A stretch of DNA of 52,396 nucleotides from Promethearchaeia archaeon (GTDB lineage: Archaea > Asgardarchaeota > Lokiarchaeia > Sigyniarchaeales > SOKP01). The stretch spans positions 1 through 52,396 of the forward strand of contig JAHQWG010000033.1 in the NCBI GenBank assembly GCA_029856045.1, in the 5' to 3' direction. The number at the start of each line of letters is the position of its first letter. Positions within the stretch are counted from its first letter, which is position 1. The position numbers were made by a program, and so were the translations under genes. Positions 1 through 52,396 of this stretch are shown in pieces. Below the pieces are notes generated by a model, which had not been told where the DNA came from, did not search any database, and was given only the letters and a program-made list of their open reading frames with translations.

Positions 1-511
1 TACCTGTAGGTGTTGCACCGATTAATATAATCTCTGGTTTATGCTCAATAATTAATTCAGTTAAAGTTTTTACATATAAATCTGAATAATAATCTTTCAA
101 GATAGATGATTTGATGTATATAATTTCATCTGCTCCATATTGACTAAATTCTTCTAAATTATTATCGAAATTTGCCCCTAATATAACAAGGGATAAATTT
201 ACTTCTAATATATCTGCTAATTCCCGTCCTTTTCCTAATAATTGAAAAGCAACATTAAGGATTTTATTATTGAAATGTTCTGCTATAACCCACACTCCTC
301 TATATTGAGTTATATCCATTTTTTCAACTTTTAATTCTTCTCGTTCTAAAATTATTGCTTCAACGGGACATGCATCAACACAAGCTCCACATAAATTACA
401 TTCATCTGTTATCTGAGCTATATCGTCTATCATTTCGATCCCACTATATAGACAAATGTTAACACAACTTCCACAGCCAGTACAAAGTTCCTTATCTATT
501 CTTATACTCAT
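1..511 (-). CDS. etfA: Electron transfer flavoprotein alpha subunit with N-terminal ferredoxin domain (partial)
   Basis: This is the N-terminal part of a gene that runs off the left edge of the window. It starts with ATG at 511 behind a G-rich ribosome binding site. The first 60 residues hold two [4Fe-4S] motifs, CTGCGSCVNIC and CNLCGACVDACP, followed by the start of an EtfA alpha/beta domain. EtfA with an extra ferredoxin domain occurs in bifurcating or ferredoxin-linked Etf complexes such as caffeyl-CoA reductase. The gene lies 12 nt downstream of etfB on the same strand, so the two are surely co-transcribed and form the heterodimer that takes electrons from acyl-CoA dehydrogenase. The C-terminal FAD-binding domain is outside the window. 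Confidence 0.9.
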   Translation of the reverse strand, partial: MSIRIDKELCTGCGSCVNICLYSGIEMIDDIAQITDECNLCGACVDACPVEAIILEREELKVEKMDITQYRGVWVIAEHFNNKILNVAFQLLGKGRELADILEVNLSLVILGANFDNNLEEFSQYGADEIIYIKSSILKDYYSDLYVKTLTELIIEHKPEIILIGATPTG

Positions 512-523
512 TTTCCCCCCCAA

Positions 524-1330
524 TCATAGGATTTTATCTTCTTTTAAATTTTCACATAAATTTTGGACCATTTCTTCTATTGTACCAGTCAATATGATGT
601 GTTCTCCTTTTCTTTCTGGAATAAAGATTTTCCAAACCTGCGTCATAGAGCCATCTAACCCTATTTTTACTTTATCTGCTTTCAATCTTTCTGCATCTAA
701 ATAATGAATTTCTCTTTTTTGATACGCATCCACAATTCCAGACATAGTTGGCTCTCGAGGTGTATTTATTTCGCTTAAAACGGAAATTAATACTGGTAAT
801 TCAGTTTCTATTACTACAACTTCTTCTTTTCTGAATACTCTTTCAGCAATAACTTTATCTCCTTTAATTTGGAATTTATACACATAAGTTATTTGGGGTA
901 TATCTAATTCTTCTGCTAATTCTGGTCCTACCTGGCCTGTATCTCCATCAATAGCTTGGGATCCACAGATAACGATATATTTTTCATCTTTTTTCAACTC
1001 TTTTAATATCTTTTTAATCGCGAGTGACAAAGTGTAAGACGTAGCTAATGTGTCTGCACCAGCAAAAGCTTTATCGGTTAAAAGGAAAGCCCTATCAACA
1101 CCCATAGCAAGTGCTTCCCGCAAAGCTTCTTCAGTCTGAGGTGGCCCCATTGAAATTGCCATGATTTCAGCTCCATGTTTTTCCTTTATTGACAAGGCTA
1201 ATTCAATGGCATTTTTATCATGAGGGTTTATAATTGATGGTATTCCTTCTCTTACCAAAGTATTTGCCTTTGGATCAATTTTTACCTCTGATACTCCAGG
1301 TACTTGCTTAATACAAACGAAAATTTTCAT
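524..1330 (-). CDS. etfB: Electron transfer flavoprotein beta subunit
   Basis: The protein has 268 residues, the usual length for EtfB. It opens with the family signature MKIFVCIKQVPG and carries the motif DGDTGQVGPELAEEL, which belongs to the AMP/FAD-binding part of EtfB. It pairs with EtfA to pass electrons from acyl-CoA dehydrogenases to a ferredoxin- or quinone-linked acceptor in the cytoplasm. It is the first gene of the etfB-etfA unit. The acyl-CoA dehydrogenase gene next to it (1660-2826) is on the same strand, and the two functions fit one beta-oxidation module. Whether this Etf bifurcates electrons cannot be decided here. Confidence 0.93.
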   Translation of the reverse strand: MKIFVCIKQVPGVSEVKIDPKANTLVREGIPSIINPHDKNAIELALSIKEKHGAEIMAISMGPPQTEEALREALAMGVDRAFLLTDKAFAGADTLATSYTLSLAIKKILKELKKDEKYIVICGSQAIDGDTGQVGPELAEELDIPQITYVYKFQIKGDKVIAERVFRKEEVVVIETELPVLISVLSEINTPREPTMSGIVDAYQKREIHYLDAERLKADKVKIGLDGSMTQVWKIFIPERKGEHIILTGTIEEMVQNLCENLKEDKIL

Positions 1331-1659
1331 TTAAACACGTCTTCACAAAAAACTTTTTACAATTATTATTCTTGTAATATTAATTGTCTTAAAAATGTGA
1401 TTCTAATACTTTATGAAATTTAATAAAGTCGTAATAACGGTAAAGAAATTTAAACAAATGAAATTTGATGGAAAACATAGATAGGTTCTATTTCAAATTG
1501 TGTTTATAACATTTTTAATAAAGTGGGATTTTTTTGGGCAATTTTTTAATATTTTTCTTTCAATCTTTTAACTTAAAATTTACAAAAAAAGATAAAAATA
1601 AGATAAACCTAGTTAAGTTCATTAAAAATTAATATTTCTAATTTATAAAATACTCGTCT
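1331..1659. other. Intergenic region upstream of etfB
   Basis: About 330 nt of very AT-rich sequence separate the end of the acyl-CoA dehydrogenase gene from the etfB start, both on the minus strand. No open frame, RNA fold or repeat stands out. It presumably holds the etfB promoter and the terminator of the upstream gene, but no single TATA box is convincing among the many A/T runs. Confidence 0.5.
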
Positions 1660-2826
1660 TTAAAAACCTTTCCTTAATATACGACTAGCTATAACTAATC
1701 TCTGTATTTCGCTTGTGCCCTCATATATTTCACCCATTTTTGCATCCCTAAAATATCTCTCTACTGGATAAGCCTTCATTAAACCATATCCCCCATGTAT
1801 TTGAACAGCATCATGGGTTGCCTGCATTGCGGCTTCAGAGGCAATAAGTTTTGCCATTGAGCTAGCTATCTCATAATCTTGGCCATTATCACATAAATAT
1901 GCAGCTTTATAAGTTAATAATCGACCAGATTCAATAGCACATGCCATATCAGCAATTTTCCACTGAATACCTTGAAACCTTCCGATTTTTTTTCCAAATT
2001 GTTCCCTTTCATTTGCATATTTAACTGAAGCTTCTAATGCTGCTTGCCCCAATCCAACGCACTGAGCTGCAATTGATATCCGCCCAAAATCCAGTATTTT
2101 TAAAGAGAGCCGAAGACCATCTCCAATTTTACCTAAGATATTTTCTTGAGGTACACGAACATCTTGAAATACAAGTTCGGAAGTATTTGAACCGCGAACT
2201 CCCAATTTATCTTCTTTTACACCCACTGAATAACCAGGAGTGTTTGTATCTACAATAAAAATTGTTAAATTCCTTTTTTCACCTTTTTCTCCTGTATTCG
2301 CAACAACAAGCAATATCTTTGCTATTCCACCATTTGTATTAAAAATTTTGCTACCATTTAAAATCCATTCATCTCCATCTAATACTGCGCTTAATTGGAC
2401 CCCTCCAACATCTGAGCCTGCATTGGCTTCAGTTAAAGCAAATGTCCCTAATTTTTCACCTTTTGCAAGTGGAATTAAAAATTTTTGTTTTTGTTCTTCC
2501 GTTCCATATCTATATATAGGAGCTGCAACCACACTACAATGAACACCTGTTGTTATGGACCAAGAAGCATCAATACGCCCAATCTCTTCTGTTATAATAC
2601 AAAAACTTAATGTATCATCATGTAATCCTGCTCCACCATATTCTTTTGGAATACAAGTACCAAAAAAATTCATTTCTTTCATCTTTTCGAAAACATCTTG
2701 ATTTAATTCTTGTTTTTGATCACTTTCTTCTGCTATAGGAGCAATATACTTTTCCGCAAATTCCCGGGTTGTTTTTTGGATCATTTTTTGTTTTTCAGTT
2801 AGTGAAAAATCCATAATAATCATCAA
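1660..2826 (-). CDS. Acyl-CoA dehydrogenase
   Basis: This 388-residue flavoenzyme catalyses the alpha,beta-dehydrogenation of an acyl-CoA and passes electrons to Etf. Family marks are FALTEANAGSDVGG in the middle beta domain, the RISIAAQCVGLGQAALEAS helix, and the C-terminal IHGGYGLMKAYPVERYFRD and EIYEGTSEIQRLVIASRIL segments. The Glu of YEGTSEIQ is the usual catalytic base in short-chain and butyryl-CoA dehydrogenases. The true start may be the internal Met four codons in, which gives the typical MDFSLTEKQ opening. It sits just upstream of etfB-etfA on the same strand. Chain-length specificity cannot be told from sequence alone. Confidence 0.93.
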   Translation of the reverse strand: MMIIMDFSLTEKQKMIQKTTREFAEKYIAPIAEESDQKQELNQDVFEKMKEMNFFGTCIPKEYGGAGLHDDTLSFCIITEEIGRIDASWSITTGVHCSVVAAPIYRYGTEEQKQKFLIPLAKGEKLGTFALTEANAGSDVGGVQLSAVLDGDEWILNGSKIFNTNGGIAKILLVVANTGEKGEKRNLTIFIVDTNTPGYSVGVKEDKLGVRGSNTSELVFQDVRVPQENILGKIGDGLRLSLKILDFGRISIAAQCVGLGQAALEASVKYANEREQFGKKIGRFQGIQWKIADMACAIESGRLLTYKAAYLCDNGQDYEIASSMAKLIASEAAMQATHDAVQIHGGYGLMKAYPVERYFRDAKMGEIYEGTSEIQRLVIASRILRKGF

Positions 2827-2933
2827 TTTTTTATTTTTTTAAATAATTCTTATTATTTATACTAATTTAAACAATTAAATAATTTAATAAATAATTCTAA
2901 TTAAATTTAGTAGGTTGATTTTTATGACCAAAC

Positions 2934-2942
2934 TTATATATT
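2934..2942 (+). promoter_or_regulatory. Candidate TATA box, near-leaderless transcript
   Basis: The sequence TTATATATT centred about 30 nt before the ATG at 2968 matches an archaeal TATA box. Transcription would then begin at or just before the start codon, consistent with the lack of a clear ribosome binding site. This is by eye only; the region is AT-rich and chance matches are common. Confidence 0.35.
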
Positions 2943-2967
2943 CAGAAAATTCCATAATTCATTAATT

Positions 2968-3777
2968 ATGAGTGATGATAAACAGCATTTTAAGGTTTCG
3001 AAACATAAAGATTATTTGTATGTAATTAAAGAAAATATCTCTGTTGTTCATCCAGCTTATAGAAATGATCCTCTTAATATGTACTTACTTCTGGGAACTC
3101 ATACTGCTCTTTTACTTGATACCGGATGTGGATTATATCCTCTAAAACCAGTCGTAGATGAGCTAATAGGTGAAAGAAATTTATTAGTTTTCAATACTCA
3201 TGCCCATTGGGATCATGTTTTAGGAAATGAAGAATTTGGAGAAGTTTACATTCATACAAAAGAAGTTAATTTTATTTCTATACCTTACGATATGTCTTAT
3301 TTGAAAGATTCTCCATGCGAAATTGTAAAAAAGTATGAGGATAAACACTTTTTAATTTCTCCAGCACAAAATATCAATACATTAAAAGATGGAGACGTCT
3401 TTAACTTAGGAGAAATAAATGTTAAAATAATTCATACTCCAGGACATTCTCCCGGTTCAATATGTTTGCTTACAAGCACAGGAGAACTTTTTACGAGTGA
3501 TGTAGCTTATTATGGAGATCAATTTTTACCTAAAAGAAAATATTTACCAAAAGTTCTCATAACTCTTTCTAAATTGATAGAATTATGTGAAAAACAAAAA
3601 GATCTTGAACTCTATCCATCACATAGAAAAACTCCATGTGATAAGACACTTTTAACGGATCTTTACAATGGAATTAAAAATATAGAGAATCTATGGGATA
3701 CTAAGAAAGCTTTTGATTTTTTTTATGCATGGCAGATTGATGATAATAAATTTAGATATTATATCTCTAGATTGTAA
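2968..3777 (+). CDS. Metallo-beta-lactamase fold hydrolase
   Basis: The 269-residue protein has the metal-binding signature of the superfamily: NTHAHWDHVLG (the HxHxDH motif), HTPGHSPGS with the third metal ligand His, SDVAYYGDQF with the bridging Asp, and a late YPSHRKTP segment with the final His. Members of this group hydrolyse thioesters, lactones or phosphoesters. It stands alone between the divergent acyl-CoA dehydrogenase and the mutase operon. A thioesterase or glyoxalase II-like role would fit the acyl-CoA context, but the substrate is not determined. Confidence 0.88.
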   Translation: MSDDKQHFKVSKHKDYLYVIKENISVVHPAYRNDPLNMYLLLGTHTALLLDTGCGLYPLKPVVDELIGERNLLVFNTHAHWDHVLGNEEFGEVYIHTKEVNFISIPYDMSYLKDSPCEIVKKYEDKHFLISPAQNINTLKDGDVFNLGEINVKIIHTPGHSPGSICLLTSTGELFTSDVAYYGDQFLPKRKYLPKVLITLSKLIELCEKQKDLELYPSHRKTPCDKTLLTDLYNGIKNIENLWDTKKAFDFFYAWQIDDNKFRYYISRL

Positions 3778-3946
3778 TAAATTCAGATACAACTACAAAT
3801 ATTTGATTGAAATCTTAGAATCCACTTTTACACAATTTTTGTCAAATAATTAAACTGAGTTTAAAAGATTAAATTTTTTAGTTGTTTATAATAATTATAT
3901 TTAGTTAGATAAAAATTAATTTATAATAAAATTTCGTGATTATTTA

Positions 3947-5620
3947 ATGTTTGATGAGAACTACCTTAAAAAGATTAAAGAAAGGAAGCAAGAATGGGAT
4001 AAAAAACTTGAAAATACAAAAGAACGTGATATAAAATTTATCACGGATTCAGGAATTCCAATTAAAAATTTATATACTCCATTAGATGTAAAGAGCAATT
4101 ATTTAGAGAATTTAGGTTTTCCTGGGAACACTCCTTATACCAGAGGAGTATATCCGAACATGTACAGAGGACGATTATGGACTATGAGATTGTTTTCAGG
4201 GCATGGGACACCTGAAGAGACTAATAAGAGATGGAAGTTTTTATATTCTCATGGAGAAACAGGATTTAGTGCAGCTGTTGATGCCTTAACATTTAATGGT
4301 ATAGATCCAACTAATCCTGACGGAGATGCAGAAGTTGGAACATCTGGAGTTCCATTATATTGTATTGACAGCATGTTTGCCCTTACAGAAGGATTACCAA
4401 TTGATAAAGTAAGTGTTGCATTAATAGTTGAACCCTTTACATCAGCACCTGTATGTGCAATGTATTATAATATGGCAAAAATGCGCGGACTTGATATTAA
4501 AACATTGATGGGAACAACACAAAATGATATCTTAACAATGACAGTTGGATATGTTCCTTATAAAAATGTAAATCCTTATCATATTCTTCGATTAGCTTGT
4601 GATTTAATTGAGTGGTGTGTACCACAAAAGAATGTCCCAAGGTGGCATCCTATTAATTTTACGGGATATAATTATAGGGAAGGTGGAATTGATGCAATTC
4701 AAGAATTAGGGTTTGTATTTGCAAGTGCATGTTCTCATATTGATAATTTAATTGAGAGAGGTTGGAAAGTTGATGATTTTGTTAACCGTCTTGCATTTCA
4801 TCTCTCAGCTCATAAGGATTTCTTTGAAGAAATAGCTAAATATCGGGCAGCTAGACGGATTTGGTATAAATTAATAAAAGATCGATACGAAGCAAAAAAT
4901 CCCAGATCCATGGAATTTAGGTTTCATGTTCAAACTGCTGGAAGTTCCTTAACTGCGCAATCCCCTAATGTAAATATAGTAAGAACAACAATTCAAGCTT
5001 TAGAAGCAGCATTAGGCGGAGTCCAATCACTCCACACAAATTCTTACGATGAAGCAATTTGCTTGCCTTCTAAAGAAGCAGTTTTACTTGCATTAAGAAC
5101 CCAACAAGTAATACAGGATGAAACAAGAGTTCCAAATACTATTGATCCATTAGCGGGTTCTTATTTTATCGAGTGGCTAACCGATGAACTCGAAGAAAGA
5201 GTGTGGTCTTATATAGATAAAATTGAAAAAGTTGGTAATATTGCGAAAGCATTAGATACAGGTTGGTTATATAAGGAAATGAGAGATGCTTTTATGCGTA
5301 GGCAAAATCGTATCGAAAAAGGAGAAGAAATTGTACTTGGAGTCAACAAATTTCCAGTTCCTTATGATCAAACAACAACTGTATTTAGGACCAATAAGGA
5401 AGCAGTAAAAATTGAACAAGAAAGGATTATAAACTTGCGAAAGCGGCGAGATAACGCTAAATTAGAAACCCTTTTTGATAAATTACGAAAAGTATGTGAA
5501 AAAGAAGAGAATGTAATGCCCATTATGATGGAAATAACAAAAGAAGGAGCAACAGTTGGTGAAATTTGCGATGTTTATCGCGAAGTTTGGGGAATCTGGG
5601 AGCCCCCAATTGCTATTTAA
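3947..5620 (+). CDS. Methylmalonyl-CoA mutase family protein, large (catalytic) subunit
   Basis: The 557-residue protein is the substrate-binding TIM barrel of a B12-dependent acyl-CoA mutase. Visible family motifs are TRGVYPNMYRGRLWTMR, FRFHVQTAGSSLTAQ, GGVQSLHTNSYDEA and NTIDPLAGSYF. As in other archaea the cobalamin domain is a separate gene, here starting 18 nt downstream. The segment after WTMR reads LFSGHGTPEE, where typical methylmalonyl-CoA mutases have QYAGFGTAEE. The active-site Tyr position is therefore Phe, as in isobutyryl-CoA mutases, so the substrate may not be methylmalonyl-CoA. The MeaB gene nearby supports a working adenosylcobalamin mutase system. Confidence 0.92.
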   Translation: MFDENYLKKIKERKQEWDKKLENTKERDIKFITDSGIPIKNLYTPLDVKSNYLENLGFPGNTPYTRGVYPNMYRGRLWTMRLFSGHGTPEETNKRWKFLYSHGETGFSAAVDALTFNGIDPTNPDGDAEVGTSGVPLYCIDSMFALTEGLPIDKVSVALIVEPFTSAPVCAMYYNMAKMRGLDIKTLMGTTQNDILTMTVGYVPYKNVNPYHILRLACDLIEWCVPQKNVPRWHPINFTGYNYREGGIDAIQELGFVFASACSHIDNLIERGWKVDDFVNRLAFHLSAHKDFFEEIAKYRAARRIWYKLIKDRYEAKNPRSMEFRFHVQTAGSSLTAQSPNVNIVRTTIQALEAALGGVQSLHTNSYDEAICLPSKEAVLLALRTQQVIQDETRVPNTIDPLAGSYFIEWLTDELEERVWSYIDKIEKVGNIAKALDTGWLYKEMRDAFMRRQNRIEKGEEIVLGVNKFPVPYDQTTTVFRTNKEAVKIEQERIINLRKRRDNAKLETLFDKLRKVCEKEENVMPIMMEITKEGATVGEICDVYREVWGIWEPPIAI

Positions 5621-5637
5621 ATAATGAGGTGTAAAGT

Positions 5638-6068
5638 GTGAATGAGAAGAAAATAAGAGTTTTAATGTCCAAGCCCGGCATAGATTTATTCTAAAGTTCT
5701 TAGGATAAAATGTTTACGGGCATTGGCGAGGTGGCGTGGTTGTTTCAAGAGGTTTAAGAGATGCTGGTATGGAAGTGATATTTGGAGGGTTTCAAAATGT
5801 CGAACAAATCGTTGAGTCTGCGATTAGTGAAGATGTTGATGTTATTGGTTTAAGTATGCATTCAGGGGCTCACTTAGCATATACTGAGAGAGTTATAAAT
5901 CTCCTAAAAGAAAAAGGTGTAAAAGACCACTTTTTAATACTTGTAGGTGGTGTAATTCCTGTGAAAGATTTTCTCGTATTAAAAGAAATGGGTGTAGCAA
6001 ATGTCTATGGTCCTGGAACTGTCGTAAGAGATATAGTCAAATTTATTGTAGAAAATATCAAAAAATAA
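5638..6068 (+). CDS. mcmA2: B12-binding (small) subunit of acyl-CoA mutase, interrupted by a BHB intron
   Basis: Read as join(5638..5683,5716..6068) the gene encodes 132 residues, the normal size for this subunit. It starts with GTG behind a GAGGTG ribosome binding site, 18 nt after the large subunit. Unspliced, the frame hits TAA at 5692 and cannot continue. Removing 32 nt at the canonical bulge-helix-bulge cleavage positions joins G to AC and yields KPGIDGHWRGGVVVSRGL. This contains the DxHxxG cobalamin-binding motif whose His is the lower axial ligand of B12. Exon 2 continues through GGFQNVEQIVESA, the SMHSG segment and LVGGVIP, all typical. Without splicing only 15 residues would be made. 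A frameshifted pseudogene is the alternative, but the exact repair makes it unlikely. Confidence 0.9.
5684..5715 (+). other. Archaeal bulge-helix-bulge intron in a protein-coding gene
   Basis: The 32-nt insert has a textbook hBHBh' fold. Exon-exon helix: GCCCG (5673-5677) pairs with CGGGC (5717-5721). Central 4-bp helix: GCAU (5678-5681) pairs with AUGU (5710-5713). Three-nt bulges: AGA (5682-5684) and UUA (5714-5716). Intron helix: UUUAUUCUAA (5685-5694) pairs with UUAGGAUAAA (5700-5709) over 10 bp, closed by the loop AGUUC. Cutting after the second bulge nucleotide on each side, as the archaeal splicing endonuclease does, removes 5684-5715. The length is not a multiple of three and the insert carries in-frame stops, so splicing is needed for expression. 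Confidence 0.88.
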
Positions 6069-6143
6069 TGGTTAATGATTAAGAATAATTGATTCTTATT
6101 CTAATTAAAAAAGAATAAACGATATATTTGGTGTTATTTTTAT

Positions 6144-7118
6144 TTGAAGCGAAATTATGACATTGATGTTTTAATTGAGAAATTTAAAAAAAAGGATAAA
6201 ATTGCTTTAGCAAGGCTTATAACTCTTGTTGAAAATAATCCTGAAACCACTACCAACATATTTAATAACTTTAATGGTTCAGAAAAAGATTCTTATATTA
6301 TTGGGATAACTGGGTCTCCAGGTGTGGGAAAAAGCACTTTAGTTAATGCTCTTTCAAAGATTTTATTGGAAAGTGGAAAGTCAATCGGAATTATTTCTGT
6401 AGATCCAACCTCACCCTTTACTGGAGGAGCTTTTTTAGGAGATAGAGTAAGGATGACAGACGTTTCTTTACATCCAAATATATTTATACGGAGTCTTGCA
6501 TCGAGAGGTTATAAAGGTGGTATTTCAAGAGCTGTTTTTGACATAAGCTTATTGTATGAAGCTTTCGGAATGGATTTTATCATAATTGAAACAGTAGGTG
6601 TAGGTCAATCCGAATTTGACATATATAATTTGGCTTATACTACAGTTGTTATAATGGTTCCTGGGTATGGTGACTCAATTCAGATACAAAAAGCCGGAAT
6701 AATTGAAGTTGGAGATATTTATGTTGTAAATAAAAAAGATTTGGGGGGGGAAGATATTGTTGTGCAAATGGAAATGATGCTTGATGATGCAACTATCCAA
6801 AGTGGTTGGAGAGCACCGGTTGTAATGACAAATTCTATTACCGGAGAAGGAGTCAATTCTTTAATTGAAAAGATAATGGATCATAAAGAACACCTCGAGC
6901 TTTCTGAATTACTGAAAGAAAAGAAAAAACATAGATTTGCATATAAAATAGAAGAATTACTATCATCCAAAATAGGAAAGGTTCTAGAAAGTCTAATAAG
7001 TAAAGATGATCTAAATAAAATTTCTAATTCTGTTTTACAAGGTAAAAAGTTTAAAATTTATGATATGGTTCACCATTTATTTAGTAATGTAAAATTTGAA
7101 ATGAAAAAATCAGATTAA
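6144..7118 (+). CDS. meaB: MeaB/ArgK-type G3E GTPase, mutase chaperone
   Basis: The 324-residue P-loop GTPase has GITGSPGVGKSTLVNAL (Walker A), DPTSPFTGGAFLGDRVRM and FIIIETVGVGQSE (switch/Walker B), and NKKD for guanine recognition. MeaB loads and protects adenosylcobalamin in methylmalonyl-CoA-type mutases. Its position 75 nt after the B12-binding subunit confirms the operon's role. It appears to start at a TTG codon (6144), since no ATG lies upstream of the conserved N-terminus. Confidence 0.93.
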   Translation: MKRNYDIDVLIEKFKKKDKIALARLITLVENNPETTTNIFNNFNGSEKDSYIIGITGSPGVGKSTLVNALSKILLESGKSIGIISVDPTSPFTGGAFLGDRVRMTDVSLHPNIFIRSLASRGYKGGISRAVFDISLLYEAFGMDFIIIETVGVGQSEFDIYNLAYTTVVIMVPGYGDSIQIQKAGIIEVGDIYVVNKKDLGGEDIVVQMEMMLDDATIQSGWRAPVVMTNSITGEGVNSLIEKIMDHKEHLELSELLKEKKKHRFAYKIEELLSSKIGKVLESLISKDDLNKISNSVLQGKKFKIYDMVHHLFSNVKFEMKKSD

Positions 7119-7272
7119 AATATTCTAAATTCCTCCCTTATTCCGTTATTGACAACTCTGGAAATCTTTTTTCCATTGTTATTTGTGACTCGCATCCGCT
7201 TACTTTTTCCATCAATATCTAATTATGTTTTATTTATTTTATTGGATGTAAATATAAAATGTTATAAAAGTG

Positions 7273-7294
7273 CACCTTAAAACTTTATAAGGTG
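7273..7294. promoter_or_regulatory. Perfect inverted repeat, possible operator
   Basis: CACCTTA and TAAGGTG form perfect 7-nt arms around an 8-nt spacer, 54 nt before the methyltransferase start. The size and symmetry fit a dimeric winged-helix repressor site. The candidate regulator is unknown; the winged-helix gene at 7987 is one neighbour to test. Confidence 0.4.
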
Positions 7295-7347
7295 AATCAA
7301 TTGTAGATTATCAAGGAATTTTCATAAGAAAAAATGGTGTGTTATAA

Positions 7348-7941
7348 TTGGAGGAAGAAAAATGTAATAAATTAACAAAAATAAAAGATTTCTTTTTGAA
7401 ATTCTCAGGTTATTTTATTCTACTCTTACAATATGTACCTACTACTTCAATTTGGTTTGGAATCATGAGTTTACCACTAATTGGATATTTGACATTTTTC
7501 TTCATAAATCCTAGTATAGCATGGAAAGATTTTCTCTTTTTTATTTCATCACCTGAATTCTACTTAACAATTTTTGGAATGATTGTTTTTCTTTATTCGT
7601 TGATTCATTTAATTCGAAATAGAAAAGATGGATTAATAAAAACGGGATTTTATAAATATATACGACATCCTCAATACCTTGGAATAATAATTATGACATT
7701 AGGACTTACTTTATTTTGCGTTCGAGCAACATCACCGGTTAGTATAATATCCGGAATCATGGTAGATTTTTCAGGGATATTATTTATATGGATTGCAGAG
7801 GTATTACTTTATATCATTTTAGGTAAGATTGAAGATCTATCGTTGAAAGCAAAATTTGGAGGAGAATTTTTAGAATATGCAGAAAAAGTTTCATTTATGC
7901 TCCCATTCATAAATGTATTTAAAGCAAGAACTGGAAAGTAA
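7348..7941 (+). CDS. Isoprenylcysteine carboxyl methyltransferase-like membrane protein
   Basis: The 197-residue protein has about five hydrophobic helices and the family signature GFYKYIRHPQYLGIIIMTLG, the SAM- and lipid-binding RHPxYxG motif of the ICMT/phospholipid methyltransferase (PEMT/NnrU) group. It would methylate a lipid or lipid-linked substrate in the cytoplasmic membrane. The start appears to be TTG at 7348. A palindrome 54 nt upstream suggests regulation. The actual substrate cannot be read from the sequence. Confidence 0.78.
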   Translation: MEEEKCNKLTKIKDFFLKFSGYFILLLQYVPTTSIWFGIMSLPLIGYLTFFFINPSIAWKDFLFFISSPEFYLTIFGMIVFLYSLIHLIRNRKDGLIKTGFYKYIRHPQYLGIIIMTLGLTLFCVRATSPVSIISGIMVDFSGILFIWIAEVLLYIILGKIEDLSLKAKFGGEFLEYAEKVSFMLPFINVFKARTGK

Positions 7942-7986
7942 ACTCAACTAAACATAAAATATATTAAGATAAATAGATTTAAAGTT

Positions 7987-8760
7987 TTGAAATTTTTTCT
8001 TATTGAAGTTAAAAAAAAAGATATTTACTTAAAAAGTATGAAAGAATTAAATATAAAGGAAAATTCCCGCAAATTATACCTTTTAAAAATTATTGTAATA
8101 ATCTCAATAATAATTCTACTATCTCTCTTATTATCCATCAAAATTACATCAATTCTCGATGTATTTGGTATTGAAATAACTATTTTTGATTGGTTCTTTA
8201 TTATATTCTTATTAATTCCAATAATATTCTTAATTTCAATTTCTATCTCAATAACTTTTAATCAATTTAAAGATTATTTAAAAAGGAAAACAGTTCCATT
8301 ACAACTTAACTATTATCTTTCGTTTAATGATATATTTGAAAATGAAAATCGCAAAAAAATTATAAATCAAATCCTTGAAAAACCAGGTATTCATAATAAT
8401 GAACTTCTTCGACAATGTAATTTACAAAAAGGACAATTACAATGGCATTTACATGTATTAATGCGATACGGAATAATTAGAAAGGAAAAAATTGGCCAAT
8501 ATGTTGTTTTTTTTCCTAATATTGTAAATCTAAAAGAGAATGATGATTCCCATGTATTTCTTTTAAAATCAAAAACTTCTTTAAAAATTTTAGATATTAT
8601 CGAAAAGAATCCAGGAATTTTTTCTAGTAAAATTGCTCGTCAATTAAATTTAAAAAGGAGTTCTGTAAAATATCATATCGATAAATTATTTGAAAAAAAT
8701 TTAATTTCCCTTAAAAGAATAGGTCGTAAAATTTCCTTATTTCCAAATCAAAATAGTTAA
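7987..8760 (+). CDS. Membrane-anchored protein with two winged-helix domains
   Basis: The 257-residue protein begins with two transmembrane helices (roughly residues 30-52 and 66-92). Two winged helix-turn-helix domains follow in the cytoplasm: residues 117-175 (EKPGIHNNELLRQCNLQKGQ..LHVLMRYGIIRKE) and 192-250 (EKNPGIFSSKIARQLNLKRS..YHIDKLFEKNLISLKR). Membrane-tethered tandem winged-helix regulators of this kind are common in Asgard and other archaea, and their signals are mostly unknown. TTG at 7987 or ATG at 8038 may be the start. Its 3' end overlaps the convergent RraA-like gene by four bases. Confidence 0.75.
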   Translation: MKFFLIEVKKKDIYLKSMKELNIKENSRKLYLLKIIVIISIIILLSLLLSIKITSILDVFGIEITIFDWFFIIFLLIPIIFLISISISITFNQFKDYLKRKTVPLQLNYYLSFNDIFENENRKKIINQILEKPGIHNNELLRQCNLQKGQLQWHLHVLMRYGIIRKEKIGQYVVFFPNIVNLKENDDSHVFLLKSKTSLKILDIIEKNPGIFSSKIARQLNLKRSSVKYHIDKLFEKNLISLKRIGRKISLFPNQNS

Positions 8761-9437
8761 GGTAATGGTTTCTCCTTTTCTATATCTGCAGGATCATGTC
8801 CTTTATCTAACTGCTCAAACCACCATTTATCAGTAGATATTATTTCTTTTGCCTTTTCTAATACAATTTCAATATTTTTTTGATTTACAATAACAACACC
8901 ATTAATATCTCCAAATATAAGATCTCCAAGATTAATCATTCTTCCACCACATTTAATGGGTTTCATTATAGAATCCATATCAATAATCATTCGACCACGA
9001 ATTGAAGAACAAATAACCCCTCTGGCAAATATAGGAAATTTTAGGGAAATTACCTGTGCCATATCACGTATAGGTCCATCAACAAGTCCTCCTTTAAACC
9101 CAAATCCTTGGAGAATTCTGCTAGTGCTCTGACCCAATCCTGCTGCAATCATTTGACCAGACATATCAACACACATGATGGGAAAATTCGGAATTTGTTT
9201 CATAAATTTAACCAATCGAGCAATGACATTTCTATCTAGTGGTTCATCAGACAAAACCATTTTCATTGTTCCTGCAAATCCAACAATCCTTGCACCAGGC
9301 CACATAGGTCTAATTCCTGCATCAAGAAAACCTGGCTCTAATCCTAATTCATCAATAGCGTCTGATACTGCGCAAGTATATAACTTTGAGTATTCATTTA
9401 TAATATATTCCATTTTTTCTTTATTCATGATTCTCAC
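8757..9437 (-). CDS. RraA-like / HMG aldolase family protein
   Basis: The 226-residue protein matches the RraA fold family, which includes the class II HMG/CHA aldolases. Marks are TCAVSDAIDELG near the N-terminus, GLGQSTSRILQGFGFKGGLVDGPIRD in the centre (the conserved GG.VxDG.xRD motif) and GDINGVVIV later. In the aldolases the Arg and Asp of DGPIRD bind substrate and metal. The gene faces away from the IlvD-type dehydratase, and both might act on keto- or sugar-acid intermediates. RNase E inhibition, the E. coli RraA role, is unlikely in an archaeon. Confidence 0.8.
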   Translation of the reverse strand: MRIMNKEKMEYIINEYSKLYTCAVSDAIDELGLEPGFLDAGIRPMWPGARIVGFAGTMKMVLSDEPLDRNVIARLVKFMKQIPNFPIMCVDMSGQMIAAGLGQSTSRILQGFGFKGGLVDGPIRDMAQVISLKFPIFARGVICSSIRGRMIIDMDSIMKPIKCGGRMINLGDLIFGDINGVVIVNQKNIEIVLEKAKEIISTDKWWFEQLDKGHDPADIEKEKPLP

Positions 9438-9579
9438 TCATTAAAGATTTATTTAATATATGTAAAAAAATATCCTAATAATGATATTATTTTGATTATA
9501 ATCCATATAAAATTAATATTTAATACAAAAAATAAAATTATATAATAAAATAAACATAATTTTTGAATGAAAATATGAA

Positions 9580-11256
9580 ATGAAAATGACTGAAAAAGAA
9601 ATAAATATTAAAAAAAGAAGCAACAGTATTTTTGAAGGTATAAAAGAAACTCCTTTTAAATATGTGCCATTGGGGATAATTAAAGGTTTGGGGTTCGAGG
9701 AAAAAGAGATAAATGAAAAACCTTTTATTGGTGTTGTTAATACGTGGAATGAATTAAATCCCGGACATAAACATTTAGGAAATCTAGCAGAAGCCGTGAA
9801 ATATGGTATTATTGAAGCAGGAGGAATCCCCTTCGAATTTTGCACAGTTGGACCTTGTGATGGATGGGCTAATGGTAATGAAGGAATGCGGTACATATTA
9901 CCACAAAGAGAAGTTATTGCAGATTCAATAGAATTGATGATTCAAGCACATAGATTGGATGCAATGGTAACGTTATCTAGTTGCGATAAGATAAATCCAG
10001 CCGTTTTAATGGCTGCAATCAGATTAGATATCCCAACGATTTGCGTTCCTGGAGGACCAAACATGTATGAAATAAGGTTTATGCCGGATTATAAGGGAAT
10101 TGAACAAAGTAATTATGGGGATTTTATTCACAAATTAGGTTGTATATCATGTGCCACATACGGAGCTTGTGAATTAATGGGTACGGCTAATACAATTCAA
10201 TGTTTAATGGAAGCATTTGGAATGACTTTACCAAATGCTGCTACAACCCCAGCAATGACTAGAATGAAATATATAATTGCAAAAAACTCTGGAAAAAAAA
10301 TAATTGATTTATTAAAAAAAGGAATAACTCCTTCCCAAATTATGACAAAAAAATCATTAGAGAATGCTCTAATGGTTGATCTAGCAATAGGAGGTTCAAC
10401 AAATTCAGCTTTACATCTTCCAGCAATAGCAAATGAAATGGATATTGAATTTGACTTAGAAATTTTTAATGAATATAGTAAAAAAATTCCAACTATAGTG
10501 AATGTATCTCCATCAGGGGATTATGGGATTATAGATTTATATAAAGCAGGAGGTATCCCAGCAGTTTTAAGGAGATTAAAGGATTTTATTCATTTAGATT
10601 GCTTAACAGTTTCGGGAACTACTATTGGAAAAACAATTGGGAGAGTAAAAATATTAGATGAAAATGTAATCAGACCATTAAACAATCCCGTTTATCCAGA
10701 GGGGGGAACTGTAATCTTAAAAGGAAATTTAGCACCAGAAGGAGCTGTTGTAAAACAATCTGCAGTCAAGAATCAAACTATGTTGAAATTTGAGAGCCCT
10801 GCTGTATGTTTCAATTCAGAACAGGAAGTTATCGATGCATTAATTTCAAATAAAATATCAAATAACTCCATTTTAATAATTAGATATGAGGGTCCAAAAG
10901 GAGGGCCTGGTATGCCAGAACTATTAGCTGTGACAGCAACTCTAATGTTAAGGCGTAATTTAGATAGAGTTGCTTTAATTACTGATGGACGCTTTTCAGG
11001 TGCTACTTCTGGACCTTGCATTGGTCATGTGAGCCCTGAAGCTTATTTAGGGGGGCCAATCGCAATTATAAAAGATGGAGATACCATCAATATTGATATC
11101 CCAAATAAAAAACTTGAAGTCAATCTTTCTGATGAGGAAATTCAGGGACGCTTAAGCAATTGGAAACCAATTGAAAGAGTGATTAAAAGTAAAGCTTTAC
11201 AAAAATATAAAAGCCTTGTATCTTCTGCTACTAAAGGAGCAATTTTAAATTTTTAA
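9580..11256 (+). CDS. IlvD/Edd family dehydratase
   Basis: The 558-residue enzyme belongs to the Fe-S dehydratases that convert dihydroxy acids or sugar acids into 2-keto(-3-deoxy) acids. Likely cluster cysteines are in VGPCDGWANG, SSCDKINPA and CATYGACELMGTANT. The C-terminal half holds RYEGPKGGPGMPELL and DGRFSGATSGPCIGHVSPEA, typical of the family. The motifs around the cysteines depart from housekeeping dihydroxyacid dehydratase (CDGWANGNEG where CDGIAMGHEG is common), and no other valine/isoleucine genes are adjacent. A sugar-acid or other dehydratase is therefore as likely as IlvD proper. Confidence 0.87.
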   Translation: MKMTEKEINIKKRSNSIFEGIKETPFKYVPLGIIKGLGFEEKEINEKPFIGVVNTWNELNPGHKHLGNLAEAVKYGIIEAGGIPFEFCTVGPCDGWANGNEGMRYILPQREVIADSIELMIQAHRLDAMVTLSSCDKINPAVLMAAIRLDIPTICVPGGPNMYEIRFMPDYKGIEQSNYGDFIHKLGCISCATYGACELMGTANTIQCLMEAFGMTLPNAATTPAMTRMKYIIAKNSGKKIIDLLKKGITPSQIMTKKSLENALMVDLAIGGSTNSALHLPAIANEMDIEFDLEIFNEYSKKIPTIVNVSPSGDYGIIDLYKAGGIPAVLRRLKDFIHLDCLTVSGTTIGKTIGRVKILDENVIRPLNNPVYPEGGTVILKGNLAPEGAVVKQSAVKNQTMLKFESPAVCFNSEQEVIDALISNKISNNSILIIRYEGPKGGPGMPELLAVTATLMLRRNLDRVALITDGRFSGATSGPCIGHVSPEAYLGGPIAIIKDGDTINIDIPNKKLEVNLSDEEIQGRLSNWKPIERVIKSKALQKYKSLVSSATKGAILNF

Positions 11257-11260
11257 ATTA

Positions 11261-11268
11261 TTTTTTTT
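11261..11268 (+). terminator. T-run after the IlvD-type gene
   Basis: Eight T residues follow the stop codon by four bases. Archaeal RNA polymerase terminates at such oligo-T tracts without a hairpin. Support is the position at the end of a single-gene unit facing convergent genes. Confidence 0.4.
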
Positions 11269-11326
11269 CTAAAACCTTTTGTTGGTTGAAACAAGTCAAA
11301 TTAATAAGGAAAATAAGAAATTTATT

Positions 11327-11488
11327 TTATTTTTCAATTATTGACTTCTTTTGTTCGTGGATTTCTTTCAAATTTTCCTGAATTTCTGCTAAATATAGAC
11401 CATGTAAAGGGTACTTATCTCTTATTCTAATTTTGTTTGATTTTGGCATAATATCTAATATATATTTTAATTTTTTTAAAAATATCAT
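11327..11488 (-). CDS. Small hypothetical protein downstream of the LarA-like gene
   Basis: A 53-codon frame follows the LarA-like gene by 12 nt on the same strand. It reads MIFLKKLKYILDIM and then a charged stretch with RIRDKYPLHGLYLAEIQENL and IHEQKKSIIEK. An internal Met at codon 14 (11449) gives an alternative 40-residue form that starts with PKSNKIRIRDKYP. The composition, with a helical amphipathic C-terminal half, looks coding rather than random AT-rich sequence. No family is recognised. Confidence 0.45.
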   Translation of the reverse strand: MIFLKKLKYILDIMPKSNKIRIRDKYPLHGLYLAEIQENLKEIHEQKKSIIEK

Positions 11489-11500
11489 TTACCATTTTTT

Positions 11501-12730
11501 TTAAGGTAATTGAATGCTACAAGGAAAAATTCCTGCCTTAAGAGATTTTCCATAGATATTTTCGAGTTTCTTTATCATACCATTAAAATCTTTTCGAAAA
11601 ATGGTTTTCTCAGGATAATAATGAAAAACATCTGCTTTATTTATATTTGGCGAAAAGATTCCAAATTTCATGTTCTTTAAAACTCCTTTGAATATTATTG
11701 TTTCTCCCCAATTTTGATAAAGTTTTCCACCTGTTTCTCCTTGCAATGAATGAAAACCTCTTCCTTCACTAGCTGCTGTTAATAGAATAATTGCTCCCCC
11801 CCGCTTAATAAATCTTTTAGAACTTAGAAAAAAGTTAAGTCCTTTAAAAGCTTGGGAAAACTCAGTATCTTCTGGATAAAGATTGAAAAACCCAATATCC
11901 AAATTCAAATTGGGAGGTAATTCAGCATCATATATTATTTTTGCCAATTCCATTGCTTTTCTGTGAGCTTTAATGTAATGACCTGCAAAGACTCCCGCGA
12001 AACCTCTTTTAATTGTAGATACAATATTGACAGTAAAATCTAACCCTGCCTTTTCGCATACATCTTCGATGTCTTTTCTTAAATCCGTTACAAATCCTAA
12101 ACCGATACCTATACCTCTAACTCCTGCTTTATGATTTGCCTCAAGAGTTTGAATCCCACATATTCCAGGTAATATAATTTTAGCTCCTCCTCCAAACCCA
12201 GCCAATGGATGTGGTAATACGGATCCAATTGCAATCTTTACTTCCGCATCATGATATGTTTTATTTAAATAAATTGGTGTTCGCTTGTTAGAATCTCCAA
12301 TATAAACCAAGTTTTCGTAAGGATGATGATTTTCAATTTTAACTCTATCCACAATGCTAAGCCCTACTTTTTTAATAGAGTCTTGTCTATTCATTGGACG
12401 GTGAGCACCAAGAGCATATATTAAAACAATTTTTTCATCTTTTATACCTGCTGCATTTAACTGATTTATTATAATATTTAAAATAGATTCTAATCGAGAG
12501 GGTCGAGAAATATCTTCGACAACAATAACAGCATTGCGTTTTCCACCAGCAATTTTTTTAAGAGGTGGTGTTCCTATAGGTTTATCAATAGCATTCTCAA
12601 TTTCTTTCTGTGAGAGTTCTTTTGCATCTTTCATACTAAAAGATTTAATATCCCATGAATCTGGAAATTCAAGGTTAAAATCTCCATCTCCATACCAAGC
12701 AGCCCAAGGAATCTTGAATATCTGTACCAT
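11501..12730 (-). CDS. LarA-like (DUF2088) nickel-pincer racemase family protein
   Basis: The 409-residue protein has the LarA N-terminal fold: VVVEDISRPSR, YALGAHRPMNRQ, ENHHPYE, and the PHPLAGFGGGAKIILPGICG loop. In lactate racemase (LarA) the equivalent regions contact the nickel-pincer cofactor and substrate. Family members racemise or epimerise 2-hydroxy acids. It lies downstream of the aldehyde oxidoreductase gene on the same strand. No larB/C/E cofactor genes are present in the window, so the exact activity is uncertain. Confidence 0.85.
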   Translation of the reverse strand: MVQIFKIPWAAWYGDGDFNLEFPDSWDIKSFSMKDAKELSQKEIENAIDKPIGTPPLKKIAGGKRNAVIVVEDISRPSRLESILNIIINQLNAAGIKDEKIVLIYALGAHRPMNRQDSIKKVGLSIVDRVKIENHHPYENLVYIGDSNKRTPIYLNKTYHDAEVKIAIGSVLPHPLAGFGGGAKIILPGICGIQTLEANHKAGVRGIGIGLGFVTDLRKDIEDVCEKAGLDFTVNIVSTIKRGFAGVFAGHYIKAHRKAMELAKIIYDAELPPNLNLDIGFFNLYPEDTEFSQAFKGLNFFLSSKRFIKRGGAIILLTAASEGRGFHSLQGETGGKLYQNWGETIIFKGVLKNMKFGIFSPNINKADVFHYYPEKTIFRKDFNGMIKKLENIYGKSLKAGIFPCSIQLP

Positions 12731-12783
12731 ATAAAATTCTCGCGTGAAAGCTCTTTAATTAAAAAATGAAATTCACAAAAAGC

Positions 12784-14652
12784 TTATATATATTCTTCTA
12801 ATTTTAAAGATTTTAACTTTTCCTTCGTAGGTATACCCATTTCATCCCATCCTCTGAACTTATAATATTCTTTTAACATTAAATCAATGTTTAAAACTTT
12901 ATTTCGTGCTCTTCCATTCGATAAAGGTGTCCTTAACTTTATTGGGATTCTATCATCTTTTTTTGTAATTCCACACTGAACATTAAATAATCTCTTCAAA
13001 TTGAAAATTCTTTCTCCTATTTCTATTAATTCTGATAAGGTTATTGATATACCTGTTAAATTATAAATTGCTTTAATTAACAAATCAAAAAGATTTTCAA
13101 CTATTTGGGTACCTGAAGAAATAGTTTGACGGCAAATCCCTAATGAATTATTTATTTCTGAAAGATTTTGACTAATCGCAATATCATGGGCAAATTTTGG
13201 ATCGTCAATAGTTCTTAATTTAATTGGGACCCCTTCGTTCATATTTAATAATTTATTAAAACCAGTAAATCCAGAATAAATATCATTACCGAATCCTCTT
13301 AAATGACACGCACCTCTATTAGAAGTAGCATATTGTAGACCAAGGGGAAAATTAGCTCTAGGTTCATGCATAGGAAGATCCAATCCTTTAATCTCTGCTG
13401 TTAATTGGTCAGAACCTTTTCCAATTATTTCAGAAGCTTTTCTAGTTCCACGACTTAAAATTTTACCTATTCCTTCATTATTGCAAATTAATTTAGTTAA
13501 TTTTACAATTGCGTCTGAATTACCCCATTCTAAGGAAAATCCAATATCATCTCTTGTCAATATTCCATTTTCATAACAATTCAATGCAAAAGCAACAGTG
13601 CAACCAGTAGAAATTGTATCAACTCCCATATTATTACAATAATCATTAATAAATGCTATAGATTCTATATTTGAATTCAAACACATTGATCCAAATGCTG
13701 CAGTAGTTTCATACTCTGGTCCTGCAGCATTTTCAATTTTATAGGGACCTTCTTTTATCTCAACTTCCCGACCACAACTAAATGGACATAAATAACAAGG
13801 TTTTAATTTTACAAGCATTTTTTCAGCTACGACTGCTCCAGATATTTCATTAACACCTTTCCATTTTCCTAAGGCTCCCCAATTTTGGTGTGGGACATCT
13901 GCAAAAATTTCGAAATATTCAATAGCATTTGTTCCAATTAATCTCAAAGTTTTTGCCATAGCTGAATTATTAAATTCTTTCATCAGCTTTCGAGTTATTT
14001 CTTTGAATTTACTCTCATTATAGTATTCTATTTTTTTAGTACTTCTTACTGCTATAGCTTTTAATTTCTTTGATCCCATAATCGCACCCATACCCCCTCT
14101 TCCCACCGCTCTGCCATGATCATTTATTATTGATGCCATTGGTATCTCTTTCTCTCCAGAGGGACCAATACAAGCAACTTTAAATTGTTTACCTAATTTA
14201 GATTGAAGTTCTCGGATTGTAGTTTTAGTATCTAAACCCCATAGTTCAGAAGCATCTTTTAATTCGAAGCTATTATCATCAATTATTAAATAAACGGGTA
14301 GTTCAGCTTTATTCCTAAAAATTATCCCATTGAATAATGGTCTTAATTCAGCTCCAAAAAATCCACCAGAAACGCCTTCTCCATGAATATTAGTCAAAGG
14401 TGATCTAGCAGATACAGAGAAAAACCCAGAACAAGGATAAGAAGTTCCTGTTAATAAACCAGTCATAAGAATTAATGGGTTTTTTTCACTATAAGGATCA
14501 TTTTTATAGACTTTTTCTTTCATTAGATAGTCAATGGCAAACCCTGGTCCACCCAAAAATGTTTTAACTAAATTCTCTTCATAAAAAATTTCTTTAAACG
14601 TATTATTCTTTAAATCTACTTCCAAAATCTTGCCATCTTTTTCTTTTTCCAT
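12784..14652 (-). CDS. Aldehyde ferredoxin oxidoreductase (tungsten enzyme)
   Basis: The 622-residue protein is full length for the AOR family, which oxidises aldehydes to acids with reduction of ferredoxin, using a tungsten bis-pterin and a [4Fe-4S] cluster. The N-terminal domain shows FLGGPGFAIDYL, GLLTGTSYPCSGFFSVSARSP and GRAVGRGGMGAIMGSKKLKA, all AOR hallmarks. The cluster ligands CYLCPFSC are in the middle, with a later Cys in LGICRQ. The pterin-binding segment EPRANFPLGLQYATSNRGACH is present. It lies downstream of the CoA-transferase genes on the same strand, so acid/CoA-ester/aldehyde interconversion is a plausible theme. Confidence 0.93.
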   Translation of the reverse strand: MEKEKDGKILEVDLKNNTFKEIFYEENLVKTFLGGPGFAIDYLMKEKVYKNDPYSEKNPLILMTGLLTGTSYPCSGFFSVSARSPLTNIHGEGVSGGFFGAELRPLFNGIIFRNKAELPVYLIIDDNSFELKDASELWGLDTKTTIRELQSKLGKQFKVACIGPSGEKEIPMASIINDHGRAVGRGGMGAIMGSKKLKAIAVRSTKKIEYYNESKFKEITRKLMKEFNNSAMAKTLRLIGTNAIEYFEIFADVPHQNWGALGKWKGVNEISGAVVAEKMLVKLKPCYLCPFSCGREVEIKEGPYKIENAAGPEYETTAAFGSMCLNSNIESIAFINDYCNNMGVDTISTGCTVAFALNCYENGILTRDDIGFSLEWGNSDAIVKLTKLICNNEGIGKILSRGTRKASEIIGKGSDQLTAEIKGLDLPMHEPRANFPLGLQYATSNRGACHLRGFGNDIYSGFTGFNKLLNMNEGVPIKLRTIDDPKFAHDIAISQNLSEINNSLGICRQTISSGTQIVENLFDLLIKAIYNLTGISITLSELIEIGERIFNLKRLFNVQCGITKKDDRIPIKLRTPLSNGRARNKVLNIDLMLKEYYKFRGWDEMGIPTKEKLKSLKLEEYI

Positions 14653-14705
14653 GAATAATTAACCTTTTAAGACTTCTAATAACCTTTATTCATATTTGTT
14701 TTAAG

Positions 14706-14726
14706 ACTTATTAAAATCTAATAAGT
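14706..14726. promoter_or_regulatory. Inverted repeat upstream of the aldehyde oxidoreductase gene
   Basis: ACTTATTA and TAATAAGT form perfect 8-nt arms around AAATC, 54 nt before the oxidoreductase start. The left arm lies at the end of the second copy of the direct repeat TTTTAAGACTT (14665-14675 and 14699-14709). Together they look like an operator region. The bound regulator is unknown; the HxlR protein at 17523 is a nearby candidate. Confidence 0.4.
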
Positions 14727-14771
14727 AAGATATAAGGAATGAATAAATTTTATTTCTTTATTTTTATATAT

Positions 14772-15656
14772 TTAATTATAATGTAAAAGTTTTGGAAATC
14801 TGTTTTCCATTTCTAATTCCTTTTCAATTATTTCATCCAATAATTCTTCTCGTTCCTTACCTGAGAGGATTTCTAACTTCCTTATGCCTAATGGATCTAC
14901 TTTTTCTCTTAAAAGTTTTATTTCTTTTGCAGTAGGCGGTTTTGTTTCTTTTATATTATCAGGGATAATTAAATCAAAACCAGTGGAATTTTTAACAGTT
15001 TCAATGTTTATACCAGGATGAATAGATGCAACCTTCATCCGTTTACTTTTCTCATCAAAATCTAAATATGCTAAATTAGTTATTATGCATTGTGGGCCAA
15101 CACCACCACAAATACTCGGCTTTCCATTAGGAAAACCTACTCCTGAGATAAAGTAAAGTTTCTCTATTGGAACGAAAGTTCGTGTATCATGTCTTGGTGT
15201 ATAAAGGAAAGAACCACGGGAATAAAACATGCTAAAATCTGCTATACCTGCGCAGCCTGGAAGTCTAATCTTTGGTTTATTCCAATCACCAATGCAAATG
15301 TTGTTTGTATTTCCATATTGGTCAATTTGAGCAGGTCTAAAGAACTCTATTGTAGTTAGTTTATCAGAAGGTAAGCTTTCCAGAGTACATTCACCTGTAT
15401 TTTGAAATCTATATGCTCTTGCTGTATTCATCTCCAAATAAAGCAATGAAACCTGACGAGGTTCAAAAACAAAAGTATTTCCCATGATATAATGATAAAT
15501 CGCATTTGGTGCATGAGTTAATTTTGCTAATGTGAACGCAGCCCAGACACAAGGAGTTGCGACCCCCACAATCATTATGTCTGTATCTTTTACCTCTCTA
15601 GCCATTAAAACAGTCATCATCTCACCAATCGTATAATCTTTTGAATATTCACTCAT
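14772..15656 (-). CDS. CoA-transferase, beta-type subunit
   Basis: The 294-residue protein resembles the B subunits of class I CoA-transferases of the glutaconate/3-oxoadipate type. It has EMMTVLMAREVKDTDIMIVG at the N-terminus, PAQIDQYGNTNN, the LPGCAGIADFSMF glycine loop and GGVGPQCIITNLAYLDFD. The partner alpha subunit is at 16528-17370, separated by a nitroreductase gene. The pair would move CoA between an acyl-CoA and a free acid. The acid cannot be deduced. Confidence 0.85.
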   Translation of the reverse strand: MSEYSKDYTIGEMMTVLMAREVKDTDIMIVGVATPCVWAAFTLAKLTHAPNAIYHYIMGNTFVFEPRQVSLLYLEMNTARAYRFQNTGECTLESLPSDKLTTIEFFRPAQIDQYGNTNNICIGDWNKPKIRLPGCAGIADFSMFYSRGSFLYTPRHDTRTFVPIEKLYFISGVGFPNGKPSICGGVGPQCIITNLAYLDFDEKSKRMKVASIHPGINIETVKNSTGFDLIIPDNIKETKPPTAKEIKLLREKVDPLGIRKLEILSGKEREELLDEIIEKELEMENRFPKLLHYN

Positions 15657-15697
15657 TCTTTTATCCCACTTTTATTAAATATTTTCAGTAATTTAAT

Positions 15698-16495
15698 TTA
15701 TAAATTATTATTTTTCATACTCCAATCGTTAATAGCTACTTTAACTGATCGTCGCATTTCCATAGAATAATCCGCAGCTAATTTTGCAAAATAAAATTTT
15801 TGTCCTAAATTCTTAGCTTGTTTTACATCGTAACTTCTCTTCACATTTTGAAACATTTCAGTAAAATCTTGCTCATTTAATCTATTGTATTTGTTGGTAA
15901 AATGGATAAATTTTTGAGAAAATCTGGGCGATAAAGGAATCTTTTCCTTATTGCTTTTTGGGTACCCAAAACAAACCATTATTATAGGAAATACCCATCG
16001 AGTAAGATTAAACATTTTACGATGAATTTCAATATTTTCAACAATATCACCAATATAACATGAACCGATTCCTAAAGCCTCCGCCGTTATAACAGCATTT
16101 TGAGCTGCTATTAGTGCATCACAACAGGCAAGTAGTAAATCAGATTCCTGTGGAGTTTGAAAATCTATACCAATTTCATCGCATAATTCTCTTGTTTTAC
16201 AGATTTTGAAATAATCCCACCATCTTTGCATATCTGCTAGAAAAATCAAAACCAAGGGAGCTTTTGCGATATGGGGCTGATTATCACATGTTATTGCCAG
16301 CTTATCTTTCAATTTTTGATCAGTTACTTGAATAATGGAATAGAACATCATATTACCTGCTGTGGGAGCTCTCATTGCTCCATATAAAACCATATTAATT
16401 TCTTCTTTAGTAAGTGGTTTAGGATCATATGTTCGAATAGTCCTTCTGTTCTTAATCAATTCTAAAGTTTTATTATTTTTACCAGTTTTACTCAA
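15698..16495 (-). CDS. Nitroreductase family FMN oxidoreductase
   Basis: The 265-residue protein has the family opening LELIKNRRTIRTYDPKPLTKEE, an APTAGNMMFYSI FMN-binding loop, and DALIAAQNAVITAEALGIGSC followed by YIGDIVENI. These mark the FMN-dependent nitroreductase fold, which in anaerobes often reduces flavin-dependent or enone substrates. It is placed between the two CoA-transferase subunits on the same strand, an unusual position that suggests a shared pathway. The physiological substrate is unknown. Confidence 0.85.
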   Translation of the reverse strand: MSKTGKNNKTLELIKNRRTIRTYDPKPLTKEEINMVLYGAMRAPTAGNMMFYSIIQVTDQKLKDKLAITCDNQPHIAKAPLVLIFLADMQRWWDYFKICKTRELCDEIGIDFQTPQESDLLLACCDALIAAQNAVITAEALGIGSCYIGDIVENIEIHRKMFNLTRWVFPIIMVCFGYPKSNKEKIPLSPRFSQKFIHFTNKYNRLNEQDFTEMFQNVKRSYDVKQAKNLGQKFYFAKLAADYSMEMRRSVKVAINDWSMKNNNL

Positions 16496-16527
16496 TCATA
16501 TACACCCTTTATTTTATTTTTATTTTA

Positions 16528-17370
16528 TTATAATAATATATTTAAAATCATTTGAGCTCCACCTGCCTCTTCTAAATATTGAGCATTAGTCTTATTTAAA
16601 ATGTAATTTTTTCGATATTCTTCAAAATCTGTTTTCAAATACTCTTTTATGTGAAGTGGATCAAACGTGTAAATTGGATAACAACTTGTTGGATGAGCGC
16701 CAAATGGAATCTTCACTACAGCATCTGTTGTTTGCATGGGTAATTGGGCTTTTCCGGGGAGATATCGAATATCCTCGGTTTCGACCATTTTCTCACATAT
16801 TATGATTGTTTTTTTAGCTGTTTTTGCCATATCATCATCAAGCCAAACAGCCCCAGCAATATTTCCATTTCCAAATTCATCAGCATATGGCACATGTAAA
16901 ATAGCAACGTCTAGATCGATTTTAGGTAATGCCATTAATTGGGTGCCTGAACCTAATGGGTCTTCGAATTGTTTTATGTCTTTTCTTACTTTAGGAAAAT
17001 CCGTTCCAATTATCCCTTTTAAGGGCATAAAGGGTACCTTTAAATAAGAGCATTTAAGCCCTAGGGCGAGTGAGGCTTCACTTTCTTCGGAAATATTAAC
17101 TTTTCCCGTCTCAACAGCCTTTCTATAATGAGGAGCCATTCCAAAAACTTCCATTCCTACAAATGAGGCTCTAACCTCAGAAATGCATCCGGCACCAATA
17201 AGCATATCAACTTCAATCCCTCCAACAAAAGTGCAAATTGAAAGATCTTTTTTCTCTTGTCTAATTATTTCTCTACAAGCACTTGCTGGTTTCCTCCAAA
17301 AAGAAAGTCCTCCAATACCTATAAGGTCACCATTTTGAACATAGGTTGAAATAGCTTCTTCTAAAGACAT
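16528..17370 (-). CDS. CoA-transferase, alpha-type subunit
   Basis: The 280-residue protein matches the A subunit of glutaconate-type CoA-transferases: MSLEEAISTYVQNGDLIGIGG, then FWRKPASACREIIRQ, the EVRASFVGMEVFG segment, and LDVAILHVPYADEFGNGNI. It begins the minus-strand block that continues with the nitroreductase, the beta subunit, and possibly the aldehyde oxidoreductase. Gaps are short (about 30-40 nt) within the first three genes, so an operon is likely. Confidence 0.85.
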   Translation of the reverse strand: MSLEEAISTYVQNGDLIGIGGLSFWRKPASACREIIRQEKKDLSICTFVGGIEVDMLIGAGCISEVRASFVGMEVFGMAPHYRKAVETGKVNISEESEASLALGLKCSYLKVPFMPLKGIIGTDFPKVRKDIKQFEDPLGSGTQLMALPKIDLDVAILHVPYADEFGNGNIAGAVWLDDDMAKTAKKTIIICEKMVETEDIRYLPGKAQLPMQTTDAVVKIPFGAHPTSCYPIYTFDPLHIKEYLKTDFEEYRKNYILNKTNAQYLEEAGGAQMILNILL

Positions 17371-17522
17371 TAGTTTACTTGATCTGATTTAAAATCCCCT
17401 TATTATATCTATTAGTACTATTATTTCTCAAATATTATTTAGAAATTATATTTGATTAATTAAAAATATACTACTATTTGCAGATTAGAGAAAATCAAAG
17501 TTAAAAAATTTTTTTTAAGAAC

Positions 17523-17921
17523 TTATTTTTGTGCTCTTAATTCTATCACAACATTTTTTGACCAAATCGAAATTCGCTCAAATATATCTTCAAGCGATCT
17601 TCCATGCTTAGTTAAAGAATATTCAACCCTAATTGGTATTTCATTAAATACTTTTCTATCAATTAAACCATATTTTTTTAGTTCCTTTAGACGTTCAGTA
17701 ATAGTTTTAGGACTTGCAGATAATTTTTTCAATATCTCATTAAATCGCAATTTCTCATGAATTAATAACAATCGAATAACGCTTAATGTATGCTTTTTTC
17801 CAAATAAAGTTAATGCAGTTTGAAAATAACACTCATCTTGACAATTATGTGTATCTTTATGCTGAAGACAATGCCAACGGAGTGGCTCTTCCTGTGTTTC
17901 ATCATTAATATCTTGTTCCAT
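17523..17921 (-). CDS. HxlR-type winged-helix regulator
   Basis: The 132-residue protein has an HxlR domain: ALTLFGKKHTLSVIRLLLIHE, then KLRFNEILKKLSASPKTITERLKELKKYGLI (recognition helix and wing) and EYSLTKHGRSLEDIFERI. Four N-terminal cysteines or histidines (CLQHKDTHNCQDEC) might bind metal or sense redox state. HxlR regulators often respond to aldehydes, quinones or redox stress. It is divergent from the 52-residue Cys protein and the ABC exporter, with repeated ACTTCA boxes between them. Confidence 0.88.
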   Translation of the reverse strand: MEQDINDETQEEPLRWHCLQHKDTHNCQDECYFQTALTLFGKKHTLSVIRLLLIHEKLRFNEILKKLSASPKTITERLKELKKYGLIDRKVFNEIPIRVEYSLTKHGRSLEDIFERISIWSKNVVIELRAQK

Positions 17922-17985
17922 TATAATATAACTCTTTTCTTTCTAACACTTTATTTTTAGATAGTTACTTCCGTAATTAACATTT

Positions 17986-18022
17986 ACTTCAATACTTCAC
18001 TCTTTGAAGTTTAAATACTTCA
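17986..18022. promoter_or_regulatory. Repeated ACTTCA/TGAAGT boxes, likely HxlR operator
   Basis: ACTTCA occurs at 17986, 17994 and 18017 and its complement TGAAGT at 18005. The boxes at 17994-17999 and 18005-18010 form an inverted repeat with a 5-nt spacer. The cluster lies between the divergent HxlR gene and the small Cys protein, the standard place for an autoregulated operator controlling both. Confidence 0.55.
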
Positions 18023-18070
18023 ATTAATATAGCATAGATAATCTTAAAAAATTTTTGGAGAAAATAAAAA

Positions 18071-18229
18071 ATGGTTGATAAATTAGAAAAATTACATGCT
18101 GAAGATTGTGAATGTGATAAACCTGAAATTCGGGATGGCTTCGAAGACGGACTATGCTCAAAAGATCAAATAATAAAGTGTCATGGAGAAGAATTCTTTG
18201 AGAAATTGAAGAAAGAAGGGAAGATATAG
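18071..18229 (+). CDS. Small Cys-containing hypothetical protein
   Basis: A 52-residue frame starts with ATG behind a GGAG ribosome binding site (18057-18060). It carries four cysteines, in ECECDKPE (two), GLCSKDQ and IKCHGEEF, which could form a small metal or disulfide site. It is the first gene divergent from the HxlR regulator and 80 nt ahead of the ABC exporter ATPase. The arrangement suggests it is part of the regulated unit. No known family is recognised. Confidence 0.6.
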   Translation: MVDKLEKLHAEDCECDKPEIRDGFEDGLCSKDQIIKCHGEEFFEKLKKEGKI

Positions 18230-18309
18230 ATTCTTTTTATAATTTTTAGAAAAATTTAAAGCATAAATTATATAAAAAATTATAAGAATTTAAGAGGAGA
18301 ACCTATAGA

Positions 18310-19233
18310 ATGAATGTTATTGAAATTGAAAATCTTTCGAAATATTTTGATCAAGTCCATGCTGTAGATCAAGTAAATTTTCACGTAAATGAAGGTGAAA
18401 TTTTTGGTTTTTTAGGTCCAAATGGAGCAGGCAAAACAACTACAATTAGAATGATGACTGGAGTATTAAAACCAACAAATGGGCAAATTCAAATATTTAA
18501 AAAAAATATATGGAAAAATCCTATTCCTATTAAGCAAATTATTGGAAATGTTCCTGAAATGGCAAATGTTTATCCAGATCTTACAGGTATGCAAAATTTA
18601 ACGTTAATAGGTGAATTGTATGGTGTACCTAAAAAAATCAATAAAGAACGCGCTGAGAAATTGTTAAAACAATTTGAACTATTTGAAAATCGAAATTTCA
18701 AAACGAGAAAATATTCAAAAGGCATGAAACAACGATTGTTATTATGTATGGCGCTAATGAATGACCCTATAATATTATTTCTTGATGAACCCACTTCTGG
18801 ATTAGATGTTCAAAGTGCTAAAATAATAAAGCAATTAATAAAAGAATATAACCGAAATGGCACAACGATTTTTTTAACAACTCATGATATGGAAGTTGCC
18901 AATGAATTATGTGATCGAATCGCTATAATAAATAAAGGAAAAATTGTAAGTTTAGATACACCAGAGAATCTCAAGAAATTATTTCAAGAATTTCAAGAAA
19001 TTGATATCTCTTTCAATCAAGATGTTAATAGTGAAGAATTGGAAAAATTAAGTTCTATAAAAAAAGTACAGAAAGTTAAGGATGGTTTTTCCGTTATTGT
19101 TCATGAAGTGAATCAAGCTATTACACAAATTGCAGATTTTGCAAAAACAAATAAATTGGAAATAAAAAGATTAATTACTCATCAACCTCGTTTAGAAGAA
19201 GTATTTTTAAAGATAATTGAAAGAGGTGTTTAA
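18310..19233 (+). CDS. ABC-2 type exporter, ATP-binding subunit
   Basis: The 307-residue ATPase has Walker A GFLGPNGAGKTTT, the signature YSKGMKQRLLLCMAL, Walker B PIILFLDEPTSGLD and the switch His in TTHDM. The C-terminal extension after residue 215 is typical of drug- or lipid-exporting DrrA/CcmA-like ATPases. It overlaps the start of the permease gene by about 17 nt. A GAGGAGA ribosome binding site precedes its ATG. Confidence 0.93.
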   Translation: MNVIEIENLSKYFDQVHAVDQVNFHVNEGEIFGFLGPNGAGKTTTIRMMTGVLKPTNGQIQIFKKNIWKNPIPIKQIIGNVPEMANVYPDLTGMQNLTLIGELYGVPKKINKERAEKLLKQFELFENRNFKTRKYSKGMKQRLLLCMALMNDPIILFLDEPTSGLDVQSAKIIKQLIKEYNRNGTTIFLTTHDMEVANELCDRIAIINKGKIVSLDTPENLKKLFQEFQEIDISFNQDVNSEELEKLSSIKKVQKVKDGFSVIVHEVNQAITQIADFAKTNKLEIKRLITHQPRLEEVFLKIIERGV

Positions 19234-20023
19234 AATTAAAGAAGAATTAATATTTCCCAAAAAATCAAAAATTGAACAATTTAGTTCCCAAATAAAAAGA
19301 TCTATTGCTATTGCAAAAAAAAATTTAAGGATTTATTATAATAAAGGACCAGTAGTAATTCAAGGATTTTTATTTCCAGTGATTTTATTTTTTGCAATGA
19401 CAATTGGACGAGAGATTCTTCCTATTTATATTATTTCAGGATTAATGGCGATGGTTCTCTTTTTATCTGCAACATCTATTGGACCTATAGCTTTTCCATG
19501 GGAAACAAGACAAAAAACCCTTGAAAGATTAATAACTTGTCCAATTTCAATAAAAACAATTATATTAGGAGATGTTTGGGCTTCATTTATATTTGGTTCG
19601 ATTATTTCAATTGTTCCTTTAGTATTAGGTCTTCTAATTTTTTCATTTTGGAGTTCATTAAATTTGGTAATTATTATAATTGGGGTTCTTGTGTCATCAT
19701 TTTCATTTTCCTGTATTAGCATCATTTTATCAGTCCCGCCATCAGACACACCTGCGAATACTATGATTTTAACAGTAATAATCAAGTTTCCTCTGATCTT
19801 TATAAGCCCACTTTTTATGCCAATTGAATCTGTGCCTGGTGCAATAATATCTCCACTGACTTATTTTATTGACATCATAAATTTTGGGTTGTCAGGAAAT
19901 AGTGCGTTCGGATCATTTGGATTACTACTTGATTTTGGCATTTTGTTACTTTTTGGTTTTGGCTTTCTATTTTTATCATTCAAATTGCATGGAAAAACAT
20001 TGCAAAAAAGATTTCGAGGATAA
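19217..20023 (+). CDS. ABC-2 type exporter, permease subunit
   Basis: The 268-residue protein has six predicted membrane segments and the ABC-2 permease layout, with an N-terminal cytoplasmic stretch, PIAFPWETRQKTLERLITCPI as the coupling region, and the SVPPSDTPANTMILT loop before the last helices. The start is either TTG at 19217 or the in-frame GTG at 19226, both overlapping the ATPase gene, so the two are translationally coupled. The cargo is unknown. Confidence 0.88.
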   Translation: MKEVFKIKEELIFPKKSKIEQFSSQIKRSIAIAKKNLRIYYNKGPVVIQGFLFPVILFFAMTIGREILPIYIISGLMAMVLFLSATSIGPIAFPWETRQKTLERLITCPISIKTIILGDVWASFIFGSIISIVPLVLGLLIFSFWSSLNLVIIIIGVLVSSFSFSCISIILSVPPSDTPANTMILTVIIKFPLIFISPLFMPIESVPGAIISPLTYFIDIINFGLSGNSAFGSFGLLLDFGILLLFGFGFLFLSFKLHGKTLQKRFRG

Positions 20024-20065
20024 AAAATAAAAAGCTAGTCTTTAATTAAAAAATTTAATATTTCA

Positions 20066-20085
20066 TTTTTTTTTTCTATTTTTTT
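20066..20085. terminator. Oligo-T tracts between convergent genes
   Basis: Two T-runs (T10 at 20066 and T7 at 20079) follow the exporter operon by about 40 nt, just before the end of the convergent small membrane protein gene. This fits intrinsic archaeal termination for the plus-strand transcript. Confidence 0.4.
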
Positions 20086-20090
20086 CCACC

Positions 20091-20399
20091 TTAGGGAAGA
20101 AAAATCCAAAGCAATATAAATAATGCGAAAAAGGCAAGTGCAATTAGACCAAAAATCTTAATCCATTTGGCAATCCCAATATCTCCCGTTTTAGCGTTAT
20201 AGAAGCACCTTCCCATTGCTGCTACAAAAATAAGTCCAACTAATATTGCAATAACATAAAATAAGATTGAAAATAATGTTAATGCTACATCCACTTCAAT
20301 ACTAGGCCATAAAAAAACAAGAAGCCATGTAGATACGATAAAAAAAAACGCTGCTGCAAATAAAAAAACGATACCCCATAATATTGCCATAATCTTCAT
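20091..20399 (-). CDS. Small membrane protein
   Basis: The 102-residue protein has three hydrophobic helices (about residues 3-32, 38-64 and 82-102) with a short cytoplasmic loop containing AMGRCFYNAKTGDIGIAKW. No family is recognised. It is transcribed alone, convergent to the ABC exporter and divergent from the Gfo/Idh gene. Confidence 0.6.
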   Translation of the reverse strand: MKIMAILWGIVFLFAAAFFFIVSTWLLVFLWPSIEVDVALTLFSILFYVIAILVGLIFVAAMGRCFYNAKTGDIGIAKWIKIFGLIALAFFALFILLWIFLP

Positions 20400-20577
20400 A
20401 TTTTTATCCCTTAAAGCAATTAATTTCTCTTATTTTTTATTCTAATTTACTATTATTTAAATTATTTTTTTCTAATTTCTATAAATTCAAACTCTTTTTA
20501 TTAATTAGTAAATGAAGTTGATAAATCTTAACAAAAATTATAAATTCTAAATAATTGTTTTTATAATTAAAATTAAG

Positions 20578-21990
20578 ATGATAAAAATGGAAAAACCAAT
20601 TACTGCCATAGTTTGTGGTGCTGGACAGCGTGGACGTGATGCTTATGGAAGATATGCGGAAATAAATAAGGATAAATTGCAAATCATTGGAGTTGCAGAA
20701 CCAAATGAAGTAAAGCGTAAAAATTTTGTAAAAATCCATAATATTCCAGAAGAAAGAAGTTTTAACTCATGGGAAGAGATTTTAGCGAAGGATAAATTTG
20801 CGGATGCTGCAATTATTACTACACAGGATAATATGCATACCCAACCGGCATTACTCGCTATGGAACAAGGATATGATGTTTTATTAGAAAAACCTATGGC
20901 AAATAATTTAGAGGAGTGTATTCAACTTATTAATAAAGCTCAAGAAACCGGTAAGCACCTCCAAATCTGTCATGTGTTGAGATATACCGATTTTTATTCT
21001 ACAATTTATGATACTATACAAAGTGGAAAATTAGGCAAAGTAATTAATATTGAATGTAAAGAAAATGTATCTTATTTTCATTATAGTCACTCTTATATAC
21101 GAGGAAACTGGAGAAATTCTGAGAAATCTTCCCCAATGATCCTTGCTAAATGCTGTCATGATTTGGATTTATTGTATTGGATGGTTGGAATCCCACCAAA
21201 ACAAATTAGTTCATTTGGAAATTTATTATATTATAAAAAAGAAAATGCTCCTGAAGGTGCACCCAAACGTTGTCTTGACGGATGCCCTCACGCAAATGAA
21301 TGTATTTATTATGCTCCCTTTATTTATATAGATAATACGCCTTTATTTCGGGTGGGTTTGGATTGTGACATTAAAATCATAAAATTTTTTGCATGGCTTG
21401 CAATTAAACACAGAACTACAGCAAAAATCTTAAGCAAAATAATCCCACCGCTTAAAGATGCCGTTGAATGGAAAAGCTGGCCGGTAAGTGTGATTACAGA
21501 TGATTTAACCTATGAGGGAAAAATGAAAGCACTTAAAGAAGGTCCTTATGGGAGATGTGTGTATCATTGCGATAATAATGTAGTTGATCACCAAACAGTT
21601 AATATTGAATTTGAAAATGGTGTTACAGCAAATCTCACTGTTCATGGTCATTCAGCATTCGAAGGAAGAAGTATCCGAATTGATGGGACTAAAGCAACAT
21701 TAATCGGAGAATTTTTATTTTCAGGAGAACAAATCTGGCTTTATGATAAATTATCTGGAAAGAAAGAAAAAATATTTGAAGGGCATTTAGAATTAACAGG
21801 ACACGGAGGTGGAGATACTGGGCTTATGAATGCATTCGTGGACTTAATGAGACAAAATATTTCAAAACCATTAACAGATGCCCAAGCTTCCCTTGAAAGC
21901 CATATAATGGCATTTGCAGCTGAAAAGTCAAGACTTGAAGGAGAAGTTATTGATATGGCAGAATATCGACGAGAAGTTATGAATCTTTAA
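20578..21990 (+). CDS. Gfo/Idh/MocA family NAD(P)-dependent oxidoreductase
   Basis: The 470-residue protein has an N-terminal Rossmann domain (AIVCGAGQRGRDAYGRYA), the family motif EKPMANNLEEC with its conserved Lys, and LAKCCHDLDLLYWMVG, in which HD supplies catalytic residues. It is longer than usual (about 340-400), with a Cys-rich insert CLDGCPHANECIYY around residues 230-245 that might bind a metal. Members oxidise sugars, inositols or related substrates. It has no close operon partners, so the substrate is open. Confidence 0.87.
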   Translation: MIKMEKPITAIVCGAGQRGRDAYGRYAEINKDKLQIIGVAEPNEVKRKNFVKIHNIPEERSFNSWEEILAKDKFADAAIITTQDNMHTQPALLAMEQGYDVLLEKPMANNLEECIQLINKAQETGKHLQICHVLRYTDFYSTIYDTIQSGKLGKVINIECKENVSYFHYSHSYIRGNWRNSEKSSPMILAKCCHDLDLLYWMVGIPPKQISSFGNLLYYKKENAPEGAPKRCLDGCPHANECIYYAPFIYIDNTPLFRVGLDCDIKIIKFFAWLAIKHRTTAKILSKIIPPLKDAVEWKSWPVSVITDDLTYEGKMKALKEGPYGRCVYHCDNNVVDHQTVNIEFENGVTANLTVHGHSAFEGRSIRIDGTKATLIGEFLFSGEQIWLYDKLSGKKEKIFEGHLELTGHGGGDTGLMNAFVDLMRQNISKPLTDAQASLESHIMAFAAEKSRLEGEVIDMAEYRREVMNL

Positions 21991-22039
21991 AAAAAAGAAA
22001 AGAGTAATAAAAAATTTATTTAAATGTTTTTAATTTGTT

Positions 22040-22429
22040 TTACCATGTTGTCTGGAAATAGGAGAATATAAATAATCCTAAAAATGCAGCACTTATAAAA
22101 ACAAATAACAAGCCTGCCAATCCTGTGCCCGCTAGAATTACACTTAAAAGCATAACCACAAAAGCCACAGCTAGCCAAACTATTTCCATTACTACTACAA
22201 TCTTAACTTTTTCCCAATCAGATTCCCTTGATCCCAATAATGAACTGATTCCAAGCCCTAGAAAAGCTGCACCAAGCAACCTAAGAGTTACTGGATCCGT
22301 ATAAGGCCAACTAAACAAAGCCACAAATTCATCTGGTAAAAACAAGTAGAAAAAACCCAAGATAACAGCTACAACAAAATGGATGAGGAATGTTATTTTT
22401 AATACTTTAGATACTATTTTTTCTGCCAT
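22040..22429 (-). CDS. Small four-helix membrane protein
   Basis: The 129-residue protein has four hydrophobic helices and the segment LFSWPYTDPVTLRLLGAAFLG between the first two, which resembles small membrane proteins of unknown function found in many archaea. It stands alone with its own putative TATA box. No biochemical role can be assigned. Confidence 0.6.
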   Translation of the reverse strand: MAEKIVSKVLKITFLIHFVVAVILGFFYLFLPDEFVALFSWPYTDPVTLRLLGAAFLGLGISSLLGSRESDWEKVKIVVVMEIVWLAVAFVVMLLSVILAGTGLAGLLFVFISAAFLGLFIFSYFQTTW

Positions 22430-22500
22430 ATAATTTCACATCTATTAACATTTCGATTTTTTATTTATTGAAATTAAGTTATTGTAATATTAAGTTTAAC

Positions 22501-22511
22501 TTATATATATA
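22501..22511 (-). promoter_or_regulatory. Candidate TATA box for the small membrane protein
   Basis: The alternating tract TTATATATATA lies 72 nt upstream of the minus-strand ATG at 22429. It is the strongest TATA-like match in this intergenic region and would predict a leader of about 45 nt. Confidence 0.3.
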
Positions 22512-22697
22512 CTTAAAAACCTAATTAATATATTGCCTTGTAAAAATATGCTATTAATAATCTCCTTAATCATCATTTCATATTCTTGAGTATCAATATA
22601 AAAGAAAATTCTACTATTTTTAATAGACTCATAGTAAAATTAATTAAATATAAAATTTAAAAAAGAAAAAATAAAAAGAAAAGAAATTAGATATTTT

Positions 22698-23699
22698 CTA
22701 TAATTTATTTACGATTAAATCAACACATCTCTTGCTATAGCCCCATTCGTTGTCATACCATGAAAATATTTTAACAGTTTTACCAATAACTTTAGTCATC
22801 ATAGCGCTAAAGACAGAACTGTGAGGATTACCAATAACATCACTTGAAACAATTGGATCTTCAGTATATTCGAGAATATCTTTTAGTGGACCTTCTGCTG
22901 CCGCTTTCATAGCAGAATTTACAGCATCTACGCTCACATCCTTCTCAACAACAGCTACTAAATCTACGACACTACCATCTGGAGTAGGAACGCGAACTGC
23001 GACCCCGTCTAACTTCCCTTGTAGATCAGGTATTACTACACCAATAGCTTTTGCTGCCCCCGTACTGGTAGGTATCATATTCGCAGCCGCACCTCTTCCA
23101 CGAGTCATTTTAATTGGAGCATCTTTTCGAGCTGTGTCTACTGTTCTTTGATCTCCAGTATAGGAGTGAATGGTTGTCATAAATCCGCTATTAATAATAA
23201 AATTATCATGTAATACTTTAGCAACTGGACCTAAACAATTGGTAGTACAACTCGCATTGCTGATAATTTTATGCTCATCTTTTATTATATGATCATTTAC
23301 TCCGATGACTACTGTGACATCAGGATCAGTGGCAGGAGCACTAATGAGGACTCTTTTTGCTCCAGCAGCAAGATGTTTTGCAGCTCCATCTCGCTTAGTG
23401 AAAAAACCCGTAGATTCTAACACGACGTCAATATTATTACTTGCGTGAGGAAGATTTGCAGGATCTCGTTCTGCTGTTATGGGTATCTCGCGTCCATCAA
23501 CTATTAGGCTATTTTCAGTGTGTTTGATATCTCCTTTAAATCGGCCAAATACAGAGTCATATTTTAACACATACGCTAAATACTCCGGGGCAAATAGATC
23601 GTTAATACTAATAATCTCGAGACCGGGATTTCCCCAAGCAGCTCTGAAAAAATTTCTTCCGATTCGTCCGAAACCATTAATAGCTACACGTTTTACCAT
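22698..23699 (-). CDS. gap: Glyceraldehyde-3-phosphate dehydrogenase, class I (bacterial type)
   Basis: The 333-residue protein is a class I GAPDH, not the archaeal class II form. It has INGFGRIGRNFFRA for NAD binding, ISNASCTTNCLGP with catalytic Cys151, HSYTGDQRTVD with the catalytic His, and SWYDNEWGYSKR at the C-terminus. It interconverts glyceraldehyde-3-phosphate and 1,3-bisphosphoglycerate. Most archaea use a distinct class II enzyme, so this looks like an acquisition from bacteria; bacterial-type GAPDH has been reported in Lokiarchaeota. Its sequence is very conserved and surely functional. Confidence 0.96.
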   Translation of the reverse strand: MVKRVAINGFGRIGRNFFRAAWGNPGLEIISINDLFAPEYLAYVLKYDSVFGRFKGDIKHTENSLIVDGREIPITAERDPANLPHASNNIDVVLESTGFFTKRDGAAKHLAAGAKRVLISAPATDPDVTVVIGVNDHIIKDEHKIISNASCTTNCLGPVAKVLHDNFIINSGFMTTIHSYTGDQRTVDTARKDAPIKMTRGRGAAANMIPTSTGAAKAIGVVIPDLQGKLDGVAVRVPTPDGSVVDLVAVVEKDVSVDAVNSAMKAAAEGPLKDILEYTEDPIVSSDVIGNPHSSVFSAMMTKVIGKTVKIFSWYDNEWGYSKRCVDLIVNKL

Positions 23700-23867
23700 A
23701 TTCTTTCAACCTATTAAATTTTAAATAATTTTTATCTGCTTATTTTAATTTATTTTAAAGTAAGATAGTTGTATTTAATTTGACTTAATATTTAATCTTT
23801 TTAAAAAAAGATCTTAATTATTTATGATTAAAATTGAAAAAAGTTTGGAAAAGAGTTAATTTAAAAC

Positions 23868-24596
23868 TTATTTTGCTTGTTTTCCTAATAAATTAAGCAC
23901 TTGTTCAACCATTTTCTTTTTAGTTGGACCTTGAAGATCCGTAATTGCTGCTGGTAAGCCCAGTAATGCTTCGGTAATTCTTTTCCATACGGATGAGACT
24001 TCACCTTCATTTGGGATACGAGCACGAGTGACATCCACATTTATTTTTGGATAATTCTTTTCTGCTGCCTTCTGGCATTTATAACAGTTAATACACTGAT
24101 CTTTGTCTACGATAATTTCGGTTTCTTTATTTGAGAGCGCTCCAACTACGCATTCTTTTACAAAATCCTCAATGTTTTTAACCTTCTTTTCTGTACTTTC
24201 AATCTTCGTAGTTCCTTCTACCAATTTTTGAATTTTCTGACCTGTTTCCTTAATTTTAAGTTCTTTTGGTTTTAATTCTGGAAGTGATCCATTTTCTATA
24301 AGAAGAAGTTTGGGCTCACCATTAATTCGTAAATTTAATGCAAATCCAGAACACGTAAAAGAACAAATTCCACAGAATATACATTTATCAATATCGACAT
24401 ATCTTTTTAAATCTGATTCAACTCCCATATCTTCTGGAGAGCCAATGCATTCTTTAGGACAGACTTTTGCACAAAAATCACATTCAATGCATTTATCATT
24501 ATTAAAGATTAATTCACTCACGTGATTCAGCATTTTGAACTCGTGAGAGTAAACATTATCTTGAATTTCAATAATTTTCTTGGATGGTAAAGACAT
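23868..24596 (-). CDS. Multi-[4Fe-4S] ferredoxin-like protein
   Basis: The 242-residue protein has two N-terminal cluster motifs, CIECDFCAKVCPKEC and CIFCGICSFTC, then a charged linker (residues 115-160). A third, partial motif CINCYKCQKAAEKNYP lacks the usual fourth Cys nearby. The C-terminal helix region (SVWKRITEALLGLPAAITD) is conserved-looking. It resembles polyferredoxins linked to methanogen-type hydrogenase or formylmethanofuran enzymes. It is a likely electron carrier, but no partner gene is adjacent; the HdrA operon begins about 6.6 kb away. Confidence 0.8.
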   Translation of the reverse strand: MSLPSKKIIEIQDNVYSHEFKMLNHVSELIFNNDKCIECDFCAKVCPKECIGSPEDMGVESDLKRYVDIDKCIFCGICSFTCSGFALNLRINGEPKLLLIENGSLPELKPKELKIKETGQKIQKLVEGTTKIESTEKKVKNIEDFVKECVVGALSNKETEIIVDKDQCINCYKCQKAAEKNYPKINVDVTRARIPNEGEVSSVWKRITEALLGLPAAITDLQGPTKKKMVEQVLNLLGKQAK

Positions 24597-24742
24597 TTTC
24601 TTTCTTACCTTGATATTTTTTAATATTAATCTGGTTTAAGATAGTTATTAAAATTAAACTCAATTAAATAATATTACTCATCAATAATTAATAATATAAA
24701 TAAATTAAATGGAATTCAGATAAAAAGGATAAAATAAATATA

Positions 24743-26035
24743 ATGTCCATAAAAAACAATTTTAAATATATAAGAGAAAATTTAAGTCTAAGAACAATAA
24801 TTATTTTCATCAGAAATTTTTTTTTAACCATCCTTTTATTATCTCCGCTTCTCATTTATTTAGGAGGTAGTAGTTTGTATGAAATTTCCTTATCTAAAGA
24901 AAATCACCCCTTTACAATTTGGAACGGTAAAGACCCTAAAACAGAAATAATTATAACTTGGGAAACAGCTCAGTCAGAATCTTCTGCTGTTTGGTTGGGA
25001 AAAGAATCTAATCTTTTATCTTTAGTTTATAATGGAGATGGAGCTGGTGTAAAAGTACATCGAGTAGAATTAACTAGCTTAGAACTGGGAACAAAATATT
25101 ATTATCGAGTAGGAGTAAATTCGGAGCCTCCTCTGTTCCATGGACCGTTGAGCTCCTTCACAACAGCTCCAGATGATGAAAATACAGAATTCAAATTTGC
25201 TCTTTATTCAGATTCGCAACAATTATTTGGAATTGGGTCGCATGATCGAATTGCAAAAGCTCTAGAGGGGTATAATGATTTAGCGTTTGTAGGAAACATT
25301 GGAGATCTTTGCCAAGAATGGGACCATCAAGGAGATTGGAATTTATACTTATTAGAATCAAGATCTTTTATGAGCCAAACTATTTTTGTACCAGTATTAG
25401 GGAATCATGATGGTTGGTACGGAGAGAGTGAAGGACATGAAAATAAGTATAAAAAGTATTTTGGAATTGCTACGGATTCAAATTTTGCTGATGAGAATCA
25501 CACTCTTTTTAATTACACATTCAGTTATTCTAATACACAATTTATAGTAGCTGAAATATCTAAAACAGAAGATGAGGATCCAAATGAAATAAGGAATATA
25601 AATCATGATATCTGGTTGAATTCAACATTAGCAAATTGCCAAGATAAAACTTTTCGAATTTTAATGTTTCACAGACAAGTTTTCTCCTCTAATGGGATGA
25701 ATACTCGTCTAATAAACCGAATTGTTCCTATTGTGGAAAAATATAATATCTCTATGGTTATTTATGGTCATACTCATCATTATGAACGATTTTTATATAA
25801 TGGAGTAACTTATCTTTTATTAGCATCAGGCGGGGTAATGCCAACAGATACGGGAATTAATCCTTCTACTCCTTATACAAAATCTTTTAATATGGGTACG
25901 AGTTTTACATTTTTCTCCGTCTCACCTAATAACTTGACAGTGAAAACAATAACTCCTGATAATGATATAATTGATTCTTTCGTATTAAAAGCCGAAAATT
26001 CAAAAGCTGTGCTCTTAGCAGGAGGTGTTGGGTAA
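24743..26035 (+). CDS. Membrane-anchored purple acid phosphatase-like metallophosphoesterase
   Basis: The 430-residue protein has an N-terminal membrane anchor (about residues 17-42), an FN3-like domain (KTEIIITWETAQSES) and a calcineurin-like phosphoesterase domain. Metal motifs are YSDSQ, GNIGDLC, GNHDGW, MFHRQ and YGHTHHYER. The fold and order match purple acid phosphatases, with the active domain outside the cell. It is followed after three bases by a membrane protein gene, so the two are likely co-transcribed. Confidence 0.83.
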   Translation: MSIKNNFKYIRENLSLRTIIIFIRNFFLTILLLSPLLIYLGGSSLYEISLSKENHPFTIWNGKDPKTEIIITWETAQSESSAVWLGKESNLLSLVYNGDGAGVKVHRVELTSLELGTKYYYRVGVNSEPPLFHGPLSSFTTAPDDENTEFKFALYSDSQQLFGIGSHDRIAKALEGYNDLAFVGNIGDLCQEWDHQGDWNLYLLESRSFMSQTIFVPVLGNHDGWYGESEGHENKYKKYFGIATDSNFADENHTLFNYTFSYSNTQFIVAEISKTEDEDPNEIRNINHDIWLNSTLANCQDKTFRILMFHRQVFSSNGMNTRLINRIVPIVEKYNISMVIYGHTHHYERFLYNGVTYLLLASGGVMPTDTGINPSTPYTKSFNMGTSFTFFSVSPNNLTVKTITPDNDIIDSFVLKAENSKAVLLAGGVG

Positions 26036-26038
26036 AAT

Positions 26039-26689
26039 ATGACCTTTATTAATAATTACTTTGCAATGATATATGCAATCATATTTCAATCTGTGCTATT
26101 ATCAGGTTATTTTTTCTGGGCACCAAAAGCTAGAAACCCTGAAAAATTATATAATTGTTGGTTAGTTCTGGGGTTACGAGGCGTATTTTTTGTGATTGGA
26201 TGTTATTTAGGTTTCATTTTTCTTGATACCTCAATTAAGATCTTATTTTTAGGTGTTTATGGCTATGGCAACATTTCTTTTCATATTACTTCATGTATCC
26301 TTTTATTAGTTTTAGGAATAGAATTGATAATTGGTGCCGTGTTTGTTGCTCCTACCTTGAAATCGATTACAACATTTATAGTCATGCTAACACTTTTTAT
26401 TTATTATTTTGAAATTAATCAGGTTGTCGTTCATGAAGATTTGGATAAGATATTTATCCCAATGTTTTATGCAATAGCTTTCTTAATAATTATTACTTTG
26501 ATTTATGAAATCTATCGGAAATTAAAAACCAAAGGATTCGAAGATAAAGAATTGTGGAATTTTGAGAGAAAGTTTAAGAGAATCTTTAATTGGAAATTTA
26601 ATCTAATTTTATGGATCCTATTATCTATTGAGATAATATTGATGATAGAAGGATATTCACTATTTTTTTGGCTCTCATATATTTTTTAA
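26039..26689 (+). CDS. Multi-pass membrane protein
   Basis: The 216-residue protein has about six hydrophobic helices and no recognisable catalytic motif. It starts three bases after the stop codon of the membrane phosphoesterase, which suggests translational coupling and a joint membrane role. A short charged loop (residues 160-185) separates the last two helices. Function unknown. Confidence 0.65.
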   Translation: MTFINNYFAMIYAIIFQSVLLSGYFFWAPKARNPEKLYNCWLVLGLRGVFFVIGCYLGFIFLDTSIKILFLGVYGYGNISFHITSCILLLVLGIELIIGAVFVAPTLKSITTFIVMLTLFIYYFEINQVVVHEDLDKIFIPMFYAIAFLIIITLIYEIYRKLKTKGFEDKELWNFERKFKRIFNWKFNLILWILLSIEIILMIEGYSLFFWLSYIF

Positions 26690-26710
26690 GGATCAATAAT
26701 ACCTATATTT

Positions 26711-26771
26711 GGGAAATGATGACAAAAAGAGTATGACATAGAGGATGATTCTCGACGGACGGTCTGATCCC
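26711..26771 (+). ncRNA. C/D-box guide sRNA candidate
   Basis: The 61-nt stretch has box C AUGAUGA (26716-26722) and box D CUGA (26764-26767), enclosed by a terminal stem GGGA (26711-26714) / UCCC (26768-26771). Internally, AUGA at 26733 may be a degenerate D' and AUGAUUC at 26745 a C' box. The 12-nt guide before box D is UCGACGGACGGU, strikingly GC-rich for this region. It is complementary to the conserved ACCGCCCGUC segment of 16S rRNA except for one A/C mismatch at the fifth base from box D. Structure is seen in sequence; the target is inference from memory of the rRNA. Confidence 0.6.
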
Positions 26772-26955
26772 ACCTAATTCTTGAAGTGTTACTAAAAAAT
26801 ATTGAAATATCCCAGGTATATATAATAAAGTTAAAAATTAATTTACTCAATTATTAATCGCTAAATTTTTTTATGTCATCTAATTTTTTAAAATAATTAG
26901 TTTTAATAATCCACTCTGGTTTTTATTAAGTAAAAATACACAACGGTGATAAAAC

Positions 26956-27417
26956 ATAAAAAATATAAAATTTACAATCTTTGCTCCGATAAAGGGATTA
27001 AATAATGGTAGAATATATCAAGTTAAAGTAAAAGATGATGCTAACTTTATTGAATCTTTAGCTATGGTTGATAAAATTGTTCTTGAAGATCCAAAAAATT
27101 CTCCGTTTCCGTTGTATGATGGTTATATCAAAACTTATCTTCAATTATTTTGGAATCCACAGAAAAACGAGATTTATGATGACTGTGCCGTGAATGCTTA
27201 TGGGCCTAATAAGCAGTTTATGCCACTTCGGGATGATTTAGATTTCAATTTATATCCAGATAGTGAGATAAAAATACATCCCGACGCTGGATGTTGATGA
27301 GAAAAGGTAAAACAACGATTAGATATGGGGTCACTTAGAAAAATAATTATTGAAAAATTTGGAAAAGAAAATGAATCTTTTGCCCATTATTTTAAAAGAA
27401 AAAATAGAATAGAATAA
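26956..27417 (+). CDS. Putative selenoprotein: MoaD/ThiS/ubiquitin-like domain with tandem UGA (Sec-Sec)
   Basis: The frame has no ATG near its natural start; a GGTGAT ribosome binding site (26945-26950) points to AUA at 26956. Residues 1-113 form a beta-grasp domain: IKFTIFAPIKGL opens it and DFNLYPDSEIKIHPDAGC closes it, matching the end of MoaD/ThiS (normally ...GDEV..PPVAGG). Where Gly-Gly is expected the gene reads Gly-Cys, then UGA UGA at 27295-27300. The same frame stays open for 38 more codons (SLRKIIIEKFGKENESFAHY within) to TAA at 27415. A eukaryote-like SECIS lies 5 nt beyond. With both UGAs as Sec the protein has 153 residues, with Sec114-Sec115. If UGA is read as stop it ends at Cys113. 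No known archaeal selenoprotein family is recognised. Confidence 0.65.
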
Positions 27418-27422
27418 TTTGA

Positions 27423-27457
27423 ATGAAATCTTTCAGAAAATGTTAGTGAAAGATTGA
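27423..27457 (+). promoter_or_regulatory. SECIS element of eukaryotic type (for the tandem-UGA gene)
   Basis: AUGA (27423-27426), helix strand AAUCUUUC (27427-27434), apical loop AGAAAAUGUUAGU (27435-27447), helix strand GAAAGAUU (27448-27455) and GA (27456-27457) form the AUGA/GA kink-turn core, a perfect 8-bp helix and an A-rich loop. UUUG before and CAAA after can close a short basal helix. This is the layout of eukaryotic SECIS elements, known also from Lokiarchaeota. The same design recurs after MvhD. Confidence 0.82.
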
Positions 27458-27459
27458 CA

Positions 27460-27476
27460 AAAGGGTTGCGCCCTTT
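27460..27476. terminator. Hairpin between convergent genes
   Basis: AAAGGG and CCCTTT form a perfect 6-bp stem around TTGCG, just beyond the SECIS and about 45 nt from the end of the convergent FrhB/HdrC-like gene. It may be a terminator or may stabilise the 3' end of the selenoprotein mRNA. Confidence 0.4.
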
Positions 27477-27522
27477 AATTATTCAAAAAAATTAAGTAAG
27501 AATTTAATAAAAAATTATATTT

Positions 27523-28671
27523 TTAAGCGGTTTTTTCTAATTCCATTTCCCTTATTGCTTTACCAGAGCGGAACGGAATATCATCAATTGATTCTCCAGC
27601 AGTATAATTAAATTTCTCTTTAAATGTATCAATTAATGATTGGAAGTATTCAGATAATGGTAAGTTCATTGGACAATTATTGGCACAATTACCGCATTCT
27701 ATACATCTATCAGCGACATGTGCAACACGGGTTAATTGATATACATTATTATTAATTGATTTTTCTTTTCGTTTTTGCATTAAAATACAATCGATACAGT
27801 AACATACCGGGCAACCACGAATGCAGAGACCACACATAGTGCATTTGTTTAACATTTCCAATTTTTCGTCTTGATTCATAGTTTTCCATTCTTCCAAATC
27901 TTTAGTACGTTTTTCTTCAGCATTTTTTAAAATAGACGACACTCTTTCAGTATTGTGTTTTTTTAGGTCATCGGGAATTTTTCTGGTTTTAATTCCAGCT
28001 TTCTCAACAGCAGACTTTCCCTTCTCTGAATAGATACGTAATATCAAATCATCTGATTTTACAGAGATTCCGATATCACTTATAGATAAATCACCTATAA
28101 CAGGAACTTTTCTTAGGCATCTCAAACAGTTCTCTGCTATTTTTAAATTTTCATTAAACTCTAAAACCTCTAAATTCCCACCATCTAGGATGAGAGTAAG
28201 ATTTTCAGCGGTTAATTTATCCCGAATTATTTTGCTTTGATCAAACTCCTTTCTTTTGTTAAATATTTTTGTAATCATTGAAGATGGGATTAGTCCCATA
28301 TCTTCAATTGCAATAATAAATAAATTATCAGGATTGATTTGATGTAATTTAATAAGTTCAATTATCGCTCTTGTATCACAAGGACGAGCAATAAGTCCTA
28401 TTTTTTCATCCAATGCGCCATTTGCATTTTTATGTAAATATTTAGATGCACTATCGGTTCGAGCATAACCATAAGTAATAAGTTGAGAAAGCGGTAAATC
28501 CTCTAATTCTTCTGGTTTTGATACCAATTTTGGAGATACTGCAAAATGACCTTTTTTGATCTCGCCACTAATTATCTTCGACACTGCCTTTTCTTTTAGT
28601 AGGGATGATAAAATATTTTTAACATCTTCATATTTTATTAAGAATTCTTCCATTGGCTCCATGAATATCAC
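27523..28671 (-). CDS. FrhB/FdhB-like and HdrC-like iron-sulfur electron adaptor
   Basis: The 382-residue protein joins a FrhB/FdhB-like region (KIGLIARPCDTRAIIELIKL, NLFIIAIEDMG) to two [4Fe-4S] motifs near the C-terminus, CTMCGLCIRGCPVCYC and CIECGNCANNCPMNLP, the latter HdrC-like. Proteins of this type link a flavin or F420 dehydrogenase activity to heterodisulfide reductase modules. It follows MvhD by about 170 nt on the same strand and so probably belongs to the HdrA-MvhD complex. No UGA codons occur in this frame. No HdrB-type CCG subunit is in the window. Confidence 0.82.
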   Translation of the reverse strand: MIFMEPMEEFLIKYEDVKNILSSLLKEKAVSKIISGEIKKGHFAVSPKLVSKPEELEDLPLSQLITYGYARTDSASKYLHKNANGALDEKIGLIARPCDTRAIIELIKLHQINPDNLFIIAIEDMGLIPSSMITKIFNKRKEFDQSKIIRDKLTAENLTLILDGGNLEVLEFNENLKIAENCLRCLRKVPVIGDLSISDIGISVKSDDLILRIYSEKGKSAVEKAGIKTRKIPDDLKKHNTERVSSILKNAEEKRTKDLEEWKTMNQDEKLEMLNKCTMCGLCIRGCPVCYCIDCILMQKRKEKSINNNVYQLTRVAHVADRCIECGNCANNCPMNLPLSEYFQSLIDTFKEKFNYTAGESIDDIPFRSGKAIREMELEKTA

Positions 28672-28816
28672 GAATTTTATATTTCTTTAAATTAATATTA
28701 ATCTAACTTTTGATTTTATGAATCTATTAACGTTATTTTTTCCAATTTAATTTTTGAATAAATTTCTATATGTTTTTTAAAAAACTTTTTATTTCCGACA
28801 CCTCTGCAATAGGTAG

Positions 28817-28851
28817 TCATAACACGACTAAAATTTTCTCGTATTATTCAT
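28817..28851 (-). promoter_or_regulatory. SECIS element of eukaryotic type overlapping the mvhD stop codon
   Basis: On the minus strand the order is AUGA (28851-28848), AUAAUACG, loop AGAAAAUUUUAGU, CGUGUUAU, GA (28818-28817). The helix is 8 bp with one U-G pair. The 13-nt loop differs at one base from that of the SECIS at 27423. A longer outer pairing is possible between TTCCGACA (28793-28800) and TGTCGGAA (28855-28862). The mvhD stop (28846-28844) lies inside the helix, so the signal overlaps coding sequence. Confidence 0.8.
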
Positions 28852-29272
28852 TCTTGTCGGAACTTTTCTTATTGAGGGGATTTTTCCCAAGATTTCGTAT
28901 AAGCTTGTCGTAATTAATAGCTACTTGCTGAAATTTTTGTCCTTCTGCAGAACTACAATATTCCATCTTTACTCTTTTATCTGAGAGACCAATTACATTT
29001 AAAATTTGATTAATATATTCAACTTCTCTGTATGCTAATTTATTACCGATTTCATAGTCACATTCACCTGGATGTCATCCAACTACTAAAATACCATCCG
29101 CACCCTGACCAATAGCTCTCATTATTAATTCAGAACCAACTCTTCCTGCACAAGGTACTAAGATTGCTCTTATTGTCGTTGGATATTGCGCTCGAATTGT
29201 ACCCGCCATATCCCCTGCCCCATACCCTCATTTCCAACACATAAAAGAAGCAATTTTTATATCAGAACTCAT
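28844..29272 (-). CDS. mvhD: MvhD/VhuD-type electron-transfer subunit, selenoprotein with two Sec
   Basis: Read through two in-frame UGA codons the gene gives 142 residues, the normal size for MvhD, the [2Fe-2S] subunit that passes electrons from a hydrogenase or dehydrogenase to HdrA. Sec15 (UGA at 29230-29228) lies in ASFMCWKUGYGAGDMAG, where relatives have Cys. Sec66 (29077-29075) lies in VVGUHPGECDYEIGNKLAYR, the usual GCHPGxCxY motif. The context after each UGA stays conserved, so these are Sec and not stops. It begins 19 nt after hdrA. A SECIS overlaps its stop codon. Confidence 0.9.
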
Positions 29273-29291
29273 TTTTTTTACCTCTTTATAT

Positions 29292-31220
29292 TTACGCTTC
29301 AAATAATGTATCAATAATTGCATTATATTGATAATCTCTATAATAACGTAATTCTATAGCAAGTGATGGACAAATTGCTGCACACATACCGCACCCTTTA
29401 CAATTAATAAGGTCAACAACAATTTTTCCTGATTCATCAACTGATATAGCGCTATAAGGACATGTTTCAATACATTTATAACATTTTGCACAACGTTCAT
29501 CATTTGGTTGAGCACGAATTAATTCTATTGTATATTCTCCAGCAGTCATTGGGATTGAGGCAGCTTGTGCTGCACCTCTTGCTTGATTAACAGTTGCACC
29601 GATTGCTTTTTGCCCTTGACAAGAACCACAAATATAAATCCCAGCAATTTTTGTCTGAATTGGGTCAAGTCTAGAATGGAACTCCTTCAAAAATCCACTT
29701 GGACTTTTTTCTACTTTTAGAATTTGTGCAATTTCGTCTGTTCCTGCTGAAGGCAATGAAGCCGAAGATAATATTACTAATTCAGCTTCAAATTCAATAA
29801 TACCCCCAGTCCCTATTGATTCCATAGTAGCAATAAGATTTTTTGTTTCTGGATCTTCTTTTAATGCTCCTACTTTTCCATTTATAAACATAATTCCAGC
29901 TTCTCTAGAGCGTTTATAATATTCTTCATATGCTTTTCCGGCACATCTCATATCGATATATGAAACCACAATATTTGAATCCGGGTATTCTGACTTTATT
30001 AATTTTGAATTTTTAACTGAAAGAAGACAACAAACATTACTGCACCATGGATGCTCTTCATTTCTAGACCCAACACAATTTATAAACAAAATATTTTTTG
30101 GTCTCTTTCCATCAGATGGTCGCTTTAAGTGTCCAAGAGTTGGACCATTCGGAGCGATAGTTCTTTCAAGTTGAATTTGTGTAATAACATTGTCATATTC
30201 TCCGTAGCCATAATCATCTCCTTGATACATGTCCCAACCAGTAGCAATAATTATTGTTCCTACTTCAAATTCAACAATTTCGGGTTCTTGACTTAAATCA
30301 ATACAATGAACATCACAAGAATCAACACACGCGTAACATTCTACGCACCAATCCATCTGAAGATCCCAAACTGCAGGAACCGCTTGCGCAAAGGCTACAT
30401 CTATACATTTCCTAGCCGAGAGATTTTCATCAAAATAATTTGGCATATATATAGGACATACATCCGAACATGCACCACAACCAGTACAGATATCTTCATA
30501 AACATATCTTGGATTCTTACGTACTTTAACGGAAAAATTTCCAATATAGCCATCTACTTCTATAACTTCAGCCATTGTCATTGTTGTAATATTTGGATGT
30601 CTATTAGCTGCTAACATTTTAGGTCCGAGAATTCATATAGAACAATCATCGGTTGGAAAGGTTCGATCCAATTGAGCCATTCTTCCACCAGTTGTGGATT
30701 TTTTCTCAACAAGGTAAACCTTGAATCCTTCATTTGCTAAATCAACACTAGCTGTTAATCCTGCTATTCCTCCACCAACTACTAATGCTGCTTTTGTAAC
30801 TGGAACCGTTTTTGTTGGTATATCTTCTAAAACCTTAGCTCTTGCAATACCTGCTTTAATTAATTCAATCGCTTTTTCCGTTGCAATTTCTGGTTCTTGT
30901 TGATGGACATAGCTGCAATGTTCTCTAATATTAACAAATTGAAGAAATCGTGGTGGTAAATCTGCATCCTCCAAGACACTATGAAAAACCGGTTGATGTG
31001 TTATTGGTGTTCAAGCTGAAACTACAACTCGATCTAACTCGAGATCCTTAATTTTTTCTATAATAAAATCCGCTCCCGGGTCCGTACACATATTTAAGTA
31101 TTCCCAAGACCAAACATTCTCCATTTTACCGATTTCATAGACAATTTTTGGAACATCTAATATCCCCGCAATATTTATTCCTCATCTGCAAACAAATACT
31201 CCAATGCGAATTTCAGACAT
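29292..31220 (-). CDS. hdrA: Heterodisulfide reductase subunit A (HdrA), selenoprotein with three Sec
   Basis: The full 642-residue frame starts with ATG at 31220 behind AAAGGTG and contains three in-frame UGA codons. Sec13 (31184-31182) is in FVCRUGINIAG, Sec70 (31013-31011) in VVVSAUTPITHQ, and Sec196 (30635-30633) in DDCSIUILGPKM. Each replaces a Cys conserved in methanogen HdrA. Between and after them are the FAD motif VVGGGIAGLTASVDLA and four ferredoxin-type motifs, CTGCGACSDVCP, CVECYACVDSC, CAKCYKCIETCP and CKGCGMCAAICP. HdrA is the flavin bifurcation site of Hdr complexes. With MvhD and the FrhB/HdrC-like protein it would link an electron donor to ferredoxin. In ordinary annotation it would appear as broken fragments. 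Confidence 0.93.
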
Positions 31221-31366
31221 TTTTTACACCTTTTTGTAAAATACCTCCATTATTCTCTATAATCATTTTAATTTAATAATTTCTAATTAGCTTTCAGATT
31301 TAAATAATAAATTATTATTTGTTATGGATTAAAAAGGTATATTGTTTAAAAGTTTTTAAAAATTTA

Positions 31367-32857
31367 ATGGATAATAAAAGTACTGAATTCGATCGATATC
31401 AATTAATTATTAAACGTGAAAATATTAAAAAAAATATGGAGAAGGAAATTAAACATAATAACGATAATTCAGAACGTAATAATTTAAATTTTTTTTTTGC
31501 TCCCAACTCGATTGCAATAATTGGAGCTTCAGATTCTCCAAGATTTGGATTTTGGAATACAAAATATCTATTAAATTCAAAATTTAAGACATACCCAGTT
31601 CATTTATACAAAGATAAAATTTTTGGGCATAAAGCATATAAAACAATAAAGAATATTCCTGATAATATTGATTTAGCAATAGTTATAGTAGGAAATGAGA
31701 GTGTGGTTCAAGTTGTAAAAGAGTGTATCGATAAAGATGTAAAAGGAATAATAATAGAAACAGCCGGTTTTGCAGAGACAGGTATTAAGAAATATATTAA
31801 ATATCAAGATGAATTAGAGAAAATCTTGAAAAGTTCTAATGTTCGTATAATTGGTCCTAATTGCGTAGGTGTTACGAATTTTTATAATGAATTCACTAGT
31901 TCTGATGTAGATTTTTCAAAAACGGTGAAAGGTAATATTGCTATCATTGCTCAATCTGGTGTTTTAGGAAATGTATTTATAGATTGGGCTAGTGTTGGCC
32001 AGAAAATCGGTTTCTCAAAGATTGTAACGCTAGGGAACAAGATTGATGTCGATGAAATTGACATGATAGAATATTTTGAAAATGATCCAGATACTAAAGT
32101 GATAACAATATACTTAGAAGGAGTAAAGAGAGGCAATGATTTTATCAAAGCCTTAAAAAAAATAACGAAACCAATCATAATTCTTAAAAACGGGAGAAGT
32201 GAACTAGGATCTAACGCAATTAAAAGTCATACTGGGTCATTGGCTGGTAATGATCGGATATTCGACGCTATCTTTAAGCAATATCCATGTATTTTTCGAG
32301 TAGAAAATTTTTATGAAATGTTTAATATTGCCCAAGTTTTTGCAACACAACCTTTACCTAGGGGAAATAATGTAGCCATTATAACCGGCTCTGGTAGTAT
32401 CGGGATTTTGGCATGCGATGAGATAGAAAGACAGGGACTTATTCTAGCTAAACTTAGGGAAGATTCAATTCAATCGATGAAATCAGTGGCTCCTGATTGG
32501 GTGTCATTAAAAAATCCGGTAGATTTAGGACCATCTCAAATGATTACTCTTAATCCTGTATTAAAGGCAATTTTCAACGATAATAATGTTGATAGTGTAT
32601 TGTTCCTTTTTACTGTACCAAGATTACCCTTAGAATTTCTAGGTGTAAGCATTATGCCATCATTAAGACTTATAAAAAATCTTTCCTCTAAACTCAAAAA
32701 GCCTTGCATTATTTGTGTTTTTGGTTCTCGGTGGGTTTTTGATTTTATATTAAAACCAGCATTGAGATTTCAAATTCCAGTAATGAACCGAGTAAAAGAA
32801 GCTATATTGGCTTTAAAAATGATGTATGAATATAATCAATTTATTTCATCTCAATAA
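31367..32857 (+). CDS. Acyl-CoA synthetase (ADP/NDP-forming) alpha-type subunit
   Basis: The protein (496 residues from this ATG) has a CoA-binding domain (FAPNSIAIIGASDSPRFGFW) and two succinyl-CoA-ligase-like domains: IRIIGPNCVGV-type and IAQSGVLGN segments, then IKSHTGSLAGND, where His is the phosphorylated residue. It lacks the ATP-grasp beta domain, which must be encoded elsewhere or be dispensable. The enzyme class makes ATP or GTP from acyl-CoA. The frame extends upstream to TTG at 31319, and ATG at 31436 is also possible; no clear ribosome binding site decides between them. Confidence 0.85.
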   Translation: MDNKSTEFDRYQLIIKRENIKKNMEKEIKHNNDNSERNNLNFFFAPNSIAIIGASDSPRFGFWNTKYLLNSKFKTYPVHLYKDKIFGHKAYKTIKNIPDNIDLAIVIVGNESVVQVVKECIDKDVKGIIIETAGFAETGIKKYIKYQDELEKILKSSNVRIIGPNCVGVTNFYNEFTSSDVDFSKTVKGNIAIIAQSGVLGNVFIDWASVGQKIGFSKIVTLGNKIDVDEIDMIEYFENDPDTKVITIYLEGVKRGNDFIKALKKITKPIIILKNGRSELGSNAIKSHTGSLAGNDRIFDAIFKQYPCIFRVENFYEMFNIAQVFATQPLPRGNNVAIITGSGSIGILACDEIERQGLILAKLREDSIQSMKSVAPDWVSLKNPVDLGPSQMITLNPVLKAIFNDNNVDSVLFLFTVPRLPLEFLGVSIMPSLRLIKNLSSKLKKPCIICVFGSRWVFDFILKPALRFQIPVMNRVKEAILALKMMYEYNQFISSQ

Positions 32858-32888
32858 CTTAAAAAATTCTCGTTGATTTAGAAAAATT

Positions 32889-33974
32889 ATGATAATTACA
32901 GATGTTCAAACACATGTATTGCAATTAGATTTTAAGATTAAAATTGGTGCGATGCCATCCCTAAAAGCTACTGGTTTATATGTAAATATAAAAACCGATG
33001 AAGGTATTGATGGATGGGGGTTATCTCATTGGAATTTATCAAATAGTGCCCAAAAGCGCTTTATTGATGAGGCTTTAAAACCTCTATTATTAAAAAAAGA
33101 TCCTTTTATGATTGAGGATATCTTTCATACAATTTACCATACAAGTAATAGAATTTTATTTGGTATTCCTATGGCTACATCGGTCATACAAGTAGCTCTC
33201 TGGGATTTGGTAGGAAAAGCTGTAAAGACTCCTATTTATCGTCTTTTAGGAGGGATGAAGAAAAAGGTAAGGGCTTATGCATCATTGTTTAGACCATACA
33301 AAAATCCTAGGGCTGCTGTAGGCGCAGTTCAAGCTGCATTAGATTTGGGGGGGTTTAATGCAGTCAAGTTAAGGATTGGAAAAACTCCTGAAAAGGATGA
33401 GGCACTCATAAAGACGGTAAGAGATGTTTTTCCAGATATTGAAATAATGGTTGATGCGAATTCAGGTTATGAAACTGTTAATGAAGCTCTAAAAATCACA
33501 AAGATTTGTGAAAAATATAATATTACATGGCTTGAAGAACCATTAACCTCTGATAATCTTAATGGACTTGCCGAATTAAGGAGGAAATCACCAGTAGAGA
33601 TTGCTGGTGGAGAAAATGATTTCGGGATGTATCGATTTGATGAAATTCTTACTAAAGGAGCGTATGATATAATTCAACCTGATGTAACTCGTAGTGGAGG
33701 TTATTTACAGATGAAAAAGATTGATGCGATGGCGGAAGTAAAAGGAGTCCGTTGTATCCCCCATGTTTTTGGTATGGGGCACATTTTGGCAGCCAATATT
33801 CATTTCGTAATGGCATCAAGATGTCCATGGTTAGAATATCCATTTATTCCTGATGAATATCAAATACTTGAAGAACCAATTAAGGTTGAAAAAGGAATCG
33901 TAAAAGCGTTGGAAAGACCAGGTCTAGGCGTCGAGATAAATCATAAAATGTTCGAGGAAAATGTAATTGAATAA
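32889..33974 (+). CDS. Enolase superfamily (mandelate racemase/muconate lactonizing type) enzyme
   Basis: The 361-residue protein shows the superfamily barrel: AVKLRIGKTPEKDEAL, where the Lys is a likely catalytic base, then the metal ligands in MVDANSGYE, WLEEPLTSDN and IAGGENDFG, and CIPHVFGMGH near the C-terminus. Such enzymes remove a proton alpha to a carboxylate, to dehydrate, racemise or cycloisomerise an acid. It lies about 30 nt after the acyl-CoA synthetase gene and just before enoyl-CoA hydratase. The substrate cannot be inferred. Confidence 0.88.
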   Translation: MIITDVQTHVLQLDFKIKIGAMPSLKATGLYVNIKTDEGIDGWGLSHWNLSNSAQKRFIDEALKPLLLKKDPFMIEDIFHTIYHTSNRILFGIPMATSVIQVALWDLVGKAVKTPIYRLLGGMKKKVRAYASLFRPYKNPRAAVGAVQAALDLGGFNAVKLRIGKTPEKDEALIKTVRDVFPDIEIMVDANSGYETVNEALKITKICEKYNITWLEEPLTSDNLNGLAELRRKSPVEIAGGENDFGMYRFDEILTKGAYDIIQPDVTRSGGYLQMKKIDAMAEVKGVRCIPHVFGMGHILAANIHFVMASRCPWLEYPFIPDEYQILEEPIKVEKGIVKALERPGLGVEINHKMFEENVIE

Positions 33975-34026
33975 TCTTATTTAAAAATCAAAAAGATGAT
34001 ATTAAATTAATATTAAAAAATCTTAA

Positions 34027-34872
34027 ATGAAAAATGGTGTTTCCAAAGTGAAAATTGAAGATTTTAGAGATATTATATATGAAAAAGAAGAAAATGGTAT
34101 TTGTACACTTACTTTCAACAGACCTGAAAGAAAGAACGCATTATCTTTTTTAACCTTCTTAGAAATTTACACTGTGTTGGATGATATGGAAAAAGATAGC
34201 AATGCAAAAGTCTTAATAATGACTGGATGTAAAGAAGCAAATGCTTACTCCTCGGGTGGCTATTTCAATTTGAAATTTCTAGATGAAATTCCTCCCGAAA
34301 TTAAAAAGGAACTTAATTTGATGGATATTGCCCAAAAAAAAGTGTGCATGAAATTTTGGAATTTTACTAAGCCAGTTATTGCAGCTATTAATGGTTTAGC
34401 TGTGGGGGCAGGCATAACAATGTCATTAGTTGGAGCAGATTTGATTTATATGTCGGAAGATGCTTGGTTAGGGTTTTATTTTGTAAAAAGAGCTGCTATA
34501 CCCGAATTTGGAATGAATTTTATTTTACCTTTTTATTTGGGATTTCAAAAGACTAAAGAAATTATCTTTTTTGGAGATAAAATAACAGCTCAACAAGCAT
34601 ATGAAATGGGTTTAGGTATTAATAAAGTTCTTCCGCCGGTTGAATTAATGCCATACACTAGAGACATTGCTTTGAGATTGATACCTCCGAAAGGTCCAAG
34701 TTTATCAATAAAATTGATGAAAAAAACTATGCATTCTTATTTTAAAGATATATTAGAAAAAACTTTGGATTTAGAAAATAGAGGATTGAGAAAAGCCATG
34801 ACTTCTTATGATCTTAAAGAATCAATGCAAGCATTAAAAGAAAAACGAGATCCAGTATTTGAAGGACATTGA
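34027..34872 (+). CDS. Enoyl-CoA hydratase/isomerase family protein
   Basis: The 281-residue crotonase-fold protein has FNRPERKNALSFLTFLEIY near the N-terminus, KPVIAAINGLAVGAGITMSLVGAD around residue 120 (the oxyanion-hole region), and the DAWLGFYFVKRAAIPEFGMN segment. The usual catalytic Glu pair is not clearly conserved, as PEFG replaces the common PExG context, so isomerase or related activity is possible. It fits the surrounding acyl-CoA chemistry. Confidence 0.87.
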   Translation: MKNGVSKVKIEDFRDIIYEKEENGICTLTFNRPERKNALSFLTFLEIYTVLDDMEKDSNAKVLIMTGCKEANAYSSGGYFNLKFLDEIPPEIKKELNLMDIAQKKVCMKFWNFTKPVIAAINGLAVGAGITMSLVGADLIYMSEDAWLGFYFVKRAAIPEFGMNFILPFYLGFQKTKEIIFFGDKITAQQAYEMGLGINKVLPPVELMPYTRDIALRLIPPKGPSLSIKLMKKTMHSYFKDILEKTLDLENRGLRKAMTSYDLKESMQALKEKRDPVFEGH

Positions 34873-34960
34873 ATAATTTAATAAAAAATGAGTTTAAATT
34901 CTATACTAATTTTAACTTATTCTTTTTTAATTAAAATAAAATTGTTTAGGAGGAGATTGT

Positions 34961-35677
34961 ATTTTTTGTAAAATTGATGGAGAAGATATTCCACTTGTTA
35001 TGACGGGAACTTCTCCATTTATAGGTGCTGGTCAATTCGGATCTAATGCCACGGTATGGCGCAGAAAATTCTTAAATCACACAGATGCTATGCTTGAAAT
35101 TTTAGAAGCATGTTATAAAGCTGGAGGTCGTGGTATTGAAGCAATACCCGCTGGAAAAATTTGTGAAGTTGCTAAAATAATGAAAGAAACATACAATGAT
35201 TATGTAATTACCGGTTCTACATTTCCAGGGACTGATCCCTTAATTGAAGATTTAATTGATATTGGTGTAAGGCTGATTTTTGTTCATGGAATGGTTGCAG
35301 ATAATAAAAATAGCAAATTAATTAACCTATTAGATGAGATCTCCTCCCGAGGTGTAATTCCAGGAATAGCTGCTCATAACCCCATTTCCACTCTAACATA
35401 TGCTTTTGAAAATTCATTAAATGTTAAAGCATTTTTAATTCCCTTTAACACAAATGGGATGTTCATGGATGATCAAAAAAAGCTAGAAGCACTTATTAAT
35501 CAAAATAAAAATTACTCTTTTTTAGGAATGAAAACTTTAGCGGCAGGAAAAATAGAACCACAAAAAGCTTTTGAATATATTTCTAAACATAATATTTGTT
35601 CTGTAGCAATAGGTATGGTTAGTGTTGAGCAAGCAAAAATTTCTACAAAAATTGCTTTAAATGCATTACAAAAATGA
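34961..35677 (+). CDS. Conserved TIM-barrel-like protein, apparent AUU start
   Basis: The protein reads FCKIDGEDIPLVMTGTSPF and ends near residue 238 with alternating strand-helix units typical of a TIM barrel, including EILEACYKAGGRGIEAIP, GIAAHNPISTL and FLGMKTLAAGKIEPQ. The first ATG is at 35000, but conserved-looking sequence continues upstream to AUU at 34961, 5 nt after a perfect AGGAGGAG (34948-34955). Nothing else in the frame can serve as a start. Function is unknown; family resemblance is to uncharacterised archaeal barrel proteins. Confidence 0.75.
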   Translation: MFCKIDGEDIPLVMTGTSPFIGAGQFGSNATVWRRKFLNHTDAMLEILEACYKAGGRGIEAIPAGKICEVAKIMKETYNDYVITGSTFPGTDPLIEDLIDIGVRLIFVHGMVADNKNSKLINLLDEISSRGVIPGIAAHNPISTLTYAFENSLNVKAFLIPFNTNGMFMDDQKKLEALINQNKNYSFLGMKTLAAGKIEPQKAFEYISKHNICSVAIGMVSVEQAKISTKIALNALQK

Positions 35678-35836
35678 TGTGAAATCCAGTTTTTAAACCA
35701 AAATTATTAATAATCATGCAAAAGGAAAGTCAGTAAAAGATCTCTTTGAAAATTTATATTTTATAAAGTAAAAATATTAAAAATGAAATAAATCTTTATT
35801 ACTTAGAGTTTGAATTTCAGACATACGTGAAATATC

Positions 35837-36124
35837 TTGAGTGTTACTTTAATATTTGCAGATCCATTTACTACAATTATGCAACGATGGGATATGGAGA
35901 TCAAATTAGATAAACCCATTACTCTAAGAGAATTACTTCTAGATTTGATAGAAAAAAACGGAGAACCTTTAAGAGAAATACTTTTTAAAGAAAATATGGA
36001 AGAAATGGTAGAAGACTTAGTTTTAACAATTAATGGTATCCATTTTAGGTTCCAGGGAGGGCTTGATGCTGAATTGAAAGACGGTGACCGCCTGAACTTT
36101 ATGTGGAACTATTATGGTGGTTAG
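35837..36124 (+). CDS. MoaD/ThiS-like ubiquitin-fold protein
   Basis: The 95-residue beta-grasp protein starts with TTG and ends in MWNYYGG. The terminal Gly-Gly is the site of thiocarboxylate formation or conjugation in MoaD, ThiS and archaeal SAMPs. Middle motifs include LTINGIHFRFQGGLDAELKDGDRLNF. It could supply sulfur for the tungsten or molybdenum cofactor used by the aldehyde oxidoreductase, or act as a protein modifier. Its last 26 bases overlap the convergent geranylgeranyl reductase gene. Confidence 0.83.
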   Translation: MSVTLIFADPFTTIMQRWDMEIKLDKPITLRELLLDLIEKNGEPLREILFKENMEEMVEDLVLTINGIHFRFQGGLDAELKDGDRLNFMWNYYGG

Positions 36125-37490
36125 GTTTTCTTATTTTTTCATAAATTTGTTGTGTTTTTTCTTTCCATTCTTCAAATTTTTCCATTATTTTTGGAAATTT
36201 TTTATAATGATTTGAGATCTTATTCATATTAATTCTCACATAATTTAAATCTAATAACAACTTAGGTTGAGAGATACCTTTAATCGCCTTAGAGATTAAA
36301 TCAAACAGAGATAACTCAACCTTTCCCGTTGAGGCTATCTCTAATATTTCGTTCCCAGTTAATAAATCACGTTCTAAACCAAAATTTAAATCTTCATTAG
36401 AAAGATTTTGTAAAATAATTCTTAACAGGTCAAGAGCGGCAAATTCTGCACCAAAAGTTGTCATTACATTATAATTATAATTCCATAATGCATTTATAGA
36501 ATAGTCTTCGCTTTCAATTGCATCTTTTGCACTAACTGCAGAATAATATCCTCCTCGCATTGAAGGGTCAATCCCTCCTCCATGAAGTGGACTGACTTGA
36601 CATGCAGCATCTCCAATAAACATAATGCCATTGTCTGCACAAGACCAAATTGGCCTTCTTACAGGAGCAACACCACCTCCCGAAGAGATTATCTTATATT
36701 CAGAAGTTTTAATGAAATTTTCAAATACATTTTTTCGGTATAATTCTTTAACTTTACCTTTAAAATCCATAAATACCCCTAATCCTATATTAACTGAGTG
36801 TTCATTTTTCGGGAAATACCAGATATAACCTCCAGGTGCCTTTTCTTGGTCTAAAATAATTGAAATATATTCTGGATCATTTACTTTTGGGTTTTCAGGA
36901 CCGAAATCAACAATCTCTCTATAACATAAAATTGAATCCTTCTTAGAAATTTCCTTTTCAATTATTAAACTTTCTATATTTCTTCTCAAGGGAGAATAGA
37001 ATCCGCTCGCATCAATTATTATTTTTGAGTGTAGATCGGTTTTTTCTCCATTGCTCAATTTAACTTTTATTCCATTTACGGTTCCATTTTCATATAGTAA
37101 ATCTAATGCCATAGTATTATCTAAAAATTGCTTCACTCCTGCATCAATTGCCTCATTTAATAATCGTTGACCGAATTCTAATCGATTAACAACATAACCT
37201 GCTAGCTTTGGGTCTTGCATTATTATGCATTTTTTTAAATTTGGAGAATATAATTTAGCGCCTTTTATATGGCATGCTAATTCTTTTCCTTCTGGTGGAT
37301 TAATATTCAGGAATTCAAAAATTTGAGTTCCAATTCCATCCCCACAGATCTTATCTCCAATTTTATCCTTTTTTTTGCTGTCAATCAAACACACATCGAG
37401 TCCGTATTGAGCTGCAAATCGAGCTGCAGTACTTCCTCCGGTTCCTGCTCCGACGACTATTACATCATATGATTTAGGTAAACTTTCCAT
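36099..37490 (-). CDS. Geranylgeranyl reductase family flavoprotein (archaeal lipid saturation)
   Basis: The 463-residue protein has the FAD-binding opening DVIVVGAGTGGSTAARFAAQ, the GDKICGDGIGTQIF substrate-loop signature, GGYIWYFPK and GIMFIGDAACQVSPLHGGGID. It saturates the geranylgeranyl chains of archaeal ether lipids. It lies next to genes for the first two steps of ether-lipid assembly, on the opposite strand. This cluster is one of the strongest signs that the host is an archaeon. Confidence 0.93.
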   Translation of the reverse strand: MESLPKSYDVIVVGAGTGGSTAARFAAQYGLDVCLIDSKKKDKIGDKICGDGIGTQIFEFLNINPPEGKELACHIKGAKLYSPNLKKCIIMQDPKLAGYVVNRLEFGQRLLNEAIDAGVKQFLDNTMALDLLYENGTVNGIKVKLSNGEKTDLHSKIIIDASGFYSPLRRNIESLIIEKEISKKDSILCYREIVDFGPENPKVNDPEYISIILDQEKAPGGYIWYFPKNEHSVNIGLGVFMDFKGKVKELYRKNVFENFIKTSEYKIISSGGGVAPVRRPIWSCADNGIMFIGDAACQVSPLHGGGIDPSMRGGYYSAVSAKDAIESEDYSINALWNYNYNVMTTFGAEFAALDLLRIILQNLSNEDLNFGLERDLLTGNEILEIASTGKVELSLFDLISKAIKGISQPKLLLDLNYVRINMNKISNHYKKFPKIMEKFEEWKEKTQQIYEKIRKPNHHNSST

Positions 37491-37621
37491 TACTACATCA
37501 ATTAAAAGTAATTATATTTGTTAAAATATAAATTACATCAATCCTCTTAATATATTTCACAAAAATAATATTCGTATTGATTTTAAAAGCTTTTAAAATC
37601 TTTAATTGTTTTACAATATGA

Positions 37622-38443
37622 TTGATAATGGATACAGTTGTAAAAGAATCTGAAAAGCAAACGACATATGGATATATCATTAATAAAATTAATGATGATG
37701 GGGCTCTTCACTTTTCTCTTATAGATCCTGACCCTCTACGTCAAACTCCTTCACGGGCAGCAAAGATGGCTAAATATGCTGAAGATGCTGGAACCGATGC
37801 AATTTTAGTGGGTGGGAGCACTGCATTTGACCAAGTATTTATAGATAAAACAATTGAATCAATAAAGAGTAAAGTAGATATACCTGTTATCATCTTTCCA
37901 GGAGGAATAAGTAATATTTCTCCTAAAGCGGATGCGATTTTATTTATGTCTTTATTGAATTCAAAAGATCCTTATTTTATTGTTGGTCAACAGGCTCTCG
38001 CATGTTTGCCAATTAAATTAGCTAAAATTGAAAGCATATCTATGGCATATTTAATAATAGAACCAGGTTCAACAGCAGGGTGGATTGGAAATGCAAAATT
38101 ATTACCAAGGAATAAGCCAGAATTAACTACAGCTTATGCATTAGCAGCAGAATTGTTTGGATTCAAATTAATCTATTTGGAATCTGGTTCTGGTTCTGAA
38201 AAAATACCTGTAAAGATTATCAAAATGGCATCAAATCATTTAAAAATTCCCATAATCGTTGGTGGGGGAATTAATAATAAAGAAGATGCAAGAAATTTTA
38301 TTGAAAATGGTGCAGATATAATCGTTATGGGCACTTTTCTTGAAAATAATACTTTTAATGATAAAGGAACCTCACTGAAAGAAATTATTGATGAGATTAA
38401 AACTTGTGGTAAGCTTTACGAAAAAAATTATGAAAAAAATTAG
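37622..38443 (+). CDS. Geranylgeranylglyceryl phosphate synthase
   Basis: The 273-residue TIM-barrel enzyme forms the first ether bond of archaeal lipids between sn-glycerol-1-phosphate and geranylgeranyl diphosphate. Marks are SLIDPDPLRQTP, VGGSTAFDQVF, YLESGSGSEKIP and GGGINNKEDARNFIENGAD. These include the phosphate-binding glycines. It lies 16 nt before the UbiA prenyltransferase gene, the next enzyme of the pathway. The start is either ATG at 37622 or the second ATG at 37628. Confidence 0.94.
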   Translation: MIMDTVVKESEKQTTYGYIINKINDDGALHFSLIDPDPLRQTPSRAAKMAKYAEDAGTDAILVGGSTAFDQVFIDKTIESIKSKVDIPVIIFPGGISNISPKADAILFMSLLNSKDPYFIVGQQALACLPIKLAKIESISMAYLIIEPGSTAGWIGNAKLLPRNKPELTTAYALAAELFGFKLIYLESGSGSEKIPVKIIKMASNHLKIPIIVGGGINNKEDARNFIENGADIIVMGTFLENNTFNDKGTSLKEIIDEIKTCGKLYEKNYEKN

Positions 38444-38459
38444 TTAAAACAAACATAGA

Positions 38460-39341
38460 GTGATAGTCATGAAATTCAAGGATGCCATCGAAATATTAAG
38501 ACCCATAAATTGTATTATGGGAACACTTACAGTAATAATAGGTATTTTAAACACCCGAACAGGAATATCAATCGATATAATACTTATAAATTTAATATTA
38601 GGTATATTGACCTATTTCTTTATTGCAGGTTCAGGGATGGTAATTAATGACATATATGATATCGAAATTGATAAAATTAATCGCCCAGAACGTCCTATTC
38701 CAAGAGGATCAATAACTCTAAGCCAAGCAAAAATATTTTTTTTTGTAGTATTGACTATTGGAGTAGTACTATCTATCATTCATAGTATAATTTTTAACTT
38801 AGGTTTTCTCAATATATTTTTTGCTATTTTTTTCGGCTTTTTAGGATGGGTGTATGCTAAATGGGGTAAAAAACAAGGTTTTCTAGGAAATTTAGTTGTT
38901 AGTTTATCATTTTCAATAGGATTAATATATGGTGCGATTTTGAATAGTTCAATAATTCCACTATACATTTATTATTTCTTTTTAACCTGTTTTTTTCTTT
39001 TACTTTCTCGCGAGATTATAAAAGGATGTGAAGATATTGAAGGAGATAAACAATATGGAATAAAGACTTTAGCAATTCAGATTGGAATTGAAAAAACCGC
39101 TAAATTCTCTGTAGTCTGTGATATTTTGGCTATAATCTTTTTTATTTTACCTATATTTACACCAATTTTAAATCCCATTTTGTTTTTTATTTCAATGATT
39201 TTTGGTATAATTATCGTTATTTATGCGTTAATATTATCTATTAAAAGTGATCTACAGACCGCTGATTTTAAAAAAATAAGCTTATTCTTAAAATTAGGGG
39301 CTTTTCTCGGCTTAATTGCTTTTATATTTGCGAGTATATAA
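38460..39341 (+). CDS. UbiA-family prenyltransferase, DGGGP synthase
   Basis: The 293-residue membrane protein has eight or nine helices and the two Asp-rich motifs of UbiA enzymes: NDIYDIEIDKINRPERPIP and EIIKGCEDIEGDKQYGIKT. Here it follows GGGP synthase, so it most probably adds the second geranylgeranyl chain to give digeranylgeranylglyceryl phosphate. GTG/ATG starts at 38460 and 38469 are both possible. Confidence 0.93.
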   Translation: MIVMKFKDAIEILRPINCIMGTLTVIIGILNTRTGISIDIILINLILGILTYFFIAGSGMVINDIYDIEIDKINRPERPIPRGSITLSQAKIFFFVVLTIGVVLSIIHSIIFNLGFLNIFFAIFFGFLGWVYAKWGKKQGFLGNLVVSLSFSIGLIYGAILNSSIIPLYIYYFFLTCFFLLLSREIIKGCEDIEGDKQYGIKTLAIQIGIEKTAKFSVVCDILAIIFFILPIFTPILNPILFFISMIFGIIIVIYALILSIKSDLQTADFKKISLFLKLGAFLGLIAFIFASI

Positions 39342-39490
39342 CTTTTTATTATAATTTCTATAAGAGAAATTCGAATAAATTATAATTTTTAATATTATGA
39401 AACTTCGGAAAACCTTTTTAATAAAATAATAACGAGAATTTAATAATCAGAAAATAACCCTCTTAATTTTCTTGAATGAAATTTTAGTTA

Positions 39491-40504
39491 TTGACTAAAA
39501 TGACTAATATCTTAATAACTGGTGGCACTGGATTTATTGGTGTTCATTTGGTTAAACGTTTATATGAATTAGGACAAAATTTAAAACTTCTTATAAGAGA
39601 AAATAGCAATATTGAACCATTTAAAGATCTAAAAAATATTGAATATATTATTGGGGATGTTCGGGATATCGATAGCCTTTATCAATCTATAGAAAATGTT
39701 GATTTAATTTATCATCTCGCAGCATATACTGAAATATGGGCTAAAAATAAATCTATTTACGAAGAAATTAATATCAATGGCTCCGAAAACATTGCGAAAG
39801 TAGTACTAGAAAAAAAAAAAAAACTAATTTACGTTAGTTCATTTTTTGCTATTGGACCTTATCTTGTTGGCAATGAAGTTCCTAATTTCGAAACTTATGA
39901 ACGTAATAATGATTTTTTTATAGATTATGAGAGATCAAAATATTATAGTACAAAAAAAATCAAAGAATATAAAGAACAAGGACTTAAAACAATCATATTT
40001 TATCCAGGATTTGTTTACGGTCCTGGTGATTTCAATTTTTATGGAAAACTAACAATAGATGTTATTTTAGGAAAACTTCTAGGAATTCCTAAGACATCAG
40101 TTTCTCAATTTAGTATGGCTTATGTAAAGGATATTATTGAACCAATGGTAAATGTTATTGACAGAGATGATTTAATTGGTGAAGAATTTTTTATTGGCGG
40201 TGAATTTATCTCAACTAAAGATTATCTTAATTTAATTGCAGAAATAGCCGAAGTAAAAAAACCACGGCAATTTCCAATGTGGCTGGCTATGTTTTATGGA
40301 TGGTTATGCGAAATTAAAGCAAAAATGACTAAAAAAATACCCTATATGACTCGAGCACTAATGAGAATGGCAACATATAATTGGGCATATTCATCACAAA
40401 AAGCTATTGATAAATTAGGATATAAAATTACTCCTTTTGATAAAGGTTTGGGAGAAACTGTCACATGGTATAAAGAATATTTAGAAAAAAATAAAGAAAA
40501 TTAA
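39491..40504 (+). CDS. NAD-dependent epimerase/dehydratase (extended SDR)
   Basis: The 337-residue protein has the Rossmann signature NILITGGTGFIGVHLVKRL, DLIYHLAAYTEIW, the catalytic YERSK near residue 154 and FYPGFVYGPGDFN. The Y..xK pair is intact. Members act on sugar nucleotides, hydroxysteroid-like substrates or dihydroflavonol-type carbonyls. It is followed 30 nt later by an aldehyde dehydrogenase on the same strand. Confidence 0.87.
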   Translation: MTKMTNILITGGTGFIGVHLVKRLYELGQNLKLLIRENSNIEPFKDLKNIEYIIGDVRDIDSLYQSIENVDLIYHLAAYTEIWAKNKSIYEEININGSENIAKVVLEKKKKLIYVSSFFAIGPYLVGNEVPNFETYERNNDFFIDYERSKYYSTKKIKEYKEQGLKTIIFYPGFVYGPGDFNFYGKLTIDVILGKLLGIPKTSVSQFSMAYVKDIIEPMVNVIDRDDLIGEEFFIGGEFISTKDYLNLIAEIAEVKKPRQFPMWLAMFYGWLCEIKAKMTKKIPYMTRALMRMATYNWAYSSQKAIDKLGYKITPFDKGLGETVTWYKEYLEKNKEN

Positions 40505-40534
40505 CTGGTTAATAAAAATAAATGAGGTTTTTAT

Positions 40535-42055
40535 ATGAAATTAGATGTTTTAAATAAATATACAGGGGAGGTAATAGAATCTATTGAAGCAGATACTGAA
40601 GATACAATTCACAATAAGATTAGAAGAACAGTTCAGTGGGAAAAAAGACTTTTAAACACCACATTAGAAGAAAGAATTGATGTAATCAAAGATATTGCTA
40701 ATGTATTACTTAAAGAAAAGAAAAAAATTAAAGATATCATAGTTGCTGAAGGAGGATTACCCATTCGCTATTCAGAATGGGAATTTGCTATGATTGAAAA
40801 GGGATATTCTTATGTTGATTGGTTTATCGATCTAATAAAAGACAGAACACAACGTGATCTTGAAAGTGGACAAGTTTCACTCATAAAATATCAACCTATG
40901 GGATTAACTATAGGTATAACTCCCCGTAATACTCCTATGAGTTTGCCAATGTACTTTTGGGGATCAAGCTTCATGGCAGGAAACCCTGCTATTATAAAGC
41001 CTTCCACAGCTTGCCCCTTGACAATGAAATATTGTATAGAAAGAATTAATGAGAGTGATTTTCCATTTAATGAAGCATATGATTTAGTCATTAGTCCTGG
41101 CAACTATGCAACCAAAATTTTTATTGAATCAAAATTAATTAAAAATATTATTTGTGTAGCCGCTTCTCATACAGCAAAACAGATTCTGATGGATTACGCT
41201 GAAGTTTTAAAAAAACATACCCAGAAGTTTCTTGGAGTTAATATGATCAATTTTCCATTCAAAAATTTTGTATTCGAAAGTGCCGGAAATGATGCAGGAA
41301 TCGTAATGCCCGGAGTAAATTTAGAATTAGTAGCTAAATGGAATATAATTGCTTCCTATACAAATTCAGGACAACAATGTTTTTCAATGAAGCGAATAAT
41401 TGTACATCAGGATATATATGATGAGTATATTGAATTATTGCTTAAAGAGATTGAAAAATTAAAGATAGGAGACCCCAGAGATATGTCCACAGATATTGGA
41501 CCTCTTGGATCTCGGAGAATATTAATGATGATGGAAGTAATGGTTGGTGAAGCCACAAAACATAAGGGTGTAAAAATATTATGTGGTGCTGAAAAAATAG
41601 ATACCGGGAAAAGCTATGGCCTTTTTTATCAACCAACGTTAGTAGAGATTCCTCGCGAAAATATACTTGATTTTGATAAAGCTCCTTTTCTGTGGCGTGA
41701 AGAAGCTTTTGGTCCTGTAAGAAGTGTAACTAAAGCCAAAAATATTGATGATGCTATTTTTCTCGCAAATCATTCTAACTATGGAATGCGTGCTGTTGTC
41801 TACACACCTCCAGAAAATATTGAAAGATTTGTTAACGAATTGCAGGCAGGAAGCATATATATTAATAATGAACCGATGCAGGCTAATATTAGTACAGCTT
41901 TAGGGGGTTGGAAAGATAGTTCATATCCTCCTGGAATAAAATATTATCCTTCTGAGATGGTGATCTCTAAGATTATATACAATGGTTCACTTAATACTTC
42001 CAAACATCTTTTTATTGAAGCAACTCAACCTGTTTTGAAAGATGTAGTTGATTAG
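40535..42055 (+). CDS. Aldehyde dehydrogenase family protein
   Basis: The 506-residue protein has the ALDH architecture with PMGLTIGITPRNTPMSLPMY in the cofactor domain, a likely general base in FESAGNDAGIV, the catalytic Cys in NSGQQCFSMKRI, and EEAFGPVRSV near residue 390. It would oxidise an aldehyde to an acid, or an acyl-CoA if CoA-dependent. NAD versus NADP use is not clear from the sequence. Confidence 0.88.
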   Translation: MKLDVLNKYTGEVIESIEADTEDTIHNKIRRTVQWEKRLLNTTLEERIDVIKDIANVLLKEKKKIKDIIVAEGGLPIRYSEWEFAMIEKGYSYVDWFIDLIKDRTQRDLESGQVSLIKYQPMGLTIGITPRNTPMSLPMYFWGSSFMAGNPAIIKPSTACPLTMKYCIERINESDFPFNEAYDLVISPGNYATKIFIESKLIKNIICVAASHTAKQILMDYAEVLKKHTQKFLGVNMINFPFKNFVFESAGNDAGIVMPGVNLELVAKWNIIASYTNSGQQCFSMKRIIVHQDIYDEYIELLLKEIEKLKIGDPRDMSTDIGPLGSRRILMMMEVMVGEATKHKGVKILCGAEKIDTGKSYGLFYQPTLVEIPRENILDFDKAPFLWREEAFGPVRSVTKAKNIDDAIFLANHSNYGMRAVVYTPPENIERFVNELQAGSIYINNEPMQANISTALGGWKDSSYPPGIKYYPSEMVISKIIYNGSLNTSKHLFIEATQPVLKDVVD

Positions 42056-42140
42056 TAAAATTTAAAACAATTTTAATTCTTTTTCTTTTGAACTCTTTTA
42101 TTAAAGAAAATCTAATTATCTTTTAACAATCATAATTATT

Positions 42141-43427
42141 GTGATAAGAATGAAAGTTGAAATTTCAAATGATGATTCCGAATATATGTATAATGTTATA
42201 AAAGATATTATAGAAAAATTTGGACCAAGAATGCCATGTAGTCCTGCAGAAGCACAAACAGCTGAATATATTAAAAAAAAACTTGAAAAGACATGTAATG
42301 AAGTTATTGTTGAACCATTTAAGTGTCACCCACGGGCTTTTTTGGGGTGGATAAGGATTGACATTTTATTAATTAGCATCTCAATTTTAAACTTTTTATT
42401 AATGCCATTTATTGCACCAAATTTGCTCTCACGTATATTAGTAATTACTATCGCTGTGATTCTTAATATTTTTGCATTCTTGATACTTTGGAACGAATTT
42501 TTTAATTATAGAGAGTTTATAGATAAATTATTTAAAGAAAGGAATTCGCAAAACGTCGTAGGAAAGATTAAAGCAAAAGAAGAATTGAAAAAAATTATTG
42601 TTTTTTCAGGACACCATGATAGTGCTCTACAATTTAACCTTTTACGATATTTAAAGTTTGGGTATGTGATTATTATTTTTCTGGGATTAAGTGTATTGTT
42701 TATATGGATAATAGGTTCAATAATTATATTTATCATAATATTTTTTAACTTGGAATATGCGTTATTGTATAATTTTACTGTTATTCTCTTTATAATCGGC
42801 ATCCCTGCTTTTATTGGGTTATTTTTTTTCGTATCAAGTGGCGAAAAAGCGAATAAAGTCCCAGGAGCTATTGATAATCTTAGTGCTGTTGCTGTTATAT
42901 TAGGTCTCGGAAAATATCTTAAAACTCATAAACAAATTATTCCAAATAACACAGAAATTCGTTTAATCTCATTTGGATGCGAGGAAGCTGGCTTAAGAGG
43001 TGCTTATCGATATGTTGCACGTCATTTTGAAGAATTAAAAAAAAAAGATGCAGAAATAATAAATATGGATGGCATTCAGAGTGATGAAAAATTTTATATA
43101 ATAGAATATGAACCTACGACAAGAACGAGACATTCACCAGAAATAGTGCAAAAAATAAATAAATCCGCAGATCTGGTTGATCTTAATATTAAACCATTTG
43201 GTTCTGGTTTTATAGAGAAACTTATAGGACAAATTAGTGGGGGAACTGACGCAACTGCATTTTCAAAAGTTAAAATTAAGGCAGCAACTTTTGCGTCAAT
43301 GAATTTCAGCAAATTTTTGTCTTTCTATCATCAACCCACAGATAATATAGAAATAGTAAATAAGATTGCACTCACAAATGCACTAAAGATTTGTATCGGT
43401 TATTTGATTAATGAATCGAATTATTAA
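42141..43427 (+). CDS. Membrane M28-family metallopeptidase with internal membrane segments
   Basis: The 428-residue protein has an M28 zinc aminopeptidase domain whose ligands are split by membrane helices. FSGHHDSA (His at about 158) is followed by helices over residues 172-232, then GAIDNLSAV (Asp245) and SFGCEEAGLRG (catalytic/metal Glu281-282), and a C-terminal SFYHQPTDN with the last His. An earlier pair of helices spans residues 68-117. M28 domains interrupted like this are unusual. It lies after the aldehyde dehydrogenase, apparently as a single gene. Confidence 0.82.
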   Translation: MIRMKVEISNDDSEYMYNVIKDIIEKFGPRMPCSPAEAQTAEYIKKKLEKTCNEVIVEPFKCHPRAFLGWIRIDILLISISILNFLLMPFIAPNLLSRILVITIAVILNIFAFLILWNEFFNYREFIDKLFKERNSQNVVGKIKAKEELKKIIVFSGHHDSALQFNLLRYLKFGYVIIIFLGLSVLFIWIIGSIIIFIIIFFNLEYALLYNFTVILFIIGIPAFIGLFFFVSSGEKANKVPGAIDNLSAVAVILGLGKYLKTHKQIIPNNTEIRLISFGCEEAGLRGAYRYVARHFEELKKKDAEIINMDGIQSDEKFYIIEYEPTTRTRHSPEIVQKINKSADLVDLNIKPFGSGFIEKLIGQISGGTDATAFSKVKIKAATFASMNFSKFLSFYHQPTDNIEIVNKIALTNALKICIGYLINESNY

Positions 43428-43732
43428 TTTATTAAAATTTTTCTTTATATATTTTCATCAATTTTGGGAAATCTATCTACTTAACAAATGATAATTAATA
43501 TTGGGAATTTAGTGGGATTTCTACCATAAAATTGATCAATCTCCTAAATACCTCTGAATTTTTATAAAAATTTAATTAGAAATTTTTATATCCCCATAAA
43601 TGGTAAAAATTTTTAATGAATTTCAGATAAAAATATTGATTTTTGATTAAAATGTGATAATATTTAAATAGAGATAAAATGAATATTAAATCGATATAAC
43701 AATAAAAAATTTTTTAAAAAGTGATATGAAAA
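43428..43732. other. Intergenic region before the ABC importer operon
   Basis: About 305 nt with no convincing frame or RNA fold. TATTTAAATA at 43661-43670 is a possible TATA box for the importer operon whose first ATG is at 43733. Nothing else stands out. Confidence 0.45.
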
Positions 43733-45118
43733 ATGGAAACAAAAACTAGAAATATAATTATTGTCGTTGTAATAATTGCTATAATCGCTGGTGTAGGTAT
43801 TCCACTTGGAATGGTGTTTTTAGGACCTAAATATGGAGCAGTTCAACCAGGCGTCCTTCTTACTCCAGGAGCCCCAGCTGATGTTGCAAGCAATCGAATA
43901 ATTAAAATCGGAGTATTGGGTTCATTAACTGATATACAAGGTGAAGGTCAATGGAATGGAGTATATATGGCAGCAGATGAGATAAACACCGATGGTGGAG
44001 TTGATATCGGAGGAGTAACGTATTATTTTGGAATTGTAGGTGAGGATACCTTTGAATCCGATGCCCAGCTCGATATAACCAAGGGAACGACTGCCGCAAC
44101 GAAAATGATGACACAACATGAACCCAACTTTTGCATTGGTGGATTCAGAACGGAATCGTTATTAGCATACCAAGAAATTGTAATGGATGAAAAAATTGTC
44201 TTTATTAATACAGGTGCGTCTACAGATTGTTTCGCCCAACAGGTTCTTGATGACTACGATACATATAAATATATGTTCAGAACGATGCCTATCAACTCAT
44301 CGGCCTTAGGAGCACAAATTATTACTCTTTTTGGAGCATTTGCAGCGGTTTTGCCAGCAACCTTAGGTAAACCAGTTAATAAAGTTGTGATTGTAAGAGA
44401 GGATCTTGACTGGACACTTCCAATGGACGCTGCTCTAAACTATTACTTACCTTTATTCGGTTATACGATCTTGGATGATATAGCTTATCCAATCACTGCT
44501 ACATCCGAAGATTTCGCCACAATATGGCAAAGCATTCAAGATCAAGGAGCCCAATTAGTTATTCCCGTAATATCTGGAACGACAGGGATTACTTTTACCA
44601 CTCAATATGCACAAATTCAACCAAAATGTCTTATTGCTGGTATTGATGTTCAAGCACAGTTGGATTCTTACTGGGCTGATACGAATGGAGGTTGCGAACA
44701 CGAAATTATAATGCAAACATTATGTCGTACGAATAAAACACCAACTTCACTTGCATTTTGGGATAGATGGCTAGCTAATTTCGGTGAATCACCTCTTTAT
44801 ACGGCTGTAGGTTCCTATGACAGCGTATATATGATGAAAGACGTGATTGAAGCATGTGATTCCATTGATTCTGATGACCTTGTGGCTGAAATGGAGAAAA
44901 TCACTCCTGAAAATCCGAGTCTTATTTCAGTAGCGACATTAGAATTTGGATGGACAAAATCTCATGATGTAATGGCAGGTTGGCCATATGGAACCACCTT
45001 ATTCGTTCAATGGCAAGCGGGCGGAGCAAAAGAGTGCATAACAACTGGTGGTGCTCTTTATCCAGACTCTATTGTAACAGCACCTATGACGTTCCCATCT
45101 TGGGGTATAAACGATTAA
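43733..45118 (+). CDS. Branched-chain amino-acid type ABC transporter, substrate-binding protein
   Basis: The 461-residue protein has an N-terminal membrane anchor (residues 7-30), then the periplasmic-binding fold of the LivK family: IKIGVLGSLTDIQGEGQWNGVYMAADEINTDGG, IVFINTGAS, and repeated alpha/beta units up to ALYPDSIVTAP. It would bind amino acids or related organic acids outside the membrane and deliver them to LivHM. It starts the importer cluster but is 420 nt away from livH, possibly so it can be expressed more strongly. Confidence 0.9.
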   Translation: METKTRNIIIVVVIIAIIAGVGIPLGMVFLGPKYGAVQPGVLLTPGAPADVASNRIIKIGVLGSLTDIQGEGQWNGVYMAADEINTDGGVDIGGVTYYFGIVGEDTFESDAQLDITKGTTAATKMMTQHEPNFCIGGFRTESLLAYQEIVMDEKIVFINTGASTDCFAQQVLDDYDTYKYMFRTMPINSSALGAQIITLFGAFAAVLPATLGKPVNKVVIVREDLDWTLPMDAALNYYLPLFGYTILDDIAYPITATSEDFATIWQSIQDQGAQLVIPVISGTTGITFTTQYAQIQPKCLIAGIDVQAQLDSYWADTNGGCEHEIIMQTLCRTNKTPTSLAFWDRWLANFGESPLYTAVGSYDSVYMMKDVIEACDSIDSDDLVAEMEKITPENPSLISVATLEFGWTKSHDVMAGWPYGTTLFVQWQAGGAKECITTGGALYPDSIVTAPMTFPSWGIND

Positions 45119-45539
45119 ATTTAACAAGAAAAACAAATTTAACTCTATTTTTTTTTTTAAAATTAATAATATCAACTATTCTTTTTACCCATTTTTATTA
45201 ATTTATCTATCTTAAAATCAGAATTTAGGTTCAAAAATTTAAAAAAATTAGATGATCTCAAAAGAGATGAAATTTTATTATCTATTACAATTTATTGTTT
45301 AACTTTTTTATATCCTTAAAATTATTTATTTAACGATTAAAAATAATTTTTATGAAAAGTAAGAGTGTTATTAGTAAATATAAACGAATTTGTAAAAGAA
45401 TTATTTTATAATCTCAATGAATTATAATAAATTCTTGAATTAGAAAAAGAAACGTTTTTAAAGAATTAAGTTTAATAAAAAATAATAAAAATAATATCAG
45501 ATTTTACTCTAAATAATGTTTAAATGAGCATGAATTGAT
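45119..45539. other. Intergenic region between the binding protein and livH
   Basis: About 420 nt of AT-rich sequence with no open frame. A T-run of eleven (45148-45158) and a small hairpin ATCTC-AAAA-GAGAT (45255-45268) are candidate terminator or attenuator structures. The layout suggests that the abundant binding-protein transcript ends here and livH has its own promoter. Confidence 0.45.
45148..45158 (+). terminator. T11 tract after the binding-protein gene
   Basis: Eleven consecutive T residues begin about 30 nt after the stop codon. This is a standard archaeal intrinsic termination signal and would separate expression of the binding protein from livHMGF. Confidence 0.45.
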
Positions 45540-46403
45540 ATGATATTTCAAATTGAGAATGTATTAATTTTTGGAACAGTGCAAGGGTCAGTTTTAGCGC
45601 TGCTTGCTTTAGGTTTTTCTCTGGTTTTTGGGGTAGGGGGTGTTTTGAATTTAGGTCACGGTGCTTTTTATTTAATTACTTGTTATGTATTTTATTTAAT
45701 CTGGAGGGTTTTATTTTTTGATCTCATAATTAGTATAATACTCTCATTAATTATTGCAATAATTGTAGGAGGTGTTGTATATCTAGCTTTGATAAAACCT
45801 TTACAAGATTCTCACATAGGAATTGTGATTGTTACATTTGCATTTGCCGTTTTCATGCAGGAGTTTGTAAAAGTAATAGCTGGAATTAAACCACATTATA
45901 TTTCTCCTTTTATTTTCGGTAGCGTAGAGTTTTTAGGAGTTACATTCCCAATTCAGTTCGTTTTTGTAATAATTGGATCTTTAATTCTTGTATTTCTAGT
46001 TGGATTATTTATTAGCAAAACAAAGATAGGAAAATCAATTCGTGCAGTTTCCCAAGATCGTGAGGCAGCGTTGCTTATGGGTATTAATGCAGATAGAATC
46101 CTTATGATAACTGTTATGATCTCTGCTTTTCTAGCGGGTATGGCTGCAATTTTATATGCTCCCACTTCTGCTATAACAATTGATATGGGATGGAGTTTTC
46201 TATTAAGCGCTTTTGCAGTTTCTGTTTTTGGAGGTATGGGAAGTACCTCAGGATGTGTCCTTGGAGCCTTTATTATGGGTTATGCAAAAACTTTTTGTAG
46301 TGTTTTTATTAGTCCAACTTTAGCTACAGTATTTCCACTTTTAGTTATAGTAGTCATGCTTTTAGTTAGACCTCAAGGTTTGCTAGGAAAGAAGGAGGTG
46401 TAA
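45540..46403 (+). CDS. livH: Branched-chain amino-acid ABC transporter permease LivH
   Basis: The 287-residue permease has about eight helices and LivH signatures: ALGFSLVFGVGGVLNLGHGAFY, IGKSIRAVSQDREAALLMGI (the cytoplasmic coupling EAA-like loop) and VFGGMGSTSGCVLGAFIMG. It forms the membrane channel with LivM, whose gene starts 7 nt later. Confidence 0.93.
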   Translation: MIFQIENVLIFGTVQGSVLALLALGFSLVFGVGGVLNLGHGAFYLITCYVFYLIWRVLFFDLIISIILSLIIAIIVGGVVYLALIKPLQDSHIGIVIVTFAFAVFMQEFVKVIAGIKPHYISPFIFGSVEFLGVTFPIQFVFVIIGSLILVFLVGLFISKTKIGKSIRAVSQDREAALLMGINADRILMITVMISAFLAGMAAILYAPTSAITIDMGWSFLLSAFAVSVFGGMGSTSGCVLGAFIMGYAKTFCSVFISPTLATVFPLLVIVVMLLVRPQGLLGKKEV

Positions 46404-46410
46404 TAAAAAA

Positions 46411-47508
46411 TTGCCTAAAAAAATTAGAAGCAAAGTTTCTAATACTGTATCGGGTACTAAAAATTTTTTTCTAGGAATACCAAGAGCAACTAGAAATTTA
46501 TATAAAGAAATTCCTCATCAAGTAAAAAGTTTTAAAGAGTGGATATTTACTTTCAGAGGAAGCTTGACTATATTATGTTTAATTGGTACGATTCTTGTTC
46601 CACTGATTACTATGGATGATTATATAATGACTATTTTAATTTCTTTTTTGGTTTTTTCAATTTTTGCTGCCAGTTGGGATCTCTTAGCGGGATATACAGG
46701 ACAAGTCAGTTTTGGGCATTCCGTTTTTTTCGGAATAGGGGCTTATGTCGCAGCAGCTTTTGTTAAAATGGCTGGATTACCTTGGTTTTTTTCTATGATC
46801 ATTGGGGCTGTTGCGGCTATATTAGTTGGTTTGATTATAGGCATTCCCTGTCTTAGGTTAAAAGGACCATATTTAGCATTAGGAACCCAAGCATTTAGTT
46901 TAATTTTGTTTAATTTATTTATGTCGGGGGAATTAAAGGACATTCTTGGAAGCACCGAAGGAATCTCAGCACTTCCTGCAATGTCAGAAGCCCATATTGT
47001 GACTTTCTTCTTTATTTTGATTATTATGGTAATATCCTTTATCATTTTGACTATTATAGTTAAATCAAATATTGGAACTATATTTAAAGCAATCCGTGAT
47101 GATGAAACCGCAGCGGATGCCTCAGGTATCAATACCACGAAATATAAATTAATCGCATTTATGATTAGTGGTTTTTTTGCTGGGATTGCTGGTGGACTTT
47201 TTGCGTTGAATTCAAGGGCTGTAAATCCTTCTGTTTTTCTAGCCCTCTACTCATTTTACGCAATTGTTATGGTAGCATTAGGTGGAATCGCTACAATCTC
47301 TGGTTCTGTTGTGGGAGCTTTTATCTATTGGGTTATACTTACTGAATTATTTAAACCTATGGGAGCCTTGGGGACAATTTTTCTGTATTTTCCAACATTA
47401 ATTTCTGCTCTCATCTTAATAATTATGATCCGTTTTGCTGATCAAGGAATATTAAAACCAGCCTTGGAGCATATTAGAGAATTTTATGATTTCTTATTAG
47501 GAAGATAA
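46411..47508 (+). CDS. livM: Branched-chain amino-acid ABC transporter permease LivM
   Basis: The 365-residue permease has the LivM opening SWDLLAGYTGQVSFGHSVFFGIGAY, the coupling loop GTIFKAIRDDETAADASGIN and VALGGIATISGSVVGAF. A basic N-terminal extension of about 50 residues precedes the first helix. It starts with TTG after an AGGAGGTG ribosome binding site that lies inside the end of livH. Confidence 0.92.
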   Translation: MPKKIRSKVSNTVSGTKNFFLGIPRATRNLYKEIPHQVKSFKEWIFTFRGSLTILCLIGTILVPLITMDDYIMTILISFLVFSIFAASWDLLAGYTGQVSFGHSVFFGIGAYVAAAFVKMAGLPWFFSMIIGAVAAILVGLIIGIPCLRLKGPYLALGTQAFSLILFNLFMSGELKDILGSTEGISALPAMSEAHIVTFFFILIIMVISFIILTIIVKSNIGTIFKAIRDDETAADASGINTTKYKLIAFMISGFFAGIAGGLFALNSRAVNPSVFLALYSFYAIVMVALGGIATISGSVVGAFIYWVILTELFKPMGALGTIFLYFPTLISALILIIMIRFADQGILKPALEHIREFYDFLLGR

Positions 47509-47553
47509 AAAGTTATTTAAATTAAAAAAATATAAACAATGTTGATTTAGAAA

Positions 47554-48294
47554 ATGGGAGTAATTTTGGAAGTTAAAAATTTAACGAAAAAGTTTGGAGG
47601 ATTAACAGCGGTTAACGACTTCAGTTTTGAAATAAAACGAGGAGAATTTGTAGGACTTATTGGTCCAAATGGTGCAGGCAAAACTACTGTTTTCAATTTA
47701 ATTTCTGGATTTGAAAAACCAAACTCGGGCTCAATCAGATTTGATGGGATGGATATTACTGGGTTAAAACCTTACCAAATTGTAAATTTGGGTCTTGTGA
47801 GAACATTTCAGTTAGTTAGATCATTTCATTATATGTCAGTGCTTGATAATGTTTCTGTTGCATGTCTTTCACCAAGAGGTAAGAAGGCTTCCGAAAAAGT
47901 AGGACTCGACAAGTATGCAAGTAGAATTCTTTCCGAAGTGGGACTTATAGATAAAGCTAGGTTCCCCCCAGTTATATTACCTCATGGTGATTTAAGAAGA
48001 CTTGAGATTGGTAAAGCTGCTGGTACTAACCCTCAGATACTTCTTCTTGATGAGCCATTTAGTGGTCTCTCTTATGAAGAACAGGAACATATACATGCGT
48101 TAATAAGACGATTAAGTAATGAAGGTGTTACAATTTTTATTACAGGGCATGTATTACGCGAATTAATGAATTTAGTTCCAAGAGTGATTGCTATGCATCA
48201 AGGTAAATTCATTACTGATGGTTCCCCTCAGGAGGTTGCCAATCATAAACTTGTACTGGAAGCATATTTAGGTAGAGGTGGTGGAATTGCTTGA
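47554..48294 (+). CDS. livG: Branched-chain amino-acid ABC transporter ATPase LivG
   Basis: The 246-residue ATPase has Walker A GLIGPNGAGKTTVFNLISG, Walker B QILLLDEPFSGLSYEE and the H-loop TGHVL. The signature is diverged: where LSxGxxRxxEI is usual it reads LPHGDLRRLEIGKA. It pairs with LivF, whose GTG start overlaps its last 17 bases. Confidence 0.92.
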   Translation: MGVILEVKNLTKKFGGLTAVNDFSFEIKRGEFVGLIGPNGAGKTTVFNLISGFEKPNSGSIRFDGMDITGLKPYQIVNLGLVRTFQLVRSFHYMSVLDNVSVACLSPRGKKASEKVGLDKYASRILSEVGLIDKARFPPVILPHGDLRRLEIGKAAGTNPQILLLDEPFSGLSYEEQEHIHALIRRLSNEGVTIFITGHVLRELMNLVPRVIAMHQGKFITDGSPQEVANHKLVLEAYLGRGGGIA

Positions 48295-48991
48295 GATTAG
48301 AAAAATTTACCATTATTATGATAAAGCAAAAGCCCTTGAAGAGATTAACTTAACAGTTGAAGAAGGATCATTAGATGCTGTTATTGGTCCAAATGGTGCA
48401 GGTAAATCAACTCTACTCCGAGTAATATCCCGTTTAGAGGAACCTGATAGAGGGAAAGTTATGTTTATGGGTGAAAGGATCGATGAATTGGAAGCTTATC
48501 AGATTGCTAGAAAGGGCATAGCACATTGCCCAGAGCGTCGAAAACTATTTTATGATATGTCCGTTCTTGAAAACCTTGAAATGGGAGCTTATTCACTTAA
48601 AGATAAGAAAAAATTTCATGAACTACTAAACTTTATATTCGAAATATTCCCACGTCTTAAAGAACGCAAAAAACAGCGATCAGGAACCCTCAGTGGGGGT
48701 GAGCAACAAATGCTTGCAATAGGTCGCGCATTGATGGCTAATCCAAAGCTTCTTTTAATGGATGAACCTTCTTTAGGATTGGCTCCAAAAGTAAAAACAA
48801 AGATTTTCGAAGCTATTGAAAAAATAAAACATGAAGGTACAACCACTTTATTAGTTGAACAAGACGCAGTATTAGCTATGGCTGTAGCCGAGAATATTTA
48901 TGTTCTTGAAGAAGGAAAAATCGAAATTAGAGGTACTAAAGAAGAACTTGAAAGAGAACCACGAATAAAAAAGGTTTATTTAGGAATATAA
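48278..48991 (+). CDS. livF: Branched-chain amino-acid ABC transporter ATPase LivF
   Basis: The 237-residue ATPase has Walker A VIGPNGAGKSTLLRVIS, signature GTLSGGEQQMLAIGRALM, Walker B KLLLMDEPSLGLAPK and LLVEQDAVLA in place of the H-loop, as usual for LivF. The GTG start inside livG suggests translational coupling. Confidence 0.92.
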   Translation: MVELLEIRKIYHYYDKAKALEEINLTVEEGSLDAVIGPNGAGKSTLLRVISRLEEPDRGKVMFMGERIDELEAYQIARKGIAHCPERRKLFYDMSVLENLEMGAYSLKDKKKFHELLNFIFEIFPRLKERKKQRSGTLSGGEQQMLAIGRALMANPKLLLMDEPSLGLAPKVKTKIFEAIEKIKHEGTTTLLVEQDAVLAMAVAENIYVLEEGKIEIRGTKEELEREPRIKKVYLGI

Positions 48992-49002
48992 GGAGGTTAA
49001 AA

Positions 49003-50343
49003 ATGTCAGCACCTATAGAAAAATTGTTAAGAGATGCTAAAGTTGATTTAGTGGTTGCACGGGTTGAAAAAGATCCATCGGTTATAAATGATATAATCGG
49101 ATATTTAAAAAGTGAGATTAGATCAATTCGATTTAATGCTGTATTAGCACTAGGTAAAGTTGGTCAAAAAGCCACCGTGGGAGTATCCAATCTAGCGGAA
49201 TGTTTAGCAGATGACGATTGGAGTATATGTCGTGAAGTTGCGCGATCATTAGGAAAAATAGGAGCTCCGGCAAAAGATACCATCCCCGAGTTATGTAGGT
49301 ATATTAATAATAAAGAAATGTCGATTCGAAAAGAAGTTGTGATTTCTCTTGGGAAAATCGGTTTCGCAAGTCAAGAATCAATATCTAATTTAATTAATAG
49401 TCTAAATGATGAAAATGAAGAAATTCAAACAGAAGCCGCTAAATCACTTGGAATGATAGGTCCTGATGCCTATAATGCTATTCCCCACCTAATGAATAGC
49501 CTTAAAGATATAGGTTGGACTGTTAGAAATGCATCTGCTCAAGCAATAAGTAGAATTGGCGAAGGTTCTACAAGAGCAATTCCATCTCTTATAACGGCAC
49601 TTGAAGATCAAGATTGGAGAGTGCGATATCGAGTTATTGATACCCTTGCAGTGATGGGGCAAGAATCAGTTCCAGCCATTTTGGAAGTTATAAATTCTAA
49701 AAACCCTATCGTTAGAAAGGGAGCAATTGAGGCTTTAGGAGAATTAAAACTTGCTAATCCTGAAATCCTTGAAAAATTATCATTTTTACTGCATGACAAG
49801 GTTGAATATGTTCATGGAAAAGCTGCTGATGCACTTCGTAGTATAGGTAAAGAAGCAATTCCTGCTTTAATCAAAGAACTTAAAGTAGCAAATAAGGAAA
49901 TGAGAATTCTTATTATTTCTGCAATTGGGGGAATAGGTATTGATGCAACAGCTGCAATTCCAAGTTTGATTGAATCATTAAAGGATTCAAAAAGTTCAGT
50001 TCGGGTAGAAGCTTCAAGAGCATTAGGAAGAATAGGTCTAAATTCAGAAGATGCTATAATTGCTCTACAAGAAGCTCTAAATGATTCAAAAAGTATAGTA
50101 AAACGAGAAGCGGCACTTTCTCTGGGGAATATTGGTCTATTTGCTGCTAAAACAGTTCCTGCTTTAATTGAGTCATTAAAAGATAAGAAACCTGACGTTA
50201 GATGGAGAGTTTCTGAAGCCTTAGGAAAAATAGGAATTGATAATCCGAAAGTTATCGCAGCTCTAAAAAGTTTAGAACATGATAAATACGACTATGTGAG
50301 TGAATCTGCTTTAAATGCGCTTGATAATATCACAGAAAAATAA
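49003..50343 (+). CDS. HEAT-repeat (PBS-lyase type) protein
   Basis: The 446-residue protein is built of about twelve HEAT repeats of the E-Z/PBS-lyase type, with recurring units such as VRxxAxxALGKIGxxAxxAIPxLIxxL. It forms an alpha-solenoid for protein binding and has no catalytic motif. It begins 11 nt after livF behind an AGGAGGT ribosome binding site, so it is clearly part of the transporter operon. It may regulate or scaffold the transporter or the acyl-CoA ligase that follows. Confidence 0.9.
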   Translation: MSAPIEKLLRDAKVDLVVARVEKDPSVINDIIGYLKSEIRSIRFNAVLALGKVGQKATVGVSNLAECLADDDWSICREVARSLGKIGAPAKDTIPELCRYINNKEMSIRKEVVISLGKIGFASQESISNLINSLNDENEEIQTEAAKSLGMIGPDAYNAIPHLMNSLKDIGWTVRNASAQAISRIGEGSTRAIPSLITALEDQDWRVRYRVIDTLAVMGQESVPAILEVINSKNPIVRKGAIEALGELKLANPEILEKLSFLLHDKVEYVHGKAADALRSIGKEAIPALIKELKVANKEMRILIISAIGGIGIDATAAIPSLIESLKDSKSSVRVEASRALGRIGLNSEDAIIALQEALNDSKSIVKREAALSLGNIGLFAAKTVPALIESLKDKKPDVRWRVSEALGKIGIDNPKVIAALKSLEHDKYDYVSESALNALDNITEK

Positions 50344-50454
50344 TAAAAATATTTAATTATTGATATAAAGAAAACTATTTATGTGCCTTTAATTAAATAA
50401 AATTAATGTTTATTATTTAAGAAGATGTAAAATGTTAGAGGTAAATATTGAAAA

Positions 50455-52146
50455 ATGAGTGAAAACCCTTATGCTAAGAAACCCTGGTTAAAATCATATG
50501 ATAAAGAAGTACCTCCACATATAGATTACCCAGAACATAATATTTATAAATTTCTTGATGATAATGCTAAAGATTTTGGACGAAGAACTGCGATTTGGTT
50601 CATGAAGAGGAAAATAACATATAATGAGTTTAAAGATGTCGCTGACAGGCTCGCTACAGCTCTTGTAGATTTAGGTGTAAAAAAAGGAGATGTCGTAGCT
50701 ATTATGATTCCAAATTTTCCTCAATTTCTTTTTAGTTTTTATGGTATCCAAAAAGCAGGTGGGATCGTTACAGCATGCAGTGTTCTTCAGACAGAACCTG
50801 AATTAGCATACCAATTAAATGATTCTGGTACAGAAATAATTATTGCGTGGGATGGACAGCTTGATAAAATTAATAAAATAAGAGACAAAACAAGACTTAG
50901 GCATGTAATTATTACAAATGCAATGGATTATATTCCAAACGCTTCTAGGGATCCTCCAGAAATAGCTGGAACTATACAATTTGTAAAATTAGTAAATAAT
51001 ACAAAACCAAACCCTCCAAAATTTGAGACTAATGCTAAAGAAGATATTTGTGTGCTCCAATATACTGGAGGAACAACCGGTCTACCAAAAGGAGCAATGC
51101 TTACACATTATAACCTTGTATCGAATTCTATTGTTGTTAATAAATGGGTAGGTTCAGAAGTAGAGAGGGGGAAAGATACGGGATTAACCAATTTACCGTT
51201 ATTCCATATTTATGGTATGACTGTTTGTATGAATTCACTGATTTTTAATGCTTCTACTCTCGCATTAAATCCAGACCCTCGAGATGAGAAATCATTATTT
51301 GAAATAATAAAAGCAACAAAACCTGCTCTGTTTCCTGGAGTGCCTACTATGTTTATGCATCTATTAGAGAGGGATGACCTTGAAGATTATGCTAAAGATC
51401 TAAGGTCCATCAGAATTTGCAATACAGGTGCCGCTGCTATGCCGCCTGAAGTTCTTAAAGAGTTTGAAAAAAGAACAGGTGGAAAAATAATTGAAGGATA
51501 TGGACTAACTGAAACATCCCCTGTTGCCACCACAAACCCAATAAATGGAATAAGAAAAATTGGTTCTATTGGTATACCAATTCCAGATACCGAGTTAAAA
51601 ATTGTTGATGTCGATGATTATACAAAGATTATGCCCTTAGGAGAAGAAGGAGAGATAATGATAAAAGGTCCTCAAGTCATGAAAGGATATTGGAATAAAC
51701 CTGAGGAAACGGCTAATCAAAAAAAGGGTGATTGGCTTTTAACAGGAGATATAGCCAAAATGGACGAAGATGGATATTTTTATATAGTTGATAGAAAAAA
51801 AGATATGATCGATGTTAGTGGATTTAAAGTCTATCCACGAGAAGTTGAAGATATCTTATTTGAGCACGAAGCCATCGCAAATGCAGCTACAATAGGAATT
51901 CCTAATCCTGACCTTCCTGGTAGTGAAAAGGTAAAATCATATGTTGTGTTAAAAGATGGTTATAAGGAAAGCGATGAATTAATAAGGGAAATAAGAGAAT
52001 TCTGCCGCAAAAGTCTTTCTCCATATAAAGTCCCCAAAATCATTGAATTTCGAAAGGAACTCCCAGAATCTTTAGTAGGTAAAGTACTCAGAAAAGAACT
52101 AAAGGATATAGAAGCTAAAAAAAGAGGAGAAGATGAAATTTATTAA
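50455..52146 (+). CDS. AMP-forming acyl-CoA synthetase (long/medium-chain fatty acid or aromatic acid-CoA ligase)
   Basis: The 563-residue protein has the ANL-superfamily motifs LQYTGGTTGLPKGAMLTH (P-loop), EGYGLTETSP, LLTGDIAKMDEDGYFYIVDR and DVSGFKVYPREVED, and the catalytic Lys in the final LVGKVLRKEL. It activates a carboxylic acid to its CoA thioester using ATP. Its position after an amino- or organic-acid type importer suggests that imported acids, or their products, are activated here. Confidence 0.94.
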   Translation: MSENPYAKKPWLKSYDKEVPPHIDYPEHNIYKFLDDNAKDFGRRTAIWFMKRKITYNEFKDVADRLATALVDLGVKKGDVVAIMIPNFPQFLFSFYGIQKAGGIVTACSVLQTEPELAYQLNDSGTEIIIAWDGQLDKINKIRDKTRLRHVIITNAMDYIPNASRDPPEIAGTIQFVKLVNNTKPNPPKFETNAKEDICVLQYTGGTTGLPKGAMLTHYNLVSNSIVVNKWVGSEVERGKDTGLTNLPLFHIYGMTVCMNSLIFNASTLALNPDPRDEKSLFEIIKATKPALFPGVPTMFMHLLERDDLEDYAKDLRSIRICNTGAAAMPPEVLKEFEKRTGGKIIEGYGLTETSPVATTNPINGIRKIGSIGIPIPDTELKIVDVDDYTKIMPLGEEGEIMIKGPQVMKGYWNKPEETANQKKGDWLLTGDIAKMDEDGYFYIVDRKKDMIDVSGFKVYPREVEDILFEHEAIANAATIGIPNPDLPGSEKVKSYVVLKDGYKESDELIREIREFCRKSLSPYKVPKIIEFRKELPESLVGKVLRKELKDIEAKKRGEDEIY

Positions 52147-52174
52147 ATTTTCTCAAAAAACATTCTTATAAGTC

Positions 52175-52182
52175 TTTTTTTT
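52175..52182 (+). terminator. T8 tract after the acyl-CoA synthetase
   Basis: Eight T residues lie about 30 nt after the stop codon, before a convergent gene. This is a plausible intrinsic terminator of the importer operon. No other structure is visible in the 190 nt before the next gene. Confidence 0.4.
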
Positions 52183-52339
52183 AAAATCTCTTATTTTTTA
52201 ATCAGATTCAAAATCGTTTAATTTACTTTAATTTTTAAAATACAATAAGATTTTGATGTTGACTTCTTACCTAAAATAATACTTATCTAAATATATTCAA
52301 AATAAAAAAATAAGAAAAAAATAAAAATAAAAGAAAAAA

Positions 52340-52396
52340 TTATTTTGACTCTTCCAACATTTCAGATAATAGCCTCTTGACTGCGTCTATCCGGTT
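52340..52396 (-). CDS. C-terminal end of a gene running off the right edge (partial)
   Basis: The minus strand keeps an open frame from the edge to TAA at 52342-52340, with the last residues reading RIDAVKRLLSEMLEES. The piece is too short for identification, but its composition is coding-like, with an amphipathic helix, and it is convergent to the acyl-CoA synthetase. Confidence 0.4.
   Translation of the reverse strand, partial: NRIDAVKRLLSEMLEESK

Follow-up and report, generated by a model that had tools for sequence, protein, structure and literature searches.

Seven selenoprotein families of Asgard archaea, found by searching with known families, were reported by Huang et al. in 2024: SelD, FrhA/VhuU, HdrA, FrhD/MvhD, Prx-like, AhpF-N-like and DsbA-like (PMC11227280). 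The same study reports a type I, eukaryote-like SECIS element of the form AUGA...AAA...GA for these archaea, and hdrA-frhD clusters as an Asgard arrangement. In a 2026 inventory of 119 prokaryotic families (PMC13188914), the motif column contains no adjacent Sec residues and no family is ubiquitin-like, the one related entry being the adenylyltransferase MoeB; our own literature search found no papers on adjacent Sec residues or on ubiquitin-like selenoproteins.

Among proteins of arsenic metabolism, ArsD has a thioredoxin-like fold. AfArsR coordinates As(III) with three ligands, Cys95-Cys96-Cys102, and without Cys102 its vicinal pair alone still binds methyl- and phenylarsenite (PMC4287715). 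For selenium, the bacterial SAO (Sec-assisted organometallic) system, with SaoC, SaoL, Sec-HgcA and Sec-HgcB, comes closest in function; as reviewed in PMC13188914, it has Sec in CU-type vicinal motifs and a metal or organometal context.

Here we describe a new selenoprotein family, known to date from Lokiarchaeota-type Asgard archaea alone, whose theme, selenium in metal(loid) handling, is a known one. With the known Asgard selenoproteins it shares UGA read as Sec, the type I SECIS (AUGA_GA, A-rich loop) and the host lineages, but it has no Pfam or NCBIfam match to them, a different fold, an adjacent Sec-Sec pair and no Cys-containing homolog that we could find. Its SECIS is followed by a conserved second hairpin, the presence of which in other Asgard selenoproteins lay outside the comparison. 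Neither the seven families of PMC11227280 nor the 119-family table in PMC13188914 includes it, in agreement with a preliminary description of this DNA, made from the sequence alone, which had not recognized it among described archaeal selenoproteins.

A gene with two adjacent UGA codons

The window, a stretch of 52,396 nucleotides (contig JAHQWG010000033.1) from an Asgard genome of 3.34 Mb, contains a reading frame that from position 26956 runs IKNIKFTIFAP...IHPDAGC, passes through TGA TGA (27295-27300), stays open for 38 codons and ends at TAA (27415-27417). The gene and its surroundings are listed in Table 1. The coordinates in the preliminary description proved exact. One correction concerns the start: the frame has no ATG, GTG or TTG start and is preceded by an in-frame TAA at 26950-26952, so that the start must be non-canonical, at ATA 26956 (or 26965), after a strong Shine-Dalgarno-like CGGTGAT.

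Avoidance of AUG extends to other members: in 24 of 47, the stretch from the last in-frame stop to the conserved N-terminus contains no ATG, GTG or TTG. At the aligned start, 26 members have ATT and 5 have ATA, with TTA and GTC also found, and a strong GGAGGTGAT Shine-Dalgarno element lies upstream. These non-AUG starts bring to mind the AUU start of infC.

Table 1. Features of the Sec-Sec gene and its neighbours in the window
Feature	Position	Strand	Remark
Shine-Dalgarno-like GGTGAT	26945..26950	+	Ahead of the non-canonical start; GGAGGTGAT-type element ahead of nearly all members
Gene of the Sec-Sec ubiquitin-fold selenoprotein	26956..27417	+	153 codons plus TAA; probable ATA start
Predicted ubiquitin/MoaD/SAMP1-like beta-grasp domain, residues 1-112	26956..27291	+	AlphaFold, Foldseek, hhalign
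Cys113-Sec114-Sec115 (TGT TGA TGA; Sec inferred), on the MoaD Gly-Gly end	27292..27300	+	TGA-TGA in 47/47 members read directly
Conserved 38-residue tail with helix, ERLDxGxFKxxIRKKYGKxNExFAHYFK-like	27301..27414	+	dN/dS, pLDDT
eSECIS-like element, type I	27423..27458	+	AUGA core 27423-27426; stem 27427-27434 with 27448-27455; A-rich apical loop; GA 27456-27457
Second small hairpin AAAGGGUUGCGCCCUUU (AGG...CCU)	27460..27476	+	Directly 3' of the SECIS core; conserved in the family
FrhB/FdhB-C + 4Fe-4S protein	27523..28671	-	Convergent neighbour; context only
MvhD/FrhD, selenoprotein of known type with two in-frame UGAs	28844..29323	-	Context: genome decodes UGA
HdrA-like ORF with three in-frame UGAs	29292..31220	-	Named from sequence and position beside MvhD

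Conservation of the UGA pair and of the tail

Homologs were found in 63 genomes by tblastn (147 relatives), and the family profile matched 65 of the 228 genomes of the phylum. Among the profile matches, the weak ones in G087 and G088 are canonical MoaD proteins, and one match full of stops (G154) we regard as noise. All 77 tblastn or profile matches that span the site, in Asgard genomes, have in-frame TGAs, two or three each; four further matches are fragments that end upstream of the site and are not counted. In the 47 members that we extracted, the adjacency of the two UGAs was read directly in every case, and it is kept throughout as identity to the window protein drops from 84% to 23%. The two consecutive UGAs in an open frame from which the preliminary description had started are thus a property of the family. 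Nearly all of these genomes are likely MAGs, and all belong to one phylum. An assembly artefact could be ruled out, since independent assemblies concur.

Only 4 of 39 long ORFs of the window terminate in UGA, so it is not credible that two UGAs in a row would be conserved as a plain stop. Replacement of the pair by Cys-Cys, Cys-Sec or any other residues was not seen in the 228 Asgard genomes. Cys homologs were also absent from one limited contig scan that reached moderately close relatives only, those named being Candidatus Lokiarchaeota and one Helarchaeota MAG. The search for Cys-Cys homologs suggested in the preliminary description was therefore unsuccessful within these two sets.

In one near-complete genome of the same genus (G004), only a 27-codon gene fragment with stops is present (C12:108062-108142), near a similar FrhB/4Fe-4S gene, which looks like decay or loss of the Sec-Sec gene.

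The preliminary description would have been contradicted by a tail without conservation, its codons evolving free of constraint. We find it conserved, with purifying selection acting on it. Where divergence is unsaturated, most pairs give the tail a dN/dS of about 0.05-0.3, the same as upstream of the UGAs; across the full set of pairs, median pN/pS is 0.39 for the tail and 0.46 upstream. AlphaFold places a helix at tail residues 124-135 with a pLDDT of about 95. Judged by its substitution pattern, the 38-codon tail is evolving as protein.

The SECIS element and the decoding of UGA

A eukaryote-like SECIS had been proposed to begin 5 nt past the stop. In the window gene the AUGA core does start five nucleotides after the TAA, and compensatory changes in the stem support the element. 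The segment 27412-27485 folds at -19.2 kcal/mol, compared to a mean of -9.8 for shuffled sequences (z = -4.07; 0 of 200 shuffles as good), and in most members the core lies about 107-139 nt after the first UGA. The element is recognizable in most, though not all, members, and we aligned forty sequences. In these, the AUGA and two loop adenines are invariant, and each of the eight stem pairs has cells in which both partners have changed; such cells number 55, compared to 17 in shuffles. This signal is lost when the partner columns are slid, and RNAalifold recovers the same stem unprompted. For the second hairpin, 83.6% of cells are paired and five of six pairs show both-side changes. The element has the form reported for Asgard archaea (PMC11227280).

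Rfam has no known family at the locus, with chance snoRNA matches only. Across the genome, our SECIS model found no second confident element, only a single weak match without an adjoining UGA selenoprotein; the model thus describes the element of this family.

In six loci (L006, L007, L012, L016, L033, L037) and in one gene of L045, the UGA within the SECIS AUGA core doubles as the stop codon of the gene. In these genes UGA would mean Sec ahead of the SECIS and stop within it, with a single mRNA decoding it two or three times as Sec before using it for termination. In a further locus (L048:633-1578), two tandem genes of different class (A, then B; see below) lie about 20 nt apart with a SECIS after the second only, so that one SECIS apparently serves four UGA codons in two cistrons.

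The source genome (G000) is equipped for decoding: its tRNA-Sec gene adjoins that of SepSecS, its SelD gene has an in-frame UGA, and four MvhD/FlpD-type genes have two UGAs each. The MvhD and HdrA-like genes of the window, 1.4-3.8 kb downstream of the Sec-Sec gene and convergent to it, match the hdrA-frhD arrangement known from Asgard archaea (PMC11227280). Besides the family itself, other conserved in-frame UGAs in 61 neighbourhoods were confined to apparent alternative or antisense frames of other genes.

From these sequence data we infer that Sec insertion at both UGAs is near-certain. A standard gene caller would instead see a 77-codon ATG ORF that stops at the first UGA, leaving a protein with a C-terminal Cys, and the downstream codons as a second gene or untranslated. 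We give this reading practically no weight: frame, both UGAs and tail are conserved together in 77 homologs, the tail has the same dN/dS as the upstream part, the SECIS covaries, and the machinery for Sec is present.

Predicted fold and relation to MoaD-like proteins

Sequence searches with the whole family against Pfam, NCBIfam and PDB gave nothing above noise. AlphaFold on the family alignment, with Sec modelled as Cys, yielded a confident prediction (pLDDT 91.2, pTM 0.88), for which Foldseek returned Haloferax SAMP1 as the first match in PDB (probability 1.00, TM 0.64-0.67 depending on target length, E about 0.002-0.006), followed by Urm1 and MoaD (probability 0.99 and up to 0.91). A comparison of the Sec-Sec profile with Asgard and E. 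coli MoaD by hhalign gave E = 7e-6 and a probability of 84%; in this alignment, PDAG falls on PPVG, at the Gly-Gly end of MoaD. Given both results, the beta-grasp assignment made earlier holds, as does the placement of Cys-Sec-Sec at the Gly-Gly position.

The family is thus like SAMP1, Urm1 and MoaD in its predicted fold and in the PDAG that follows the last strand (PPVG-G(G) in MoaD). It differs in a longer middle region (LQLxWNPxxNxIYDD), in a conserved tail of 32-48 residues past the site, and in the lack of the terminal Gly-Gly needed for adenylation, in place of which members have G-C-U-U, HAD-UU or U-G-U-U. With UGAs, tail, covarying SECIS and fold in agreement, the core proposal of the preliminary description, a selenoprotein of a new, Sec-Sec kind built on a ubiquitin/MoaD-like scaffold, is supported.

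The members fall into three paralog classes. Class A (C-UU) is the widespread form and paraphyletic; class B (HAD-UU, without Cys) and class C (U-G-UU, with three Sec) are each monophyletic with support 100/100. The Sec-Sec pair is the invariant element across classes, and it is the third chalcogen that varies. In three loci, a class C gene with three Sec codons lies beside a class A gene (L045:576-1061, L046:632-1108, L047:627-1103).

The fold and the distant similarity to MoaD and SAMP1, with PDAG on PPVG, could be taken to mean that the protein is a carrier or modifier of the ThiS/MoaD/Urm1/SAMP type. Its tail would be cleaved past the Gly or Cys, or translation would stop at the first UGA, and an E1-like enzyme would activate the C-terminus for sulfur or selenium. 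ThiF/E1-like genes do occur in 39 of 39 genomes searched. Against this, selection acts on the tail and on the UGAs, class B has no Gly-Cys at all, and no E1, rhodanese or JAB gene was recognized among the conserved neighbours; the ThiF/E1-like matches listed are on other contigs or tens of kilobases away, none beside the Sec-Sec gene. We consider such a role improbable because of the tail, the composition of class B, and the absence of a nearby E1-like gene among the matches listed. The roles entertained in the preliminary description, a carrier of sulfur or selenium, a modifier or a cofactor donor, accordingly find no support, the chain passing the Gly-Gly position.

Linkage to arsenic and mercury genes

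We compared 61 loci, which are phylogenetically related. The gene for the arsenite pump Acr3 lies within 6 kb in 36 of them (within 3 kb in 33), the window's own copy being an exception, and ArsR within 6 kb in 38. A genome has roughly one acr3 gene, so the number of linked loci expected by chance is well below one; a binomial figure for this excess is nominal only, given the relatedness of the loci. Other recurrent neighbours are TrxL, a thioredoxin-fold protein with an invariant CxC (30 loci), a YdjM-type membrane protein (25), an HgcB-like ferredoxin (19), an HgcA-like corrinoid protein fused to a SAM methyltransferase (15), and ArsM or its TrxL-like C-terminal domain (13). The common order is Acr3 - (ArsM) - HgcA-like - HgcB-like - TrxL - Sec-Sec gene - YdjM, with ArsR divergent ahead of Acr3. 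Linkage to ars genes was found in eight genera, one of which (G069, g12) belongs to a different family and has a different orientation.

Twelve of the 61 loci have no ars or hgc gene, and the window copy is itself unlinked to ars genes, an acr3-arsR pair being located on another contig (C51). We recognized neither ArsA nor, in the operons, an arsenate reductase. In distant members from two further families (G070, G065, G082), the gene lies about 4 kb or less from a cation-efflux CDF transporter, which in two of them is the adjacent gene.

TrxL proteins (for example L061:7663-8061 and L059:10709-10990, and in 28 other loci) are small, with an invariant C-x-C. They have no Pfam or NCBIfam match and also occur fused to the C-terminus of ArsM (L066:8444-9556).

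The fusion of HgcA-like protein and SAM methyltransferase is found, for instance, at L061:5523-7190, followed by an HgcB-like ferredoxin ending in CCG (L061:7244-7603), and also in L070 and others. With 191 bits against a cut-off of 275 for HgcA (NF040863), the HgcA-like protein falls short of the model. In these Lokiarchaeal Acr3/ArsR operons, the two proteins are possibly an arsenic- or mercury-methylating pair.

That HgcA-like and HgcB-like genes precede the Sec-Sec gene in 15-19 loci raises the question of whether the family serves mercury or corrinoid methylation rather than arsenic. Handing Hg(II) or a methyl acceptor over to the HgcA-like protein would then be the task of the Sec pair, as is thought for the vicinal Cys pair of HgcB. 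The selenoproteins of the bacterial SAO system include HgcA, HgcB and other CU proteins (PMC13188914). Compared to that system, as reviewed there, the Sec-Sec family is archaeal, in Asgard, rather than bacterial, has a ubiquitin-like fold, UU in place of CU, and Acr3, ArsR and ArsM genes around it, and the NCBIfam SAO models (SaoB, C, L, P, T, X, HgcA, HgcB) gave no relevant match in 47 members. Since linkage to Acr3 and ArsR is commoner and reaches genera without HgcA beside the gene, and many of the genes have no hgc genes nearby, we give little credence to a role in mercury rather than arsenic.

A proposed role in metalloid binding

The Sec-Sec gene is usually found among genes of arsenic efflux and of arsenic or mercury methylation, so its product is probably a selenium-armed handler of toxic metalloids. 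Given its partners in efflux and methylation, and the thioredoxin-fold TrxL with its CxC, the role with most support is that of a chaperone or trap for metalloids, and we favour, with modest conviction, a selenol-based metalloid-binding protein as the function of this new family from Lokiarchaeota-type Asgard archaea. This inference rests on the neighbourhood, that is, on guilt by association, as there are no binding, expression or proteomic data.

In the mechanism that we envisage, the MoaD/SAMP1-like beta-grasp domain would present Cys-Sec-Sec in a loop past the last strand, where its MoaD relatives have Gly-Gly, and the chain would run on into the conserved helical tail. Both UGAs would be read as Sec under the direction of the downstream eukaryote-like SECIS, as conservation suggests. 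The vicinal Sec pair, in most members with a third chalcogen nearby, would most likely bind a soft metal or trivalent metalloid: arsenite, methylarsenite or possibly Hg(II). The protein might then hold the metalloid or shuttle it among the CxC of TrxL, Acr3, and ArsM or the HgcAB-like proteins, the direction of transfer being likewise inferred. Selenolates bind soft centres such as trivalent arsenic more strongly than thiolates.

Such a role would resemble that of ArsD, with a different fold and with selenols in place of thiols. The family shares with ArsD and AfArsR a vicinal chalcogen pair with a third ligand, a location in ars operons and the proposed handling of trivalent arsenic. Its predicted beta-grasp fold and the lack of a Pfam match speak against membership in the ArsD family; it further differs in using selenols, in the absence of a recognized ArsA, and in that arsenic binding is only inferred.

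The main rival to metalloid binding is a redox function, in which Sec-Sec (or Cys-Sec) alternates between the diselenol and the diselenide state and, together with TrxL, supplies electrons to the reduction of arsenic, to that of methylarsenic between ArsM steps, or to the corrinoid protein. Most Sec residues are redox-active, a thioredoxin-fold CxC partner is encoded next door, the chemistry of ArsM requires a reductant between methylations, and the window copy adjoins Fe-S proteins. The motif, too, would fit. Yet Sec-Sec is always kept, even where class B has no Cys and class C rearranges the third chalcogen, and no arsenate reductase was recognized in the operons. We therefore think a redox role unlikely to be the main one, but it remains possible, and the protein could have both functions.

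Returning to metalloid binding, we advance a more comprehensive hypothesis only tentatively: that in Lokiarchaeota-type archaea a vicinal diselenol on a ubiquitin-like scaffold is the metalloid-binding centre of a selenium-dependent operon for arsenic and mercury detoxification, that HAD-UU and U-G-UU replace or add the third ligand, and that some of the mRNAs read UGA as Sec and then as a stop.

Implications

With the Sec-Sec family, the archaeal relatives of eukaryotes have one more family of selenoproteins. It is invisible to standard gene callers because of its tandem UGA and non-AUG start, and surveys seeded with known families have missed it. Its members suggest that the C-terminus of a ubiquitin fold has been converted into a selenium site. 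With UGA read twice as Sec and once as a stop in the same frame of some members, and with starts of the AUU type, the family is a natural test bed for archaeal recoding, and selenium use in Asgard archaea gains a concrete, testable role in the handling of arsenic or mercury.
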